A DNA stretch of 53,320 nucleotides from Hyphomicrobiales bacterium (GTDB lineage Bacteria > Pseudomonadota > Alphaproteobacteria > Rhizobiales > Xanthobacteraceae), in the NCBI GenBank assembly GCA_023269635.1, contig JAHFPN010000003.1, positions 1 to 53,320 of the forward strand, written 5' to 3'. Below the pieces are notes generated by a model. The model did no database searches and was not told where the DNA came from. It saw only the letters and a program-made list of their open reading frames with translations. The position numbers and the translations under genes are program-made. Shown here in pieces: positions 1 to 53,320 of the stretch (position 1 is its first letter; each line of letters starts with the position of its first letter).

Positions 1-903
1 GCCGCGCGCGGGCTGGTCGAGGCCGTAACCTGGTCCTTCATCTCGAAGGCGCAGGCCGAGCGCTTCGGCGGCGGCAAGCCCGAGCTCGCGCTTGCGAACC
101 CGATCGCGGCCGAGCTTTCCGACATGCGGCCGAGCCTGATCCTCGGGCTCGCGCTGGCGGCGCAGAAGAACGCCGACCGCGGAATCCCGGACGTGGCGCT
201 GTTCGAGGTCGGACAGATTTTCCTGGGCGACCGGCCGGAGGATCAGTTGATCGCCGCCTCGGTGGTGCGGCGCGGCGCCGCGAAAGCGCAAGGCTCCGGC
301 CGCCACTGGTCCGGCTCGTCCGGACCGGTGAATGCGTTCGACGCCAAGGGCGATGCGCTCGCCGTGCTCGCGGCGGCCGGCGCACCAGTGGATAAACTGC
401 AAATCGTGGCGGGTGGGCCGGCTTATTTGCATCCCGGTCGCTCGGGCACGATCCAGCTCGGGCCGAAGACCGTGCTCGCCCATTTCGGCGAGCTGCATCC
501 TTCGGCGCTCGCGGCGCTCGACATCGAAGGGCCGATCGCGGTCGCCGAAGTGATCCTCGATCGCCTGCCCGAGCTGAAAGGGCGCCCGACCCGGATCAAG
601 CCCAAATTGGAACTTTCTCCGTTCCAGCCGGTGGAGCGCGATTTCGCCTTCATCGTGGACCGCAAGGTCGCGGCCGCCGACGTCGTGCGCGCGGCCGAGG
701 GCGCGGACAAAGCGCTGATCGCGGCGGTCGAGGTGTTCGACCTCTACGAAGGCAAGGGCATTGCTGAGGGCAAGAAGTCGATCGCGATCGCGGTCACGAT
801 CCAGCCGCGCGAGAAGACGCTGACCGACGCCGAGATCGACGTGATCGCCGCCAAGATCATCGCCGAAGTGATCAAGCGGACCGGCGCGACGCTGCGCGCC
901 TGA
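1..903 (+). CDS. pheT: Phenylalanine--tRNA ligase beta subunit (3' part)
   Basis: This is the C-terminal 300 residues of the beta chain of the heterotetrameric phenylalanyl-tRNA synthetase. The reading frame is open from base 1, so the gene starts outside the window. The first part ([13 protein letters not shown], then a [14 protein letters not shown] segment) matches the B3/B4-to-core region of PheT. The last ~95 residues (from [14 protein letters not shown] to KRTGATLRA) are the FDX-ACB anticodon-binding domain that holds the tRNA anticodon stem. The stop codon lies 32 bp inside the 3' end of the convergent minus-strand gene. The partner pheS is expected just upstream, outside the window. 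Identification is firm. Confidence 0.96.
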
Positions 904-1594
904 GCCCGCTCGCCGAGTCGGACGCAAACAGAAGATCGGCAAAGGCAAAACCGTCGCGCTCCACCGTTTCTCCCACGCGCAGCGGGATCGCCCGCTCGAA
1001 CATGGGTCCGGCGACCACGCAGGTATGGAACTCGCCGTTCTCGCCGCAGGGATCGACGCCGGTCGGAAGCTCGTGGAGCAGCGCCGCATCGAAGCGCCGG
1101 CCCGCGAAGCTTGCCGGCAGCACCTTGAGATCGACCGTGACCAGATGCGCTTCGAGGCCGCCGGCGAGCATGGCGCGCGCGAGCGTATTGGTCGGCCGGC
1201 CCCATAGCGGGAAGACCGGCGCGATACCGGTGCCGGTGAGCTTGGCCTCGCGATAGGCGCGCACCTCCTCGAGGAACAGATCGCCGAACACGATGTGGGT
1301 TATGCCTCGCGTACGCGCCTCCTGCATGGCCGTGGCCATGCGCGCTTCATAGACCTCGTTCGGGCACGGAAAAGGGATCGGCACGATCGTGGCCGGCAAG
1401 CGGGCGGCGGCGAGCTGGGCCATCAGCACCTCCTCGCGCACGCCGTGCATGGACACGCGGGCGAAGCTTTCCGTGACCGTGGTGAGCGCGCCGACGACCT
1501 CGTAGGCGCCGGCTTGCCGCACCTCGTGCAACGCCCAGGCGCTGTCCTTGCCGGTCGACCAGGCGATCAGAGCCTTGCCGTTCATCCGCTGCAT
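872..1594 (-). CDS. ATP-PPase of the diphthine--ammonia ligase family
   Basis: A 240-residue protein of the adenine-nucleotide alpha-hydrolase (PP-loop) superfamily. The N terminus carries the ATP-pyrophosphatase loop ([18 protein letters not shown]), and later blocks ([49 protein letters not shown]) are typical of the DUF71/DPH6-like family. Bacteria lack diphthamide, so the true substrate is unknown; an amidation of a small molecule or protein is an inference from the family. The frame stays open much further upstream, but that overlaps the amine oxidase gene. I chose ATG 1594 because an AGGA lies 11 bp before it; ATG 1585 (MNGKALIAW) is the alternative. The 3' end overlaps pheT tail to tail. 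Confidence 0.82.
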
Positions 1595-1614
1595 TCCCGG
1601 TTGTTTCCTGCCGC

Positions 1615-3000
1615 TCACTTTCCACGCCGCTTCTTCTTGGCCGCCTGGGCCGGTGACGAAGGCGTCGCCGGCGCGCCAGCGAAAAGGCGGAGCGCGGCTT
1701 CCGCCGCGCGCTCGCCCGAGGACCAGGCTCCGCCCACGGTGCCCCACTGGGTCTCGTGCGCGGCCTCGCCGGCGAAGAACACCCGGTCCTGGACCGGTTC
1801 CATCAAGACGCGACGGCTCGCGGCCGCCCCCGGCGTCGCCGCCGACACGCCGCCGCGTATCAGCGGATCGGCGCTCCAGCGCACCACCTCGGTGCGGCCG
1901 ATCTTCACGGGCGCGGCGGCGCCGAACTGCGCGGCGATCAGCTCCTTGAGATAGCCAAGCATCGCGGCCTCGCCCGCACGCGCCAGCTCGCCGCCGAAGC
2001 GGCCGGCGAGATCGGCATAGGCGAGATCGCTGCCATTGACGCGGCCGACCAGCGCCGCCGTCCGCTGGTCCGCTACTTTGAAGACGATGCGCTCGTCGGC
2101 GCGAAAGCCGAACGGATTGCCGGCAAGCTCGAACACGATTCGCTCGTAGCTGCCGAGCGAGACGCGAGCGAGCGCATCGGCGGCGCGGCGCGGCAACGCC
2201 GGCCTGAACTCGATCGCGCCCGCGGCCAGCACGTTGGTGGACGCGGTGACGATCACGGCGCGCGCGCGCAAATTGCCGCGTGCGGTTTGCAGCACGACCG
2301 CGCCGCGGCCGCCGGCGTCGATGCTGCGCACCAATGTGTCGAGCTCGATCCGGAGCGGTTTCGCGGCCGCGGCGAGCACCGCGGCAAGGCCGTCCCGGCA
2401 GCCCAAGTCCTCGGTGCGGTCCTCGGCGCGGGCAAAATCGACGCTCGAGACCTCGCCGAGATCCTTGGAGGCGAACAGCGGCCCGAGCACGAAGGCGACG
2501 CTCGCGTCCCAGCCCGGGAGCTCCGGCATCACGCGCGCGGCCGCCACGTCGCGGCCAGCCTCGCCGGCGGCGATAATGGCGCGGCTCGCGCGCCGGAGCG
2601 CGGCGGTAAAATCGTCATACTCGTTGTCGCGCGCCTCGCGCTCGCCGACATAGAGCCGCCGGCCGGGCGGCGGCTCGAACAGGCGGATTCGTTCGGCGCG
2701 CGCGAGCTGCACGAGCGCGCTGCGCCCGCCGCCATAGAGCCGGTGCGCGCCCTGATCGTGGACGATGCCGAATTTTCCCGGACCGCTCCGCACCCGCCCG
2801 CCGATGCGGCCGGCCGCTTCCAGGAGCAAACAAGACCGCCCGCCGGCAGCGATGCGCCGGGCCGCCGCGATTCCGGCCGCGCCCGCGCCGACGACCGCGA
2901 CCTCGACCTCGCCCGAAGCCGGCAGCGCCGCGAGCGCGGGCGCAGCCGCGAACGCCGCCGCGCCGGCCATGAAGCCGCGTCTTGTGATTGCCCGCCGCAT
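1615..3000 (-). CDS. FAD-dependent amine oxidase with a Tat signal
   Basis: A 461-residue flavin monoamine oxidase-like protein. Residues 1-30 form a twin-arginine export signal (ITRRGFMAGAAAF, then an Ala-rich stretch), so the folded FAD enzyme is probably exported to the periplasm. A Rossmann dinucleotide motif follows (VAVVGAGAAGIAAARRIAAGG), then the GGRVRSG motif. The C-terminal FAD signature is clear (RVFFAGEAAHETQWGTVGGAWSSGERAA). The substrate amine cannot be read from sequence. The start is set at ATG 3000, the first codon of the Tat signal; the open frame continues upstream to 3930 but that part is antisense to the YiiX-like gene. The stop lies about 20 bp before the ATP-PPase start, so the two may be co-transcribed. 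Confidence 0.85.
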   Translation of the reverse strand: MRRAITRRGFMAGAAAFAAAPALAALPASGEVEVAVVGAGAAGIAAARRIAAGGRSCLLLEAAGRIGGRVRSGPGKFGIVHDQGAHRLYGGGRSALVQLARAERIRLFEPPPGRRLYVGEREARDNEYDDFTAALRRASRAIIAAGEAGRDVAAARVMPELPGWDASVAFVLGPLFASKDLGEVSSVDFARAEDRTEDLGCRDGLAAVLAAAAKPLRIELDTLVRSIDAGGRGAVVLQTARGNLRARAVIVTASTNVLAAGAIEFRPALPRRAADALARVSLGSYERIVFELAGNPFGFRADERIVFKVADQRTAALVGRVNGSDLAYADLAGRFGGELARAGEAAMLGYLKELIAAQFGAAAPVKIGRTEVVRWSADPLIRGGVSAATPGAAASRRVLMEPVQDRVFFAGEAAHETQWGTVGGAWSSGERAAEAALRLFAGAPATPSSPAQAAKKKRRGK

Positions 3001-3150
3001 CGAAAAAACGCTTCTCTGCCAGTAGCCTAGCACGGGTTCCGGCACCCCGCGACGCACGCCGGCGGCGCCTGTGAACTTTGCAGAAAGGTCGGCCGCGTAA
3101 ACTCCGGGCGCGTGCCGAGTTTCGGGGAGGGTCCGATCGGACCCGGGCGG

Positions 3151-4023
3151 ATGCGGATCAGCGAACGAATCCTGAACTTCCTCGGGGAGCGGATCGCCCG
3201 CTACCTCGAGCAGCCCTCGCCCGGCTATGAGCCGTTTACGCCGAGCGATCTCGGCGCGCTCGTGCGCGCGCTGCGGCCCGGCGACGTGCTCCTGATCGAG
3301 GGCAATAGCCGCGTCGCCGGCGTGATCAGGTATTTGACGCAATCGACCTGGTCCCACGCCGCACTGTATGTCGGCGACACGCTCGGCAAGAAGACCGAAA
3401 CCGGCGAGGCGCACGTGCTGGTCGAGGTGCTCTTGGGCGAAGGCGCGATCTCGGCGCCGCTCTCCAAATACGCAATCTTCCACACCCGCATCTGCCGGCC
3501 GGCGGGGCTCACCGAGCACGACCGCGGAAAAGTCGTGCGCTACATAATCGACCGGATCGGCTATGAATACGATGTCAAGAACATCATCGACCTCCTGCGC
3601 TTTCTCGTGCCGCTGCCGGTGCCGCAGCGCTGGCGCCGCCGTTTGATCGCGCTCGGCTCCGGTGTGCCGACCAAGACCATCTGCTCGACCTTGATCGCGC
3701 AAGCGTTCGAGTCGGTGCGCTATCCGATCCTGCCGCGCATCGAGCTGATCGAGAGCCGCGCGACGCGGCGCGAAATCCTGCACATCCGGCACTATTCGCT
3801 TTACGCACCGCGCGATTTCGACATCTCGCCCTATTTCGCGATCGTGAAGCCTACGATCGAGATCGGATTCGACTACCGCAAGCTGCGCTGGGCAAATCTG
3901 CCGCTGCCGCCCGAGCCGGAGCGGGAGCACGCCCCCCGCCCTTTACGGGCGGGCGGCGCCAGGGCGCCGCTCACCGGCCGCAACCGCGCAAAATCTGAGC
4001 GCGAGACCGCGCTGCCGCTCTAG
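3151..4023 (+). CDS. YiiX/YebB-like permuted papain-fold hydrolase
   Basis: A 290-residue protein with the circularly permuted NlpC/P60 (YiiX) arrangement, in which the His precedes the Cys. The block RPGDVLLIEGNSRVAGVIRYLTQSTWSHAALYVG is characteristic and holds the likely catalytic His (about residue 69). The likely catalytic Cys is in KTICSTLIAQAFE (about residue 178). Family members are amidases or lipid-modifying thiol enzymes; the substrate here is unknown. No signal peptide is visible. I use ATG 3151 (MRISERILNF); a GTG at 3112 in frame is the other candidate and neither has an ideal ribosome site. It diverges from the amine oxidase gene across about 150 bp. The last ~45 residues are Arg/Pro/Ala-rich and look like an unstructured tail. 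Confidence 0.72.
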   Translation: MRISERILNFLGERIARYLEQPSPGYEPFTPSDLGALVRALRPGDVLLIEGNSRVAGVIRYLTQSTWSHAALYVGDTLGKKTETGEAHVLVEVLLGEGAISAPLSKYAIFHTRICRPAGLTEHDRGKVVRYIIDRIGYEYDVKNIIDLLRFLVPLPVPQRWRRRLIALGSGVPTKTICSTLIAQAFESVRYPILPRIELIESRATRREILHIRHYSLYAPRDFDISPYFAIVKPTIEIGFDYRKLRWANLPLPPEPEREHAPRPLRAGGARAPLTGRNRAKSERETALPL

Positions 4024-4033
4024 CCGATCCTGC

Positions 4034-4060
4034 CTCGTCATCCCGGCCAAGCGAGCGAGC
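4034..4060. repeat. REP-like intergenic element
   Basis: The gap between the YiiX-like gene and nth contains CTCGTCATCCCGGCC followed by AAGCGAGCGAGC. From general knowledge this resembles short palindromic repeats scattered between genes in Rhizobiales genomes, where CGTCATCCCGGCC is one arm. Only one arm is obvious here, so the element is probably partial. The assignment rests on memory of the repeat type, not on a search. Confidence 0.35.
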
Positions 4061-4087
4061 TTCCGCCGCCCGCGCGCAGCGGCCGAT

Positions 4088-4810
4088 CTAGACCGTCTTC
4101 TCCGGCCAGCGGCAGAGATCGGAAATCAGACAGCGCGGGCAGTCGGGCGCGCGCGCCTTGCACACATAGCGGCCGTGCAGGATCAGCCAATGATGGGCGT
4201 GGCGCTTGAAGCGCTCCGGCACCGCGCGCTCGAGCCCCTGTTCGACTTCCAAGGGATTTTTTCCGGCTGCGAGCCCGGTTCGGTTCGCGAGCCGAAACAG
4301 GTGCGTGTCAACGGCAATCACCGGCTCGCCGAAGGCGGTGTTCAGCACCACGTTCGCGGTCTTGCGGCCGACGCCGGGCAGCGCTTCGAGCGCCGCGCGC
4401 GTCGAGGGAACCTTGCCGCCGTGCTCGGCGATCAGCCGCTCGGAGAGCGCGATCAGATTCTTGGCTTTGTTGCGATAGAGCCCGATGGTCTTGATCATTT
4501 CGCGCAAGTGCGCCTCGCCGAGCGCCACCATCTTCGCGGGCGTATCGGCGACCGCGAACAGCGCGGGCGTCGCCTTGTTCACGCCGACATCGGTGGCCTG
4601 GGCTGAAAGCACCACGGCAACGAGCAGCGTGTAGGGATCGCGGTGCCCAAGCTCGCCTTTGGGCGCAGGGTTCGCGCGCGCGAAGCGCGTGAACGCCTCC
4701 TCCACCTCGGCCGGACTCCAGGGCTCGAAGCGCGCTTTCCCGGTGCGCACGCTTTTAGCCGCGCCGGCCTTGCGCAGCTTGCCGACCTTGGTCGGCTTTC
4801 TTCCCGCCAT
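4088..4810 (-). CDS. nth: Endonuclease III
   Basis: A 240-residue base-excision repair DNA glycosylase/AP lyase that removes oxidised pyrimidines. The helix-hairpin-helix with catalytic Lys is visible (ALPGVGRKTANVVLN), followed by the catalytic Asp segment (VIAVDTHLFRLANR). The C terminus has the four-cysteine [4Fe-4S] loop with C-x6-C-x2-C-x5-C spacing (starting at VCKARAPDCPRC). An N-terminal basic extension of about 40 residues (MAGRKPTKVGKLRKAG) precedes the fold and is common in alphaproteobacteria. ATG 4810 is preceded by AGGGGA. The gene diverges from the DUF2244 gene with only 22 bp between start codons, so the two share a very compact promoter region. Confidence 0.95.
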   Translation of the reverse strand: MAGRKPTKVGKLRKAGAAKSVRTGKARFEPWSPAEVEEAFTRFARANPAPKGELGHRDPYTLLVAVVLSAQATDVGVNKATPALFAVADTPAKMVALGEAHLREMIKTIGLYRNKAKNLIALSERLIAEHGGKVPSTRAALEALPGVGRKTANVVLNTAFGEPVIAVDTHLFRLANRTGLAAGKNPLEVEQGLERAVPERFKRHAHHWLILHGRYVCKARAPDCPRCLISDLCRWPEKTV

Positions 4811-4832
4811 GCTTCCCCTATAGTGAGAAGCC

Positions 4833-5312
4833 ATGCACGAGCGCAACGACGAACCGACGCTGTTCGAGGCGACGCTCTCGCCCTACCGGTCGTTAAGCCA
4901 AGCCGGCTTCGTGGCGGTGATGGCGGTGCTCGCGGGCGCGAGCTTCGTGGCCGGGATCGCCTTCCTGATGATGGGCGCCTGGCCGGTGTTCGGCTTCCTC
5001 GGGCTCGACGTGGCGCTGGTCTATTTCGCGTTCCGGGCCAATTACCGCGCCGCGCGGGCGTTCGAGGAGATCCGGGTGACGCACAATCTTCTGCTCGTGC
5101 GCCAGGTTTCGGCCAAGGGAACGGCGCGCGAGACCCGCTTCAACCCGCGTTGGGTGCGGCTCGACACCGCGCGCGACGAGCTTTCCGGGGTTACCCGCGT
5201 CGCGCTCGTATCCAGGGGCATACCGCTCGTGATCGGGGCCTTCCTGCCGCCCCTCCACAAGCAAGAGCTTTCGCACGCGCTCGCGGCGGCGCTTGCCACT
5301 GCCCGCGCTTGA
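4833..5312 (+). CDS. DUF2244 membrane protein
   Basis: A 159-residue protein of the DUF2244 family, which is frequent in alphaproteobacteria and has no known function. Two adjacent transmembrane segments lie at about residues 25-48 and 51-68 (FVAVMAVLAGASFVAGIAFLMMG, then WPVFGFLGLDVALVYFAF), separated by a very short turn. A soluble beta-rich C-terminal part follows (from RAFEEIRVTHNLLLVRQ to HKQELSHALAAAL). The gene starts 22 bp from nth on the other strand. It is followed by a DNA alkylation repair gene, but no functional link can be argued from the sequence. Confidence 0.85.
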   Translation: MHERNDEPTLFEATLSPYRSLSQAGFVAVMAVLAGASFVAGIAFLMMGAWPVFGFLGLDVALVYFAFRANYRAARAFEEIRVTHNLLLVRQVSAKGTARETRFNPRWVRLDTARDELSGVTRVALVSRGIPLVIGAFLPPLHKQELSHALAAALATARA

Positions 5313-5361
5313 GGCGGAATCGGGTGGCGCGAGCCTAGGCGGTCTGCTTTGTCTTCCGGCC

Positions 5362-6258
5362 ATGAACGGACTAGTCATGCGCGCCACTGAGCGCCCGATG
5401 TTCTCGCCGCTTGAGGCCGCCGCGGAGGATTACGAGACCGTCCGCCGGGCGATCGCCTATGTGACCGAGCATTTTCGTGAGCAACCCGAGGGCGAGGCGA
5501 TCGCAGGCGCGGTCGGCAGCAGCCCGCGGGCACTGACCGATCTCTTCCGCCGCTGGTGCGGGCTGACGCCCAAGGAGTTTCTGCAAGCCGTGACCCTCGA
5601 CCATGCGCGGAAGCTCTTGCGCGAGACGCCGAGCGTCTTGGAGGCGAGCTACGAGCTGGGGTTTTCCGGACCCGGACGGCTGCATGACCTTTTCGTCGTG
5701 CACGAGGCGATGTCGCCGGGCGAATGGAAGACCGGCGGCGCCGGGCTTACGATTTCCTATGGCCTGCATCCCTCGCCGTTCGGCACTGCGGTCGTGCTCG
5801 CCACCGAGCGCGGGCTTTGCGGACTCGCCTTCGCCGACCGCGGCGAGGAACCGGCGACGCTCGAGGAGCTACGCGGTCGTTGGCCGAATGCAGAGCTGGT
5901 CGAAAGCGCGGCGCACACTCTGGCTTATGCGCAGCGTATCTTCGATCCGGCGCGCTGGCGCGAGGACCAGCCGCTGCGCGTGGTGCTGATCGGCACCGAC
6001 TTCGAGATCCGGGTCTGGGAGACGCTGTTGTCGATTCCGCTCGGCCGCAAGTCTACGTACTCGCGCGTCGCGAACGAGATCGGCCGGCCCAAAGCCGCGC
6101 GTGCGGTGGGCGCGGCGGTGGGTAAGAATCCGGTGGCTTTCGTGGTGCCGTGTCATCGCGTGGTGGGCGCGAACGGCGCGCTCACCGGCTATCACTGGGG
6201 GCTCACGCGCAAGCGCGCGATGCTCGGCTGGGAGGCGGGGCGCATTCGCGCGCACTGA
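5362..6258 (+). CDS. HTH / methylated-DNA--protein-cysteine S-methyltransferase
   Basis: A two-domain protein of about 298 residues. The N-terminal ~105 residues are an AraC-type helix-turn-helix (IAYVTEHFREQPEGEAIAGAVG through ELGFSGPGRLHDLF). The C-terminal part is an O6-alkylguanine-DNA alkyltransferase with acceptor motif VPCHRVVGANGALTGYHWG. It resembles Ada but lacks the N-terminal zinc/phosphotriester-repair domain, so it is probably a repair protein with a vestigial or independent DNA-binding domain rather than a full methylation-sensing activator. Start choice is uncertain: ATG 5362, 5377 and 5398 are all possible and none has a strong ribosome site. The frame is also open upstream to 5293, overlapping the DUF2244 gene. 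Confidence 0.88.
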   Translation: MNGLVMRATERPMFSPLEAAAEDYETVRRAIAYVTEHFREQPEGEAIAGAVGSSPRALTDLFRRWCGLTPKEFLQAVTLDHARKLLRETPSVLEASYELGFSGPGRLHDLFVVHEAMSPGEWKTGGAGLTISYGLHPSPFGTAVVLATERGLCGLAFADRGEEPATLEELRGRWPNAELVESAAHTLAYAQRIFDPARWREDQPLRVVLIGTDFEIRVWETLLSIPLGRKSTYSRVANEIGRPKAARAVGAAVGKNPVAFVVPCHRVVGANGALTGYHWGLTRKRAMLGWEAGRIRAH

Positions 6259-6289
6259 TCGAAAATCGTCGGCGCGCCGAACGGGCCCG

Positions 6290-7309
6290 TTATTGCGACT
6301 GGGCCCTGCGAGCAACGTTCAGGTTCGGCGGGCCGGCGTGCGGAAAATCGCCGCGGCGATAGGCGGCAAGCGTGGCGGGATCGAGCTGATCCAGGAAATC
6401 CGCAAGCATCGAGTAGGTGACGCAGCGCACCTCGGGCAGACTGCACACGGCGCGGGCAAAGATCATGAGCGCCTGCCGGTAGGCGCCTCCCTGATAGTTC
6501 GCGAAATGATGGCCGATATGGATCGGCGCGCGGTTGCCGGAATAGTTGCTGCGGAAATAGTCGAGATAGGTCTCGATCATCTGGTCGCGGAACAGGCTTT
6601 GCGAGCTCGGATCGTCGATCGCGCGCGAATGCGCAAAGAAGAAGTTGTAGTCCATGGACAACACGTTCTTGCCCGAGCCGTGCAGGCGCAAACCGACCAA
6701 ATTGAAGCGCCAGATGCCGTCGATCTCCTGCGGCCACTCGTTGGCGAGCGCGGTGCGGCTCGCGTCGTAGCGGAAGGCGCGCTCCTTCAGCACCGCATAG
6801 AGGCCAGGGCTGGTGGCGAGATAGGGCGCGCGAAAGCCCGCGACCGGTGCGGAAAGGCCGACGCGTTCGAGCAGGCCGTCATAGGCCTTGAATTCCGCCG
6901 CCCATTCCGCCGCCGACCAGGTCGCGCCGTTAAAGTGACCTACGGCGTGGGAAGCAATCTCGTGGCCGCGGCGATGCAGTTCCTTGGCGAATTCGACGCG
7001 CTTCTGCACGTCTTCGAGCGTGCCGCCGAAATTGATCATGGCCGCGCCCGGCCGCTGGCGCGGCCCGTGGTAGTGGGTGCGCTCGATATCGCCGAGAAAA
7101 TTCACGCCACTAACGAAAAAAGTGAAATGGACGCGCTCGCCGTCGCGATTCATCTCGGCGGCGAAGTCGTTCAGCTCGCGCCAGCGCTCGAGCTCGGTGC
7201 AATTGTCGAAGGCGATGGCGACCAACTGCGGCGGCCGGTCCACGCTCGCGTGCGCAACCACTGAGAGGCTCGCGGTCAGGAAGGTCGAGAGAAGAAGACG
7301 CCCGTCCAT
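6290..7309 (-). CDS. Exported polysaccharide deacetylase-like protein
   Basis: A 339-residue carbohydrate esterase family 4-like protein. Residues 1-22 form a signal peptide. Motif 1, normally TFDDG, reads AFDNC here (D35, N36): the catalytic-base Asp is kept but the metal-ligand Asp is Asn. The His pair of motif 2 is intact (HEIASHAVGHFNG), as is the Arg/Pro motif 3 (GFRAPYLAT). A late HIGHHF segment may supply the catalytic His. The substrate, probably a cell-envelope glycan, is unknown. The only plausible start, ATG 7309, has GGAGG just one base upstream, and this GGAGG is buried in a perfect hairpin. It lies 82 bp downstream of gpmA on the same strand. Confidence 0.8.
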   Translation of the reverse strand: MDGRLLLSTFLTASLSVVAHASVDRPPQLVAIAFDNCTELERWRELNDFAAEMNRDGERVHFTFFVSGVNFLGDIERTHYHGPRQRPGAAMINFGGTLEDVQKRVEFAKELHRRGHEIASHAVGHFNGATWSAAEWAAEFKAYDGLLERVGLSAPVAGFRAPYLATSPGLYAVLKERAFRYDASRTALANEWPQEIDGIWRFNLVGLRLHGSGKNVLSMDYNFFFAHSRAIDDPSSQSLFRDQMIETYLDYFRSNYSGNRAPIHIGHHFANYQGGAYRQALMIFARAVCSLPEVRCVTYSMLADFLDQLDPATLAAYRRGDFPHAGPPNLNVARRAQSQ

Positions 7310-7326
7310 GCCTCCGTTACGGAGGC
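7310..7326 (-). promoter_or_regulatory. SD-sequestering hairpin at the deacetylase start
   Basis: Immediately before ATG 7309 the minus-strand transcript reads GCCTCC, loop GTAAC, GGAGGC, then ATG. The 6-bp arms are perfectly complementary, so the only Shine-Dalgarno-like sequence is paired with an anti-SD arm and ends one base from the start codon. Translation should be low unless the hairpin opens. Confidence 0.5.
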
Positions 7327-7355
7327 CTGTCGGCGGACAAACTCAACGTTTACCT

Positions 7356-7373
7356 CTTGTTAGCCTTAACAAG
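7356..7373. promoter_or_regulatory. Inverted repeat between gpmA and the deacetylase gene
   Basis: A perfect 7-bp inverted repeat, CTTGTTA GCCT TAACAAG. It is AT-rich for this genome, and lies 18 bp downstream of the gpmA stop and about 47 bp upstream of the deacetylase ATG. There is no T-tract, so a rho-independent terminator is unlikely; an operator for a dimeric repressor or a weak transcript-end hairpin are both possible. Confidence 0.4.
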
Positions 7374-7391
7374 CGAGGCGGCGCCGCCTTT

Positions 7392-8015
7392 TCAAGCCGA
7401 AAGCTCCTGCTTCTCGGCCAATGTCGAATCGGCGTTGAGGCGGTAGAGGATCGGCAATCCGGTCGCGAGCTCGCGCTTCACGATTGCCGCGGGCGATAAT
7501 TTCTCGAGCACCATGACGAGCGCGCGCAGCGAATTGCCGTGCGCGGAGACGAGCACGCGCTCGCCGCGGAGCACGCGCGGCAAGATCTCCTGCACAAAAT
7601 AAGGCAGCGCGCGCGCGACGGTGTCCTTCAGACTCTCGCCGCCGGGCGGCGCCACGTCATAGGAGCGGCGCCACTTCTGCACCTGCTCGGCGCCCCACTT
7701 CTTGCGCGCGTCGTCCTTGTTCAAGCCCACAAGATCGCCGTAGTCGCGCTCGTTCAGCGCCTGGTCCTTGAACACGGGCAGGTTCTCCTGGCCCATCTCC
7801 TCGAGCACGAGATCGAGCGTGCGCTGCGCGCGCACGAGCGCCGAGGTGAAGGCCACGTCGAACTTGATGCCGCGCGCCTTCAACAAGCGACCGGCCGCGC
7901 GCGCCTCGGCCACGCCCTGCTCGGAGAGGTCCACGTCGCGCCAGCCGGTAAAGATATTCTTCAAGTTCCAGTCGCTCTGGCCGTGGCGCAAGAGCACGAG
8001 CAGGCGTTCGCTCAT
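7392..8015 (-). CDS. gpmA: 2,3-bisphosphoglycerate-dependent phosphoglycerate mutase
   Basis: A 207-residue histidine-phosphatase superfamily enzyme interconverting 3- and 2-phosphoglycerate in glycolysis/gluconeogenesis. The phospho-acceptor motif is at the N terminus ([19 protein letters not shown]), followed by the [15 protein letters not shown] block that separates GpmA from generic phosphatases. The second catalytic His is in [14 protein letters not shown]. The length is the short (~205 aa) form usual in alphaproteobacteria. It lies 12 bp downstream of dapB on the same strand, a typical alphaproteobacterial dapB-gpmA pair, and is probably co-transcribed with it. Confidence 0.95.
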
Positions 8016-8027
8016 GGGCGCCCTCGC

Positions 8028-8843
8028 TCAGAAATCGGCAAGGCCGAGCACGTCGGCCATGGAATAGAGCCCCGGCTTCTTGCCGCGGCCCCAGGCCGCA
8101 GCCGCGAGCGCGCCGCGGGCAAAGATCATGCGGTCCTCGGCCTTGTGCGATAGCTCGATCCGCTCGTACGGCCCGGCGAAGATCACCGCGTGGTCGCCGA
8201 CGACCGTGCCGCCGCGCAGAGCCGCGAAGCCGATATCGCCGGGCTTGCGCGCGCCCACCGCGCCGTCGCGGCCGCGCACGGCGCGCTCCTCGAGCTTGAC
8301 GCCGCGGCCTTCGGCGGCGGCGCGGCCCAGGAGCAGCGCCGTGCCCGAGGGCGCGTCCACCTTCTTGTTGTGGTGCATTTCGAGGATCTCGATGTCGTAG
8401 TCCTCGCCCAATACCTTGGCGACGCGCTTGGCGAGCGCCGCCAAGAGATTGACGCCCAAGCTCATGTTGCCGGACTTCACGATCACCGCGTGGCGCGCGG
8501 CGGCCTCGAGCTTCTTCTCGTCGGCGGCGGAAAGCCCCGTGGTGCCAAGTACATGCACGATGCGCGCCTGGGCGGCGAGGCCAGCGAGCTCGACGCTCGC
8601 CGCCGGCGTGGTGAAATCGAGAACCCCGTCGGCCTTGGCGATGAGCGGCAGCGGATCGCCGCTCACCTTGACGCCGCAGGGCGCAAGACCCGCGAGCTGG
8701 CCGATATCCGCGCCGAAGCCCGGCGCGCCCGCGCGCTCGAGCGCGCCGGCGAGCGCGAAGCCCGGCGTCTCCAGGATCGCGCGCGCGAGCGTGCGGCCCA
8801 TCCGGCCGCCGGCGCCGGCGATGACAAGGCGCATATCGGACAT
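8028..8843 (-). CDS. dapB: 4-hydroxy-tetrahydrodipicolinate reductase
   Basis: A 271-residue NAD(P)H-dependent reductase of lysine/meso-diaminopimelate synthesis, feeding both protein and peptidoglycan. The N-terminal nucleotide-binding motif is clear ([18 protein letters not shown]). The catalytic and substrate-binding block is also clear ([23 protein letters not shown]). The family's [11 protein letters not shown] strand is present. The start is ATG 8843 ([10 protein letters not shown]); ATG 8834 is an internal alternative and the frame is open further upstream. It is the first gene of the dapB-gpmA pair. Confidence 0.95.
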
Positions 8844-8909
8844 GGGAAGCTCACTGATCCGGGCCGGGGTATATCGCGCGCACCGCCCAGGGGGAAGCGC
8901 CGGCCACAA

Positions 8910-9212
8910 TCAAGGTTGCGGGCCGTCATAGCCCTCGATGATGACGAGATCGATGGTCGAGACATCCTTGCGCAGCTTGATCGCCGCCTGATACCCGGGC
9001 GACTTCCAGCATTCGAGCGCGGCCTGGTAGCTCGGGAATTCGATCAGGATATTGCGGGCGCGCGCCTTGCCTTCCGGGTTCTCGAATCTACCGCCGCGCA
9101 CGAGAAAACGCGCCCCATGCTTGCGGAAGGCATCGGCGTTCGCTGCCACATAGGCCTTGTATTTCTCCGCGTCCCGAACATCGACGTGTGCGATCCAGTA
9201 TCCCTTCGGCAT
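8910..9212 (-). CDS. DUF1330 family protein
   Basis: A 100-residue protein of the DUF1330 family (ferredoxin-like dimeric alpha/beta-barrel fold). It begins MPKGYWIAHVDVRDAEKYKAYVAAN and includes the conserved HGARFLVRGG and IEFPSYQAALECWKSPGY blocks. No reaction has been established for the family. ATG 9212 has an excellent AGGAGG six bases upstream, which decides the start against the longer open frame. It follows pyrF by 16 bp and looks like the last gene of the FMN reductase-pyrF-DUF1330 string. Confidence 0.88.
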   Translation of the reverse strand: MPKGYWIAHVDVRDAEKYKAYVAANADAFRKHGARFLVRGGRFENPEGKARARNILIEFPSYQAALECWKSPGYQAAIKLRKDVSTIDLVIIEGYDGPQP

Positions 9213-9228
9213 CGCCCCTCCTGCATCT

Positions 9229-9930
9229 TCACTTGAGCGCGGATTCGATCTCGGCGACGACGGCACGCGCCGCGGCCTTGCGATCCTTGGCGCCGATGAT
9301 CGGCCGGCCGACCACGATGTAATCGGCGCCGGCCTGGATCGCGGCCGCCGGCGTCATCACCCGCTTCTGATCGCCGGCCTCGCTGCCGGCCGGGCGGACG
9401 CCCGGCGTCACGATCAACATGGAGCGGCCGACCACGCGGCGAAGCTCGGCGGCCTCGGCCGCCGAAGCGATCAGCCCGTCGATGCCGAGCACCGCCGCCT
9501 GCTCGGCGCGCCGGCGTACGAGGTCGCGCACGCCGATCTCGTAGCCGGATTCCTGAAGGTCGGCGTCGTTCCACGATGTGAGGACGGTGACGGCGAGAAG
9601 CTTGAGCTTGCTCTTGGCCCTGCCCTCGACCGCCGCCTTCATGGTCGCCGGAAACGCATGCACGGTGAGGAAGGTCGCGCCCAAGGCGGCAGCCCGCTCG
9701 GTCGCGTGCGCGACCGTGTTTGCAATGTCGTGCAGCTTGAGATCGAGAAACAGCTTCTTGCCGGAGCGGGCGAGCGAAGCGGCGAAATCGAGCCCGCCCG
9801 CGAGCACGAGCTCGTAGCCGACCTTGTAGAAGGTGACTTCCTCACCGAGCTCGGCAACGGTCTTCTCGGCCGCGGCCACGCCCGGCAGGTCGAGGGCGAC
9901 GATCAGCCGATCGCGGGCCGAAACAGCCAT
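9229..9930 (-). CDS. pyrF: Orotidine 5'-phosphate decarboxylase
   Basis: A 233-residue TIM-barrel enzyme converting OMP to UMP, the last step of de novo pyrimidine synthesis. The N-terminal [11 protein letters not shown] strand and the catalytic Asp/Lys/Asp cluster ([16 protein letters not shown]) are intact. The phosphate-binding C-terminal motif ([17 protein letters not shown]) is also present. ATG 9930 begins one base after the stop of the upstream FMN reductase gene, so translation is probably coupled. Confidence 0.95.
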
Positions 9931-9931
9931 T

Positions 9932-10501
9932 TCAATGCTCCACGTTCGCCAGCGCGACCAGCCGCGCGAGCGAGTTCCGCAGCATCTTGGCGAGCGTCTC
10001 GTCGGCAAGGTCGCCGGCATCGTCGAAGATGCGCTCGGCGTCGTGGACCGCGACCTGCTCGGGGATCACCAGCGCGCCGAGGCCCAGCTCCAGCACCTGG
10101 CGGAGCGCCATCAGCGCGCGATAGCCGCCGCGGCGGCCGTTCGAGGTCGAGCCGAGTGCGAACACGCAATGGCGGAACGGGCTCCTAGAATCCCGGATGC
10201 GCGAGACCCAGTCGATCGCGTTCTTCAACAGCGGCGGAAGCGACGCGTTGTATTCCGGGGTCGCGATATAGATGCCGCGATGCACGAGCATCATGTCGTG
10301 CAGCTTGCGCGCCGCGGCCGGCACGCCCTGTTTCGCCTCGAGGTCGGCGTCGAACAGCGGCAGCGGATAGTCGGCGAGCGATATCCGGCTCGCATCCACG
10401 TCCATGCGCACGAGCTCCTTCAAGGCGGCGCCGGCGAGCCGGGCGCTGAACGCACCGGTCCGAATCGAGCCGGCGAAGACGAGAATACGGGGGCCCGGCA
10501 T
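9932..10501 (-). CDS. NADPH-dependent FMN reductase family protein
   Basis: A 189-residue flavodoxin-fold oxidoreductase. The FMN phosphate loop is at the N terminus ([23 protein letters not shown]), and the [26 protein letters not shown] block is diagnostic for the NADPH-dependent FMN reductase / chromate-quinone reductase family. The physiological acceptor is unknown. It is separated from pyrF by a single base and from the PmtA-like gene by 15 bp on the same strand, so it lies in the middle of a compact transcription unit. Confidence 0.88.
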
Positions 10502-10516
10502 CAGGCGCGCCTCCGG

Positions 10517-11116
10517 TCAGCGCGCACTGCGATAGACCCAGACGCGGGCGGGGGGAAGATTGCGCCACACGCGCGGCGAGCCTTTGAGCGAATAGCGGCT
10601 CGGCCGCGCCGGGATCGGCGCCGCCGGCCCATAGCTGAACTGCACGAACGGGGCGCCGGGCTTGAGCAGGCCCAATATCTCATCGAGTAATTGCTCGCGC
10701 ACAGAAAGCGGCCGGGTCAGGAGCGGCAGGCCGGACGCCACCGCGGCGAGCGGCTTGTCCACGACGCCTGAAAGCGTGTTCTTCAGGCGATAGGCGTCGC
10801 CCTCGACCACCTTCACCCCCGGGAAACGCTCGCGCAACAGAGCGCAGAATTCCGCGCTGAATTCCACGAGCACGAGCCGCTCGGCCGCGATGCCGCGGGC
10901 GATGAGCGCCGCGGTGATAACGCCGGTGCCGGGACCGAGCTCGACCACCGGGCCGGGAACAGACGGGTCCACCTCGGCGGCTATCGCGCGCGCAAGCGCG
11001 GGGCTCGACGGCGCGACCCCGCCGATCTGCAGCGGATGCCGCAGCCACGAATAAAAAAAGCGTAACTCATCGCGCAGGCGGGATTTCGGCGTCTTCGCGG
11101 CGGTCGGTTGCAGCAT
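10517..11116 (-). CDS. pmtA: Phospholipid N-methyltransferase (PmtA type)
   Basis: A 199-residue SAM-dependent methyltransferase closely resembling rhizobial PmtA, which methylates phosphatidylethanolamine stepwise to phosphatidylcholine at the inner membrane face. The SAM-binding motif is VVELGPGTGVITAALIARG. Further family blocks are LVLVEFSAEFCALLRERFPG, VVEGDAYRL, ASGLPLLTRP and the C-terminal NLPPARVWVYR. The N-terminal RDELRFFYSWLRHPLQIG helix is amphipathic, as expected for membrane contact. I use ATG 11116; a TTG six bases upstream is also possible. Assignment to PmtA rather than another KsgA-like methyltransferase is from sequence resemblance recalled, not a search. Confidence 0.78.
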   Translation of the reverse strand: MLQPTAAKTPKSRLRDELRFFYSWLRHPLQIGGVAPSSPALARAIAAEVDPSVPGPVVELGPGTGVITAALIARGIAAERLVLVEFSAEFCALLRERFPGVKVVEGDAYRLKNTLSGVVDKPLAAVASGLPLLTRPLSVREQLLDEILGLLKPGAPFVQFSYGPAAPIPARPSRYSLKGSPRVWRNLPPARVWVYRSAR

Positions 11117-11168
11117 CGGCAAAGAATGGCCCGGCGAGGCAGCGGAAACAAGGCGAGCGCGCCCTCGC

Positions 11169-12299
11169 TCAGTCCTTCAGCCCGTCGATGAACTCGCGCA
11201 CCTTGGCGAAGAAGCCCGAGGTCTCGGGCTGGGTTTCCTTCGAGCTCTGGCTCTCGAATTCCTTCAGCAACTCGCGCTGGCGGCGGGTGAGTTTCTGCGG
11301 GGTCTCGACCGCGACCTGCACGTACATGTCGCCGCGCGACTTCGAGCGCAGCACCGGCATGCCCTTGTTCTGCAGCCGGAAGCGCTTGCCGGTCTGGCTG
11401 CCCTCCGGGACCTTCACGCGGGTGCGACCGCCGTCGATGGTCGGCACCTCGAACTCGCCGCCGAGCGCGGCGGTGACCATGGAGATCGGCACGCGGCAAT
11501 AGAGATCGGCGCCCTCGCGTTGAAACAGATGATGCGGCGCGAGCGATAGGAAGATGTAGAGATCGCCGGAGCCGCCGCCGCGCAAGCCGGCTTCGCCCTC
11601 GCCGGCGAGGCGGATGCGGGTGCCGTCCTCGACGCCGGCCGGGATGTGCACCTCGAGCGTGCGCTCCTTGGTGATGCGGCCGGCGCCGCCGCAATTGGTG
11701 CACGGCTGCTCGATCACGGTGCCGCGGCCCTGGCAGGTCGGGCAGGTGCGCTCAAGCGTGAAAAAGCCTTGCGCGTGGCGGATGCGGCCGCTGCCGCCGC
11801 AGGAGCGACAGGGAATCGGCTGGGTGCCGGGCTTGGCGCCGGAACCGGAGCACACTTCGCAGGTGACGTTGGTCGGGAGCCTTACCTGGGCGGTCTTGCC
11901 CGCGAACGCCTCTTCGAGCGTGATTTCGAGGTTGTAGCGGAGGTCGGCGCCGCGCTCGCGGCCGGACGCGCGGCCGCGGCGGCCGCCCATGCCGAACAGG
12001 TCGTCGAAAATGTCGTGGAAGGCCGAGGTGAAGTCGGCCCCGAAGCCGTGCATGCCGCCCGCGCCGGCGCCGTGCTCGAAGGCGGCATGGCCGAAGCGGT
12101 CATAGGCGGCGCGCTTGTCGCCGTCCTTGAGCACGTCATAGGCCTCGTTGATCTCCTTGAAGCGGTGCTCGCACTCCTGGTCGCCCGGGTTCTTGTCCGG
12201 GTGCCATTTCATTGCGAGCTTGCGGAAGGCGGACTTGATCGCGTCCTCGTCCGCAGTGCGCTGAACGCCGAGCACCTCGTAGTAGTCGCGCTTGGCCAT
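11169..12299 (-). CDS. dnaJ: Chaperone protein DnaJ
   Basis: A 376-residue Hsp40 co-chaperone that stimulates DnaK ATPase and delivers substrates. Domains in order: J domain (1-70) with HPD in [10 protein letters not shown]; Gly/Phe-rich linker ([21 protein letters not shown]); four CxxCxGxG zinc repeats at about 140-215 ([32 protein letters not shown]); then the C-terminal substrate-binding domains. The length is normal. It lies 105 bp downstream of dnaK on the same strand, with a strong hairpin in the gap that may lower or stabilise dnaJ transcript relative to dnaK. Confidence 0.97.
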
Positions 12300-12336
12300 G
12301 CTGCGATCCGTCCGTCAGGCCGCATCCAAAACGCCA

Positions 12337-12359
12337 ACCCCCGGGACCAGCCCGGGGGT
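12337..12359. repeat. Strong palindrome between dnaK and dnaJ
   Basis: A perfect inverted repeat with 9-bp arms (ACCCCCGGG and CCCGGGGGT) and a 5-base loop (ACCAG), flanked by TGACGG. It resembles the CCCGGG-type REP palindromes found between genes in many Rhizobiales. In the dnaK-dnaJ transcript it would form a very stable hairpin, followed after six bases by TTTT, so it could act as an attenuator or mRNA-processing barrier. Confidence 0.6.
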
Positions 12360-12404
12360 GACGGAAATGTGGGGTGCGACAGCCATGACCGGCGAGGCGG
12401 GACG

Positions 12405-14330
<1,926 letters not shown>

Positions 14331-14482
14331 CGCATTCCTCTCTTTTCTTTCCGGCAGGTCGGATGGGCCTTGCCAGCGCCCGGGAGAAGCCGTCGAACGG
14401 GAGCCGAGCACCCGCAGGACCGCCCCTGGTCCGACCCCCCTAAAAACAACGGTTCGCCGCAGCCCAGCGGCACCCTTGCGTC

Positions 14483-14511
14483 ATATAGGGGCCGCCATTT
14501 TCGGTCGCAAG
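14483..14511 (-). promoter_or_regulatory. Putative sigma-32 (RpoH) promoter of dnaK
   Basis: On the minus strand CTTGCGA is followed after 13 bases by CCCCTATAT. This fits the alphaproteobacterial heat-shock consensus (CTTG..., 17-19 bases, CTATnT) well. The predicted transcript start would lie near 14476, leaving a ~145-base leader before dnaK. No CIRCE inverted repeat (TTAGCACTC-N9-GAGTGCTAA) is visible here, which suggests sigma-32 rather than HrcA control of dnaK. Confidence 0.65.
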
Positions 14512-14563
14512 GCGCGGCCGGGACTTTCGGGGCAAGGCCCGCCAGCCGGATGGGCGCGCGGCG

Positions 14564-15154
14564 CTATTTCCCGGTCGGCGCTTCCGCTTCTTTAGTCCGG
14601 TCGTCCGCGGGCGCCACCTTGGGCCCGCCCTTGGCGACCGCGACCAAAGCCGGGCGCAGCACGCGATCGCCGATGGCGTAGCCCGGCTGCATCACCTGCA
14701 CCACGGTGCCGGCAGCAACGTCCGGGGTCGGCAGCTCGAACATTGCCTGATGGAAATTGGGGTCGAACTTCTCGCCTAGCGGCTCGAGCCGGCGCACGCC
14801 GTAGCGCTCGAGCACCTTGAGCAACTCGCGATGGGTGAGATCGACCCCGTCGAGCAGCGCCTTCAGCGTGCCGGTCGCGGACGCACGGGCATCGGCGTCG
14901 ACCGCCGCGATGGCGCGCGCAAGGTTATCGCCGACGGCGAGCATGTCGCGGGCGAAAGCGGTAATGCCGTAGGCGCGCGCATCGGCGACGTCGCGCTCGG
15001 CGCGCTTGCGCACGTTCTCGGCCTCGGCCACCGCGCGCAGGTACTTGTCGCGCAGCTCGGCGAGCTGCGCTTCGAGCGCCACCTGCTCGTTCTCGTTCGC
15101 GGCCGCGGAGGGCGCGATGTTCTCGTTCGGCTCGAGCTTTTCTTCGTCCGCCAT
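14564..15154 (-). CDS. grpE: Nucleotide exchange factor GrpE
   Basis: A 196-residue nucleotide exchange factor that releases ADP from DnaK. A disordered acidic/Ala-rich N terminus is followed by the long dimerising helix ([30 protein letters not shown]) and the C-terminal beta domain with signature [54 protein letters not shown] 15154 (MADEEKLEP) is chosen because downstream residues match the usual GrpE start; no strong ribosome site is visible. It follows hrcA by 67 bp on the same strand. Confidence 0.96.
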
Positions 15155-15221
15155 GGGGTTTCGATTCAAATCCGCAATTCTCAAGCGATATCGGGTCGTG
15201 GGCGCGAAAAATCAAGCGCGC

Positions 15222-16301
15222 TCAGCGGCCAAGCACCTCGCTGAGCACGCGCGCGGTGTAGTCGACCATGGGGATGACGCGGGCATAGTTGAGCCGGGTC
15301 GGGCCGATGACGCCGAGCACCCCCACGATGCGCCCGGCGCCGTCGCGATAAGGCGCGACGATGGTGGAGGAGCCGGAAAGCGAAAACAGCCGGTTCTCGG
15401 AACCGATGAAGATGCGCAAGCCCTCGGCCTGCTCGGCCTTGCCCAGAAGCTCGGCCACCCCGCGCTTGGTCTCCAGATCGTCGAACAGGAGCCGCACCCG
15501 CTCGAGGTCCTCGACTGCCTTGAGATCCTGCAGCAGCTTGGCGTGGCCGCGCACGATCAGCTTGCGCTCGGAAAGCTCGCCGCCCGACCAGCTCGCAAGC
15601 CCCGCCGCCACGATCTTCTGGGTCAGCGAGTCGAGCTCCTGGCGGGCGGCGGCGAACGCGCGCTCGAGCTCGGCCTTGGCCTCGGCGAGCGTCCGGCCGC
15701 GGATGCGGGCGTTCAGGAAATTCGTCGCCTCGGCGAGATGCGCGGCCGAGACGTCGGCCGGCACATCGAGCAGGCGATTTTCGACTTGGCCGTCCTCGGA
15801 CACCAGCACGACGAGCGCGCGGCCTGGATCGAGGTGCACGAACTCGATCTGCTTCAGGCGCGGGTCGGTCTTGTGCGCGGTCACGACCCCGGCGCCGCGG
15901 GAAAGACCGGACAGCAACGCCGAGGCCTCGGCGAGCACCGCATCGAGCGAGTCCCCGCGCGCGGCCTTCACTTCGGCCTCGATCTTCTGGCGCTCCTCAC
16001 CGGAGAGATCGCCGATCTCCAGCAGCGCGTCGACGAAGAAGCGCAAGCCGAGCTCGGTCGGCAGCCGGCCCGCGCTCGTGTGCGGCGCATAGACCAAGCC
16101 GAGCGCTTCGAGATCGGCCATGACGTTCCGCACCGACGCCGGTGAAAGCGTGATCGGGATCAGGCGCGAGACGTTGCGCGAGCCGACCGGCTCGCCGGTC
16201 GCCAGATACGATTCCACGACCTTGCGGAAGATCTCGCGCGAGCGCTCGTCGAGCTGCTTCAAGCTGACGCTGGCCGAGCCGATCGGCACGTCGACGGACA
16301 A
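15222..16301 (-). CDS. hrcA: Heat-inducible transcription repressor HrcA
   Basis: A 359-residue repressor that binds CIRCE operators, typically in front of groESL. The N-terminal winged helix ([28 protein letters not shown]) and the [35 protein letters not shown] signature are intact, followed by the GAF-like dimerisation region. It starts with TTG at 16301: a strong GGAGG lies five bases upstream and the next in-frame alternatives would remove conserved sequence. The hrcA-grpE order is the usual alphaproteobacterial one. No CIRCE element was found in this window, so its targets lie elsewhere. It diverges from rph across 117 bp. Confidence 0.95.
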
Positions 16302-16347
16302 AGCTTCCTCCAGGTTCGGCGGTCTTTAGCGAGCCGGCCGGACTATT

Positions 16348-16402
16348 GCCGCCGCCGCCGCCGCCACGCAAGGGCGGCCTTGTCGGCTCGGGGCCTAGCC
16401 CC
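16348..16402 (+). promoter_or_regulatory. rph leader: (GCC)6 run and GGGGC-CTA-GCCCC hairpin
   Basis: In the gap between hrcA and rph there is a run of six GCC triplets (16348-16365). It is followed by a perfect 5-bp hairpin (16390-16402) ending 16 bases before the rph ATG, with AAGGGCGG between hairpin and start codon. The hairpin sits just upstream of the ribosome site and could tune rph translation; the triplet run may be prone to slippage. Confidence 0.35.
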
Positions 16403-16418
16403 TTACAAGGGCGGCATC

Positions 16419-17147
16419 ATGAACCAAAAAGCGACCCGGCCGAGCGGCCGCGCGCCCGACGCGCTCAGGACCATCCACTTCGAGCGCGGCCTGATCCGCC
16501 ACGCCGAGGGCTCGTGCCTGGTCAAGTTCGGCGACACCCACGTGCTCGCAACCGCGACGCTGGAGGAGCGGGTTCCGCTCTGGCTCAAGGGCCAGGCGCG
16601 CGGCTGGGTCACCGCCGAATACGGCATGCTGCCGCGCGCCACGCACGAGCGCACGCGGCGCGAGGCCGCGGTCGGCCGGCCGTCCGGCCGCACGCTCGAA
16701 ATTCAGCGGCTGATCGGGCGCAGCTTGCGCGCGGTCGCGGACTTAGACGCGCTCGGCGAGCGGCAGATCACGATCGACTGCGACGTGATCCAGGCCGACG
16801 GCGGCACGCGCACGGCGGCGATCACCGGCGCCTGGATCGCGCTCTACGATTGCGTCGCCTGGATGAAGGCGCGCTCGATGCTCACGCGCGCGGTGCTGAA
16901 GGATCACGTGGCGGCGGTCTCCTGCGGCATCATCAAGGGCACGGCCGTGCTCGATCTCGACTATGCCGAGGATTCGGAAGCCGACACCGACGCGAATTTC
17001 GTGATCACCGGCAGCGGCGGGATCGTGGAGATCCAGGGTACGGCGGAGAAGGCGCCGTTCTCGGAGCAGGATCTGCAGAACCTCTTGGCGCTCGCGCGCA
17101 AAGGGATCGCGCGGCTGGTGGAGCTGCAGAAGCTCGCGGTCGCCTAA
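16419..17147 (+). CDS. rph: Ribonuclease PH
   Basis: A 242-residue phosphorolytic exoribonuclease that trims tRNA 3' ends. Family blocks are [62 protein letters not shown] and the phosphate/metal site [26 protein letters not shown]. The C terminus ([17 protein letters not shown]) is complete. ATG 16419 is preceded by AAGGGCGG; the frame is open upstream but that stretch is the non-coding leader. The stop TAA is directly followed by the rdgB ATG, so rph-rdgB-hemW read as one operon. Confidence 0.96.
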
Positions 17148-17777
17148 ATGGCCCGCAAGCTCGTGGGCCGGGTGGTGATCGCGACCCACAATCCGGGGAA
17201 ACTCAAGGAGATGCGCGAACTGCTGGAAGGCTATGGCGTCGAGGCGGTATCGGCGGCGGAATTGAAGCTTCCCGAGCCGCGCGAGAGCGGGATGAGCTTC
17301 GCCGAGAACGCCCGCATCAAGGCGCGCGCCGCGGCCAAGGCGGCGCGGCTTCCGGCGCTCGCCGACGATTCCGGGCTTGCAGTCACGGCCCTCAGCGGCG
17401 AGCCCGGCATCCATTCGGCCCGCTGGGCCGGCAAGGATAAGGATTTCGCCCGCGCCATGCGGCTGGTCGAAGAAAAGCTCCATCGCGCCAACGCCAAGAC
17501 GCCCGAGCAACGCCGCGCCGCCTTCATCGCGGCCCTCTGTCTCGCCTGGCCCGATGGCTCGGATCAGTGCTTCGAGGGCCGGGTCGAGGGAACGCTGGTG
17601 TGGCCGCCGCGCGGCGACAAGGGCTTCGGCTACGATCCCATGTTCCTGCCGGACGGCTTCGAGCGCACCTTCGGCGAGATGGACGCCGAGGAGAAACACG
17701 GCCTGCCGCCGCGCGGCCGCGGGCTCTCGCACCGCGCGCGCGCGTTCCTGAAGCTCGCGGAGGCGTGCCTTGGCTGA
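17148..17777 (+). CDS. rdgB: dITP/XTP pyrophosphatase (RdgB/HAM1)
   Basis: A 209-residue nucleotide-pool sanitising enzyme that hydrolyses dITP, ITP and XTP to monophosphates. The N-terminal substrate motif ([14 protein letters not shown]) is present, as are the catalytic LADDSGLAV block, the [11 protein letters not shown] loop and the [41 protein letters not shown] signature. The start codon abuts the rph stop, and the 3' end overlaps the hemW start by 8 bp, consistent with translational coupling. Confidence 0.96.
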
Positions 17778-18960
17778 GACGGCGACAATCGAACGCCCGG
17801 CCGCGCGCGGCGCCGCCGGGGAGCCCGGCTTCGCGGTCTATGTGCATTGGCCGTTCTGCCTCTCGAAATGCCCCTACTGCGATTTCAACAGCCACGTACG
17901 CCACGAGAAGCCGGACCAGGCCCGCTTCGCGCGCGCGATCACGGCCGAACTCGTGCACGCCGCGGCGCGCACCGGCCCGCGCACGGTGAATAGCATCTTC
18001 TTCGGCGGCGGCACGCCGTCCTTGATGCAGCCCGCGACGGTCGGGGCGATCCTGGAGGAGATCGGCCGGCGCTGGTCGCTGGCACCCGATTGTGAGATCA
18101 CGCTCGAAGCCAACCCGACGAGCGTCGAGGCCGAAAATTTCCGCGGCTATCGCGCGGCCGGCGTGAATCGGGTCTCGCTCGGCGTGCAGGCGTTGAACGA
18201 CGAAGAACTCAAAGCGCTCGGCCGCCTGCATACGGTGGACGAGGCGCTGGCCGCCGTTGCAATCGCGAAGCGCGCCTTCCCGCGGGTGTCGTTCGACCTG
18301 ATCTATGCGCGGCCCGGCCTGACGCCTTCCGCCTGGCGGATGGAGCTTAAGCGCGCACTCGCCGAAGGGGTCAAGCACCTTTCGCTCTATCAGCTCACGA
18401 TCGAGGAAGGCACCCCATTCGCCGCGCTGCATCGTGCCGGCAAGCTCGTGCTCCCCGATGCCGACACCGGGCGTGCGCTCTGGGACGTCACGCAGGAGAC
18501 CTGCGCCGCGGCGGGCATGCCCGCCTACGAAATTTCGAACCATGCCCGGCCCGGCGCCGAGTGCCGGCACAACCTCGTCTATTGGCGCTACGGCGAATAT
18601 GCGGGCGTGGGCCCGGGCGCGCACGGACGCCTGATCGTGGACGGCGCGCGGATCGCGACCGCGACCGAGCGCCATCCGGAGACCTGGTTGCGGCGGGTGG
18701 AAAAGAGCGGCCACGGGCTCGTCACCGACGAGCCGCTCGGCGCGCTCGAACAGGCGGACGAATTCCTGCTCATGGGGCTCCGGCTCCGCGAGGGCATCGC
18801 GCTCCAACGCTTCGAAAAGCTCGCCGGCCGCGCGCTCGATCCGGCGCGCATCGCGGCGCTGAAGGCCGAGGGGCTGATCGAGATCACGGGCGACCGGCTC
18901 CGCGTCACCGCCGCGGGGTTTCCGGTGCTCGACGCCGTGGTCGCCGATCTCGCCGCTTGA
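17770..18960 (+). CDS. hemW: Heme chaperone HemW (radical SAM, HemN-like)
   Basis: A 396-residue radical SAM protein of the HemW type. The [4Fe-4S]/SAM motif is CLSKCPYC (C-x3-C-x2-C). The SFFGGG-like block ([12 protein letters not shown]), [12 protein letters not shown], and the C-terminal HemN domain ([33 protein letters not shown]) follow. HemW proteins bind and deliver heme; they are often mis-annotated as oxygen-independent coproporphyrinogen oxidase. The start is TTG 17770, six bases after GGAGG and inside the rdgB 3' end. The stop lies 3 bp from the convergent LppC gene. Confidence 0.9.
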
Positions 18961-18963
18961 AGC

Positions 18964-20202
18964 TCAGAGCCCCGGCCCGGTGAAATTCTTCGGCGCCGGG
19001 CTGATCACGCGCGTGGTGTTGCCGCGGATCTCGAACACCGCGAGCCCGCGCTCGCTGGTGCCGTCGTTCTTGAAGCGGAACACGCCGTCGATGCCGGCGA
19101 AGCCCGAAGGGTTCATCAGCACCTCGGCCGAGAAACGGTTGGGGCCTTGCGTCTTCACCAGCGCCGCTATCAGCGACACCGCGTCGTAGGCGAGGCTCGC
19201 GGTGCGCGCGGGATCGCGGCCGAAGCGCGCCTTATAACGTTGCGCGAAGGCGCGATATCCGGTCGCCTCCGGCGCCGCGAACCAGGCGCCGACGAGGTTC
19301 GGGTTGGTGAAGAGCTTGGGATCGTCCCAAAGCCCGGTGCCGATGAATTGCAGGCGGCCGGGACGAATCCCGGCCTGCGCGAGCTGTTGCAGGATTTGCG
19401 GCGTGCTGTCGGCGGCATCGGCGATGAAGATCGAATCCGCCTGCCGTAAGGCGGCGGCTAGGCGCTTGATCTGCTCGGCGAGCTGCGGCTGCTCGGCGGA
19501 ATAGCGCTCGAGCGCGACCACGCGCGCGCGCCGCTCGGCCAATGTCTCCTGGAAGCGGGCCTCGACCACGCCGCCATAGGCATTGTCGGGCAGGAGCGCG
19601 AGGAACGAGCGCTTGCCGCGCGAAGCGGCGTAGGTGATGACGCGCTCGACGTCGGACTCGGGGCTGAAGCTCAGGAGATAAATGCCGCGGCCGGCGACGC
19701 TCGCGTCGGTCGAGAACGCGATCATCGGAATGTTGCGACTGCGCGTGACCTGGCCTGCGGCAGCGACCGCATTGCTGAACAAAGGGCCGATCACGATCTC
19801 GGCGCCCTCGGCGATCGCGGCCTGGGCCGCGACCTGCGCGCCTTGCGCGGTGCCGCCGTCGTCCTTGACGATCAACTGGATGTCGGGATTGGCGAATTCG
19901 GCGAGCGCGAGCTCGGCGGCATTGCGCATGGATTGCGCCACCTGCCCGGCGTTTCCGGGCGCGCTCAAGGGAAGCAACAGCGCGACCCTGACGCCGCCGG
20001 CGCCGATCGTGCCCGGCAGCGGCGCCTCGGTCGGGGTCGTGGTCGCCGACGGACCGAACGGCGGACCGCTGAACGGGTTCATGTCGGGGAGCGTGGAGGC
20101 GCAGCCGGCGAGCGCCAGCACGCACGCGGCAAGCGCCGCCGCGACCCAGCGCCCGAGCCCGCCCGAGACGCTATGGCGCCCTTCGCGCCGGTTTACGTGC
20201 AT
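18964..20202 (-). CDS. LppC/penicillin-binding protein activator-like lipoprotein
   Basis: A 412-residue lipoprotein with a periplasmic-binding-protein type I fold. The signal ends in a lipobox (VLALAGCAS, Cys near residue 37), after which come a Pro/Thr-rich linker and the two-lobed domain (GVRVALLLPLSAPGNAGQVAQSMRNAAELAL, VIGPLFSNAVAAAGQVTRSRNIPMIAFSTD, QFIGTGLWDDPKLF). This is the LppC/LpoA family, whose Enterobacterial member activates PBP1A; in alphaproteobacteria the role is inferred only. ATG 20202 is chosen because it begins the lipoprotein signal; the open frame extends upstream without support. It is divergent from rsmI, the usual rsmI/lppC/yraN neighbourhood. Confidence 0.85.
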   Translation of the reverse strand: MHVNRREGRHSVSGGLGRWVAAALAACVLALAGCASTLPDMNPFSGPPFGPSATTTPTEAPLPGTIGAGGVRVALLLPLSAPGNAGQVAQSMRNAAELALAEFANPDIQLIVKDDGGTAQGAQVAAQAAIAEGAEIVIGPLFSNAVAAAGQVTRSRNIPMIAFSTDASVAGRGIYLLSFSPESDVERVITYAASRGKRSFLALLPDNAYGGVVEARFQETLAERRARVVALERYSAEQPQLAEQIKRLAAALRQADSIFIADAADSTPQILQQLAQAGIRPGRLQFIGTGLWDDPKLFTNPNLVGAWFAAPEATGYRAFAQRYKARFGRDPARTASLAYDAVSLIAALVKTQGPNRFSAEVLMNPSGFAGIDGVFRFKNDGTSERGLAVFEIRGNTTRVISPAPKNFTGPGL

Positions 20203-20345
20203 CCGCCCCGCGGCCTCCGAAACCGCTTGCCCCCAGCCATTCGCAATGTGCGGCAGCGTCCGGCCCCTTGTCAAAGAACCGTCATGGCGCTGTCCCCGGC
20301 CGCTGCCGGCCGGTAAGTTCGCGCAACGCCGGAGCGCGTTTGACC

Positions 20346-21254
20346 ATGTCCTCCGACCCAAAGACGAGCCGGGGCGGGCCCGCCGCGCGCCCGCCCGCGG
20401 GCAAACCGGCAAAGCTCGCGCCCGGGCTCTACGTGGTCGCGACCCCGATCGGCAATCTCTCGGACGTCACTTTGCGTGCGCTCGACGTGCTCGCGCTTGC
20501 CGACCTGGTGGTGTGCGAGGACACGCGCGTGACGCGAAAGCTGCTCGAACGCTACGCGATCTCGGCGAAGCTCTTCGCCTATCACGATCACAACGCCGAC
20601 GAAGTGCGGCCGCGCCTGCTCGGACGGCTCGCGGAGAATGCTTCGATCGCGCTGGTTTCGGACGCCGGCACGCCGCTGGTTTCCGACCCCGGCTATAAGC
20701 TCGTGGCCGCGGCGCTCGCGGCCGGCCATCGCGTCTATCCGGTTCCGGGGGCGTCGGCGGCGCTGGCAGCTTTGGTCGCGGCCGGCCTGCCGAGCGATCG
20801 ATTTTTCTTTGAAGGCTTTCTTCCCCCGAAAAGCGGACAGCGCCGGTCCCGCATCGCCGAGCTTGCGGCAATCCCGGCGACGCTGATCTTCTACGAGACC
20901 GGCCCGCGGCTCGCGGCCAGCCTCGCCGATCTCGCGGCCGAGCTCGGGCCGCGTGCGGCCGCAATTTGCCGCGAGCTCACCAAGCTCTTCGAGGAGACCC
21001 GCCGCGGCTCGCTCCCGGAGCTTGCCGCGCACTATGCCGGTGCCGCCGCGCCCAAGGGCGAGATTGTGATCGTGGTCGGGCCGCCGGTGCAGGCGCCGGC
21101 CGAGATCGGCGATCTCGACGCGCGGCTCAAAGTGGCGCTCGCGCGCGCCTCGGTGCGCGATGCGGTGGCGGAGGTGAGCGCCGAAACCGGCCTGAAGCGG
21201 AAAGAAGTCTATGCCCGGGCGCTTGCGCTCGCCGGCAAGGGAGCGGAGCGATGA
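20346..21254 (+). CDS. rsmI: 16S rRNA (cytidine-1402-2'-O)-methyltransferase
   Basis: A 302-residue SAM-dependent tetrapyrrole methylase-fold enzyme that 2'-O-methylates C1402 in the ribosomal P site. The block LYVVATPIGNLSDVTLRALDVL starts the fold, followed by the conserved CEDTRVTRKLLERYAI, ALVSDAGTPLVSDPGYKLV and FFFEGFLPPKSGQRRSRI motifs. A Pro/Ala/Lys-rich N-terminal tail of about 30 residues precedes it. The 3' end overlaps the yraN start as ATGA, so the two are translationally coupled. Confidence 0.95.
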   Translation: MSSDPKTSRGGPAARPPAGKPAKLAPGLYVVATPIGNLSDVTLRALDVLALADLVVCEDTRVTRKLLERYAISAKLFAYHDHNADEVRPRLLGRLAENASIALVSDAGTPLVSDPGYKLVAAALAAGHRVYPVPGASAALAALVAAGLPSDRFFFEGFLPPKSGQRRSRIAELAAIPATLIFYETGPRLAASLADLAAELGPRAAAICRELTKLFEETRRGSLPELAAHYAGAAAPKGEIVIVVGPPVQAPAEIGDLDARLKVALARASVRDAVAEVSAETGLKRKEVYARALALAGKGAER

Positions 21255-21631
21255 GCAACGCCCGCCCCTCGCCCGCGCGCCGCGCCGCGTTTCGCCTGGG
21301 CGTGTCGGCGGAAGCGCGCGCCGCGCTCTTCCTCGCCGCCAAGGGTTACCGTCCGCTGGCCAAGCGCTGGAAGAGCCCGGTGGGCGAGCTCGATCTCGTG
21401 GTCAAGCGCGGCAAGCTGATCGTGTTCGTGGAGGTCAAGGCGCGGCCGCGCCTCGAGGAGGCCGCGGAAGCCGTGCTGCCGCGCCAGCGGCGGCGCATCG
21501 TCGCCGCGGCCGAGGCCTGGCTTGCGGCCCACCCCGAACATGCGGGATACGACATGCGCTTCGACGCCGTGCTGGTGGCGCCGGGCCGGTTGCCGCAGCA
21601 TATCGTCTCGGCGTTCGAAGTGGAGACTTGA
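21251..21631 (+). CDS. yraN: UPF0102 (YraN) endonuclease-like protein
   Basis: A 126-residue protein of the UPF0102 family, which has a PD-(D/E)xK nuclease-like core. The key blocks are EARAALFLAAKGYRPLAKRWKSPVGELDLVVKRGKLIVFVEVKAR, holding the E-x-D ... E-V-K residues, and QRRRIVAAAEAWL. The biological substrate is unknown; Holliday-junction resolvase-like folding is known for the family. The start ATG overlaps the rsmI stop by four bases. The rsmI-yraN-gshB order is characteristic of Rhizobiales. Confidence 0.9.
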   Translation: MSNARPSPARRAAFRLGVSAEARAALFLAAKGYRPLAKRWKSPVGELDLVVKRGKLIVFVEVKARPRLEEAAEAVLPRQRRRIVAAAEAWLAAHPEHAGYDMRFDAVLVAPGRLPQHIVSAFEVET

Positions 21632-21640
21632 GGAACAACG

Positions 21641-22603
21641 ATGGCCTTGCGCGTCGCCACGCTCATGGACCCGATCGAGAAGATCAAGATCGCGGGCGAT
21701 TCGACCTTCGCGCTGCTCCTGGAAGCCCAGGCGCGCGGCCACGAGCTTTCCTATTTCACGCCGGACAAGATGGCGATGCTCGACGGCCGCGTGTTCGCGA
21801 CCGCGCAGCCGCTCAAAGTGCGCGATCAGCAAGGCGATCACTTCACGCTCGGAGAAGCCAAACGGGTCGAGCTCGGACAAGCGTTCGACGTGGTGCTGAT
21901 GCGCCAGGACCCGCCGTTCGATCTCGCCTATATCTCGGCGACGCATCTATTGGATCGGATCCACCCGAAGACGCTGGTGATCAACGATCCGGCCGAGGTC
22001 AGGAACGCGCCCGAGAAGATGTTCGTGACCGAGTTCCCCGAGCTGATGCCGCCGACTCTGCTCGCGCGCGACCTGGATGAGATCAAGCGCTTCCGCACCG
22101 CGCACGGCGACATCGTGATGAAGCCCTTGTACGGCAAGGGCGGCGAGGCGGTGTTCCTCCTCCGGCGCGAGGACCTGAATTTCGGCTCGCTCTACGACCT
22201 GTTCGCCGCGACCTTCAAGGAGCCGTGGGTGGTGCAGAAGTTCCTGCCCGCCGTGAAGGACGGCGACAAGCGCATCATCCTGGTGGACGGCGAATTCGCC
22301 GGCGCGATCAATCGGGTGCCGGCGCCGGACGACTTGCGCTCCAACATGGTGCGCGGCGGCGTGCCCAAGGCGACCGATCTCAGCAAGCGCGAGCGCGAAA
22401 TCTGCGAGCGCATCGGGCCGTCGCTCAGAGAGCGCGGGCTCCTGTTCGTCGGCATCGACGTGATCGACGGTTATCTCACCGAGATCAACGTCACCTCGCC
22501 GACCGGCATCCGCGCGATCAAGAATTTCGGCGGGCCGGACATCGCGGCGCTGATTTGGGACAAGGTCGAGAGCCGCCGCGGCGCCCGCCGCAAGGCCGGC
22601 TGA
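21641..22603 (+). CDS. gshB: Glutathione synthetase
   Basis: A 320-residue ATP-grasp ligase that joins gamma-glutamylcysteine and glycine to form glutathione. The N-terminal domain ([31 protein letters not shown]) and the ATP-grasp core are intact: [49 protein letters not shown], and the metal-binding [21 protein letters not shown]. The length is normal. ATG 21641 follows GAGGAA. It is the last gene of the rsmI-yraN-gshB string, 9 bp downstream of yraN. Confidence 0.96.
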
Positions 22604-22625
22604 GCTGAGTTTCCGAACCCGCGGC

Positions 22626-23153
22626 CTATTCCGGCGGCCGACGCTGGTCCTGGCCGCAGCGGAAATTCTGCACGAACGTATCGGCGAGCACGCGGGCGCG
22701 GACATTGGCGTCGGCGCGGCGGCCATTGACGGTCGCGGCAATGCAGGAGCGACGCCGGCCCTCGAGCCGGAACAGCACCAGCTCGGGCCGGCAGGGGCCG
22801 CCGATCGCACGGCAGAGCTGGAAGCGCACGATCGCCGCGAACGGCTCGATGTGTGCGCCGCGGCGGGGCCCGCGCCATTCGATCGTGTTCTGTACCACCG
22901 CGAAAGCGAAGCGTTCGTCGTAGGTATCATCGGAGACCGCCTCATCGCCGAAGAAGATCGAGGAGGCATCGGGCCCGTTCAGCCAGCGCACCGGGATACC
23001 CGCGTAGCCCTCGCACACGCGCTCGAGCACCGGGTCCTCGTCGGTCACGACCTTGCACTTCTCGTAGTCGTGCTTGGTGTAGGCGCTCTCGATCGTCTGC
23101 GCCGACGCAGGCATTGCGGCCAACACCGCACCCAGGACCAGCACCGCAATCAT
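22626..23153 (-). CDS. Uncharacterised exported protein
   Basis: A 175-residue protein I cannot assign to a family. Residues 1-19 are a clear signal peptide (MIAVLVLGAVLAAMPASAQ). The mature part contains six Cys (in YEKCKVV, LERVCEGY, FQLCRAI, GPCRPEL, RRSCIAA, FRCGQDQ), enough for disulfides in the periplasm. An aromatic/acidic centre follows (SSIFFGDEAVSDDTYDERFAFAVVQNTIEWRGPRRGAHIEPFAAIVRFQLC). ATG 23153 has an AGGA nine bases upstream; a GTG at 23174 is less likely. It is convergent with gshB and divergent from another exported protein across 123 bp. The function is unknown. Confidence 0.7.
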   Translation of the reverse strand: MIAVLVLGAVLAAMPASAQTIESAYTKHDYEKCKVVTDEDPVLERVCEGYAGIPVRWLNGPDASSIFFGDEAVSDDTYDERFAFAVVQNTIEWRGPRRGAHIEPFAAIVRFQLCRAIGGPCRPELVLFRLEGRRRSCIAATVNGRRADANVRARVLADTFVQNFRCGQDQRRPPE

Positions 23154-23276
23154 GTTTCGCGTTCCTGTCGTCACGACTTAATCCTAGCGCAAGATCGGCC
23201 GCCAATTTCGCAACGGGATTCGGGTACGTTGCAAGACGAGCCGGCATTAGATCAGATTGGCATCGCCACCCGCTGA

Positions 23277-24230
23277 ATGCACCCGATGAATTCCCGTCCC
23301 CTGCTTGCCGCATTCGGTCTCGCGATCGCGCTCCTCGTCGCCGCGGCGTCCGACGCAGGCGCCGCCGGCATCTGCCGGTTTCCCAAGCAGCCGCCGGTGA
23401 TCCTGAAGAACATGGGACCCTGCAATTTCGACCCCGAGCGCCTGCACTTTGCCGGCGAGCCGGAGGACCAGGCGCGCTGCCTGCTCACGCCGGTGGAGAA
23501 ATTCGGCAAACTCGGAGCGCCGCGCGAGCGCCTACCCGAGGTATTCGTGGGCCGCGTCGGCCGCGCTTCCGGGCTGCCCGAGCGCTCGGCGCTCGAAGCG
23601 CTCCTCAGCGCGGAAGATCTCGAGAAGGACTTCGGTACTTTCCTCGCGCGGCCGGTGGCGCGCGCCCGCGACGGCGACCCGGATGCGCCGCTCGCGCGCT
23701 ATTTCATGATCCACGACACCAGCTCGCCGAATTTCGGCGGCCGCCGGCTCCCGAACGACATCGACCACGACCGCGGGATCAACAACCTTTCCCGCTACGA
23801 ATGCGCGAATAAGATCGAGCGCGCGCACGTGTTCATCAACCGCACCGGCGCGATGCTGCTCGGCCACGAGCTGGAGACACCGTGGCGCGCGACCAAGTTC
23901 GAGATGGCGGTGCAGTTCGGAACCCTGTTGAAGGGCCTGTTCCTGCATGTGGAACTCGTGCAACCGCGCCAGCGCGAGCCGGGCCGGGGCCGCCACAACG
24001 ATTTCCGCGCGCCGGTGCCGGGCTTCACGGAGGCGCAGTACGACCGGCTCGCGCTCGTCTACGTGATCGCGAGCGTGCGCACCGGCGCCTGGCTCATCCC
24101 CGCTTTCCACGCGGTGATCGACGAGGGCATCTACGACAAGCACGACGACCCGCAGAACTTCGAGCTGGAAGCGTTTGCCGCGAGCCTTGAGAAGCTCTTG
24201 GCAAGGCTCAAGAAAACCTCCTCGCACTGA
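23277..24230 (+). CDS. Exported protein resembling a zinc amidase (Amidase_2-like)
   Basis: A 317-residue protein with a signal peptide (LLAAFGLAIALLVAAASDAGAA). I do not recognise a named gene. Three spaced motifs resemble those of the AmpD/PGRP zinc amidases: YFMIHDTSSPNF (His146), then PAFHAVIDEGIYDKHDDPQNF, with His278 and Asp290/291 in the place of the second His and the Asp-Pro ligand. It would then act on periplasmic peptidoglycan. The spacing differs somewhat from AmpD, so this is an inference. Cys32, Cys49 and Cys68 are near the mature N terminus. ATG 23277 and 23286 are both possible; neither has a good ribosome site. The downstream neighbour is comM. Confidence 0.62.
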   Translation: MHPMNSRPLLAAFGLAIALLVAAASDAGAAGICRFPKQPPVILKNMGPCNFDPERLHFAGEPEDQARCLLTPVEKFGKLGAPRERLPEVFVGRVGRASGLPERSALEALLSAEDLEKDFGTFLARPVARARDGDPDAPLARYFMIHDTSSPNFGGRRLPNDIDHDRGINNLSRYECANKIERAHVFINRTGAMLLGHELETPWRATKFEMAVQFGTLLKGLFLHVELVQPRQREPGRGRHNDFRAPVPGFTEAQYDRLALVYVIASVRTGAWLIPAFHAVIDEGIYDKHDDPQNFELEAFAASLEKLLARLKKTSSH

Positions 24231-24303
24231 ACCTGTGAGTCTGTTCACGAAATGTTCTTGCGCGCCTACAACCTCTGCTCTAGGCTGATTGTGGAGGGGT
24301 TGC

Positions 24304-25842
24304 ATGGTCGAGCGGGTCGCCACGGTCGCCTTCGAGGGGGTCGAGGCCCGGCCCGTGGACGTGCAGGTGCAGATCGCGCCCGGCCTGCCGGCCTTCAATC
24401 TCGTCGGGCTTCCCGACAAAGCGGTGTCGGAAGCGCGCGAACGCGTGCGCGCGGCATTGATCGCCTCCGGCCTCGCGCTGCCCGCCAAGCGCATCACCAT
24501 CAACCTCGCGCCCGCCGATCTGCCGAAGGAAGGCAGCCACTACGATCTCCCGATCGCGCTCGGGCTCATGGCCGCGATCGGTGCGATCCCGTCCGACGCG
24601 ATCGCGGGCTTCACGGTGATCGGCGAGCTCGGCCTCGACGGTTCGATCGCGCCGGTGGCCGGCGCACTGCCGACCGCGGTTGCGGCGAACGCGCGCGGCC
24701 AAGGTCTCGTGTGTCCGGCCGCGTGTGGGCCGGAGGCCGCCTGGGCCAGCCCCGACATGGAGATCCTCGCCCCGCAGACGCTTCTACAGCTCGTGAACCA
24801 CGTGCGCGGCGCGCAAGTGCTCGCGCGCCCGTCGCCCAAGATCCGCGAGGCGGCCGAGGACGCGCTCGATCTTTCCGAGATCAAGGGCCAGGAGAGCGCC
24901 AAGCGCGCGCTCGAGATCGCAGCGGCCGGCGGGCACAATCTCCTTTTCATCGGCCCGCCGGGTGCCGGCAAGACCATGCTCGCGGCGCGGCTGCCTTCGA
25001 TCCTGCCGCCGCTCTCGCCGGCGGAGCTGCTCGAGGTTTCGATGATCGCCTCGGTCGCGGGCGCCATCGAAGGCGGCGCGCTCACCAACCGCCGCCCGTT
25101 CCGCTCGCCGCATCATTCGGCGAGCATGGCCGCAATGGTGGGCGGCGGACTCCGCGCCAAGCCCGGCGAGGTGTCGCTCGCGCATCTTGGCGTGCTGTTC
25201 CTGGACGAGTTCCCGGAGTTCGCGCCGCAGGTCCTCGATTCGCTGCGCCAGCCGATGGAGAGCGCCGAGGCGGTGATCGCGCGCGCGAACCACCACATCA
25301 CCTATCCCGCGCGCTTCCAATTGGTCGCGGCCATGAACCCGTGCCGTTGCGGCCGCGCCTATGATCCGGGCTTCGCCTGCCGGCGCGGGCCGAACGGGCG
25401 TTGCATTGTCGAATATCAGGTGCGGCTCTCGGGCCCGCTCCTCGACCGCGTCGACCTGCATATCGAAGTACCCGCGGTCACCGCCGCAGATCTCGTGCTG
25501 CCGCCGCCCTCGGAAGGAAGCCGCGAGGTTGCGGCCCGCGTCGCCGCCGCGCGCGAGATCGCGGCCGCGCGCTTCCGTGCCTTCGGCCGGCCGGATCTCC
25601 GCACCAACGCCGAACTGCAGGGCGCACTCCTGGAGAGCGCGGCGGCGGCGGAGGGCGCCGGCCTTTCGCTCCTGCGCGACGCTGCCGAGGCCATGCGCCT
25701 TTCCGCCCGCGGCTATCACCGTGTGCTCAAGGTCGCCCGCACCATTGCCGACCTCGACGCGGCCGAACGCATCGGCCGGCCGCATCTGGCCGAGGCGCTC
25801 GCCTACCGCGCGCTCAACGACCGCATCGCCATAGCGGCGTGA
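24304..25842 (+). CDS. comM: ComM/YifB-family Mg-chelatase-like AAA+ ATPase
   Basis: A 512-residue AAA+ helicase-like protein. The N-terminal Lon-protease-like domain (MVERVATVAFEGVEARPVDVQVQIAPGLPAFNLVGLPDKAVSEAR) precedes the ATPase. Walker A is FIGPPGAGKTMLAARL and Walker B is VLFLDEFPEF; sensor-1 is FQLVAAMNPCRCG and the C-terminal Mg-chelatase helix bundle is complete. In Vibrio, ComM drives branch migration during integration of transforming DNA; presence here does not by itself show natural competence, as the gene is widespread. ATG 24304 follows GGAGGGG. Confidence 0.93.
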   Translation: MVERVATVAFEGVEARPVDVQVQIAPGLPAFNLVGLPDKAVSEARERVRAALIASGLALPAKRITINLAPADLPKEGSHYDLPIALGLMAAIGAIPSDAIAGFTVIGELGLDGSIAPVAGALPTAVAANARGQGLVCPAACGPEAAWASPDMEILAPQTLLQLVNHVRGAQVLARPSPKIREAAEDALDLSEIKGQESAKRALEIAAAGGHNLLFIGPPGAGKTMLAARLPSILPPLSPAELLEVSMIASVAGAIEGGALTNRRPFRSPHHSASMAAMVGGGLRAKPGEVSLAHLGVLFLDEFPEFAPQVLDSLRQPMESAEAVIARANHHITYPARFQLVAAMNPCRCGRAYDPGFACRRGPNGRCIVEYQVRLSGPLLDRVDLHIEVPAVTAADLVLPPPSEGSREVAARVAAAREIAAARFRAFGRPDLRTNAELQGALLESAAAAEGAGLSLLRDAAEAMRLSARGYHRVLKVARTIADLDAAERIGRPHLAEALAYRALNDRIAIAA

Positions 25843-25861
25843 TCGTTCGAAACCGCCACAA

Positions 25862-25883
25862 TTCGTAAACCAATCGTAAACCA
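25862..25883. promoter_or_regulatory. Tandem 11-bp repeat with CtrA-like spacing
   Basis: The sequence TTCGTAAACCA is followed immediately by ATCGTAAACCA. The two GTAA units are separated by exactly seven bases, the spacing of the CtrA box TTAA-N7-TTAA, but each has G for the first T. It lies about 93 bp upstream of the hybrid kinase start. It may be a degenerate binding site for CtrA or for another dimeric regulator; evidence is limited to the repeat itself. Confidence 0.35.
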
Positions 25884-25975
25884 CCGCGCGCGAATCCAGC
25901 GCCCACGCCGCTTTCCCGAAACCCTCCCGTAAAGCCGGAAATGGCAGGCTGGCGCCAACCAACAAGGGGGCGGCC

Positions 25976-28210
25976 ATGCAGATGATCGGGACGCGCGCCA
26001 GCTGCGCACTCACCCGCGCCGTGACGGCGCGCGGCGCGAGCGTGCTCTTGGCCCTGGTGATCGCTGGTTTCGCGCTCGGCGCCCGGGCCTACGCGCAGGA
26101 GCCTTCGAACCTCGGCCCGCTCGAGACCGTGGGCGACCTCGGCACCGCCGGCCTGCTCGCGGGGCTGCTCGTTTTCGCGCTCGCGGCGCTCTGGAACCAT
26201 CACCGCACCGTGCGCAACACGAGCGGCCGCGTCGCCGCGCTCGAAGCGGCGATCGAGGCGCGCGACGACGTGATCTGGTCGCTCGAGGAGCGGCTTGCGA
26301 ACGCGAACGAGCTCGTCGACGCGCAGGGCGACCTCGTGCTGCGCGAGGACGCCGAGGGCCGTGTGACGCATGCGAGCGCTGCGGTCTGCGCGCTGCTCGG
26401 CAAAAAGGCCGCGGACATCGCGGGCCAGCCGCTCGCCATCCGCGTCATCGCCCAAGGCGAGCGCGCGACGCTCGCCGACGGCTCGATCAGCTACGACCAG
26501 GAGATCGAGACCAAGGAAGGCCCGCACTGGATCGCCTGGAAAGAGGCGGCGGTGCGGGACGAGCTCGGACGCATCAAGGAACTGCAGCGGGTCGGCCGTG
26601 ACGTCACCCAGCGCGTCGCCGTCGAGCGCGCGCTCGCCGATGCGCGCACCAAGGCGGAGGCCGCGAGCCGCGCCAAATCGCGCTTCCTCGCGGTGGTGAG
26701 CCACGAGGTGCGCACGCCGCTCAACGGCATTCTCGGCATGACCGGACTCCTGCTCGACACGCCGCTCAGCCCGGAGCAACGCACCTACGCGCAAGCCGTG
26801 AAGACCTCGGGTGACGCCTTGCTCGCCTTGATCGAAGAAATCCTCGACTTCTCTAAGATCGAGGCCGGCCGCCTCGATCTCGAATCGGTACCGTTCGATC
26901 TCGTGGCGCTGGTCACCGTGGTGATCGAGCTGCTCGCGCTGCACGCGCAGGAAAAGGGGATCGAAATCGCGGTCGACTTCGACGACCGGCTGGCGCGCCG
27001 GGTCACCGGCGATGCCGCACGGCTCAGGCAGGTGCTCCTGAACCTCGCCGGCAACGCCGTGAAATTCACCGACCGCGGCGGCGTCGCCCTCGTGGTCGAG
27101 CGCGAGGACGGCGACCGCGTCCGCTTTTGGGTCAGCGACACCGGGCCCGGCATCGGGCCGGAGGCACAGGAGCGCGTCTTCAAGGAATTCGAGCAGGCCG
27201 GTTCGCCGCTCGCCCGCCGTCATGGCGGAACCGGACTTGGGCTTGCCATCGCCTCGCGCATCGTCGAGCGCATGGGCGGCCAGATCGAGCTGGAAAGCTC
27301 GGATACGGACGGCTCGAACTTCACCTTCGTGATCGAGCTGCCGGCGGTGTACGAAAGCGCACTGGCGCCCGAAGCGCCGGACTTGGGCGGCCAGGAAATC
27401 CTCGTGGCCTCGCCCTCGCCGGTGGTGGGGCCGCTCTTGGTGCGCCGGCTCAATGCCTGGCACGCCAAGGTCGTGATCGCGCCGGAAGCCGCGGTCGCCA
27501 AGGCGATCCTGCCGGAGCGGAGCTGGAGCGCCGTGCTCGTGGACCGCGCCTTCGGCGCGCAGGCGACCGCGGAATTGGCGCGGCTCGCCGTCGAGCACGC
27601 AGGCCGCCGCTATGTGCTGGTGGCGCCCTCCGAGCGCGCCGAGCTCGAGGAGCTGCGTGCCGCGGGATTCGACGGTTATTTCGTGAAGCCGGTGCGGGCG
27701 GCCTCGCTCGCAGCCCGGCTGACGGCTCAGGACGCGGCACCGCCGCTCGTGCCGGAAGCCGAAGCAGAAGCCGATGCCGCGACCCCGGCCGGCGGCCGGC
27801 TCGCGGTGCTGGTCGCCGAGGACAACGATATCAACGCGCTGCTGGCCCAGGCGCTCCTGGCGCGTCTCGGCCATGCGCCTACGGTGGTATCCGACGGGCT
27901 TTCGGCGGTGACGGCGGTCGCGACCGCGCACGCGATCGGCGCGCCCTATGATCTCGTGCTCATGGACCTGCATCTGCCGGGCGTCGACGGCCTCGAGGCG
28001 ACCCGGAAGATCCGCGCACTCGGCGCCGACGAAGGCGGGGATATTCCCGTTATCGCGCTTACCGCAAACGCCGCCGGCGAATATCGCGAGGCGTGCCGCG
28101 AGGCCGGCATGGACGGCTTCGTGGTCAAGCCCATCGACCGCGACCGGCTGCAGGAGGCCATAGCCGCGGCGCGCGAGGCGCGCGCGGCCGCGCTCGGCCA
28201 CGCCGCTTGA
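25976..28210 (+). CDS. Membrane hybrid sensor histidine kinase
   Basis: A 744-residue hybrid kinase. Two hydrophobic segments lie at about 20-40 and 55-72, then a coiled coil (90-115), a PAS-like sensor (about 115-215), and HisKA with autophosphorylation site His243 in [17 protein letters not shown]. The HATPase domain has N ([11 protein letters not shown]), G1 (DTGPGIG) and G2 (GGTGLGLAI) boxes. A first receiver-like domain (about 465-570) keeps an Asp (LVDRAF, D523) and a KP motif but has lost the acidic pocket (ILVASPSP). A second receiver is intact: [18 protein letters not shown] (D664), T in ALTANA, and VKPID. The signal and partner are unknown. ATG 25976 follows AAGGGGG. Confidence 0.92.
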
Positions 28211-28213
28211 GGG

Positions 28214-29167
28214 CTAGAGCTTCCGCAGCGCCACTTCGTCCACCAAGTGGTTCTCGTTCTTGCTCAAGATCAGGCTCGCGCGCTGGCGCGTGGGCAGGAT
28301 GTTCTCGCGCAGGTTCAAGAGATTGATCCGCTGCCAGATCGAGGTCGCGGTCTCGACGGCTTCCTTCTCGCTCAGGATCGAATAGCGGTGGAAATAGGAG
28401 CGCGGATCGCGGAATGCGGTCTCGCACAGGCGCAGGAAGCGGTCCACGTACCAGCGCTCGAGCACCGCTTCGGCGGCGTCGAGATAGACCGAAAAGTCGA
28501 AGAAATCGGAGACGAACGGGATCGCCTTGCCGTCCTTCGGCGGCCGCCCGGCTTGCAGCACGTTCAAGCCCTCCACGATCAATATGTCCGGCCGGTCGAT
28601 TTCGATCGTCGAGCCCGGCACCACGTCATAGACGAGGTGGCTATAGACCGGCGCGCGCGCGGGCCGGCGGCCGGCCTTGACGTCGGAGAGGAAGCGCAGC
28701 AGCGCCGGCAGATCGTAGGACTCGGGGAATCCCTTCTTCTCCATCAAGCCTTCGCGCTGGAGCACGGCGTTCGGCAGCAGGAAGCCGTCGGTGGTGATGA
28801 GGTCGACCTTCGGCGTGTTCGGCCAGCGCGCCAGCAACGCTTGCAGCACGCGCGCGGTGGTGGACTTGCCGACTGCGACCGAGCCGCCGATGCCGATGAT
28901 GTAGGGAACCTTGGCGTCCTCGGTGCGGAGGAAGCGCTGCATCGCGCGAAACAGCTTCTGCGCCGCGGCCACGTAGAAGGCGAGCAGCCGCGACAACGGC
29001 AGATAGATCTCCTCCACCTCGCGCATGGAGAGCTGATCGTTGAAAGCCTTGAGCTCGCTGATCTCGCTCAAGGTGAGCGTCATCGGCGTATCCTCGCGCC
29101 GCGCCGCCCATTCGGCCCGCGAGAACACGTAGTAGGGCGAGAGCCCGTCGTCGGTGCGCTGTTCCAT
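28214..29167 (-). CDS. coaA: Type I pantothenate kinase
   Basis: A 317-residue P-loop kinase that phosphorylates pantothenate, the first and regulated step of coenzyme A synthesis. The Walker A motif is [17 protein letters not shown]. Further blocks are [13 protein letters not shown], the [19 protein letters not shown] substrate loop and [13 protein letters not shown]. The C terminus ([37 protein letters not shown]) is the family's own. ATG 29167 is 12 bp downstream of the hisE stop, so coaA closes the histidine cluster, as in many Rhizobiales. The stop lies 3 bp from the convergent hybrid kinase stop. Confidence 0.95.
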
Positions 29168-29179
29168 GGTGGGTCCGGA

Positions 29180-29500
29180 TCAGCCCTTGGATCGCGACGC
29201 CTTCTCCTCGAGTCCGGAGCGCGCGGTGCGCCGCTCGAGTTCGGCGAGCACGTCGGCGAGCGCGACCCCCCGCGCCTCCAGAAGCACGACCAGATGGTAG
29301 AGCAGATCGGCGCTCTCGGCGACGAGCGCTTCGGGCTTGCCGGCAATGGCGGCGAGCGCGGTCTCCACCGCCTCCTCGCCGAGTTTCTTCGCGCATTTCT
29401 CGACGCCCTGGTCGAGGAGCTGCTTGGTATAGGACTTCTCGCCGCCGGCGCGGGCGCGCGCGGCCACGATTTTCGCGAGCTGTTCCAGGGTGAAAGCCAT
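29180..29500 (-). CDS. hisE: Phosphoribosyl-ATP pyrophosphatase
   Basis: A 106-residue MazG-like alpha-helical hydrolase for the second step of histidine synthesis (PR-ATP to PR-AMP). The metal-binding E-x-x-E/D helices are visible (KKLGEEAVETALAA, then LVAESADLLYHLVVLLEARG). The basic GGEKSYTKQLLDQGVEKCAKK segment matches HisE. It is a stand-alone enzyme, not fused to HisI, as usual in alphaproteobacteria. It lies 27 bp downstream of hisF. Confidence 0.93.
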   Translation of the reverse strand: MAFTLEQLAKIVAARARAGGEKSYTKQLLDQGVEKCAKKLGEEAVETALAAIAGKPEALVAESADLLYHLVVLLEARGVALADVLAELERRTARSGLEEKASRSKG

Positions 29501-29527
29501 GGCTTGCTCCCGGTCCCCGCGGCCCTA

Positions 29528-30304
29528 TCACGGATCGAGGCGGACCGGGAGGCCGGCCTTGGCCATGTGCCGCTTGGCTTCCGCGATGGTGAATTCGCCG
29601 AAATGGAAGATCGAAGCCGCCAGCACGGCGGTGGCATGGCCGTCGCGGATGCCTTCGACCAGGTGGTCGAGCGTGCCGACGCCGCCGGAGGCGATCACCG
29701 GGACTGGCACTGCGTCCGCGATCGCGCGCGTGAGCGCGATGTCGTAGCCAGCCTTGGTGCCGTCGCGATCCATCGACGTGAGCAGGATTTCGCCGGCACC
29801 GAGCGACACCACTTCCTTGGCGTAGGCGAGCACATCGAGCCCGGTGGCTTTGCGGCCGCCGTGGGTGAAGATCTCCCAGCGGTCGCGCTCGCCCGGCTTG
29901 GATGCTTTCTTGGCGTCGATCGCGACTACGATGCACTGCTCGCCGAATTTCTCGGCGGCTTCCCGGACGAAGGCGCGATCTTGAACCGCCGCGGTGTTGA
30001 TCGAAACCTTGTCGGCGCCCGAAGCGAGCAGCGTCCGCACGTCCTCGATCGTGCGCACGCCGCCGCCGACGGTGAGCGGCATGAAGCAGGCCTCGGCGGT
30101 GCGCGTCACCACGTCGAGCAGAATCGCGCGCTCCTCGTGGCTCGCGGTGATGTCGAGAAAGCAGAGCTCGTCGGCGCCGGCCGCGTCATAGGCCTTGGCT
30201 GCCTCCACCGGATCGCCGGCGTCGCGCAAGTCCACGAAGCGGACGCCTTTCACCACGCGGCCGTCCTTGACGTCGAGGCAGGGGATGACGCGGACCTTGA
30301 ACAT
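29528..30304 (-). CDS. hisF: Imidazole glycerol phosphate synthase cyclase subunit
   Basis: A 258-residue TIM barrel that, with HisH, converts PRFAR and glutamine-derived ammonia to IGP and AICAR. The N-terminal catalytic Asp is in [15 protein letters not shown]; the second is in [14 protein letters not shown]. Phosphate-binding blocks ([26 protein letters not shown]) are intact. The start is one base after the hisA stop, so coupling with hisA is likely. Confidence 0.96.
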
Positions 30305-30305
30305 C

Positions 30306-31043
30306 TCAGGCCGCCTTGGCCGAGCGGATCAGCGCGAGCGCGGCCTTGGCGTCGAGCCTTCCGTCATAGAGCGCGCGGCCGGCGATGGCACCGGCGAGCT
30401 TTTTCGCCCGCGGCTGCAAGAGCGCACGCACGTCCTCGATCGACGCAAGCCCGCCGGAAGCGATCACTGGAATCCTCACGGAATCCGCCAGCGCGATCGT
30501 GGCGTCGAGATTCAGGCCCTTGAGCATGCCGTCGCGCTCCACATCGGTGTGAACGATAAACGCTACGCCCGCATCCTCGAAACGCTGTGCGAGCTCGACG
30601 ACGCCGAGCTCGGTCTTCTCGGCCCAGCCGGACACGGCGACCTTGCCGGCGCGCGCGTCGATACCGACCGCAATCTTGCCGGGAAATTTCCGCGCCGCAT
30701 CCTTGACGAGCGCAGGATCGCGCACCGCGGCGGTGCCGAAGATCACGCGCGCGACGCCCTCGGAAAGCCATGCCTCGACGGCGGCGAGGGAACGGATGCC
30801 GCCGCCGAGCTGGGCCGGAATTTTCACGGCCTTCAGGATCGCTCCGACCGCGAGCGCGTTCACCGGCTTGCCGGCGAAGGCGCCATCGAGATCGACGAGA
30901 TGCAGCCATTGGAAGCCGAGCGATTCGAACGCGCGCGCCTGCGCCGCCGGATCGCGGTTGAAGACGGTCGCGCGCGCCATGTCGCCCTGTTGCAGGCGCA
31001 CGGCTTCGCCGTTCTTGAGATCGATCGCGGGAAACAGGATCAC
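30306..31043 (-). CDS. hisA: ProFAR isomerase
   Basis: A 245-residue TIM barrel catalysing the Amadori isomerisation of ProFAR to PRFAR. The first strand ([21 protein letters not shown]) holds the catalytic Asp. [19 protein letters not shown] provides the second, and the phosphate loops ([26 protein letters not shown]) are present. It starts with GTG inside a GTGA overlap with the hisH stop, which indicates translational coupling in the hisH-hisA-hisF run. Confidence 0.96.
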
Positions 31044-31690
31044 GGCTTCCAGCGCAGAAAATTTGCCAAGAGCGCGAGCCCCAGCTTCTGGCTCTTCTCC
31101 GGGTGGAACTGCGTCCCCGCGATATTCGCGCGCGCGACCGCGGCCGTGACCGGTCCGCCATAGTCGGCGTCGGCCACGAGGTCGTCGCGGTCCGTCGGCT
31201 CGAGCTGATAGGAGTGCACGAAATAGGCGTGCAGGCCCTCAGGCCCGAGTGGAATTCCGGCGAACAGCGCGTGCGCTTTCCGCGCGGTGAGCGTGTTCCA
31301 GCCCATGTGCGGAATCTTGAGGCCGGGATCGGACGGCGCGATTCGATCCACCTCGCCCTTGATCCAACCGAGGCCTTCGGTAACGCCGTGCTCGCGGCCG
31401 CGCTCGGCGAGCAACTGCATGCCGACGCAGATGCCGAGAAACGGCCGGCCTTTCTTACGCACCGCTTCGGTCATGGCTTCGACCATGCCGGGCACGGCGT
31501 CGAGGCCGCGCTTGCAGTCGGCGAAGGCGCCGACGCCGGGTAGCACCACGCGCTCGGCGCGCGCGACGGTTTCCGGCTCGCGCGTGACCAGGATCGGCTC
31601 ATTCGACCCGCCCTCGCGCGCGGCGCGCTCGAGCGCCTTGGCCGCCGAGTGCAGGTTGCCGGAGCCGTAATCGACCACCGCGACCGTCAT
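31040..31690 (-). CDS. hisH: Imidazole glycerol phosphate synthase glutamine amidotransferase subunit
   Basis: A 216-residue class I glutaminase supplying ammonia to HisF. The nucleophile Cys is in [15 protein letters not shown], with the His/Glu pair in [14 protein letters not shown]. The N terminus ([22 protein letters not shown]) is the standard start. Its ATG overlaps the stop of the DUF2628 gene by four bases, and its own stop overlaps the hisA start. Confidence 0.96.
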
Positions 31691-32172
31691 CGGCCCGCTC
31701 CCGGTTCCGGAAACAGGCCCAACACTGAAGAGGGCTGCATCGGCGGCATCGGCTTCGCCGCCAGCGGCACTTGCGGCGGCGGTGCCGCGACCTCCTTCTC
31801 CCAGGCGGCGAAGAAGCGCCGCTCGGCGATCTCGCTGTCTTCGGCGATCACAACGCCCGCCTCACGCAAGCCCGTGTGGATGAGCTTGCGGCGGCGCAGC
31901 GCGGCCGCCTCGAACGCCAGCAACAGCGACGGCAGGACAATCGCACCCGCGATCAGCGATCGGTTGAGATCGAACGCCACGACAGCGGCGGAGAGCGCGA
32001 AAAACAGGACCAACCAGAGCACGAGCCCGAGCCACAAGGCGTGCCAGATCAGCCAGAGCGGCCCGAGGAAGAGCGCGGCCCAAGAGAATTTCTCGCGCAG
32101 GAAGACGACCCGCTCGGCGTCCTGAAGCGTGCGCGCCCCGAGCCCGCCCGGCTCGAACACGAGGAAGACCAT
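31687..32172 (-). CDS. DUF2628 membrane protein in the his operon
   Basis: A 161-residue DUF2628-family protein. Hydrophobic segments lie at about 28-50 and 54-88 ([39 protein letters not shown], then [15 protein letters not shown]), and the C-terminal third is soluble and Pro-rich ([21 protein letters not shown]). The function is unknown. It sits between hisB and hisH and overlaps hisH by four bases; this insertion is common in Rhizobiales and is not evidence for a histidine role. ATG 32172 has GGAGG five bases upstream, made from sequence just after the hisB stop; a GTG directly before it is less likely. Confidence 0.85.
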
Positions 32173-32184
32173 CACTGCCTCCGT

Positions 32185-32775
32185 TCAGCCGAGGCTGCCC
32201 TTGGTCGAGGGAATCTCGCCCGCGGCCCGCGCGTCGAGCGTCGTCGCCGCCCGCAGCGCACGCGCGAGTCCCTTGAAGCAGCTCTCGGCCACGTGGTGCG
32301 CGTTGTCGCCATAGAGCGTCGCCACGTGCAGCGTGATCCCGGCGTTCGCGGCGAAGGCCTGGAAGAACTCGCGCACCAGATCGACGTCGAATTCGCCGAT
32401 CTTGTCGCGCGGGAACTCGACCTTGAACACCAGCACGGCGCGCCCGGAAATGTCGATCGCCACCCGCGTCAGCGCCTCGTCCATGGGTATATGCACGTCG
32501 GCATAGCGCACGATCCCGCGCATGTCGCCGAGCGCCTGCTTCACCGCCTGGCCGAGCACGATGCCGACGTCCTCGGTGGTGTGATGCTGGTCGACGTGCA
32601 GGTCGCCCTTGGCCTTGACCTTGATGTCGACGCGCGAGTGGCGCGCGAGCAACTCGAGCATGTGGTCGAGGAAGCCGATCCCGGTCGAAATCTCCGCGCC
32701 GCCGGCGCCGTCGAGGTTGACCTCGACCGCGACCTCGGTCTCCTTGGTGGCGCGGGTGACCTTGCCCGTGCGCAT
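32185..32775 (-). CDS. hisB: Imidazoleglycerol-phosphate dehydratase
   Basis: A 196-residue Mn-dependent dehydratase, the sixth step of histidine synthesis. Metal-binding His motifs are intact ([56 protein letters not shown]). It is monofunctional, without the phosphatase domain of the enterobacterial HisB. ATG 32775 (MRTGKVTR) begins the conserved sequence; the frame is open upstream but unsupported. It is the first gene of the hisB-DUF2628-hisH-hisA-hisF-hisE-coaA unit and diverges from hslV across 136 bp. Confidence 0.95.
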
Positions 32776-32874
32776 CGAAAACTCCAACCCTAAGCTCCAA
32801 GAGCGGCGGCGCCGCCTTCTACCAGCAACACAAGCCCGGCGCCACAAGACGCCAGGGGAGCATTCCGATATGGT

Positions 32875-32901
32875 TTGCGAAACGCGCGCGAGCACCTAGA
32901 T
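32875..32901 (+). promoter_or_regulatory. Possible sigma-32-like promoter of hslVU
   Basis: TTG (within TTTGCGA) and CTAGAT are separated by 18 bases, close to the dnaK promoter candidate in both sequence and spacing. The -10-like element ends only 10 bases before the hslV ATG, so a transcript from here would be nearly leaderless, and no clear Shine-Dalgarno is visible. The fit is weaker than for dnaK. Confidence 0.3.
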
Positions 32902-32911
32902 AGAACCCACA

Positions 32912-33457
32912 ATGTCGAACCCTGAAAGCTTCCACGGCACCACCATTCTGTCGGTGCGCAAGGGCGGCAAGGTCGCGATCGGCGGCGACGGCCAGGTCTC
33001 CTTCGGCCCGACCATCGTCAAGGCCAACGCCAAGAAAGTGCGCCGGCTCGGCGACGGCCACGTGATCGGCGGCTTCGCGGGCGCCACCGCCGACGCGCTC
33101 ACGCTGTTCGACCGGCTCGAGCAGAAGCTCGAGCAGCACAAGGGCCAGCTGGCGCGCGCCTGCGTCGAGCTCGCCAAGGATTGGCGCACCGACCGCTATC
33201 TCCGCCGACTCGACGCCATGATGATCGTCGCCGACCAGGACGTGACGCTGTTGCTCGCCGGCACCGGCGATGTCTTGGAGCCCGAGAACGGGATCGCCGG
33301 AATCGGCTCGGGCGGGCCCTATGCGCTCGCCGCCTCGCGCGCGCTCGTCGACAGCAAGCTCGACGCCGAGGCGATCGTGCGCCGCGCGCTCGATATCGCC
33401 GCCGATATCTGCGTCTATACCAACCGCAACGTGGTCGTGGAGACCATCGGATCGTGA
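32912..33457 (+). CDS. hslV: ATP-dependent protease subunit HslV
   Basis: A 181-residue proteasome-beta-like peptidase that forms the HslVU chamber. The mature enzyme begins at the Thr nucleophile after removal of a nine-residue propeptide (MSNPESFHG, then [23 protein letters not shown]). Typical blocks follow ([72 protein letters not shown]). The stop lies two bases before the hslU ATG, giving one operon. Confidence 0.96.
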
Positions 33458-33459
33458 GC

Positions 33460-34794
33460 ATGAATGTGAATTTTCGCGAACCGAAGATTTCGAGCTTCTC
33501 GCCGCGCGAGATCGTCTCGGAACTCGATCGCTATATCGTCGGCCAGAAGGACGCCAAGCGCGCGGTCGCGATCGCGCTCAGGAATCGCTGGCGCCGGCTG
33601 CAGCTCGACGACAAGCTGCGCGAGGAAGTGCTGCCCAAGAACATCCTGATGATCGGTCCGACCGGCGTCGGCAAGACCGAGATTTCGCGCCGGCTCGCCA
33701 GGCTCGCGGGCGCGCCTTTTCTGAAAGTGGAGGCTACCAAGTTCACCGAGGTCGGCTATGTCGGCCGCGATGTGGATTCGATCGTGCGCGATCTCGTGGA
33801 GGTCGGCATCGCCTTGCTGCGCGAGAGCAAGCGCCGCGACGTGCAGGCCAAGGCGCAACTGAACGCCGAGGAGCGCGTGCTCGATGCGCTGGTCGGACAG
33901 AACGCGAGCTTGGCGACGCGCGATTCATTTCGCAAGCGCCTGCGCGCGGGCGAGCTCAACGACAAGGAAGTCGAGGTCGAGGTCGCGGCCGGCACATCCG
34001 GCATGCCCATGTTCGAAATCCCCGGCATGCCGGGCGCGCAGATGGGCGCGATCTCGCTCGGCGACATTTTCGGCAAGGCGCTCGGCGGCCGCACCAAGCC
34101 GCGCCGGGTCACCGTGCAGGAAGCGCATCCGCTCCTGCTGGCGGAAGAATCCGACAAGCTCCTCGACCAGGAGGCGCTGGTGCGGGAAGCGATCCGGGCA
34201 GTGGAGAACAACGGCATCGTGTTCCTGGACGAGATCGACAAAATTTGCGGACGCGAGGGCCTGCGCGGCGCCGACGTGAGCCGCGAGGGCGTGCAGCGCG
34301 ACCTGCTGCCGCTCTTGGAGGGCACCACGGTCTCCACGAAGTACGGACCCGTGAAGACCGACCACGTGCTGTTCATCGCCTCGGGCGCGTTCCACGTGGC
34401 CAAGCCCGCCGACCTCCTGCCCGAGCTGCAGGGACGGCTGCCGATCCGGGTCGAGCTCAATCCGCTCACCCGTGACGACTTCCGCCGCATCCTCACCGAG
34501 ACCGAGGCAAGCCTGATCAAGCAGTCGGTCGCGCTCATGCAGACCGAGAATGTCGAGCTCGTGTTCACGGAGGACGCGATCGACGCGATCGCCGACGTCG
34601 CGGCGGAGGTCAATACGCGGCTCGAGAACATCGGCGCGCGGCGGCTGCAGACGGTGATCGAACGCGTGCTCGACGAGATCAGCTTCTCGGCGCCGGACAA
34701 GGCCGGCGGCCGTTTCGAGATCGACGGCAACTACGTGCGCGCCCAGGTCGCAGATCTGGCGAGAAACACGGATCTGTCGCGCTACATTCTCTGA
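33460..34794 (+). CDS. hslU: ATP-dependent protease ATPase subunit HslU
   Basis: A 444-residue AAA+ unfoldase partner of HslV. The N terminus ([34 protein letters not shown]) and Walker A ([16 protein letters not shown]) are followed by the [20 protein letters not shown] pore region. The I-domain insertion (about 110-230), Walker B ([12 protein letters not shown]) and the C-terminal tail ending SRYIL, which docks into HslV, are all present. A GTG at 33454 is an alternative start. The last 13 bp overlap the convergent Smr gene. Confidence 0.96.
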
Positions 34795-35348
34795 CCGCGC
34801 CGGACCCGGACATAGAGCGCGCCGGCACCGCCATGGCCGGGGCCGGCCTCGCTGAATCCGATCACCAACGGCCTCAGCTCCGGCAGCGCGAGCCAAAGCG
34901 GCACTTGTCGGCGCAAGATCCCGCGCTCCTCGCCGAACCGCTCCGCCGCCTCCCGGCCCTTGCCGGTGATCACGAGCGCGAGGCCGATGCCCCGGCTTTG
35001 AGCGGATTTCAGGAAGGATTCCAGCCGCGCACGCGCCGCGGCCTGGGTCATGCCGTGCAGATCGAGGCGCGCCTCGATCGCCATGGTGCCGCGGCCAAGC
35101 CTTTGCTTGAGCCGCCGGTCGATCGGCGCGAGCGCGGGCGAAAGCGGCCGTGGTTTCGGCAACGGAGCCGACGGGCGCGCAGGCGCCGCAGCCTTGCGCT
35201 CGACGCGCGGCTTCTCGTCCGGAACGGCAGCGGATTCGACCGAAGCCGCGCGCCGGCGTAGTGGTGCCACCGACTCGGTGATCTTCCCCCACAGCTCGTG
35301 GTCCTCGCGGCTCAAGCCTTCGCCCTTGCCGCCCTTTCGCCGGCTCAC
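34782..35348 (-). CDS. Smr-domain protein
   Basis: A 188-residue protein with a disordered basic/Pro-Ala N terminus (about 1-85) and a C-terminal Smr domain. The domain motifs [15 protein letters not shown] and [14 protein letters not shown] are intact; Smr domains nick DNA or cleave RNA. The target here is unknown. It starts with GTG 35348 in a GTGA overlap with the mltA stop, so it is translated with mltA. This Tim44-like, mltA, smr order is usual in Rhizobiales. Confidence 0.9.
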
Positions 35349-36595
35349 GGCTTCGGCCTCGGCGGGGGCAGCGGCGTCGCTTCGGCGCCGAGCGCCGGAT
35401 CGATCGCGCGCGGCACCAGTATGTAAAAGCGGCCTGCGTGCCGCAGCCGGCCGGCGATCGTGCCGGCATCGACCCCGGCGCCGAAATAGATATCGGCGCG
35501 CGCCGGACCGACGATCGCCGAGCCGGTGTCCTGCGCCACCATCAGCCGGCGGAACGGCGTCAGCGCCTGCTCGCTCTCGAGCGGCAGCTCGGCCTCGATC
35601 CAGAACGGCGTGCCGAGGCTGTGGATCGCCCGATCGACGGCGATCGAGCGCTCGCGGGTGAGCGGCAAGCCTTGCGCGCCGACCGCCTCGGCATCGGCCG
35701 GGAGCTCGATGACCTCGCGGAAGAAGATGAAGGACTTGTTCATCCGCATGATCTCGCGGCCCTCCTCCGGGACTTCCGTGAGATAGGTGCGGATCTTGTC
35801 CATCGTCATCTCGCTGCGCGGAACGATGCCGCGATCGGCGAGCACGCGTCCGACCGGCAGATAGGTGTGGCCGTTATGGGCCGCGTAGTTGATGCGGAGG
35901 ATCTTTCCGTCGTCGAGCCGGATGCGCGCCGAACCCTGGATGTGGATGAAGAAGGCGTCGATCGGATCGCGCAGCCAGCAGATTTCGAGGCCGCGGTCCT
36001 TGAGTGCGCCGTCCTCGATGGCGGCGCGGTCGTGATAAGGCACGAACTTCTTCTTCGCGCGGTGGCCGATCTTGCCGCGATTGGGAAAGCCGACGGCGGC
36101 GCGTTTGGGCTTTTGCGCCACAAGCTCCGCCGGTTGGCGGTAGATCGGGACCGTGAACCCCTCCTCGGGCGTGCGCCGGCCTTCGACCTCGGGCTCGTAA
36201 TAACCGGTGATGAAACCATCGCGTTCGCCGAGCTTGGAGATGCGCACCGGCCGGAACGCCTGTTCGAAGAAGCGCCGAGCGCTTAAGGACCCGAGCGTGC
36301 CGCGCAGCTCGGAGGCAAGCTCGCACGCCTCGCGCAGCGGCTCGTCGATCGGCCGCGGCTCGCGCCGCGTGCGCCCGGCATCACGCCGCTCTCCGGCCTT
36401 CAGCACCGCGACGCAGCTCGCTCGGAACGCCGCGAGCGCCGCGAGGTGATCCTCGGCCGTCCAGCGGTCGAGCTGCTCGAAGGCGACCGGCTCGAGCTCG
36501 GTTTCCGGAATTCGCAACGGCTCGGCGGTGGCGGCCGCGGCGGCAAGCCAAGCCAGAACGCCGACGCCAGCCGCAAACCCGCTGAGCCTCGTCAT
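35345..36595 (-). CDS. mltA: Membrane-bound lytic murein transglycosylase A
   Basis: A 416-residue peptidoglycan lytic transglycosylase. A signal sequence (residues 5-28) precedes the MltA barrel ([68 protein letters not shown]). The 3D domain has the catalytic Asp block [24 protein letters not shown]. No lipobox Cys is visible, so unlike E. coli MltA it may be soluble periplasmic or cleaved by signal peptidase I. ATG 36595 has GAGGA six bases upstream and lies 8 bp after the Tim44-like stop. Confidence 0.93.
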
Positions 36596-36603
36596 CCACG
36601 TCC

Positions 36604-37311
36604 TCAGGCGGCTTCGGTCGCGACCAGTTTCCAATTGGGATCGCGCGAGCCGACCTCGCGCGCGAAGGTCCAGATGTCGGTGACATCGGTGACCCGGTCG
36701 GGGCTGCCGTCCACGACCTCGCCGGCACGGTTGCGGGTGACGGAAACGAGCTGCGAGATGAACTTGACCGTGATCTGCACGGTCCGGCCCTTGAGCTCGG
36801 CCGCGGTAATATCGGCCTTCTCGATCGCGACGAAGCGGGTTTCCATCTTCTCGCCGCGGCTTTCGCGCTCGGAGATCGCCGCGGAGAAACCCTCGAACAC
36901 GTCCTTGGCGAGCAAGTTCTTCAGGAGCTTTCGGTCGCCCTCGGCGAAGGCAGTCACGATCATCTCGTAGGCGGCCTTGGCGCCGGACAGGAAGTGTCCG
37001 GCGTCGAATTCGCGCTCCTGCGCGGCGATCGCGTCGAGCCCGGCGGCCAACGCCGAACCCGGCTCGGCAATCCCGGCCCAGCGCTCAGCCGCGGCCGGCG
37101 CCGGCTCGCCCTCGCGGGCGGGCGGCGGCACCGGGCGCCCGGGCAGCGTCACCACCTTGTCGCGGGCATTGCCGGTCTTCGCCGCGTCCGGCGCCGAGAA
37201 CGGATCATAGGGCGGACGCTCGCGGCCGGTGCGGCTGCCAAGCACACTGCGCAGCCGCGCGAAGATGAAGATCGCGAGCGCGAGAAAGATGATCGTGTAG
37301 AGGTCGAACAC
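36604..37311 (-). CDS. Tim44-like domain membrane protein
   Basis: A 235-residue protein with an N-terminal membrane anchor ([21 protein letters not shown]), a Pro-rich linker (about 30-85) and a C-terminal Tim44-like domain ([40 protein letters not shown] to [23 protein letters not shown]). Alphaproteobacterial members (TimA) are relatives of the mitochondrial import motor subunit; their role in bacteria is not established. It starts with GTG 37311, with AGGAT five bases upstream. It is divergent from secB, a pairing conserved in Rhizobiales, across 267 bp. Confidence 0.92.
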
Positions 37312-37578
37312 GGGTATCCTGCGTCCAGCCGATCAGTTGCCAATCCGCCCAACTTGGGCGTCCGCCGGCCCTCGGCCCTCATATGGGGGCCCGACGCCGC
37401 CTCACCAAGTCGCAGGCGGCGCTCCCTGGAGCGGAAGTTAGACGATCCGGAGCGGCGCGCCAACCGACGCGGAAGCCCCGCCGACCGGCGATTCTTGTGC
37501 GCTCCGGGCCACCATGGTAGCGACTGCGGCCCGCCGCGGCCAACCGCAGCGGGCTCGCTGGGGTGCGCGGAGACAACG

Positions 37579-38064
37579 ATGACCAACGGCAACGGCGGGC
37601 CCGCTCAGTCCAAGCCGCCAGCAGCGGCCTCGCTCGCGGTGCTCGGGCAATACATCAAGGATTTCTCGTTCGAGAATCCGAGCGCCCCGCGCTCGCTCAC
37701 CCAGCTCACCAAGCCGCCGCAAATCAATCTCCAGATCAACGTCAACGCCAAGCCGCTGTCCGACACCGACTACGAGGTCGAACTCAAGGTCGAAGGCAAG
37801 GCTGACAACGAGGGCACGCTGCTGTTCCACGTGGACCTCGTCTATGGCGGCGTGTTCCGCGTGCAGAACGTGCCGACCGAGAACATCCATCCCTTGGTCT
37901 TGATCGAGTGTCCGCGGCTGTTGTTTCCGTTCGCGCGGCAAATCATCAGCGACGCCGTGTCGGCGGGCGGCTTTCCGCCGCTCTTGCTCGAGCCCGTGGA
38001 CTTCGCCGCGCTCTACCGCCAACGCGCCGCCCAGGCGCAGCCGCAGGCGCCGCAGACCGCCTGA
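37579..38064 (+). CDS. secB: Protein-export chaperone SecB
   Basis: A 161-residue tetrameric chaperone that holds preproteins unfolded and hands them to SecA. The family blocks are [110 protein letters not shown] 37579 follows CGGAGA. The frame is open far upstream but that region is antisense to the Tim44-like gene or intergenic. It ends 8 bp from the convergent dnaQ stop. Confidence 0.96.
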
Positions 38065-38072
38065 GAGCGGGT

Positions 38073-38786
38073 TCAGCCGCCGCTTTTTTCGCCCTCGTCG
38101 GACGACTGATAGTCGCGCCAGATCGCGGCCGGTCCGAGATTCGTGATGAATGCCCGGTGCGCGGCCCGCTCTTCGTCGGTCAGATGAACGACGCGGGCGG
38201 CGGCGCGGCGGCGCGTGGCTGCGACCGCCGCGCGGCGCGCGATTACCACTTCCTCGCCGAGGCCGAGGCGCGCCTGCCGGCCGCCGACCAGCTCGGCATA
38301 AACCTCGGCCAAGAGCTCGGCATCGAGCAGCGCGCCATGCTTGCTGCGGCGCGAATTGTCGATGCCATAGCGGGCGCAAAGATCGTCGAGCCGGTTCGGC
38401 CCGCCCGGGTGGCGGCGGCGCGCCAGCGTCAGCGTATCCACCACGCGTTCGCGCGGAATCGCCGGCCGGCCGACCCGCTCGAGCTCGGCGTTCAGGAACG
38501 CGAGATCGAAGCCCGCATTGTGGATGACGAGCGTGGTCTCGCTGAGAAAGGATAGGAAGTCCTCGATCACCTCGGCGAAGAGCGGCTTGTCGACGAGGAA
38601 CGCGGCGCTCAAGCCGTGCACCGCCTCGGCCTCGCGCGGCATGTCGCGCTCGGGATTGAGATAGGTCTGATAGGTGGCGCCGCTCGGAATGCGGTTCACG
38701 AGCTCGATGCAGCCGATCTCGACCACGCGGTGACCCGCGAAGGGGTCGAGGCCGGTGGTCTCGGTGTCGAGCACGATTTCGCGCAT
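38073..38786 (-). CDS. dnaQ: DNA polymerase III epsilon subunit
   Basis: A 237-residue DEDD-type 3'-5' proofreading exonuclease. Exo I is REIVLDTETTGLDPF, Exo II lies in TTLVIHNAGFDLAFLNAEL, and Exo III is SKHGALLDAELLAEVYAEL, with the conserved His. The C-terminal ~45 residues bind the polymerase and are Ala/Arg-rich. ATG 38786 is chosen by homology; the frame is open upstream. It lies 19 bp downstream of coaE and ends the ppsR-maf-aroE-coaE-dnaQ string, a conserved group next to alphaproteobacterial origins. Confidence 0.95.
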   Translation of the reverse strand: MREIVLDTETTGLDPFAGHRVVEIGCIELVNRIPSGATYQTYLNPERDMPREAEAVHGLSAAFLVDKPLFAEVIEDFLSFLSETTLVIHNAGFDLAFLNAELERVGRPAIPRERVVDTLTLARRRHPGGPNRLDDLCARYGIDNSRRSKHGALLDAELLAEVYAELVGGRQARLGLGEEVVIARRAAVAATRRRAAARVVHLTDEERAAHRAFITNLGPAAIWRDYQSSDEGEKSGG

Positions 38787-38805
38787 GGCGCCTGGTTCCC
38801 TTCCC

Positions 38806-39408
38806 TCACCGTCCGGATCGAGGCCCCGGCTCCTTGAGCGTCCGCAGGATCGCCCGTACTTGCTGGCGCGCAACCTCGATGCCGCGGCCGGTATCGACCA
38901 CGAAGTCGGCGCGCCGACGCTTCTCCGAATCGGGCATCTGGCGCAAGAGCATGGCCTCGAATTTCTCCGCCGTCATCTCCGGGCGCGCAAGCACGCGCTC
39001 GCGCTGCAGCTCCGGCGGGGCGCTCGCCACCACGACCTTGTCCACGCGGCCCTTGCCGCCGGTTTCAAGAAGCAGCGGCACGTCGAGAACCGCAACCGAA
39101 GCGCCACTTTTTCTTGCGTCGGCAAGAAAGCGTTCTTGGGCTGCGCGCACCAGCGGATGGACGATCGCCTCGAGGCGCGCGAGCGCCTCCGGGCGGCCCA
39201 GCACCGCGGCGGCAAGCCGCGTGCGATCGACCCGGCCGCCCGCGGTGGTGCCGGGAAATGCGGCTTCGATCGGGGCCGCCGCCTCCCCGTCATAGAGCCG
39301 GTGCACCGCGGCGTCGGCATCGAACACCGGCGCGCCTTCCTCGGCGAAGAGTTGCGCGGTCGTGGTCTTACCCATGCCGAGCGAGCCGGTCAGGCCGAGC
39401 ACGATCAT
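38806..39408 (-). CDS. coaE: Dephospho-CoA kinase
   Basis: A 200-residue P-loop kinase for the last step of coenzyme A synthesis. Walker A is [17 protein letters not shown]. The [12 protein letters not shown] block, HPLVRAAQ and the [11 protein letters not shown] strand are typical. The ATG overlaps the aroE stop by four bases (ATGA). It is the second CoA enzyme in the window, with coaA. Confidence 0.95.
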
Positions 39409-40247
39409 CGACGCTCCTTCTCGCCGAGATCGGCGAGCAACAGTGCGCGCAGCGCCGGCGTCACCTTGGGGCGCACGCCGAACCAGCGCTCGAAGCCCGG
39501 CACCGCCTGGTGCAGGAGCATGCCGAGACCGTCGATCACGGGATGGCCGCGGGCGCGGGCAGCGGCGAGCAGGCGCGTCTCCAACGGCACATAGACGATG
39601 TCATAGACCGCGGCGGCGCGCTTCAACGGCAAGAGATCGATCTCGAGCGACGGCTGCCCCTTCATGCCGAGCGAGGTGGTGTTGACCAAGAGGTCGGTTT
39701 CGGCGAGGCGCGGCGACAGCTCGGCAAAATCCATGACCGTGCATTTCTCGCCGAACTGCCGGGCGAGCGCCTCGCCGCGCGCCCGCGTCCGGTTCGCGAT
39801 CGCGATGCGGCGAACGCCCCGTTCGAGCAGCGCATAGATGACCCCGCGCGCGGCCCCGCCGGCGCCGAGCACGAGGGCCGTGACCGTGCGCTTCTCCCAG
39901 CCAGGCAGGCTCTCATCGAGATGCGCGGAAAAGCCATAGACGTCGGTATTGCTGCCGCAAAGTGCGCCATCCTCGAACCAGAGCGTGTTCGCGGCGCCGA
40001 GCGCGCGCGCCACTGGATCGGCGCGCTTCAGCTTGCGAAAGGCCGCTTCCTTGTGCGGGATCGTGACGTTGGCGCCCACGTATCGTTCGCCGAGACGGTC
40101 GAGGAAGCGCTCGATCGCTTCGGGCGCCACGTCCTCGCGCACGTAGTCACCCTCGATCCTGTGCTCTTTCAGCCAATAGCGGTGGATCAGCGGCGAGCGC
40201 GAATGCGCCACCGGATGGCCGATCACGCAGGCGCGGCGGAGGCTCAC
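39405..40247 (-). CDS. aroE: Shikimate dehydrogenase (NADP+)
   Basis: A 280-residue enzyme reducing 3-dehydroshikimate in aromatic amino acid synthesis. The substrate-binding N terminus ([22 protein letters not shown]), the catalytic Lys block ([15 protein letters not shown]), and the NADP-binding motif ([38 protein letters not shown]) are all present. It starts with GTG in a GTGA overlap with the maf stop. Confidence 0.95.
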
Positions 40248-40852
40248 GGCAGCAATCCTTCACGCCGGAAGAACGCGCAGAGCGGCAGCAGCGGCAGGCC
40301 GAGGATGGTGAAATGGTCGCCCTCGATCTGCTCGAACAGATGCACGCCGAGGCCTTCGAGCTGATAGGCACCGACACTCTCGGTCACCCGCTTGCCCACG
40401 GCGGCAAGATAGGCGTCGAGCGCGGCGGTCGAAAGCACGCGCATGGTGAGACGCGCGGTCGCGACCGTTTCGAACATGATCGTCTCGCCGCGCGCAACCG
40501 CGCAGGCGGAATGGAGCGCGTGGGTCTTGCCCGAAAGTGCCGCGAGCTGCTCGCGCGCGGCCGCGATGGTCGCGGGCTTGGAGAAGCGGCGGCCGTCGAG
40601 TGCAAGCGTCTGGTCGGCGCCGAGTACCAACGCGCCCGGCCGGCGGCGCGCGACCGCGCGCGCTTTCTCAGCTGCGAGCAACGACGCGATCGTCTCGGGC
40701 GCCGCACCGCGCTCGGCGGGCGGCGCCTCCAGCGCGCGTTCATCGATTTCGGCCGCGTCGACCTCGACCGGAATCCCGGCGGCCTCGAGCAACGAGCGGC
40801 GCACGGTGCTTTTTGAGGCGAGAACGAGCGGCGCGCCGCGCCACAGGCTCAC
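40244..40852 (-). CDS. maf: Maf-like nucleotide pyrophosphatase
   Basis: A 202-residue Maf/YhdE/YceF family protein that hydrolyses non-canonical or modified nucleoside triphosphates. The N-terminal [31 protein letters not shown] motif and the [16 protein letters not shown] block are typical. Which subfamily substrate (dTTP/UTP or m7GTP) applies cannot be decided here. It starts with GTG in a GTGA overlap with the ppsR stop and overlaps aroE likewise at its own end. Confidence 0.93.
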
Positions 40853-41700
40853 TGGCGCTCCGCCGCCTCGCGGCGACGCTCCTGCAGGAGCGAGAGCACG
40901 GCAGCCGCGGTCTCCTCGATCGAACGACGGGTGACGTCGATCGAGGGCCAGCCACGGCGGGCGCAGAGCTGCTTCGAGAATGCGATCTCTTGGGATACCG
41001 CCTGCCGATCCACATAAGCGGAGTCCGGCGGCACCGACTTCAGGCCCAGAAGCCGGTTTTGGCGGATCTGCACGATGCGCTCGGGCGAGGCATAAAGCCC
41101 GACCACGAGCGGCTTCGACAGCGTCTCGAGTTGCGGCGGCGGCGACACCCCGGGTACGAGCGGCACGTTCGCGGCCTTGATGCCGCGATTGGCGAGATAG
41201 ATGCTGGTCGGGGTCTTGGAGGTGCGCGACACGCCAACCAACACCACGTCGGCTTCCTCCAAATTCTCGAAGTGCTGGCCATCGTCGTGCATCATGGTGA
41301 AATTCAACGCATCGATGCGGTGGAAATAATCGGCATTCAGGAGATGCTGGGCGCCCACCCGCGGGGTCGTTTCGGTTCCGAGATAGCTTTGAAAGAGCGA
41401 TAGCACCGGGCCGAGCACCGAAAGAATCGGTAGGCCCAATTCGCGGCAGCGGCCTTCGAGGCGCTGGGCAATCTCACGGTCGACAAGCGTATAGAGCACG
41501 ATCCCGGGATTGGCTTCGATCTCGGCGATCACCGGATCGAGCCGTTTCAGCGACCGCACCATGGAATAGACATGCTCGATGGGCGAGACCGTCGCGTATT
41601 GCGCCGCAGCGGCGCGCCCGACGGTGATCAGCGTCTCACCGGTCGCGTCGGAGACAAGATGAAGATGGAAGTAGCTCGCGGCGGGCTGCTGTCGGGGCAT
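40849..41700 (-). CDS. ppsR: PEP synthase regulatory protein (DUF299/RP001 family)
   Basis: A 283-residue bifunctional kinase/pyrophosphorylase of the DUF299 family, which regulates PEP synthase or pyruvate phosphate dikinase by ADP-dependent threonine phosphorylation. The N terminus is [14 protein letters not shown] and the P-loop-like motif is [21 protein letters not shown]. The C-terminal [39 protein letters not shown] is the family signature. ATG 41700 is supported by the conserved start; the extension to 41757 is not. This is the homolog of Rickettsia RP001, the known left neighbour of alphaproteobacterial origins. It begins a five-gene coupled string running away from the putative oriC. 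Confidence 0.94.
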
Positions 41701-41991
41701 GGAAACCAGCCTGGAAGCTGTGAATCGGCGGGGAGAAAGGCACGCCCCTAGAGCCAACGCAAGGCCCGGCTGGGGACGTTACGGCATCGCATCCACACCG
41801 AGACCTGGGACGAAGCTTTTTGAGATAGAAAGTGAATTGTGGGACTAGATGAGCAATCGACTAGACGCAGAAGCGTCTTCTTCAGTGTATTTTAGTGATG
41901 ATTCAGCGGATCGTTCTGTGAATCTATTGTGCAGCCCCGGAGTTATCGTTATCGGGCTATCTAATAACTACAACAGTAAGATTCATAGAGA
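41701..41991. other. Putative chromosomal replication origin (oriC)
   Basis: A 291-bp non-coding interval between ppsR (RP001 family) and hemE. Its GC content falls visibly from about 41810 onward, the most AT-rich stretch of the window outside the right edge. Contents: four GANTC sites (41722, 41900, 41920, 41980); a DnaA-box-like 9-mer GCATCCACA (41789-41797; 7 of 9 to TTATCCACA); two TGTGAATC near-boxes (41719, 41917); a hairpin AGACGC-AGAA-GCGTCT (41863-41878); a repeated GACTAGA (41843, 41859); and two TTATCG units (41943-41954) beside an AT-rich run that may be the unwinding element. The RP001-hemE address is the established origin site in Caulobacter and Rickettsia. No perfect DnaA box is present, so functionality is inferred. 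Confidence 0.72.
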
Positions 41992-43050
41992 ATGGATTTG
42001 AAGGACGCAGTACAAGCGCAGAGTGGTGGACCGTTGATCGCAGTGCTTGATGGAGCCATTACCGACACTCCGCCACTCTGGATGATGCGTCAGGCTTGTC
42101 GCTATCTCCCGGAGTATCGGGAGGTTCGTACGAAAGCTGGCGGTTTCCTCGACCTTTGCCTCAATGCAGTGCTAGCGGCCGAAGTTACCCTGCAGCCGTT
42201 GCGCCGGTTCGAGCTCGATGCCGCGATCTTGTTCTCCGATATCTTGATCGTGCCATACGCGCTGGGGGTGAAGTTGTGGTTCGAGGACGGCGAGGGGCCG
42301 CGGCTGAGCCCAGTCGCGGATAGGCCGGGTTTCGAAGCAATGGGCCAAGCGCTTGCGGAAGCCGTGGTTGAACCGGTCTATGAAACGGCTCGACGCGTGC
42401 GCCAGGCGCTGGCGGCGGACCGAGCACTGATCGGGTTCTGCGGCGGGCCCTGGACGGTCGCGACCTATCTGGTGGCCGGGCGCGGAACCGCGGACAAGCG
42501 CGAGGCACTCGATCTCGCGCGGCGGGACCCCGCTCTCTTCAGCGATCTCATCGACCGACTTGCCTCGGCTTCGGCCGAGCACTTGATCGGCCAGCTGCGC
42601 GCCGGGGCCGACGTGGTGCAAATCTTCGATACTTGGGCCGGGGTGCTCGACGCCGAAGGGTTTCGCCGCTGGTGCCTCGGGCCGATGCGCGCGATTGTGA
42701 CGCGGGTGCGACAGGCAATGCCGAACGCGCGCGTGATCCTGTTCCCGAAAGGCGTGGCGCTGCCGCTCCTGCACGAGCTCGCCCAAACGGTCCAACCGCA
42801 GGCGATCGGGATCGATTCTGCTACCGGCCGCGCCGAAGTGCGCGCCTTGCTCTCGCCGATCGCGGCGGTCCAGGGCAATCTCGACCCGGAGATCCTGCTT
42901 CGCGGGGGCGAAGCGCTCGACCGCGCGGTGGACGCTATTCTCGATGCGTTCCACGGTACGCGCCATATCTTCAATCTCGGGCATGGCGTGCTGCCCGCCA
43001 CGCCGGTTGCGCACGTCGAGCGCATGATCGCGCGCGTCAAGAGGTGCTGA
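41992..43050 (+). CDS. hemE: Uroporphyrinogen decarboxylase
   Basis: A 352-residue TIM-barrel enzyme that removes four carboxylates from uroporphyrinogen III in heme synthesis. The N-terminal signature normally reads MRQAGRYLPEYR; here it is WMMRQACRYLPEYR (a TGT codon, Cys for Gly). The remaining family blocks are intact: AAILFSDILIVPYALG, GFCGGPWTVATYLVAG, VVQIFDTWAGVL, FNLGHGVLP. The first ~60 codons are visibly less GC-rich than the rest, blending with the origin region. ATG 41992 has only a weak AGAG close to it. The stop overlaps the hemJ start as TGATG. Confidence 0.95.
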   Translation: MDLKDAVQAQSGGPLIAVLDGAITDTPPLWMMRQACRYLPEYREVRTKAGGFLDLCLNAVLAAEVTLQPLRRFELDAAILFSDILIVPYALGVKLWFEDGEGPRLSPVADRPGFEAMGQALAEAVVEPVYETARRVRQALAADRALIGFCGGPWTVATYLVAGRGTADKREALDLARRDPALFSDLIDRLASASAEHLIGQLRAGADVVQIFDTWAGVLDAEGFRRWCLGPMRAIVTRVRQAMPNARVILFPKGVALPLLHELAQTVQPQAIGIDSATGRAEVRALLSPIAAVQGNLDPEILLRGGEALDRAVDAILDAFHGTRHIFNLGHGVLPATPVAHVERMIARVKRC

Positions 43051-43475
43051 TGCTCTACCTTTGGATCAAGGCGCTGCACATCGTGGCGGTCATCGCCTGG
43101 ATGGCGGCGCTGCTCTACCTGCCGCGGCTCATGGTCTATCACTGCGCGGCGGAGCCGGGGTCGAAGCAATCCGAGACCTTCAAGGTGATGGAGCGGCGGC
43201 TGCTCGTTTTCATCGCGACGCCGGCGATGCTTGTGGCTTGGGGCGCGGGGCTCTGGCTGTTGGTCGAGGGCGGGCTCCTGCGCGTGGGCTGGATGCAATG
43301 GAAGCTCGTGCTGGTGCTTGCGCTCTCGGCGCTGCATGGCCTGAACGCCAAATGGGTCAGAGACTTCGCGCGCGACCAGAACCGGCGCTCGGCCCGCTTC
43401 TATCGAATCGCGAACGAGATCCCGACCTTGCTCATGATCGGGATCGTCGTGCTCGCGGTGGTTAAGCCGTTCTGA
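43050..43475 (+). CDS. hemJ: Protoporphyrinogen IX oxidase HemJ
   Basis: A 141-residue, four-helix integral membrane protein that oxidises protoporphyrinogen IX in the many proteobacteria lacking HemG/HemY. The first helix carries the conserved His ([31 protein letters not shown]). Further helices are at about 52-74, 80-98 and 122-140, and the conserved K/R residues (WMQWKLVLV) are present. The start overlaps the hemE stop (TGATG), making hemE-hemJ a coupled heme operon directly beside the putative origin. Confidence 0.92.
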
Positions 43476-43651
43476 ACGCCGAGCCCGGCCGGGGCTTGCG
43501 CAGGCGGGCCGCTTTCCCTATGTTGGTTTTGCCTTCCCAATAGCAGGCATCGCGCAAGGTTCCGATCGGCTCGCCCGATTCGGCCGGCGCATCGGCCAGA
43601 GGCGCCTGCCTCACCAAGCCGAGAGACCTGCAACTCCCTCCCTACTCTGCC

Positions 43652-43677
43652 GCGGACGAGATTTCGCATTCGTCCGC
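43652..43677 (+). promoter_or_regulatory. Hairpin in the rho leader
   Basis: A perfect 8-bp inverted repeat (GCGGACGA and TCGTCCGC) with a 10-base loop. The downstream arm abuts AAAGG, the best ribosome-site candidate for rho, which starts 15 bases later. The position fits a hairpin controlling rho translation or Rho autoregulation. The 217-bp gap from hemJ to rho shows a further GC-rich inverted repeat (GCCC-GG-CC-GGGGC type) near 43484-43495, possibly at the end of the heme transcript. Confidence 0.45.
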
Positions 43678-43692
43678 AAAGGTTCCATCCCC

Positions 43693-44958
43693 ATGCGGGA
43701 AATGAAATTACAAGACTTGAAAACCAAGACCCCGACCGAGCTTCTGGCCGTTGCCGAGGAGCACCAGGTCGAAAACGCGAGCACCATGCGCAAGCAAGAG
43801 CTGATGTTCGCAATTCTGAAACAGCTGGCCGCCAAAGAGGTCGACATCGTCGGCGAAGGCGTGGTCGAGGTCCTTTCCGACGGCTTTGGCTTCCTGCGCT
43901 CGCCCGAGGCGAACTATCTGGCCGGCCCCGACGACATCTATATCTCGCCCTCGCAGATCCGCCGCTTCTCGTTACGTTCCGGCGACACCGTCGAGGGGCA
44001 TATCCGGAGCCCCAAGGACGGCGAGCGCTATTTCGCGCTTCTCAAGGTCAACACCATCAATTTCGAGGACCCGGAGAAGATCCGGCACAAGGTGCACTTC
44101 GACAACCTGACGCCGCTCTATCCCGACGAGCGCCTCAAGATGGAGCTCGACGACCCGACCAAGAAGGATCTCTCGGCGCGCGTCATCGACATTGTCGCGC
44201 CGCTCGGCAAGGGTCAGCGCGCGCTGATCGTCTCGCCGCCGCGTACCGGCAAAACGGTGCTGTTGCAAAATATCGCCCACTCGATCACCGGCAATCATCC
44301 GGAATGCTTCCTGATCGTGTTGCTCATCGACGAGCGGCCCGAAGAGGTGACCGACATGCAGCGCTCGGTGAAGGGCGAGGTGGTGTCCTCGACCTTCGAC
44401 GAGCCGGCCTCGCGCCACGTGCAGGTGGCCGAGATGGTGATCGAGAAGGCAAAACGGCTGGTGGAACACGGCCGCGACGTGGTGATTCTCTTGGATTCGA
44501 TCACGCGCCTCGGCCGCGCCTACAACACCGTGGTGCCGAGCTCGGGCAAGGTGCTCACCGGCGGCGTCGACGCCAATGCCTTGCAGCGGCCGAAGCGCTT
44601 CTTCGGCGCGGCGCGCAACATCGAGGAAGGCGGCTCGCTCACCATCATCGCGACCGCGCTGATCGACACCGGCAGTCGTATGGACGAAGTGATCTTCGAA
44701 GAGTTCAAGGGCACCGGCAATTCGGAACTCATTCTCGACCGGAAAGTCTCCGACAAGCGCGTGTTCCCGGCCATGGACATCACGCGTTCGGGCACGCGCA
44801 AGGAAGAGCTGCTGGTGCCGCCGGACGTATTGAAGAAAATGTATGTGCTGCGGCGAATCCTGAACCCCATGGGTACGGTCGACGCCATCGAGTTCCTGCT
44901 CGACAAGCTCCGGCAGACCAAGAACAACGCAGAATTCTTTGAATCGATGAACGCCTGA
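43693..44958 (+). CDS. rho: Transcription termination factor Rho
   Basis: A 421-residue hexameric RNA helicase that ends transcription. The N-terminal helix bundle ([38 protein letters not shown]), the cold-shock-like RNA-binding domain ([43 protein letters not shown]), Walker A ([19 protein letters not shown]), Walker B ([16 protein letters not shown]) and the Q/R-loops ([23 protein letters not shown]) are all intact. No long disordered insertion is present. Its neighbours are hemJ upstream and the opposite-strand DUF255 gene downstream. Confidence 0.98.
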
Positions 44959-44973
44959 CGGCAAATTCGGCCG

Positions 44974-46986
<2,013 letters not shown>

Positions 46987-47003
46987 GGGCGTTTCCGACA
47001 CGC

Positions 47004-47019
47004 GTTAACGATTCTTAAC
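47004..47019. promoter_or_regulatory. Palindromic TTAA element with a central GANTC
   Basis: In the gap between the DUF255 gene and trmE there is GTTAAC, then GATTC, then TTAAC: an inverted GTTAA/TTAAC pair enclosing a CcrM-type GATTC. It resembles a CtrA box, but the spacing between the two TTAA units is six, not seven. It lies 26 bp before the trmE ATG. Confidence 0.35.
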
Positions 47020-47044
47020 ACGAGACCGATCGGCGGAGGCCGCG

Positions 47045-48379
47045 ATGGCAGGCGAAACCGAAGACACGATCTATGCGCTTTCAAGCGGGCGGCTGCCGGC
47101 CGCGATTGCGGTCGTGCGCATTAGCGGGCCGAAGGCTCGAATCGGACTCGAAACGCTCGCCGGCAAGGTGCCGGAGCCGCGGCGCGCGGCGCGCGCGAGG
47201 TTCCGCGATCCCGCAAGCGGCGATGCGATCGACGATGGTCTCGTGCTCTGGTTCGCGGGTCCGGCCAGCGAGACTGGCGAGGACGTAGCCGAGCTGCATC
47301 TCCACGGCGGGCGCGCGATCGTGGCGGCGGTGTTTCGCGTGCTCGGGCGACTGGAGGGCTTTCGGCCGGCGGCGGCGGGCGAGTTCACGCGGCGCGCGCT
47401 GATGAACGGCAAGCTCGATCTCTCGGCGGTCGAAGGATTGGGCGATCTGGTGGCGGCGGAAACCGACGCGCAACGCCGCCAGGCGCTCCGGCAATTCCAC
47501 GGCGGGCTTTCTTCGAAGGTGGAAGCGTGGCGCGAGCGCATGGTCGAGGCCATGGCGCGGCTCGAAGCATCGATCGACTTTTCCGACGAGGGCGACGTGC
47601 CAGAGGATTTGCTCACGCCGGCGATCCGGATGGCGAGCGGGCTCGCGCAAGAGATGCGCTCCGTGCTCGCCGACGCGCCGCGCGGCGAGCGTTTGCGGGA
47701 CGGCTTCGTCGTGGCGATTGGCGGGCCACCGAACGTGGGCAAGTCGACGCTGGTCAATCGACTCGCGGAACGCGAGGTGGCGATTGTTTCGCCCGTTCCG
47801 GGCACGACGCGCGACGCGATCGAAGTGGCGCTCGATCTGAAGGGCGTTCCGGTCGTGCTGGTGGACACCGCGGGCGTGCGCGAGACCAAGGATCCGGTCG
47901 AAGCTGAGGGCGTGCGGCGGGCGCTCGCGCGCGCGGAAGCCGCGGACCTCGTGCTGTGGCTCGTGGAAGCGATGGATTCTAAGCCGCCCACGGCGCCGGC
48001 GGGTCGGCGGGTGATCGTCCTCCGGACCAAGGCCGACCTCGTCGATTCGGAAACGCAACGACGCTTGTCGGCAAAGGACTCGATGATGCTTTCGGCAAAA
48101 ACCGGCGCAGGGATGGATCGGCTGCTCGATCTGCTTGCGTCCGAGGCGGCCGGCCTCGGCGGCGAACCGGCGCTGGTGACGCGCGAGCGCCAACGGCATG
48201 CGCTCACCGAAGCGCTGAAGCGGCTCGAGGGCGCGCTGGCAGTTGCCGCGAAAGGCAAAGAGGAATTGGTCGCGGAGGAATTACGCTTATCCGCCAATGC
48301 CTTAGGACGCATCACGGGCCGCGTCGGGGTTGAGGAAGTGCTGGATGAGATTTTCCGGTCCTTCTGTATTGGTAAATGA
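47045..48379 (+). CDS. mnmE: tRNA modification GTPase MnmE
   Basis: A 444-residue GTPase (also called TrmE) that works with MnmG to modify U34 of tRNAs. The N-terminal formyl-THF-binding domain begins DTIYALSSGRLPAAIAVVRISGP. The inserted G domain has G1 IGGPPNVGKSTLVN, G2 GTTRD, G3 DTAG, and a G4 reading RTKADL instead of NKxD, a common alphaproteobacterial variant. The C terminus ends in the catalytic FCIGK. ATG 47045 has GGAGG five bases upstream. It heads the mnmE-mnmG-rsmG-parA-parB block. Confidence 0.96.
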   Translation: MAGETEDTIYALSSGRLPAAIAVVRISGPKARIGLETLAGKVPEPRRAARARFRDPASGDAIDDGLVLWFAGPASETGEDVAELHLHGGRAIVAAVFRVLGRLEGFRPAAAGEFTRRALMNGKLDLSAVEGLGDLVAAETDAQRRQALRQFHGGLSSKVEAWRERMVEAMARLEASIDFSDEGDVPEDLLTPAIRMASGLAQEMRSVLADAPRGERLRDGFVVAIGGPPNVGKSTLVNRLAEREVAIVSPVPGTTRDAIEVALDLKGVPVVLVDTAGVRETKDPVEAEGVRRALARAEAADLVLWLVEAMDSKPPTAPAGRRVIVLRTKADLVDSETQRRLSAKDSMMLSAKTGAGMDRLLDLLASEAAGLGGEPALVTRERQRHALTEALKRLEGALAVAAKGKEELVAEELRLSANALGRITGRVGVEEVLDEIFRSFCIGK

Positions 48380-48414
48380 AAGGTTAACGCGGAATCTGCA
48401 GTCGTTGCGGCGAT

Positions 48415-48433
48415 TGCGGGATCGACTCCCGCA
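48415..48433. other. Hairpin between mnmE and mnmG
   Basis: A perfect 7-bp inverted repeat (TGCGGGA and TCCCGCA) with a 5-base loop, 36 bp after the mnmE stop and 12 bp before parS1. It has no T-tract. Two GANTC sites are nearby (48392 and 48424, the latter across the loop). Confidence 0.4.
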
Positions 48434-48444
48434 GCGGCAATTCG

Positions 48445-48458
48445 GTTTCACGTGAAAC
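48445..48458. other. parS site 1 (ParB-binding centromere)
   Basis: The 14-bp palindrome GTTTCACGTGAAAC, flanked by G and A, matches 15 of 16 positions of the canonical bacterial parS TGTTTCACGTGAAACA. It lies in the mnmE-mnmG gap, about 3.4 kb upstream of parB and 6.5 kb from the putative oriC. ParB loads here as a CTP-dependent clamp to begin chromosome segregation. Confidence 0.9.
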
Positions 48459-48524
48459 AGCGGAAGGCGCGTGCGACTTTGACGCGCCTGGTTGGCTTCG
48501 ATAGATCGCGCGCGGGAGCAATCG

Positions 48525-50372
48525 ATGCACTTCGACGTCATCGTCGTCGGCGGCGGGCACGCCGGCTGCGAAGCGGCTGCGGCCGCGGCGCGGCTCGGCG
48601 CGCGCACCGCGCTCGTGACCCATCGCTTTGCGACCGTGGGCGCGATGTCCTGCAATCCGGCGATCGGCGGGCTCGGGAAGGGCCACTTGGTGCGCGAGAT
48701 CGACGCGCTCGACGGGCTCATGGGCCGCATGGCGGACGCGGCCGGCATCCAGTTTCGGGTCTTGAATCGCCGCAAGGGACCGGCGGTGCGCGGGCCGCGG
48801 GCGCAGGCCGACCGGAAGCTCTATGCGATGGCTGCGCAGCGGGCGATCCGCGAGACGCAGAATCTGTCGGTCTTCGAAGGCGAGGCCGACGACCTTCTGC
48901 TCGCCGATGGAAAAGCTGTGGGCATTCGGCTCGCAAATGGAAGCGAGCTAAGGGCCGGTGCTGTGGTGTTGACGACGGGGACATTTCTCCGCGGGCTCAT
49001 CCATATCGGCGAGAAGCAGCTCCCGGCCGGCCGCGTGGGCGAGGCGCCGGCGCTCGGGCTGTCTGCAACGCTTGCGCGGCTTGGCTTCGCGCTCGGCCGG
49101 CTCAAGACCGGGACCCCTCCCCGCCTCGACGGCCGCACCATCGACTGGGCCGGGCTGGAGCCGCAAGCAGGCGACGAGCCGCCCGAGCCGTTCTCCGCCC
49201 TCACCGACCGGATCGAAAATCCTCAAATTCCTTGCGCGATCACCCGCACCAATGCGGCGACGCACGCCGTGATCCGCGCGAACGTGCATCGCTCGCCGAT
49301 GTACTCAGGGCAAATCCAGAGCCGGGGCCCGCGCTATTGTCCTTCGATTGAGGACAAGATCGTTCGCTTCGGCGAGCGGGATCGCCATCAGATCTTTCTC
49401 GAGCCCGAAGGGCTCGACGACCCGACGGTCTATCCGAACGGGATCTCGACCTCGCTGCCCGAGGACGCGCAGCAGGCGCTGGTTGCGACCATTCCCGGGC
49501 TCGAACGGGCGAAAATGCTCCGGCCGGGCTACGCCATCGAATACGACCATGTGGATCCGCGCGAGCTGGGGCCGACGCTCGAGGCCAAGCGCTTGCCGGG
49601 CCTGTTCCTGGCCGGCCAGATCAACGGCACCACCGGCTATGAGGAGGCGGCGGCGCAAGGGCTGGTCGCGGGCCTGAACGCTGCCCGTCGCGCGGGCGGT
49701 GAGATGGGCGTCGTGTTCGATCGCGCCGAGGGATATGTCGGGGTCATGATCGACGACCTCGTCACCCGCGGCGTCACCGAGCCCTATCGGATGTTCACCT
49801 CGCGCGCCGAGTACCGGCTGCGCTTGCGCGCCGACAACGCCGACCAGCGGCTGACCCCACGCGGTATTGGGCTCGGATGCGTCGGCGCGGAACGGGCGCG
49901 GCGCTTCCGCGCCAAGGCGGCGGCGCTCGACGAGGCAGGCGCCCTCGCCCGTGCGCGCAGCTTGACCCCGGACCAAGCACTTCGATTCGGACTCGAACTG
50001 AACCGCGACGGACAACGGCGCAGCGCCTATCAGCTGCTTTCGTACCCCAACATTGGGCTCGCCGAAGTCACCCGGGTCTGGCCGGAGTTCGGCGCGCTCG
50101 AGCCGAAGATCGCCGAGCAGCTGGAGATCGACGCCAAATATGCGGTTTATCTCGAGCGCCAGGATGCCGACGTCGAGCGCTTCCGCCGCGAGGAAGCGAT
50201 GAGCCTGCCGGAAGCGATCGAATACGCGACGATCCCGGGGCTCTCCAACGAGCTGCGCCAGAAGCTGGGCGCGGTGCGGCCGCTCACACTTGGCCAGGCC
50301 AACCGCATCGACGGCATGACGCCGGCGGCGCTGGCGCTGGTCGCGCTGCATGCTCGCCGCCACGCCGGATGA
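48525..50372 (+). CDS. mnmG: tRNA uridine 5-carboxymethylaminomethyl modification enzyme MnmG
   Basis: A 615-residue FAD protein (GidA) that with MnmE installs the cmnm5 group at tRNA wobble U34. The FAD motif is [23 protein letters not shown]. Family blocks are [64 protein letters not shown]-like sequence ([10 protein letters not shown]), and [25 protein letters not shown]. The C-terminal helical domain that contacts MnmE is complete. ATG 48525 has GGGAG six bases upstream. The stop overlaps the rsmG ATG as ATGA. Confidence 0.97.
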
Positions 50373-51046
50373 TCTCGGCCGAGGTGCTCAAACAGGACCG
50401 CGCGGCCGCGCTGCGGCTGTTTCCCGTTTCACGTGAAACGGAAGCGCGGCTCGATCGCCTCGTCGAGCTGTTGTTGCGCTGGCAAAAAGCGGTGCAATTG
50501 GTAGCGCCATCGACGCTGCCGAAGCTCTGGACCCGGCACATCGCCGACAGCTTGCAGCTCATAGAAGTGGCTGGAAGCGCCAAACGTTGGATCGACCTCG
50601 GCAGCGGAGCAGGATTTCCGGGACTTGTACTGGCGATTGCTCTAGCGGAGGTCCCGGGCGCGGTCGTGCATCTGGTGGAGAGCGATCAGCGCAAGGCCGC
50701 GTTCCTGCGCGAAGCGGTACGCGCGACCGATGCAGCCGCGGAAGTCCACGCCGCGCGTGTCGAGTCGGTTGCGGAACGATTCGCCGGCAAAGTGGAAATC
50801 GTCACCGCGCGGGCGCTGGCGCCGCTGCCGCGATTGCTCGAGCTCGCGGAGCCGCTGCTAAGTGCCGGAGCGCGCGGGATTTTTTTGAAGGGGCAAGATG
50901 TGGGTAGGGAATTGACCGAGGCCGCTAAATCTTGGAACATCGCTGCTGAATCGATCCCGAGCCGCACCGACCCGCGCGGCCGCATCCTGGTGGTGGATCG
51001 CGTGGTGCGTCAAAAGGTCGCAGGTCGAAGCCCGAGCCGGAAATAG
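50369..51046 (+). CDS. rsmG: 16S rRNA (guanine-527-N7)-methyltransferase
   Basis: A 225-residue SAM-dependent methyltransferase (GidB) that methylates G527; its loss usually gives low-level streptomycin resistance. The motif I is [20 protein letters not shown], and [21 protein letters not shown] and [20 protein letters not shown] follow. The N-terminal stretch [10 protein letters not shown] is encoded by the second parS palindrome. The start overlaps the mnmG stop by four bases, and parA begins 5 bp after its stop. Confidence 0.95.
50426..50439. other. parS site 2, inside rsmG
   Basis: A second exact GTTTCACGTGAAAC, flanked by C and G so that the full palindrome is 16 bp. It lies within the rsmG coding sequence and encodes the residues VSRET. 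It is 1,981 bp from parS1 and about 1.4 kb from the parB start. Its flanks match canonical parS at 14 of 16 positions. Confidence 0.9.
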
Positions 51047-51051
51047 CCTCG

Positions 51052-51858
51052 ATGAACCAGCCCAAGCGCCCTCGCGTGCTGGCGCTCGCCAACCAGAAAG
51101 GCGGCGTCGGCAAAACCACGACCGCGATCAATCTCGGCACCGCGCTGGCGGCCATCGGCGAGCGCGTGTTGATCGTCGATCTCGATCCGCAGGGCAACGC
51201 CTCGACCGGGCTCGGCATCGACCGCAAGAGCCGCAAGCGCTCGACCTACGACGTGCTGATGAACGACGACGCGCTCGCAGGCGTCGCGCTCGAGACCGCG
51301 GTGCCGCAGCTCTCGATCGCGCCGGCGACGATGGATCTTTCGGGCTTCGAGCTCGAAGTCGCGCAACAGCGCGACCGCGCCTTTCGCCTGCGCAAGGCGA
51401 TCCATGCGCTTAAACCCGCGGACGCCGGCGGCTACAGCTACGTGCTGGTCGATTGTCCGCCGTCGCTGAACTTGCTCACCGTCAACGCGATGGCGGCGGC
51501 GGACGCGATCCTGGTGCCGCTGCAATGCGAGTTCTTCGCGCTCGAAGGTCTGTCGCAGCTTTTGAAGACGGTGGAGCAGGTGAAGTCGACGCTCAATCCC
51601 ACGCTCAGCATCCACGGCATCGTGCTCACCATGTACGACCGGCGCAACAATCTCTCCGATCAGGTGGTGGCCGACGTGCGCCAGTTCATGGGCGACAAGG
51701 TCTACGACACCATCATCCCGCGCAACGTGCGCGTCTCCGAAGCGCCGTCCTACGGCAAGCCGGTGCTGTTGTACGATCTCAATTGCGTGGGCTCGCAGGC
51801 TTATCTGAAATTGGCTTCCGAAATCGTTCAGCGCGAGCGCGCGCTCGCGGCGGCGTGA
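51052..51858 (+). CDS. parA: Chromosome partitioning ATPase ParA
   Basis: A 268-residue deviant-Walker ATPase that pulls ParB-parS complexes during chromosome segregation. The deviant Walker A is LANQKGGVGKTTTAINLGTALA. Walker A' (VLIVDLDPQGNASTGLG) and Walker B (YSYVLVDCPPSLNLLTVNAMAAADAILVPLQCEFFALEGLSQLLKT) are clear, and the C terminus (IPRNVRVSEAPSYGKPVLLYD) is the chromosomal Soj type. There is no N-terminal HTH, so it is not a plasmid autoregulator. parB starts 5 bp downstream. Confidence 0.97.
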   Translation: MNQPKRPRVLALANQKGGVGKTTTAINLGTALAAIGERVLIVDLDPQGNASTGLGIDRKSRKRSTYDVLMNDDALAGVALETAVPQLSIAPATMDLSGFELEVAQQRDRAFRLRKAIHALKPADAGGYSYVLVDCPPSLNLLTVNAMAAADAILVPLQCEFFALEGLSQLLKTVEQVKSTLNPTLSIHGIVLTMYDRRNNLSDQVVADVRQFMGDKVYDTIIPRNVRVSEAPSYGKPVLLYDLNCVGSQAYLKLASEIVQRERALAAA

Positions 51859-51863
51859 CAGCG

Positions 51864-52745
51864 ATGGCCGAGGAAGCGCACCGTTCGCGATTGGGCCGGG
51901 GGCTCGCCGCGCTCATCGGCGACATCGGCGATGAGAGCGCGGCGCTCGAGCGCGCGCGCGGCCAGCGCCGCGTGCCGATCGAATTCGTGAAGCCCAACCC
52001 GCGCAATCCGCGCAAGCACTATCCGGAAGCCGAGCTCGAGGAGCTGGCGGCATCCGTGCGCGAGAAGGGAATCCTGCAGCCGATCCTGGTGCGCACCGTC
52101 AGCGGCGCGGCCGACGCGTTCGAGATCGTGGCCGGCGAGCGGCGCTGGCGCGCGGCGCAGCGCGCCGGGCTGCACGACGTTCCGGTCTTGCTCATGGAGA
52201 TCAGCGACCGCGAGGCGCTCGAGGTCGCGATCGTGGAGAACGTCCAGCGCACCGATCTCAACGCGATCGAGGAGGCGACCGGCTACGAGTCGCTGACCCA
52301 GCAGTTCGACTACGGGCCGGCCGAGATCGCGCGCGTGGTCGGCAAAAGCCGGAGCCACGTGGCGAACACGCTGCGGCTCCTCAATCTGCCGAAGAGCGTG
52401 CAGCGCTATCTGATCGAGGGAAAGCTCACCGCCGGCCACGCGCGCGCACTGCTGGCGCACGACAATCCGGAGGCGCTCGCGCGTGCGATCGTTGCCAAGG
52501 GCCTGAGCGTGCGCGAGGTCGAGGCGCTGGTGCAGGAGGGGGCGAGCGCGCGTGGCAAGCCCTCGCGTGCGCGCCCGCGCCGGGTCAAGGACGCGGATAC
52601 GGCGGCGCTGGAGAAGCGGCTCTCGGATGCGCTCGGGCTGGTGGTGGAGATCGTGCAGCGCGGCAGCGGCGGCGAGCTACGCATCCGCTACAAGAATTTC
52701 GAGCAGCTCGACGCGGTGGCGCGGAAGCTCGGGGCAAGGCGGTGA
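51864..52745 (+). CDS. parB: Chromosome partitioning protein ParB
   Basis: A 293-residue CTPase clamp that binds parS. The N terminus RSRLGRGLAALIGD is the ParA-stimulating peptide. The CTP-binding region (VPIEFVKPNPRNPRKHYPEAELEELAASVREKGILQPILVR, VAGERRWRAAQRAG, VAIVENVQRTDLNAIEEATGY) is followed by the HTH (GPAEIARVVGKSRSHVANTLRLL) and a C-terminal dimerisation domain ending ELRIRYKNFEQLDAVARKL. Both cognate parS sites lie within 3.5 kb upstream. ATG 51864 is preferred over an in-frame GTG at 51855. Confidence 0.97.
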   Translation: MAEEAHRSRLGRGLAALIGDIGDESAALERARGQRRVPIEFVKPNPRNPRKHYPEAELEELAASVREKGILQPILVRTVSGAADAFEIVAGERRWRAAQRAGLHDVPVLLMEISDREALEVAIVENVQRTDLNAIEEATGYESLTQQFDYGPAEIARVVGKSRSHVANTLRLLNLPKSVQRYLIEGKLTAGHARALLAHDNPEALARAIVAKGLSVREVEALVQEGASARGKPSRARPRRVKDADTAALEKRLSDALGLVVEIVQRGSGGELRIRYKNFEQLDAVARKLGARR

Positions 52746-52856
52746 GTGGACAAAATGGCAGTTTTTGACGCCGCTCTGCGTTGCGGAATTCCAGTTTCGG
52801 TATAACAATCGGATGAATAACGATATTTTCGGAACGGCAATCGAGGCGTGTTGAAA
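52746..52856. other. AT-rich gap after parB
   Basis: A 111-bp stretch whose base composition drops sharply from the flanking parB gene. It shows no recognisable terminator or promoter; a TATAAC sequence (52801-52806) could serve as a -10 for the following small gene. The change in composition suggests recently acquired DNA between parB and the IS element. Confidence 0.4.
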
Positions 52857-53204
52857 ATGCGTAACGTTGTTGTTGCGCTAGTGCTTGCGGTCCTCTCAAT
52901 TGGCATTTGGGAAGCGGAAACATCACGACCGCTTTCCGAAATCGAAAAACAGAAAATAAATGCAAGCTGCAAATATGAAACCCATAAGGATAGTTCCGTA
53001 AAAGACTTCAGCGGATCGTATGGGGCTTCCAGGCGTGCGCTCATCAAAGCTTATTGTTTTGTACGAGGCGACCATCAAGCGATTGGTGCCGCCGCCACGA
53101 TCCTCATCGGTTTCTTCACGCTGGGTCTTTGGATCGCAACACTTCAGCTTCGCAAAATTACTCAACGTCAAGCTGATCATCTTCAACGTATTGAGCGCGC
53201 TTAG
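52857..53204 (+). CDS. Small membrane protein of unknown function, probably truncated
   Basis: A predicted 115-residue protein I do not recognise. It has an N-terminal hydrophobic segment (MRNVVVALVLAVLSIGIW) and a second at about 73-92 (AIGAAATILIGFFTLGLWIATLQ), then a polar helix ending RITQRQ-type sequence (QLRKITQRQADHLQRIERA). Codon use is clearly less GC-rich than in parB, pointing to foreign origin. ATG 52857 has GAGG ten bases upstream; a GTG at 52848 is closer to it. The TAG stop falls exactly where the IS element appears to begin, so the original C terminus may be lost. Confidence 0.55.
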   Translation: MRNVVVALVLAVLSIGIWEAETSRPLSEIEKQKINASCKYETHKDSSVKDFSGSYGASRRALIKAYCFVRGDHQAIGAAATILIGFFTLGLWIATLQLRKITQRQADHLQRIERA

Positions 53205-53220
53205 AGTCCGTTTGAGAATG
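53204..53220. mobile_element. Putative terminal repeat of an IS5-type element
   Basis: The sequence GAGTCCGTTTGAGAATG lies immediately before the transposase 3' end and is a plausible terminal inverted repeat for an IS5/IS427-type element, which typically duplicates TA. A TA dinucleotide (53202-53203) precedes it. The other end lies outside the window, so the repeat cannot be confirmed. Confidence 0.5.
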
Positions 53221-53224
53221 CATT

Positions 53225-53320
53225 TTAGTGGGCGATCCGCCTGAGGAGTAGGCTTCCGAGAGCGACGTGGATCATGGCTTTGGAGACGTCGATGCGCCGT
53301 TCGTAGTCACGGACGAGGCG
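53225..53320 (-). CDS. IS5-family transposase, C-terminal fragment at the window edge
   Basis: The minus strand from the window end translates as RLVRDYERRIDVSKAMIHV and then ALGSLLLRRIAH before a TAA stop (53225-53227), 31 residues in all. This is the typical C terminus of IS5-family DDE transposases, where the R-R-L-x-x-D-Y-E block follows the catalytic Glu region. The rest of the gene is beyond the window, so it is unknown whether the element is intact. Confidence 0.8.
   Translation of the reverse strand, partial: RLVRDYERRIDVSKAMIHVALGSLLLRRIAH

Follow-up and report, generated by a model that had tools for sequence, protein, structure and literature searches.

Genes and features at the locus

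The candidate origin considered in this study is the non-coding gap between the divergent genes ppsR and hemE, located within the window, that is, the whole 53-kb stretch of DNA that was analysed. The gap beside hemE is the known oriC site in Caulobacter crescentus (Cori) and Rickettsia prowazekii. The window represents contig C123 of a 2.67-Mb assembly in 232 contigs that is 83% complete, and the host was placed by HemE matches in the Rhizobiales, in the neighbourhood of the Xanthobacteraceae. The coordinates of all features are collected in Table 1.

Table 1. Positions of the candidate origin, its predicted sites and the surrounding genes within the window.
Feature	Position	Strand	Basis or remark
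ppsR (RP001/DUF299), origin-flanking gene	40849..41700	-	NCBIfam NF003742 over cut-off, 345 bits
Candidate oriC, the entire non-coding ppsR-hemE gap	41701..41991	.	291 bp
DnaA box 1 (candidate), CGATTCACA	41719..41727	-	ATNCACA core intact; position and strand of relatives' box 1; overlaps GANTC 41722-41726
GANTC (CcrM) site GAATC	41722..41726	.	motif; inside DnaA box 1
Weak hexamer-type box TTCTCCCCG	41729..41737	-	score 5.0 (relatives-trained matrix); box 1 lies 10 bp away
W-box-like site ACGTCCCCA, core TCCCCA	41771..41779	-	score 7.4; offset and strand equal to TTCTCCCCA in L003 and L085
DnaA box 2 (candidate), GCATCCACA	41789..41797	+	strongest, score 9.7; 70 bp from box 1, opposite orientation
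GANTC site GATTC	41900..41904	.	motif
DnaA box 3 (candidate), AGATTCACA	41917..41925	-	overlaps GANTC 41920-41924; starts 75 bp before gap end
GANTC site GAATC	41920..41924	.	motif; inside DnaA box 3
Probable duplex-unwinding element, with tandem TTATCG units and CTAATAACTACAACAGTAAG	41943..42002	.	lowest duplex stability
GANTC site GATTC	41980..41984	.	alignment; in conserved AAGATTC just before hemE
hemE, origin-flanking gene	41992..43050	+	TIGR01464 over cut-off
parS-like site GGTTTCACGTGAAACA	48444..48459	.	1 mismatch; 6.5 kb from gap
parS-like site CGTTTCACGTGAAACG	50425..50440	.	2 mismatches; 8.4 kb from gap
parA and parB	51052..52745	+	ParA-type matches below equivalog cut-offs; TIGR00180 parB_part over cut-off

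The genes on one side of the gap point left (maf, aroE, coaE and genes for a DnaQ-like exonuclease, a Tim44-like protein and MltA), and those on the other side point right (hemE, hemJ, rho, mnmE, mnmG, rsmG, parA and parB, with hemJ assigned by eye). These gene calls bear out the polarity switch that had been described in a sequence-only reading of the window, with one DUF255 gene (44974-47001, pointing left) as the exception to the rightward set. The same reading had reported parS and parAB within 10 kb of the gap, in agreement with the sites and genes in Table 1; the number of parS matches in the window was equalled in 0 of 100 shuffles. It had also called the gap AT-rich and the longest non-coding stretch of the window. 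The former holds, as the GC content of the gap is 0.50 versus 0.62-0.72 in 2-kb tiles (approximately 67% in the surroundings), while the latter is not proven because the 480 bp following parB hold only one small uncharacterised ORF.

Over a length of 291 bp, the AT content beyond parB (52.7-53.0 kb) slightly exceeds that of the gap. This AT-rich end of the window (52746-53320) contains an uncharacterised 118-aa ORF, and a minus-strand fragment at the contig end resembles, by eye, the end of an IS transposase; the contig is therefore likely to be broken at an insertion sequence. An RNA element at the locus was considered and rejected, with zero Rfam matches for 40.5-43.0 kb at E values up to 1.

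Homology and DnaA boxes of the gap

The divergent ppsR-gap-hemE order was seen in 86 fetched loci (the window included, and a few genomes represented twice). A profile of the whole gaps of 41 relatives, from which the window was left out, matched positions 41715-41810 with an E value of 9e-9, the next match in the window having an E value of 1.1. Additionally, the first ~125 bp of the gap were modelled from 30 relatives, again with the window left out, and the best match of this model (R1) in the whole assembly was 41714-41813 (E 3e-10, 40.9 bits). The runner-up (25.1 bits, E 2.6e-5; contig C95) was rejected as an origin, being located in this genome within the coding sequence of radA; similar weak matches elsewhere were also discarded. 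Among related genomes, R1 matched 58 of 101, and the strong matches for which hemE or ppsR coordinates allowed a comparison sit at this locus; many of the 58 supplied training sequences, and the count shows the location of the element rather than its blind discovery. The 43 genomes searched in which R1 found no match are mostly outside the family, with some inside. A profile from only the three nearest relatives gave a weak match (E 0.0085 for 41906-41991). The gap measures 276-292 bp in the window and these three relatives and mostly 320-370 bp in the remaining family. In many relatives a block CATGAGTCCAATC, which includes a GANTC, is found ~45 bp before hemE, where the window has GAGTTATCGTTATCGGGC instead.

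The sequence-only reading saw no perfect DnaA box in the gap, and a strict scan for TTATNCACA with at most one mismatch likewise found none there, matches across the window being at chance level. A nine-base DnaA-box matrix was trained on the gaps of 47 relatives, with strand competition in the motif fit because CTGTGGACA is near-palindromic. Its consensus is CTGTCCACA, position 3 being A or G and position 7 being A or C, and it is TGTCCACA and CTGTGGAC rather than TTATCCACA that abound in the relatives' gaps; the TCCCCA form is the Caulobacter W-box (PMC4285127). When the gap was scanned with a weight matrix, as had been proposed earlier, a weak box set was found at the relatives' positions: the four best sites and a fifth at -75 coincide with the relatives' boxes in both position and strand. 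The 70-bp spacing of box 1 and box 2 matches most relatives, box 3 falls within the relatives' minus-strand box peak (-80 to -73), and TCCCCA-type sites ~10 bp after box 1 also occur in several relatives and in G079 and G023. The sites listed in the sequence-only reading, namely GCATCCACA, two copies of TGTGAATC and two TTATCG units, are all present, and the box-like ones among them correspond to candidate DnaA boxes of Table 1.

The expectation of a sparse or divergent set of DnaA sites was also realised, the boxes being weaker than in nearly all relatives with their positions kept. Two sites reach at least 6 bits in the window gap versus a median of six in relatives, and the DnaA-box score of the gap is near the bottom of the clade. 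The sum of the top five box scores is reached by 5% of gap shuffles (relatives have z values of 2.3-7.6), and one other tile of the window (38413) outscores the gap by the matrix. The ATNCACA core occurs three times in the gap versus 0.09 expected from dinucleotide shuffles (0 of 5,000 reach three), a count that none of the 291-bp tiles elsewhere in the 53-kb window attains. A changed DnaA specificity is an unlikely reason for the weak boxes because the domain IV recognition region of the host's own DnaA is identical to that of the relatives, in a comparison that included an E. coli DnaA sequence.

Box scores among the weakest of the clade would also be explained if the gap were the decaying remnant of a former origin in a lineage that has moved to another one. 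We consider such decay highly improbable, as the three CACA-type boxes retain both their ATNCACA core and their positions, the spacing and the unstable stretch persist, DnaA domain IV shows no change, and the 83%-complete assembly has no comparable non-coding match elsewhere.

Duplex stability and regulatory sites

At lengths of 40, 60, 100 and 200 bp alike, the stretch of lowest stability in the window is located in the gap or starts there. The 40-bp stretch starts at 41958 and the 60-bp stretch at 41943, with the lowest stability at 41958-41998 beside hemE, and the least stable region takes in part of the tandem TTATCG stretch. In the DnaA-trio, or basal unwinding, system a DnaA box is followed by GAT-type trinucleotide repeats. 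TAATAA and CAACAG-like triplets were noticed in 41958-41978.

These results bear on the possibility that the origin is the parS cluster at 48.4-50.4 kb, where the two parS-like sites lie, rather than the gap. Such a placement would resemble that of the Oligotropha carboxidovorans origin, which Ori-Finder located by four tgtttcacg motifs (PMC3091675). However, TGTTTCACG makes up one half of the ParB site TGTTTCACGTGAAACA, and tgtttcacg counts probably detect parS; moreover, the box array of the gap is absent from every other 291-bp tile of the window, and the gap is also the least stable stretch. An origin at the parS cluster is therefore given almost no credence here. As the tgtttcacg motifs are ParB-site halves, the published Oligotropha prediction may itself mark parS rather than oriC.

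GANTC sites are enriched in the relatives' gaps, with 109 observed versus 43 +/- 7 in shuffles. The last 70 bp of the gap contain GANTC in 32 of 33 relatives, and the gap ends have 2.1 sites per 70 bp versus 0.23 in GC-matched genomic windows. A rise in GANTC around the origin has already been described for Alphaproteobacteria (PMC9836097). The window gap has four sites (p 0.04 by shuffling), of which two fall inside DnaA boxes, an overlap seen in only two of the 33 relatives (L004 and L097). A RAMA-domain methyltransferase of CcrM type is encoded on contig C108. GANTC clustering at the hemE end is a general feature, and the overlap with the boxes is the sole new lead. Because TGTGAATC occurs twice with both methylatable adenines within the 9-mer, weak boxes may double as CcrM sites, and methylation of the boxes could gate DnaA binding after firing, an idea that we offer as a long shot. 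Such gating could, speculatively, be a CcrM counterpart of the Dam/SeqA block for an origin that depends on DnaA.

Clustered CcrM sites are also a property of repABC origins (PMC6090056), whose initiator is RepC and not DnaA, whereas the locus in the window is of chromosomal type and includes hemE, rho, mnmEG and parAB. A repABC replicon origin was rejected: repC does not occur among the identified neighbours, which are chromosomal housekeeping genes, and the parA product scores below the RepA equivalog cut-off (106.9 versus 348 bits).

Among other regulatory sites, no CtrA site (TTAA-N7-TTAA) with fewer than two mismatches was found in the gap, and the matches to the IHF sequence WATCAANNNNTTR are poor, with two mismatches each. 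Perfect TTAA-N7-TTAA sites were noticed in the hemE-proximal gap of L005, L006, L016, L094 and other relatives (Xanthobacter-type and some others), for example GTTAATCAACCGTTAAG. A review states that CtrA sites are not seen in origins outside Caulobacter and possibly Rickettsia (PMC4468827).

The gap resembles Caulobacter Cori and the Rickettsia origin in its place beside hemE, its AT-rich stretch and the nearby parS and parAB, and it shares with Cori the division of DnaA boxes into strong and weak TCCCCA classes (PMC4285127). Unlike Cori, it contains neither a CtrA site nor a TGATCCACA G-box within one mismatch, and the box consensus of its clade is CTGTCCACA/TTATCCACA-like. With the ppsR-hemE gaps of other Rhizobiales and Xanthobacteraceae it has in common the neighbourhood, homologous sequence, the opposed boxes 1 and 2 placed 70 bp apart, the GANTC cluster and the AT-rich end beside hemE; it differs from them in being shorter, in having weaker boxes, and in two boxes with TTCACA that overlap GANTC. 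The same TTCACA half is found in the Helicobacter pylori DnaA box TCATTCACA (PMC4285127), which is cited solely as a precedent for T at position 5 of a DnaA box, the origin architecture being unrelated. A literature search on hemE origins of Bradyrhizobium and Sinorhizobium yielded nothing usable.

The gap as probable chromosome origin

Whole-chromosome GC skew was examined in relatives, the host's own assembly being split among 232 contigs, with dnaA on a separate one (C188). It was determined from sampled 20-kb pieces rather than full curves. In the complete relative G027, the best two-arm fit has its origin at 0.74-0.84 Mb and its terminus opposite, at 3.1 Mb; hemE is located at 0.783 Mb and dnaA at 0.272 Mb, and the fit gives an R2 of 0.85 with the origin at hemE versus 0.60 at dnaA. 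At fine scale, the skew of this genome reaches its minimum at 0.832 Mb, a distance of 48 kb from the gap. For G013, the R2 is 0.47 at hemE versus 0.01 at dnaA. The skew fit is weak in G055, with an R2 not above 0.19, and for G024 the best fit puts the origin at a place other than this locus. Within the window, skew is approximately 0 on the left of the gap and +0.049 on the right, and the cumulative minimum falls at 39507, 2.2 kb from the gap, both values being confounded by gene orientation. In the two informative complete relatives (G027 and G013), the skew switch is approximately at this locus and not at dnaA.

A location between divergent genes is also what would be expected of a mere promoter region serving ppsR and the hemE-hemJ-rho operon, with GANTC acting in a GcrA/CcrM-type promoter and the origin located elsewhere, such as near dnaA. 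GANTC is a known promoter element in Alphaproteobacteria (PMC9836097), and AAGATTC directly precedes hemE. Two natural rearrangements separate the element from hemE: in G079, hemE is 1.03 Mb from the locus, and in G023 it is absent from the genome, yet in both the element still adjoins ppsR (loci L263 and L253, respectively) and keeps its boxes and GANTC-rich end. Because the element stays by ppsR when hemE has moved or is missing, these genome comparisons exclude a purely hemE-specific role, that is, that of a hemE promoter alone. The gap could still serve hemJ and rho as a promoter for the rest of the operon, but this role leaves the boxes unexplained. The fixed register of the DnaA boxes in the gap, the misfit of the G027 and G013 skew to an origin at dnaA, and the single box over threshold in the 900 bp around the host's own dnaA start all argue against a promoter with the origin elsewhere, which we judge to be very unlikely.

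Combined, these results suggest that the gap is very probably the DnaA-dependent oriC of the main chromosome, of the hemE-linked alphaproteobacterial kind, with a weak box set and without CtrA sites. The features of a hemE-linked oriC that are present include the ppsR and hemE flanks, a cluster of DnaA boxes, a melting stretch and homology to the relatives' gap. The proposal of a chromosome origin made in the sequence-only reading is thereby strengthened, with the homology, the position and spacing of the boxes, the lowest duplex stability, the retention of the element without hemE and the skew in two relatives all in its favour.

From the homology, box positions, instability and presence of dnaA and a CcrM-type gene, we infer a possible course of DnaA binding, melting, firing and methylation at this oriC. 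ATP-DnaA would bind the strongest box, GCATCCACA, and would occupy the weaker ppsR-side boxes and the box 75 bp before hemE cooperatively. The DnaA assembly would melt the unstable stretch beside hemE (~41943-42002), where the helicase would be loaded and from which forks would depart both ways, and ParB on the nearby parS sites would then segregate the new origins. After firing, GANTC would remain hemimethylated in the melting region and within two of the boxes until methylation by CcrM, an interval that could couple the origin to the cell cycle.

The assignment would locate the origin for an uncultured lineage, and the loss or movement of hemE in G023 and G079 provides a natural separation of the origin from hemE. 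As the boxes follow another consensus, the hemE-linked origins of this group are easily missed by TTATCCACA scans. Whether methylation controls a DnaA-dependent alphaproteobacterial origin can be tested directly on the clustered CcrM sites.
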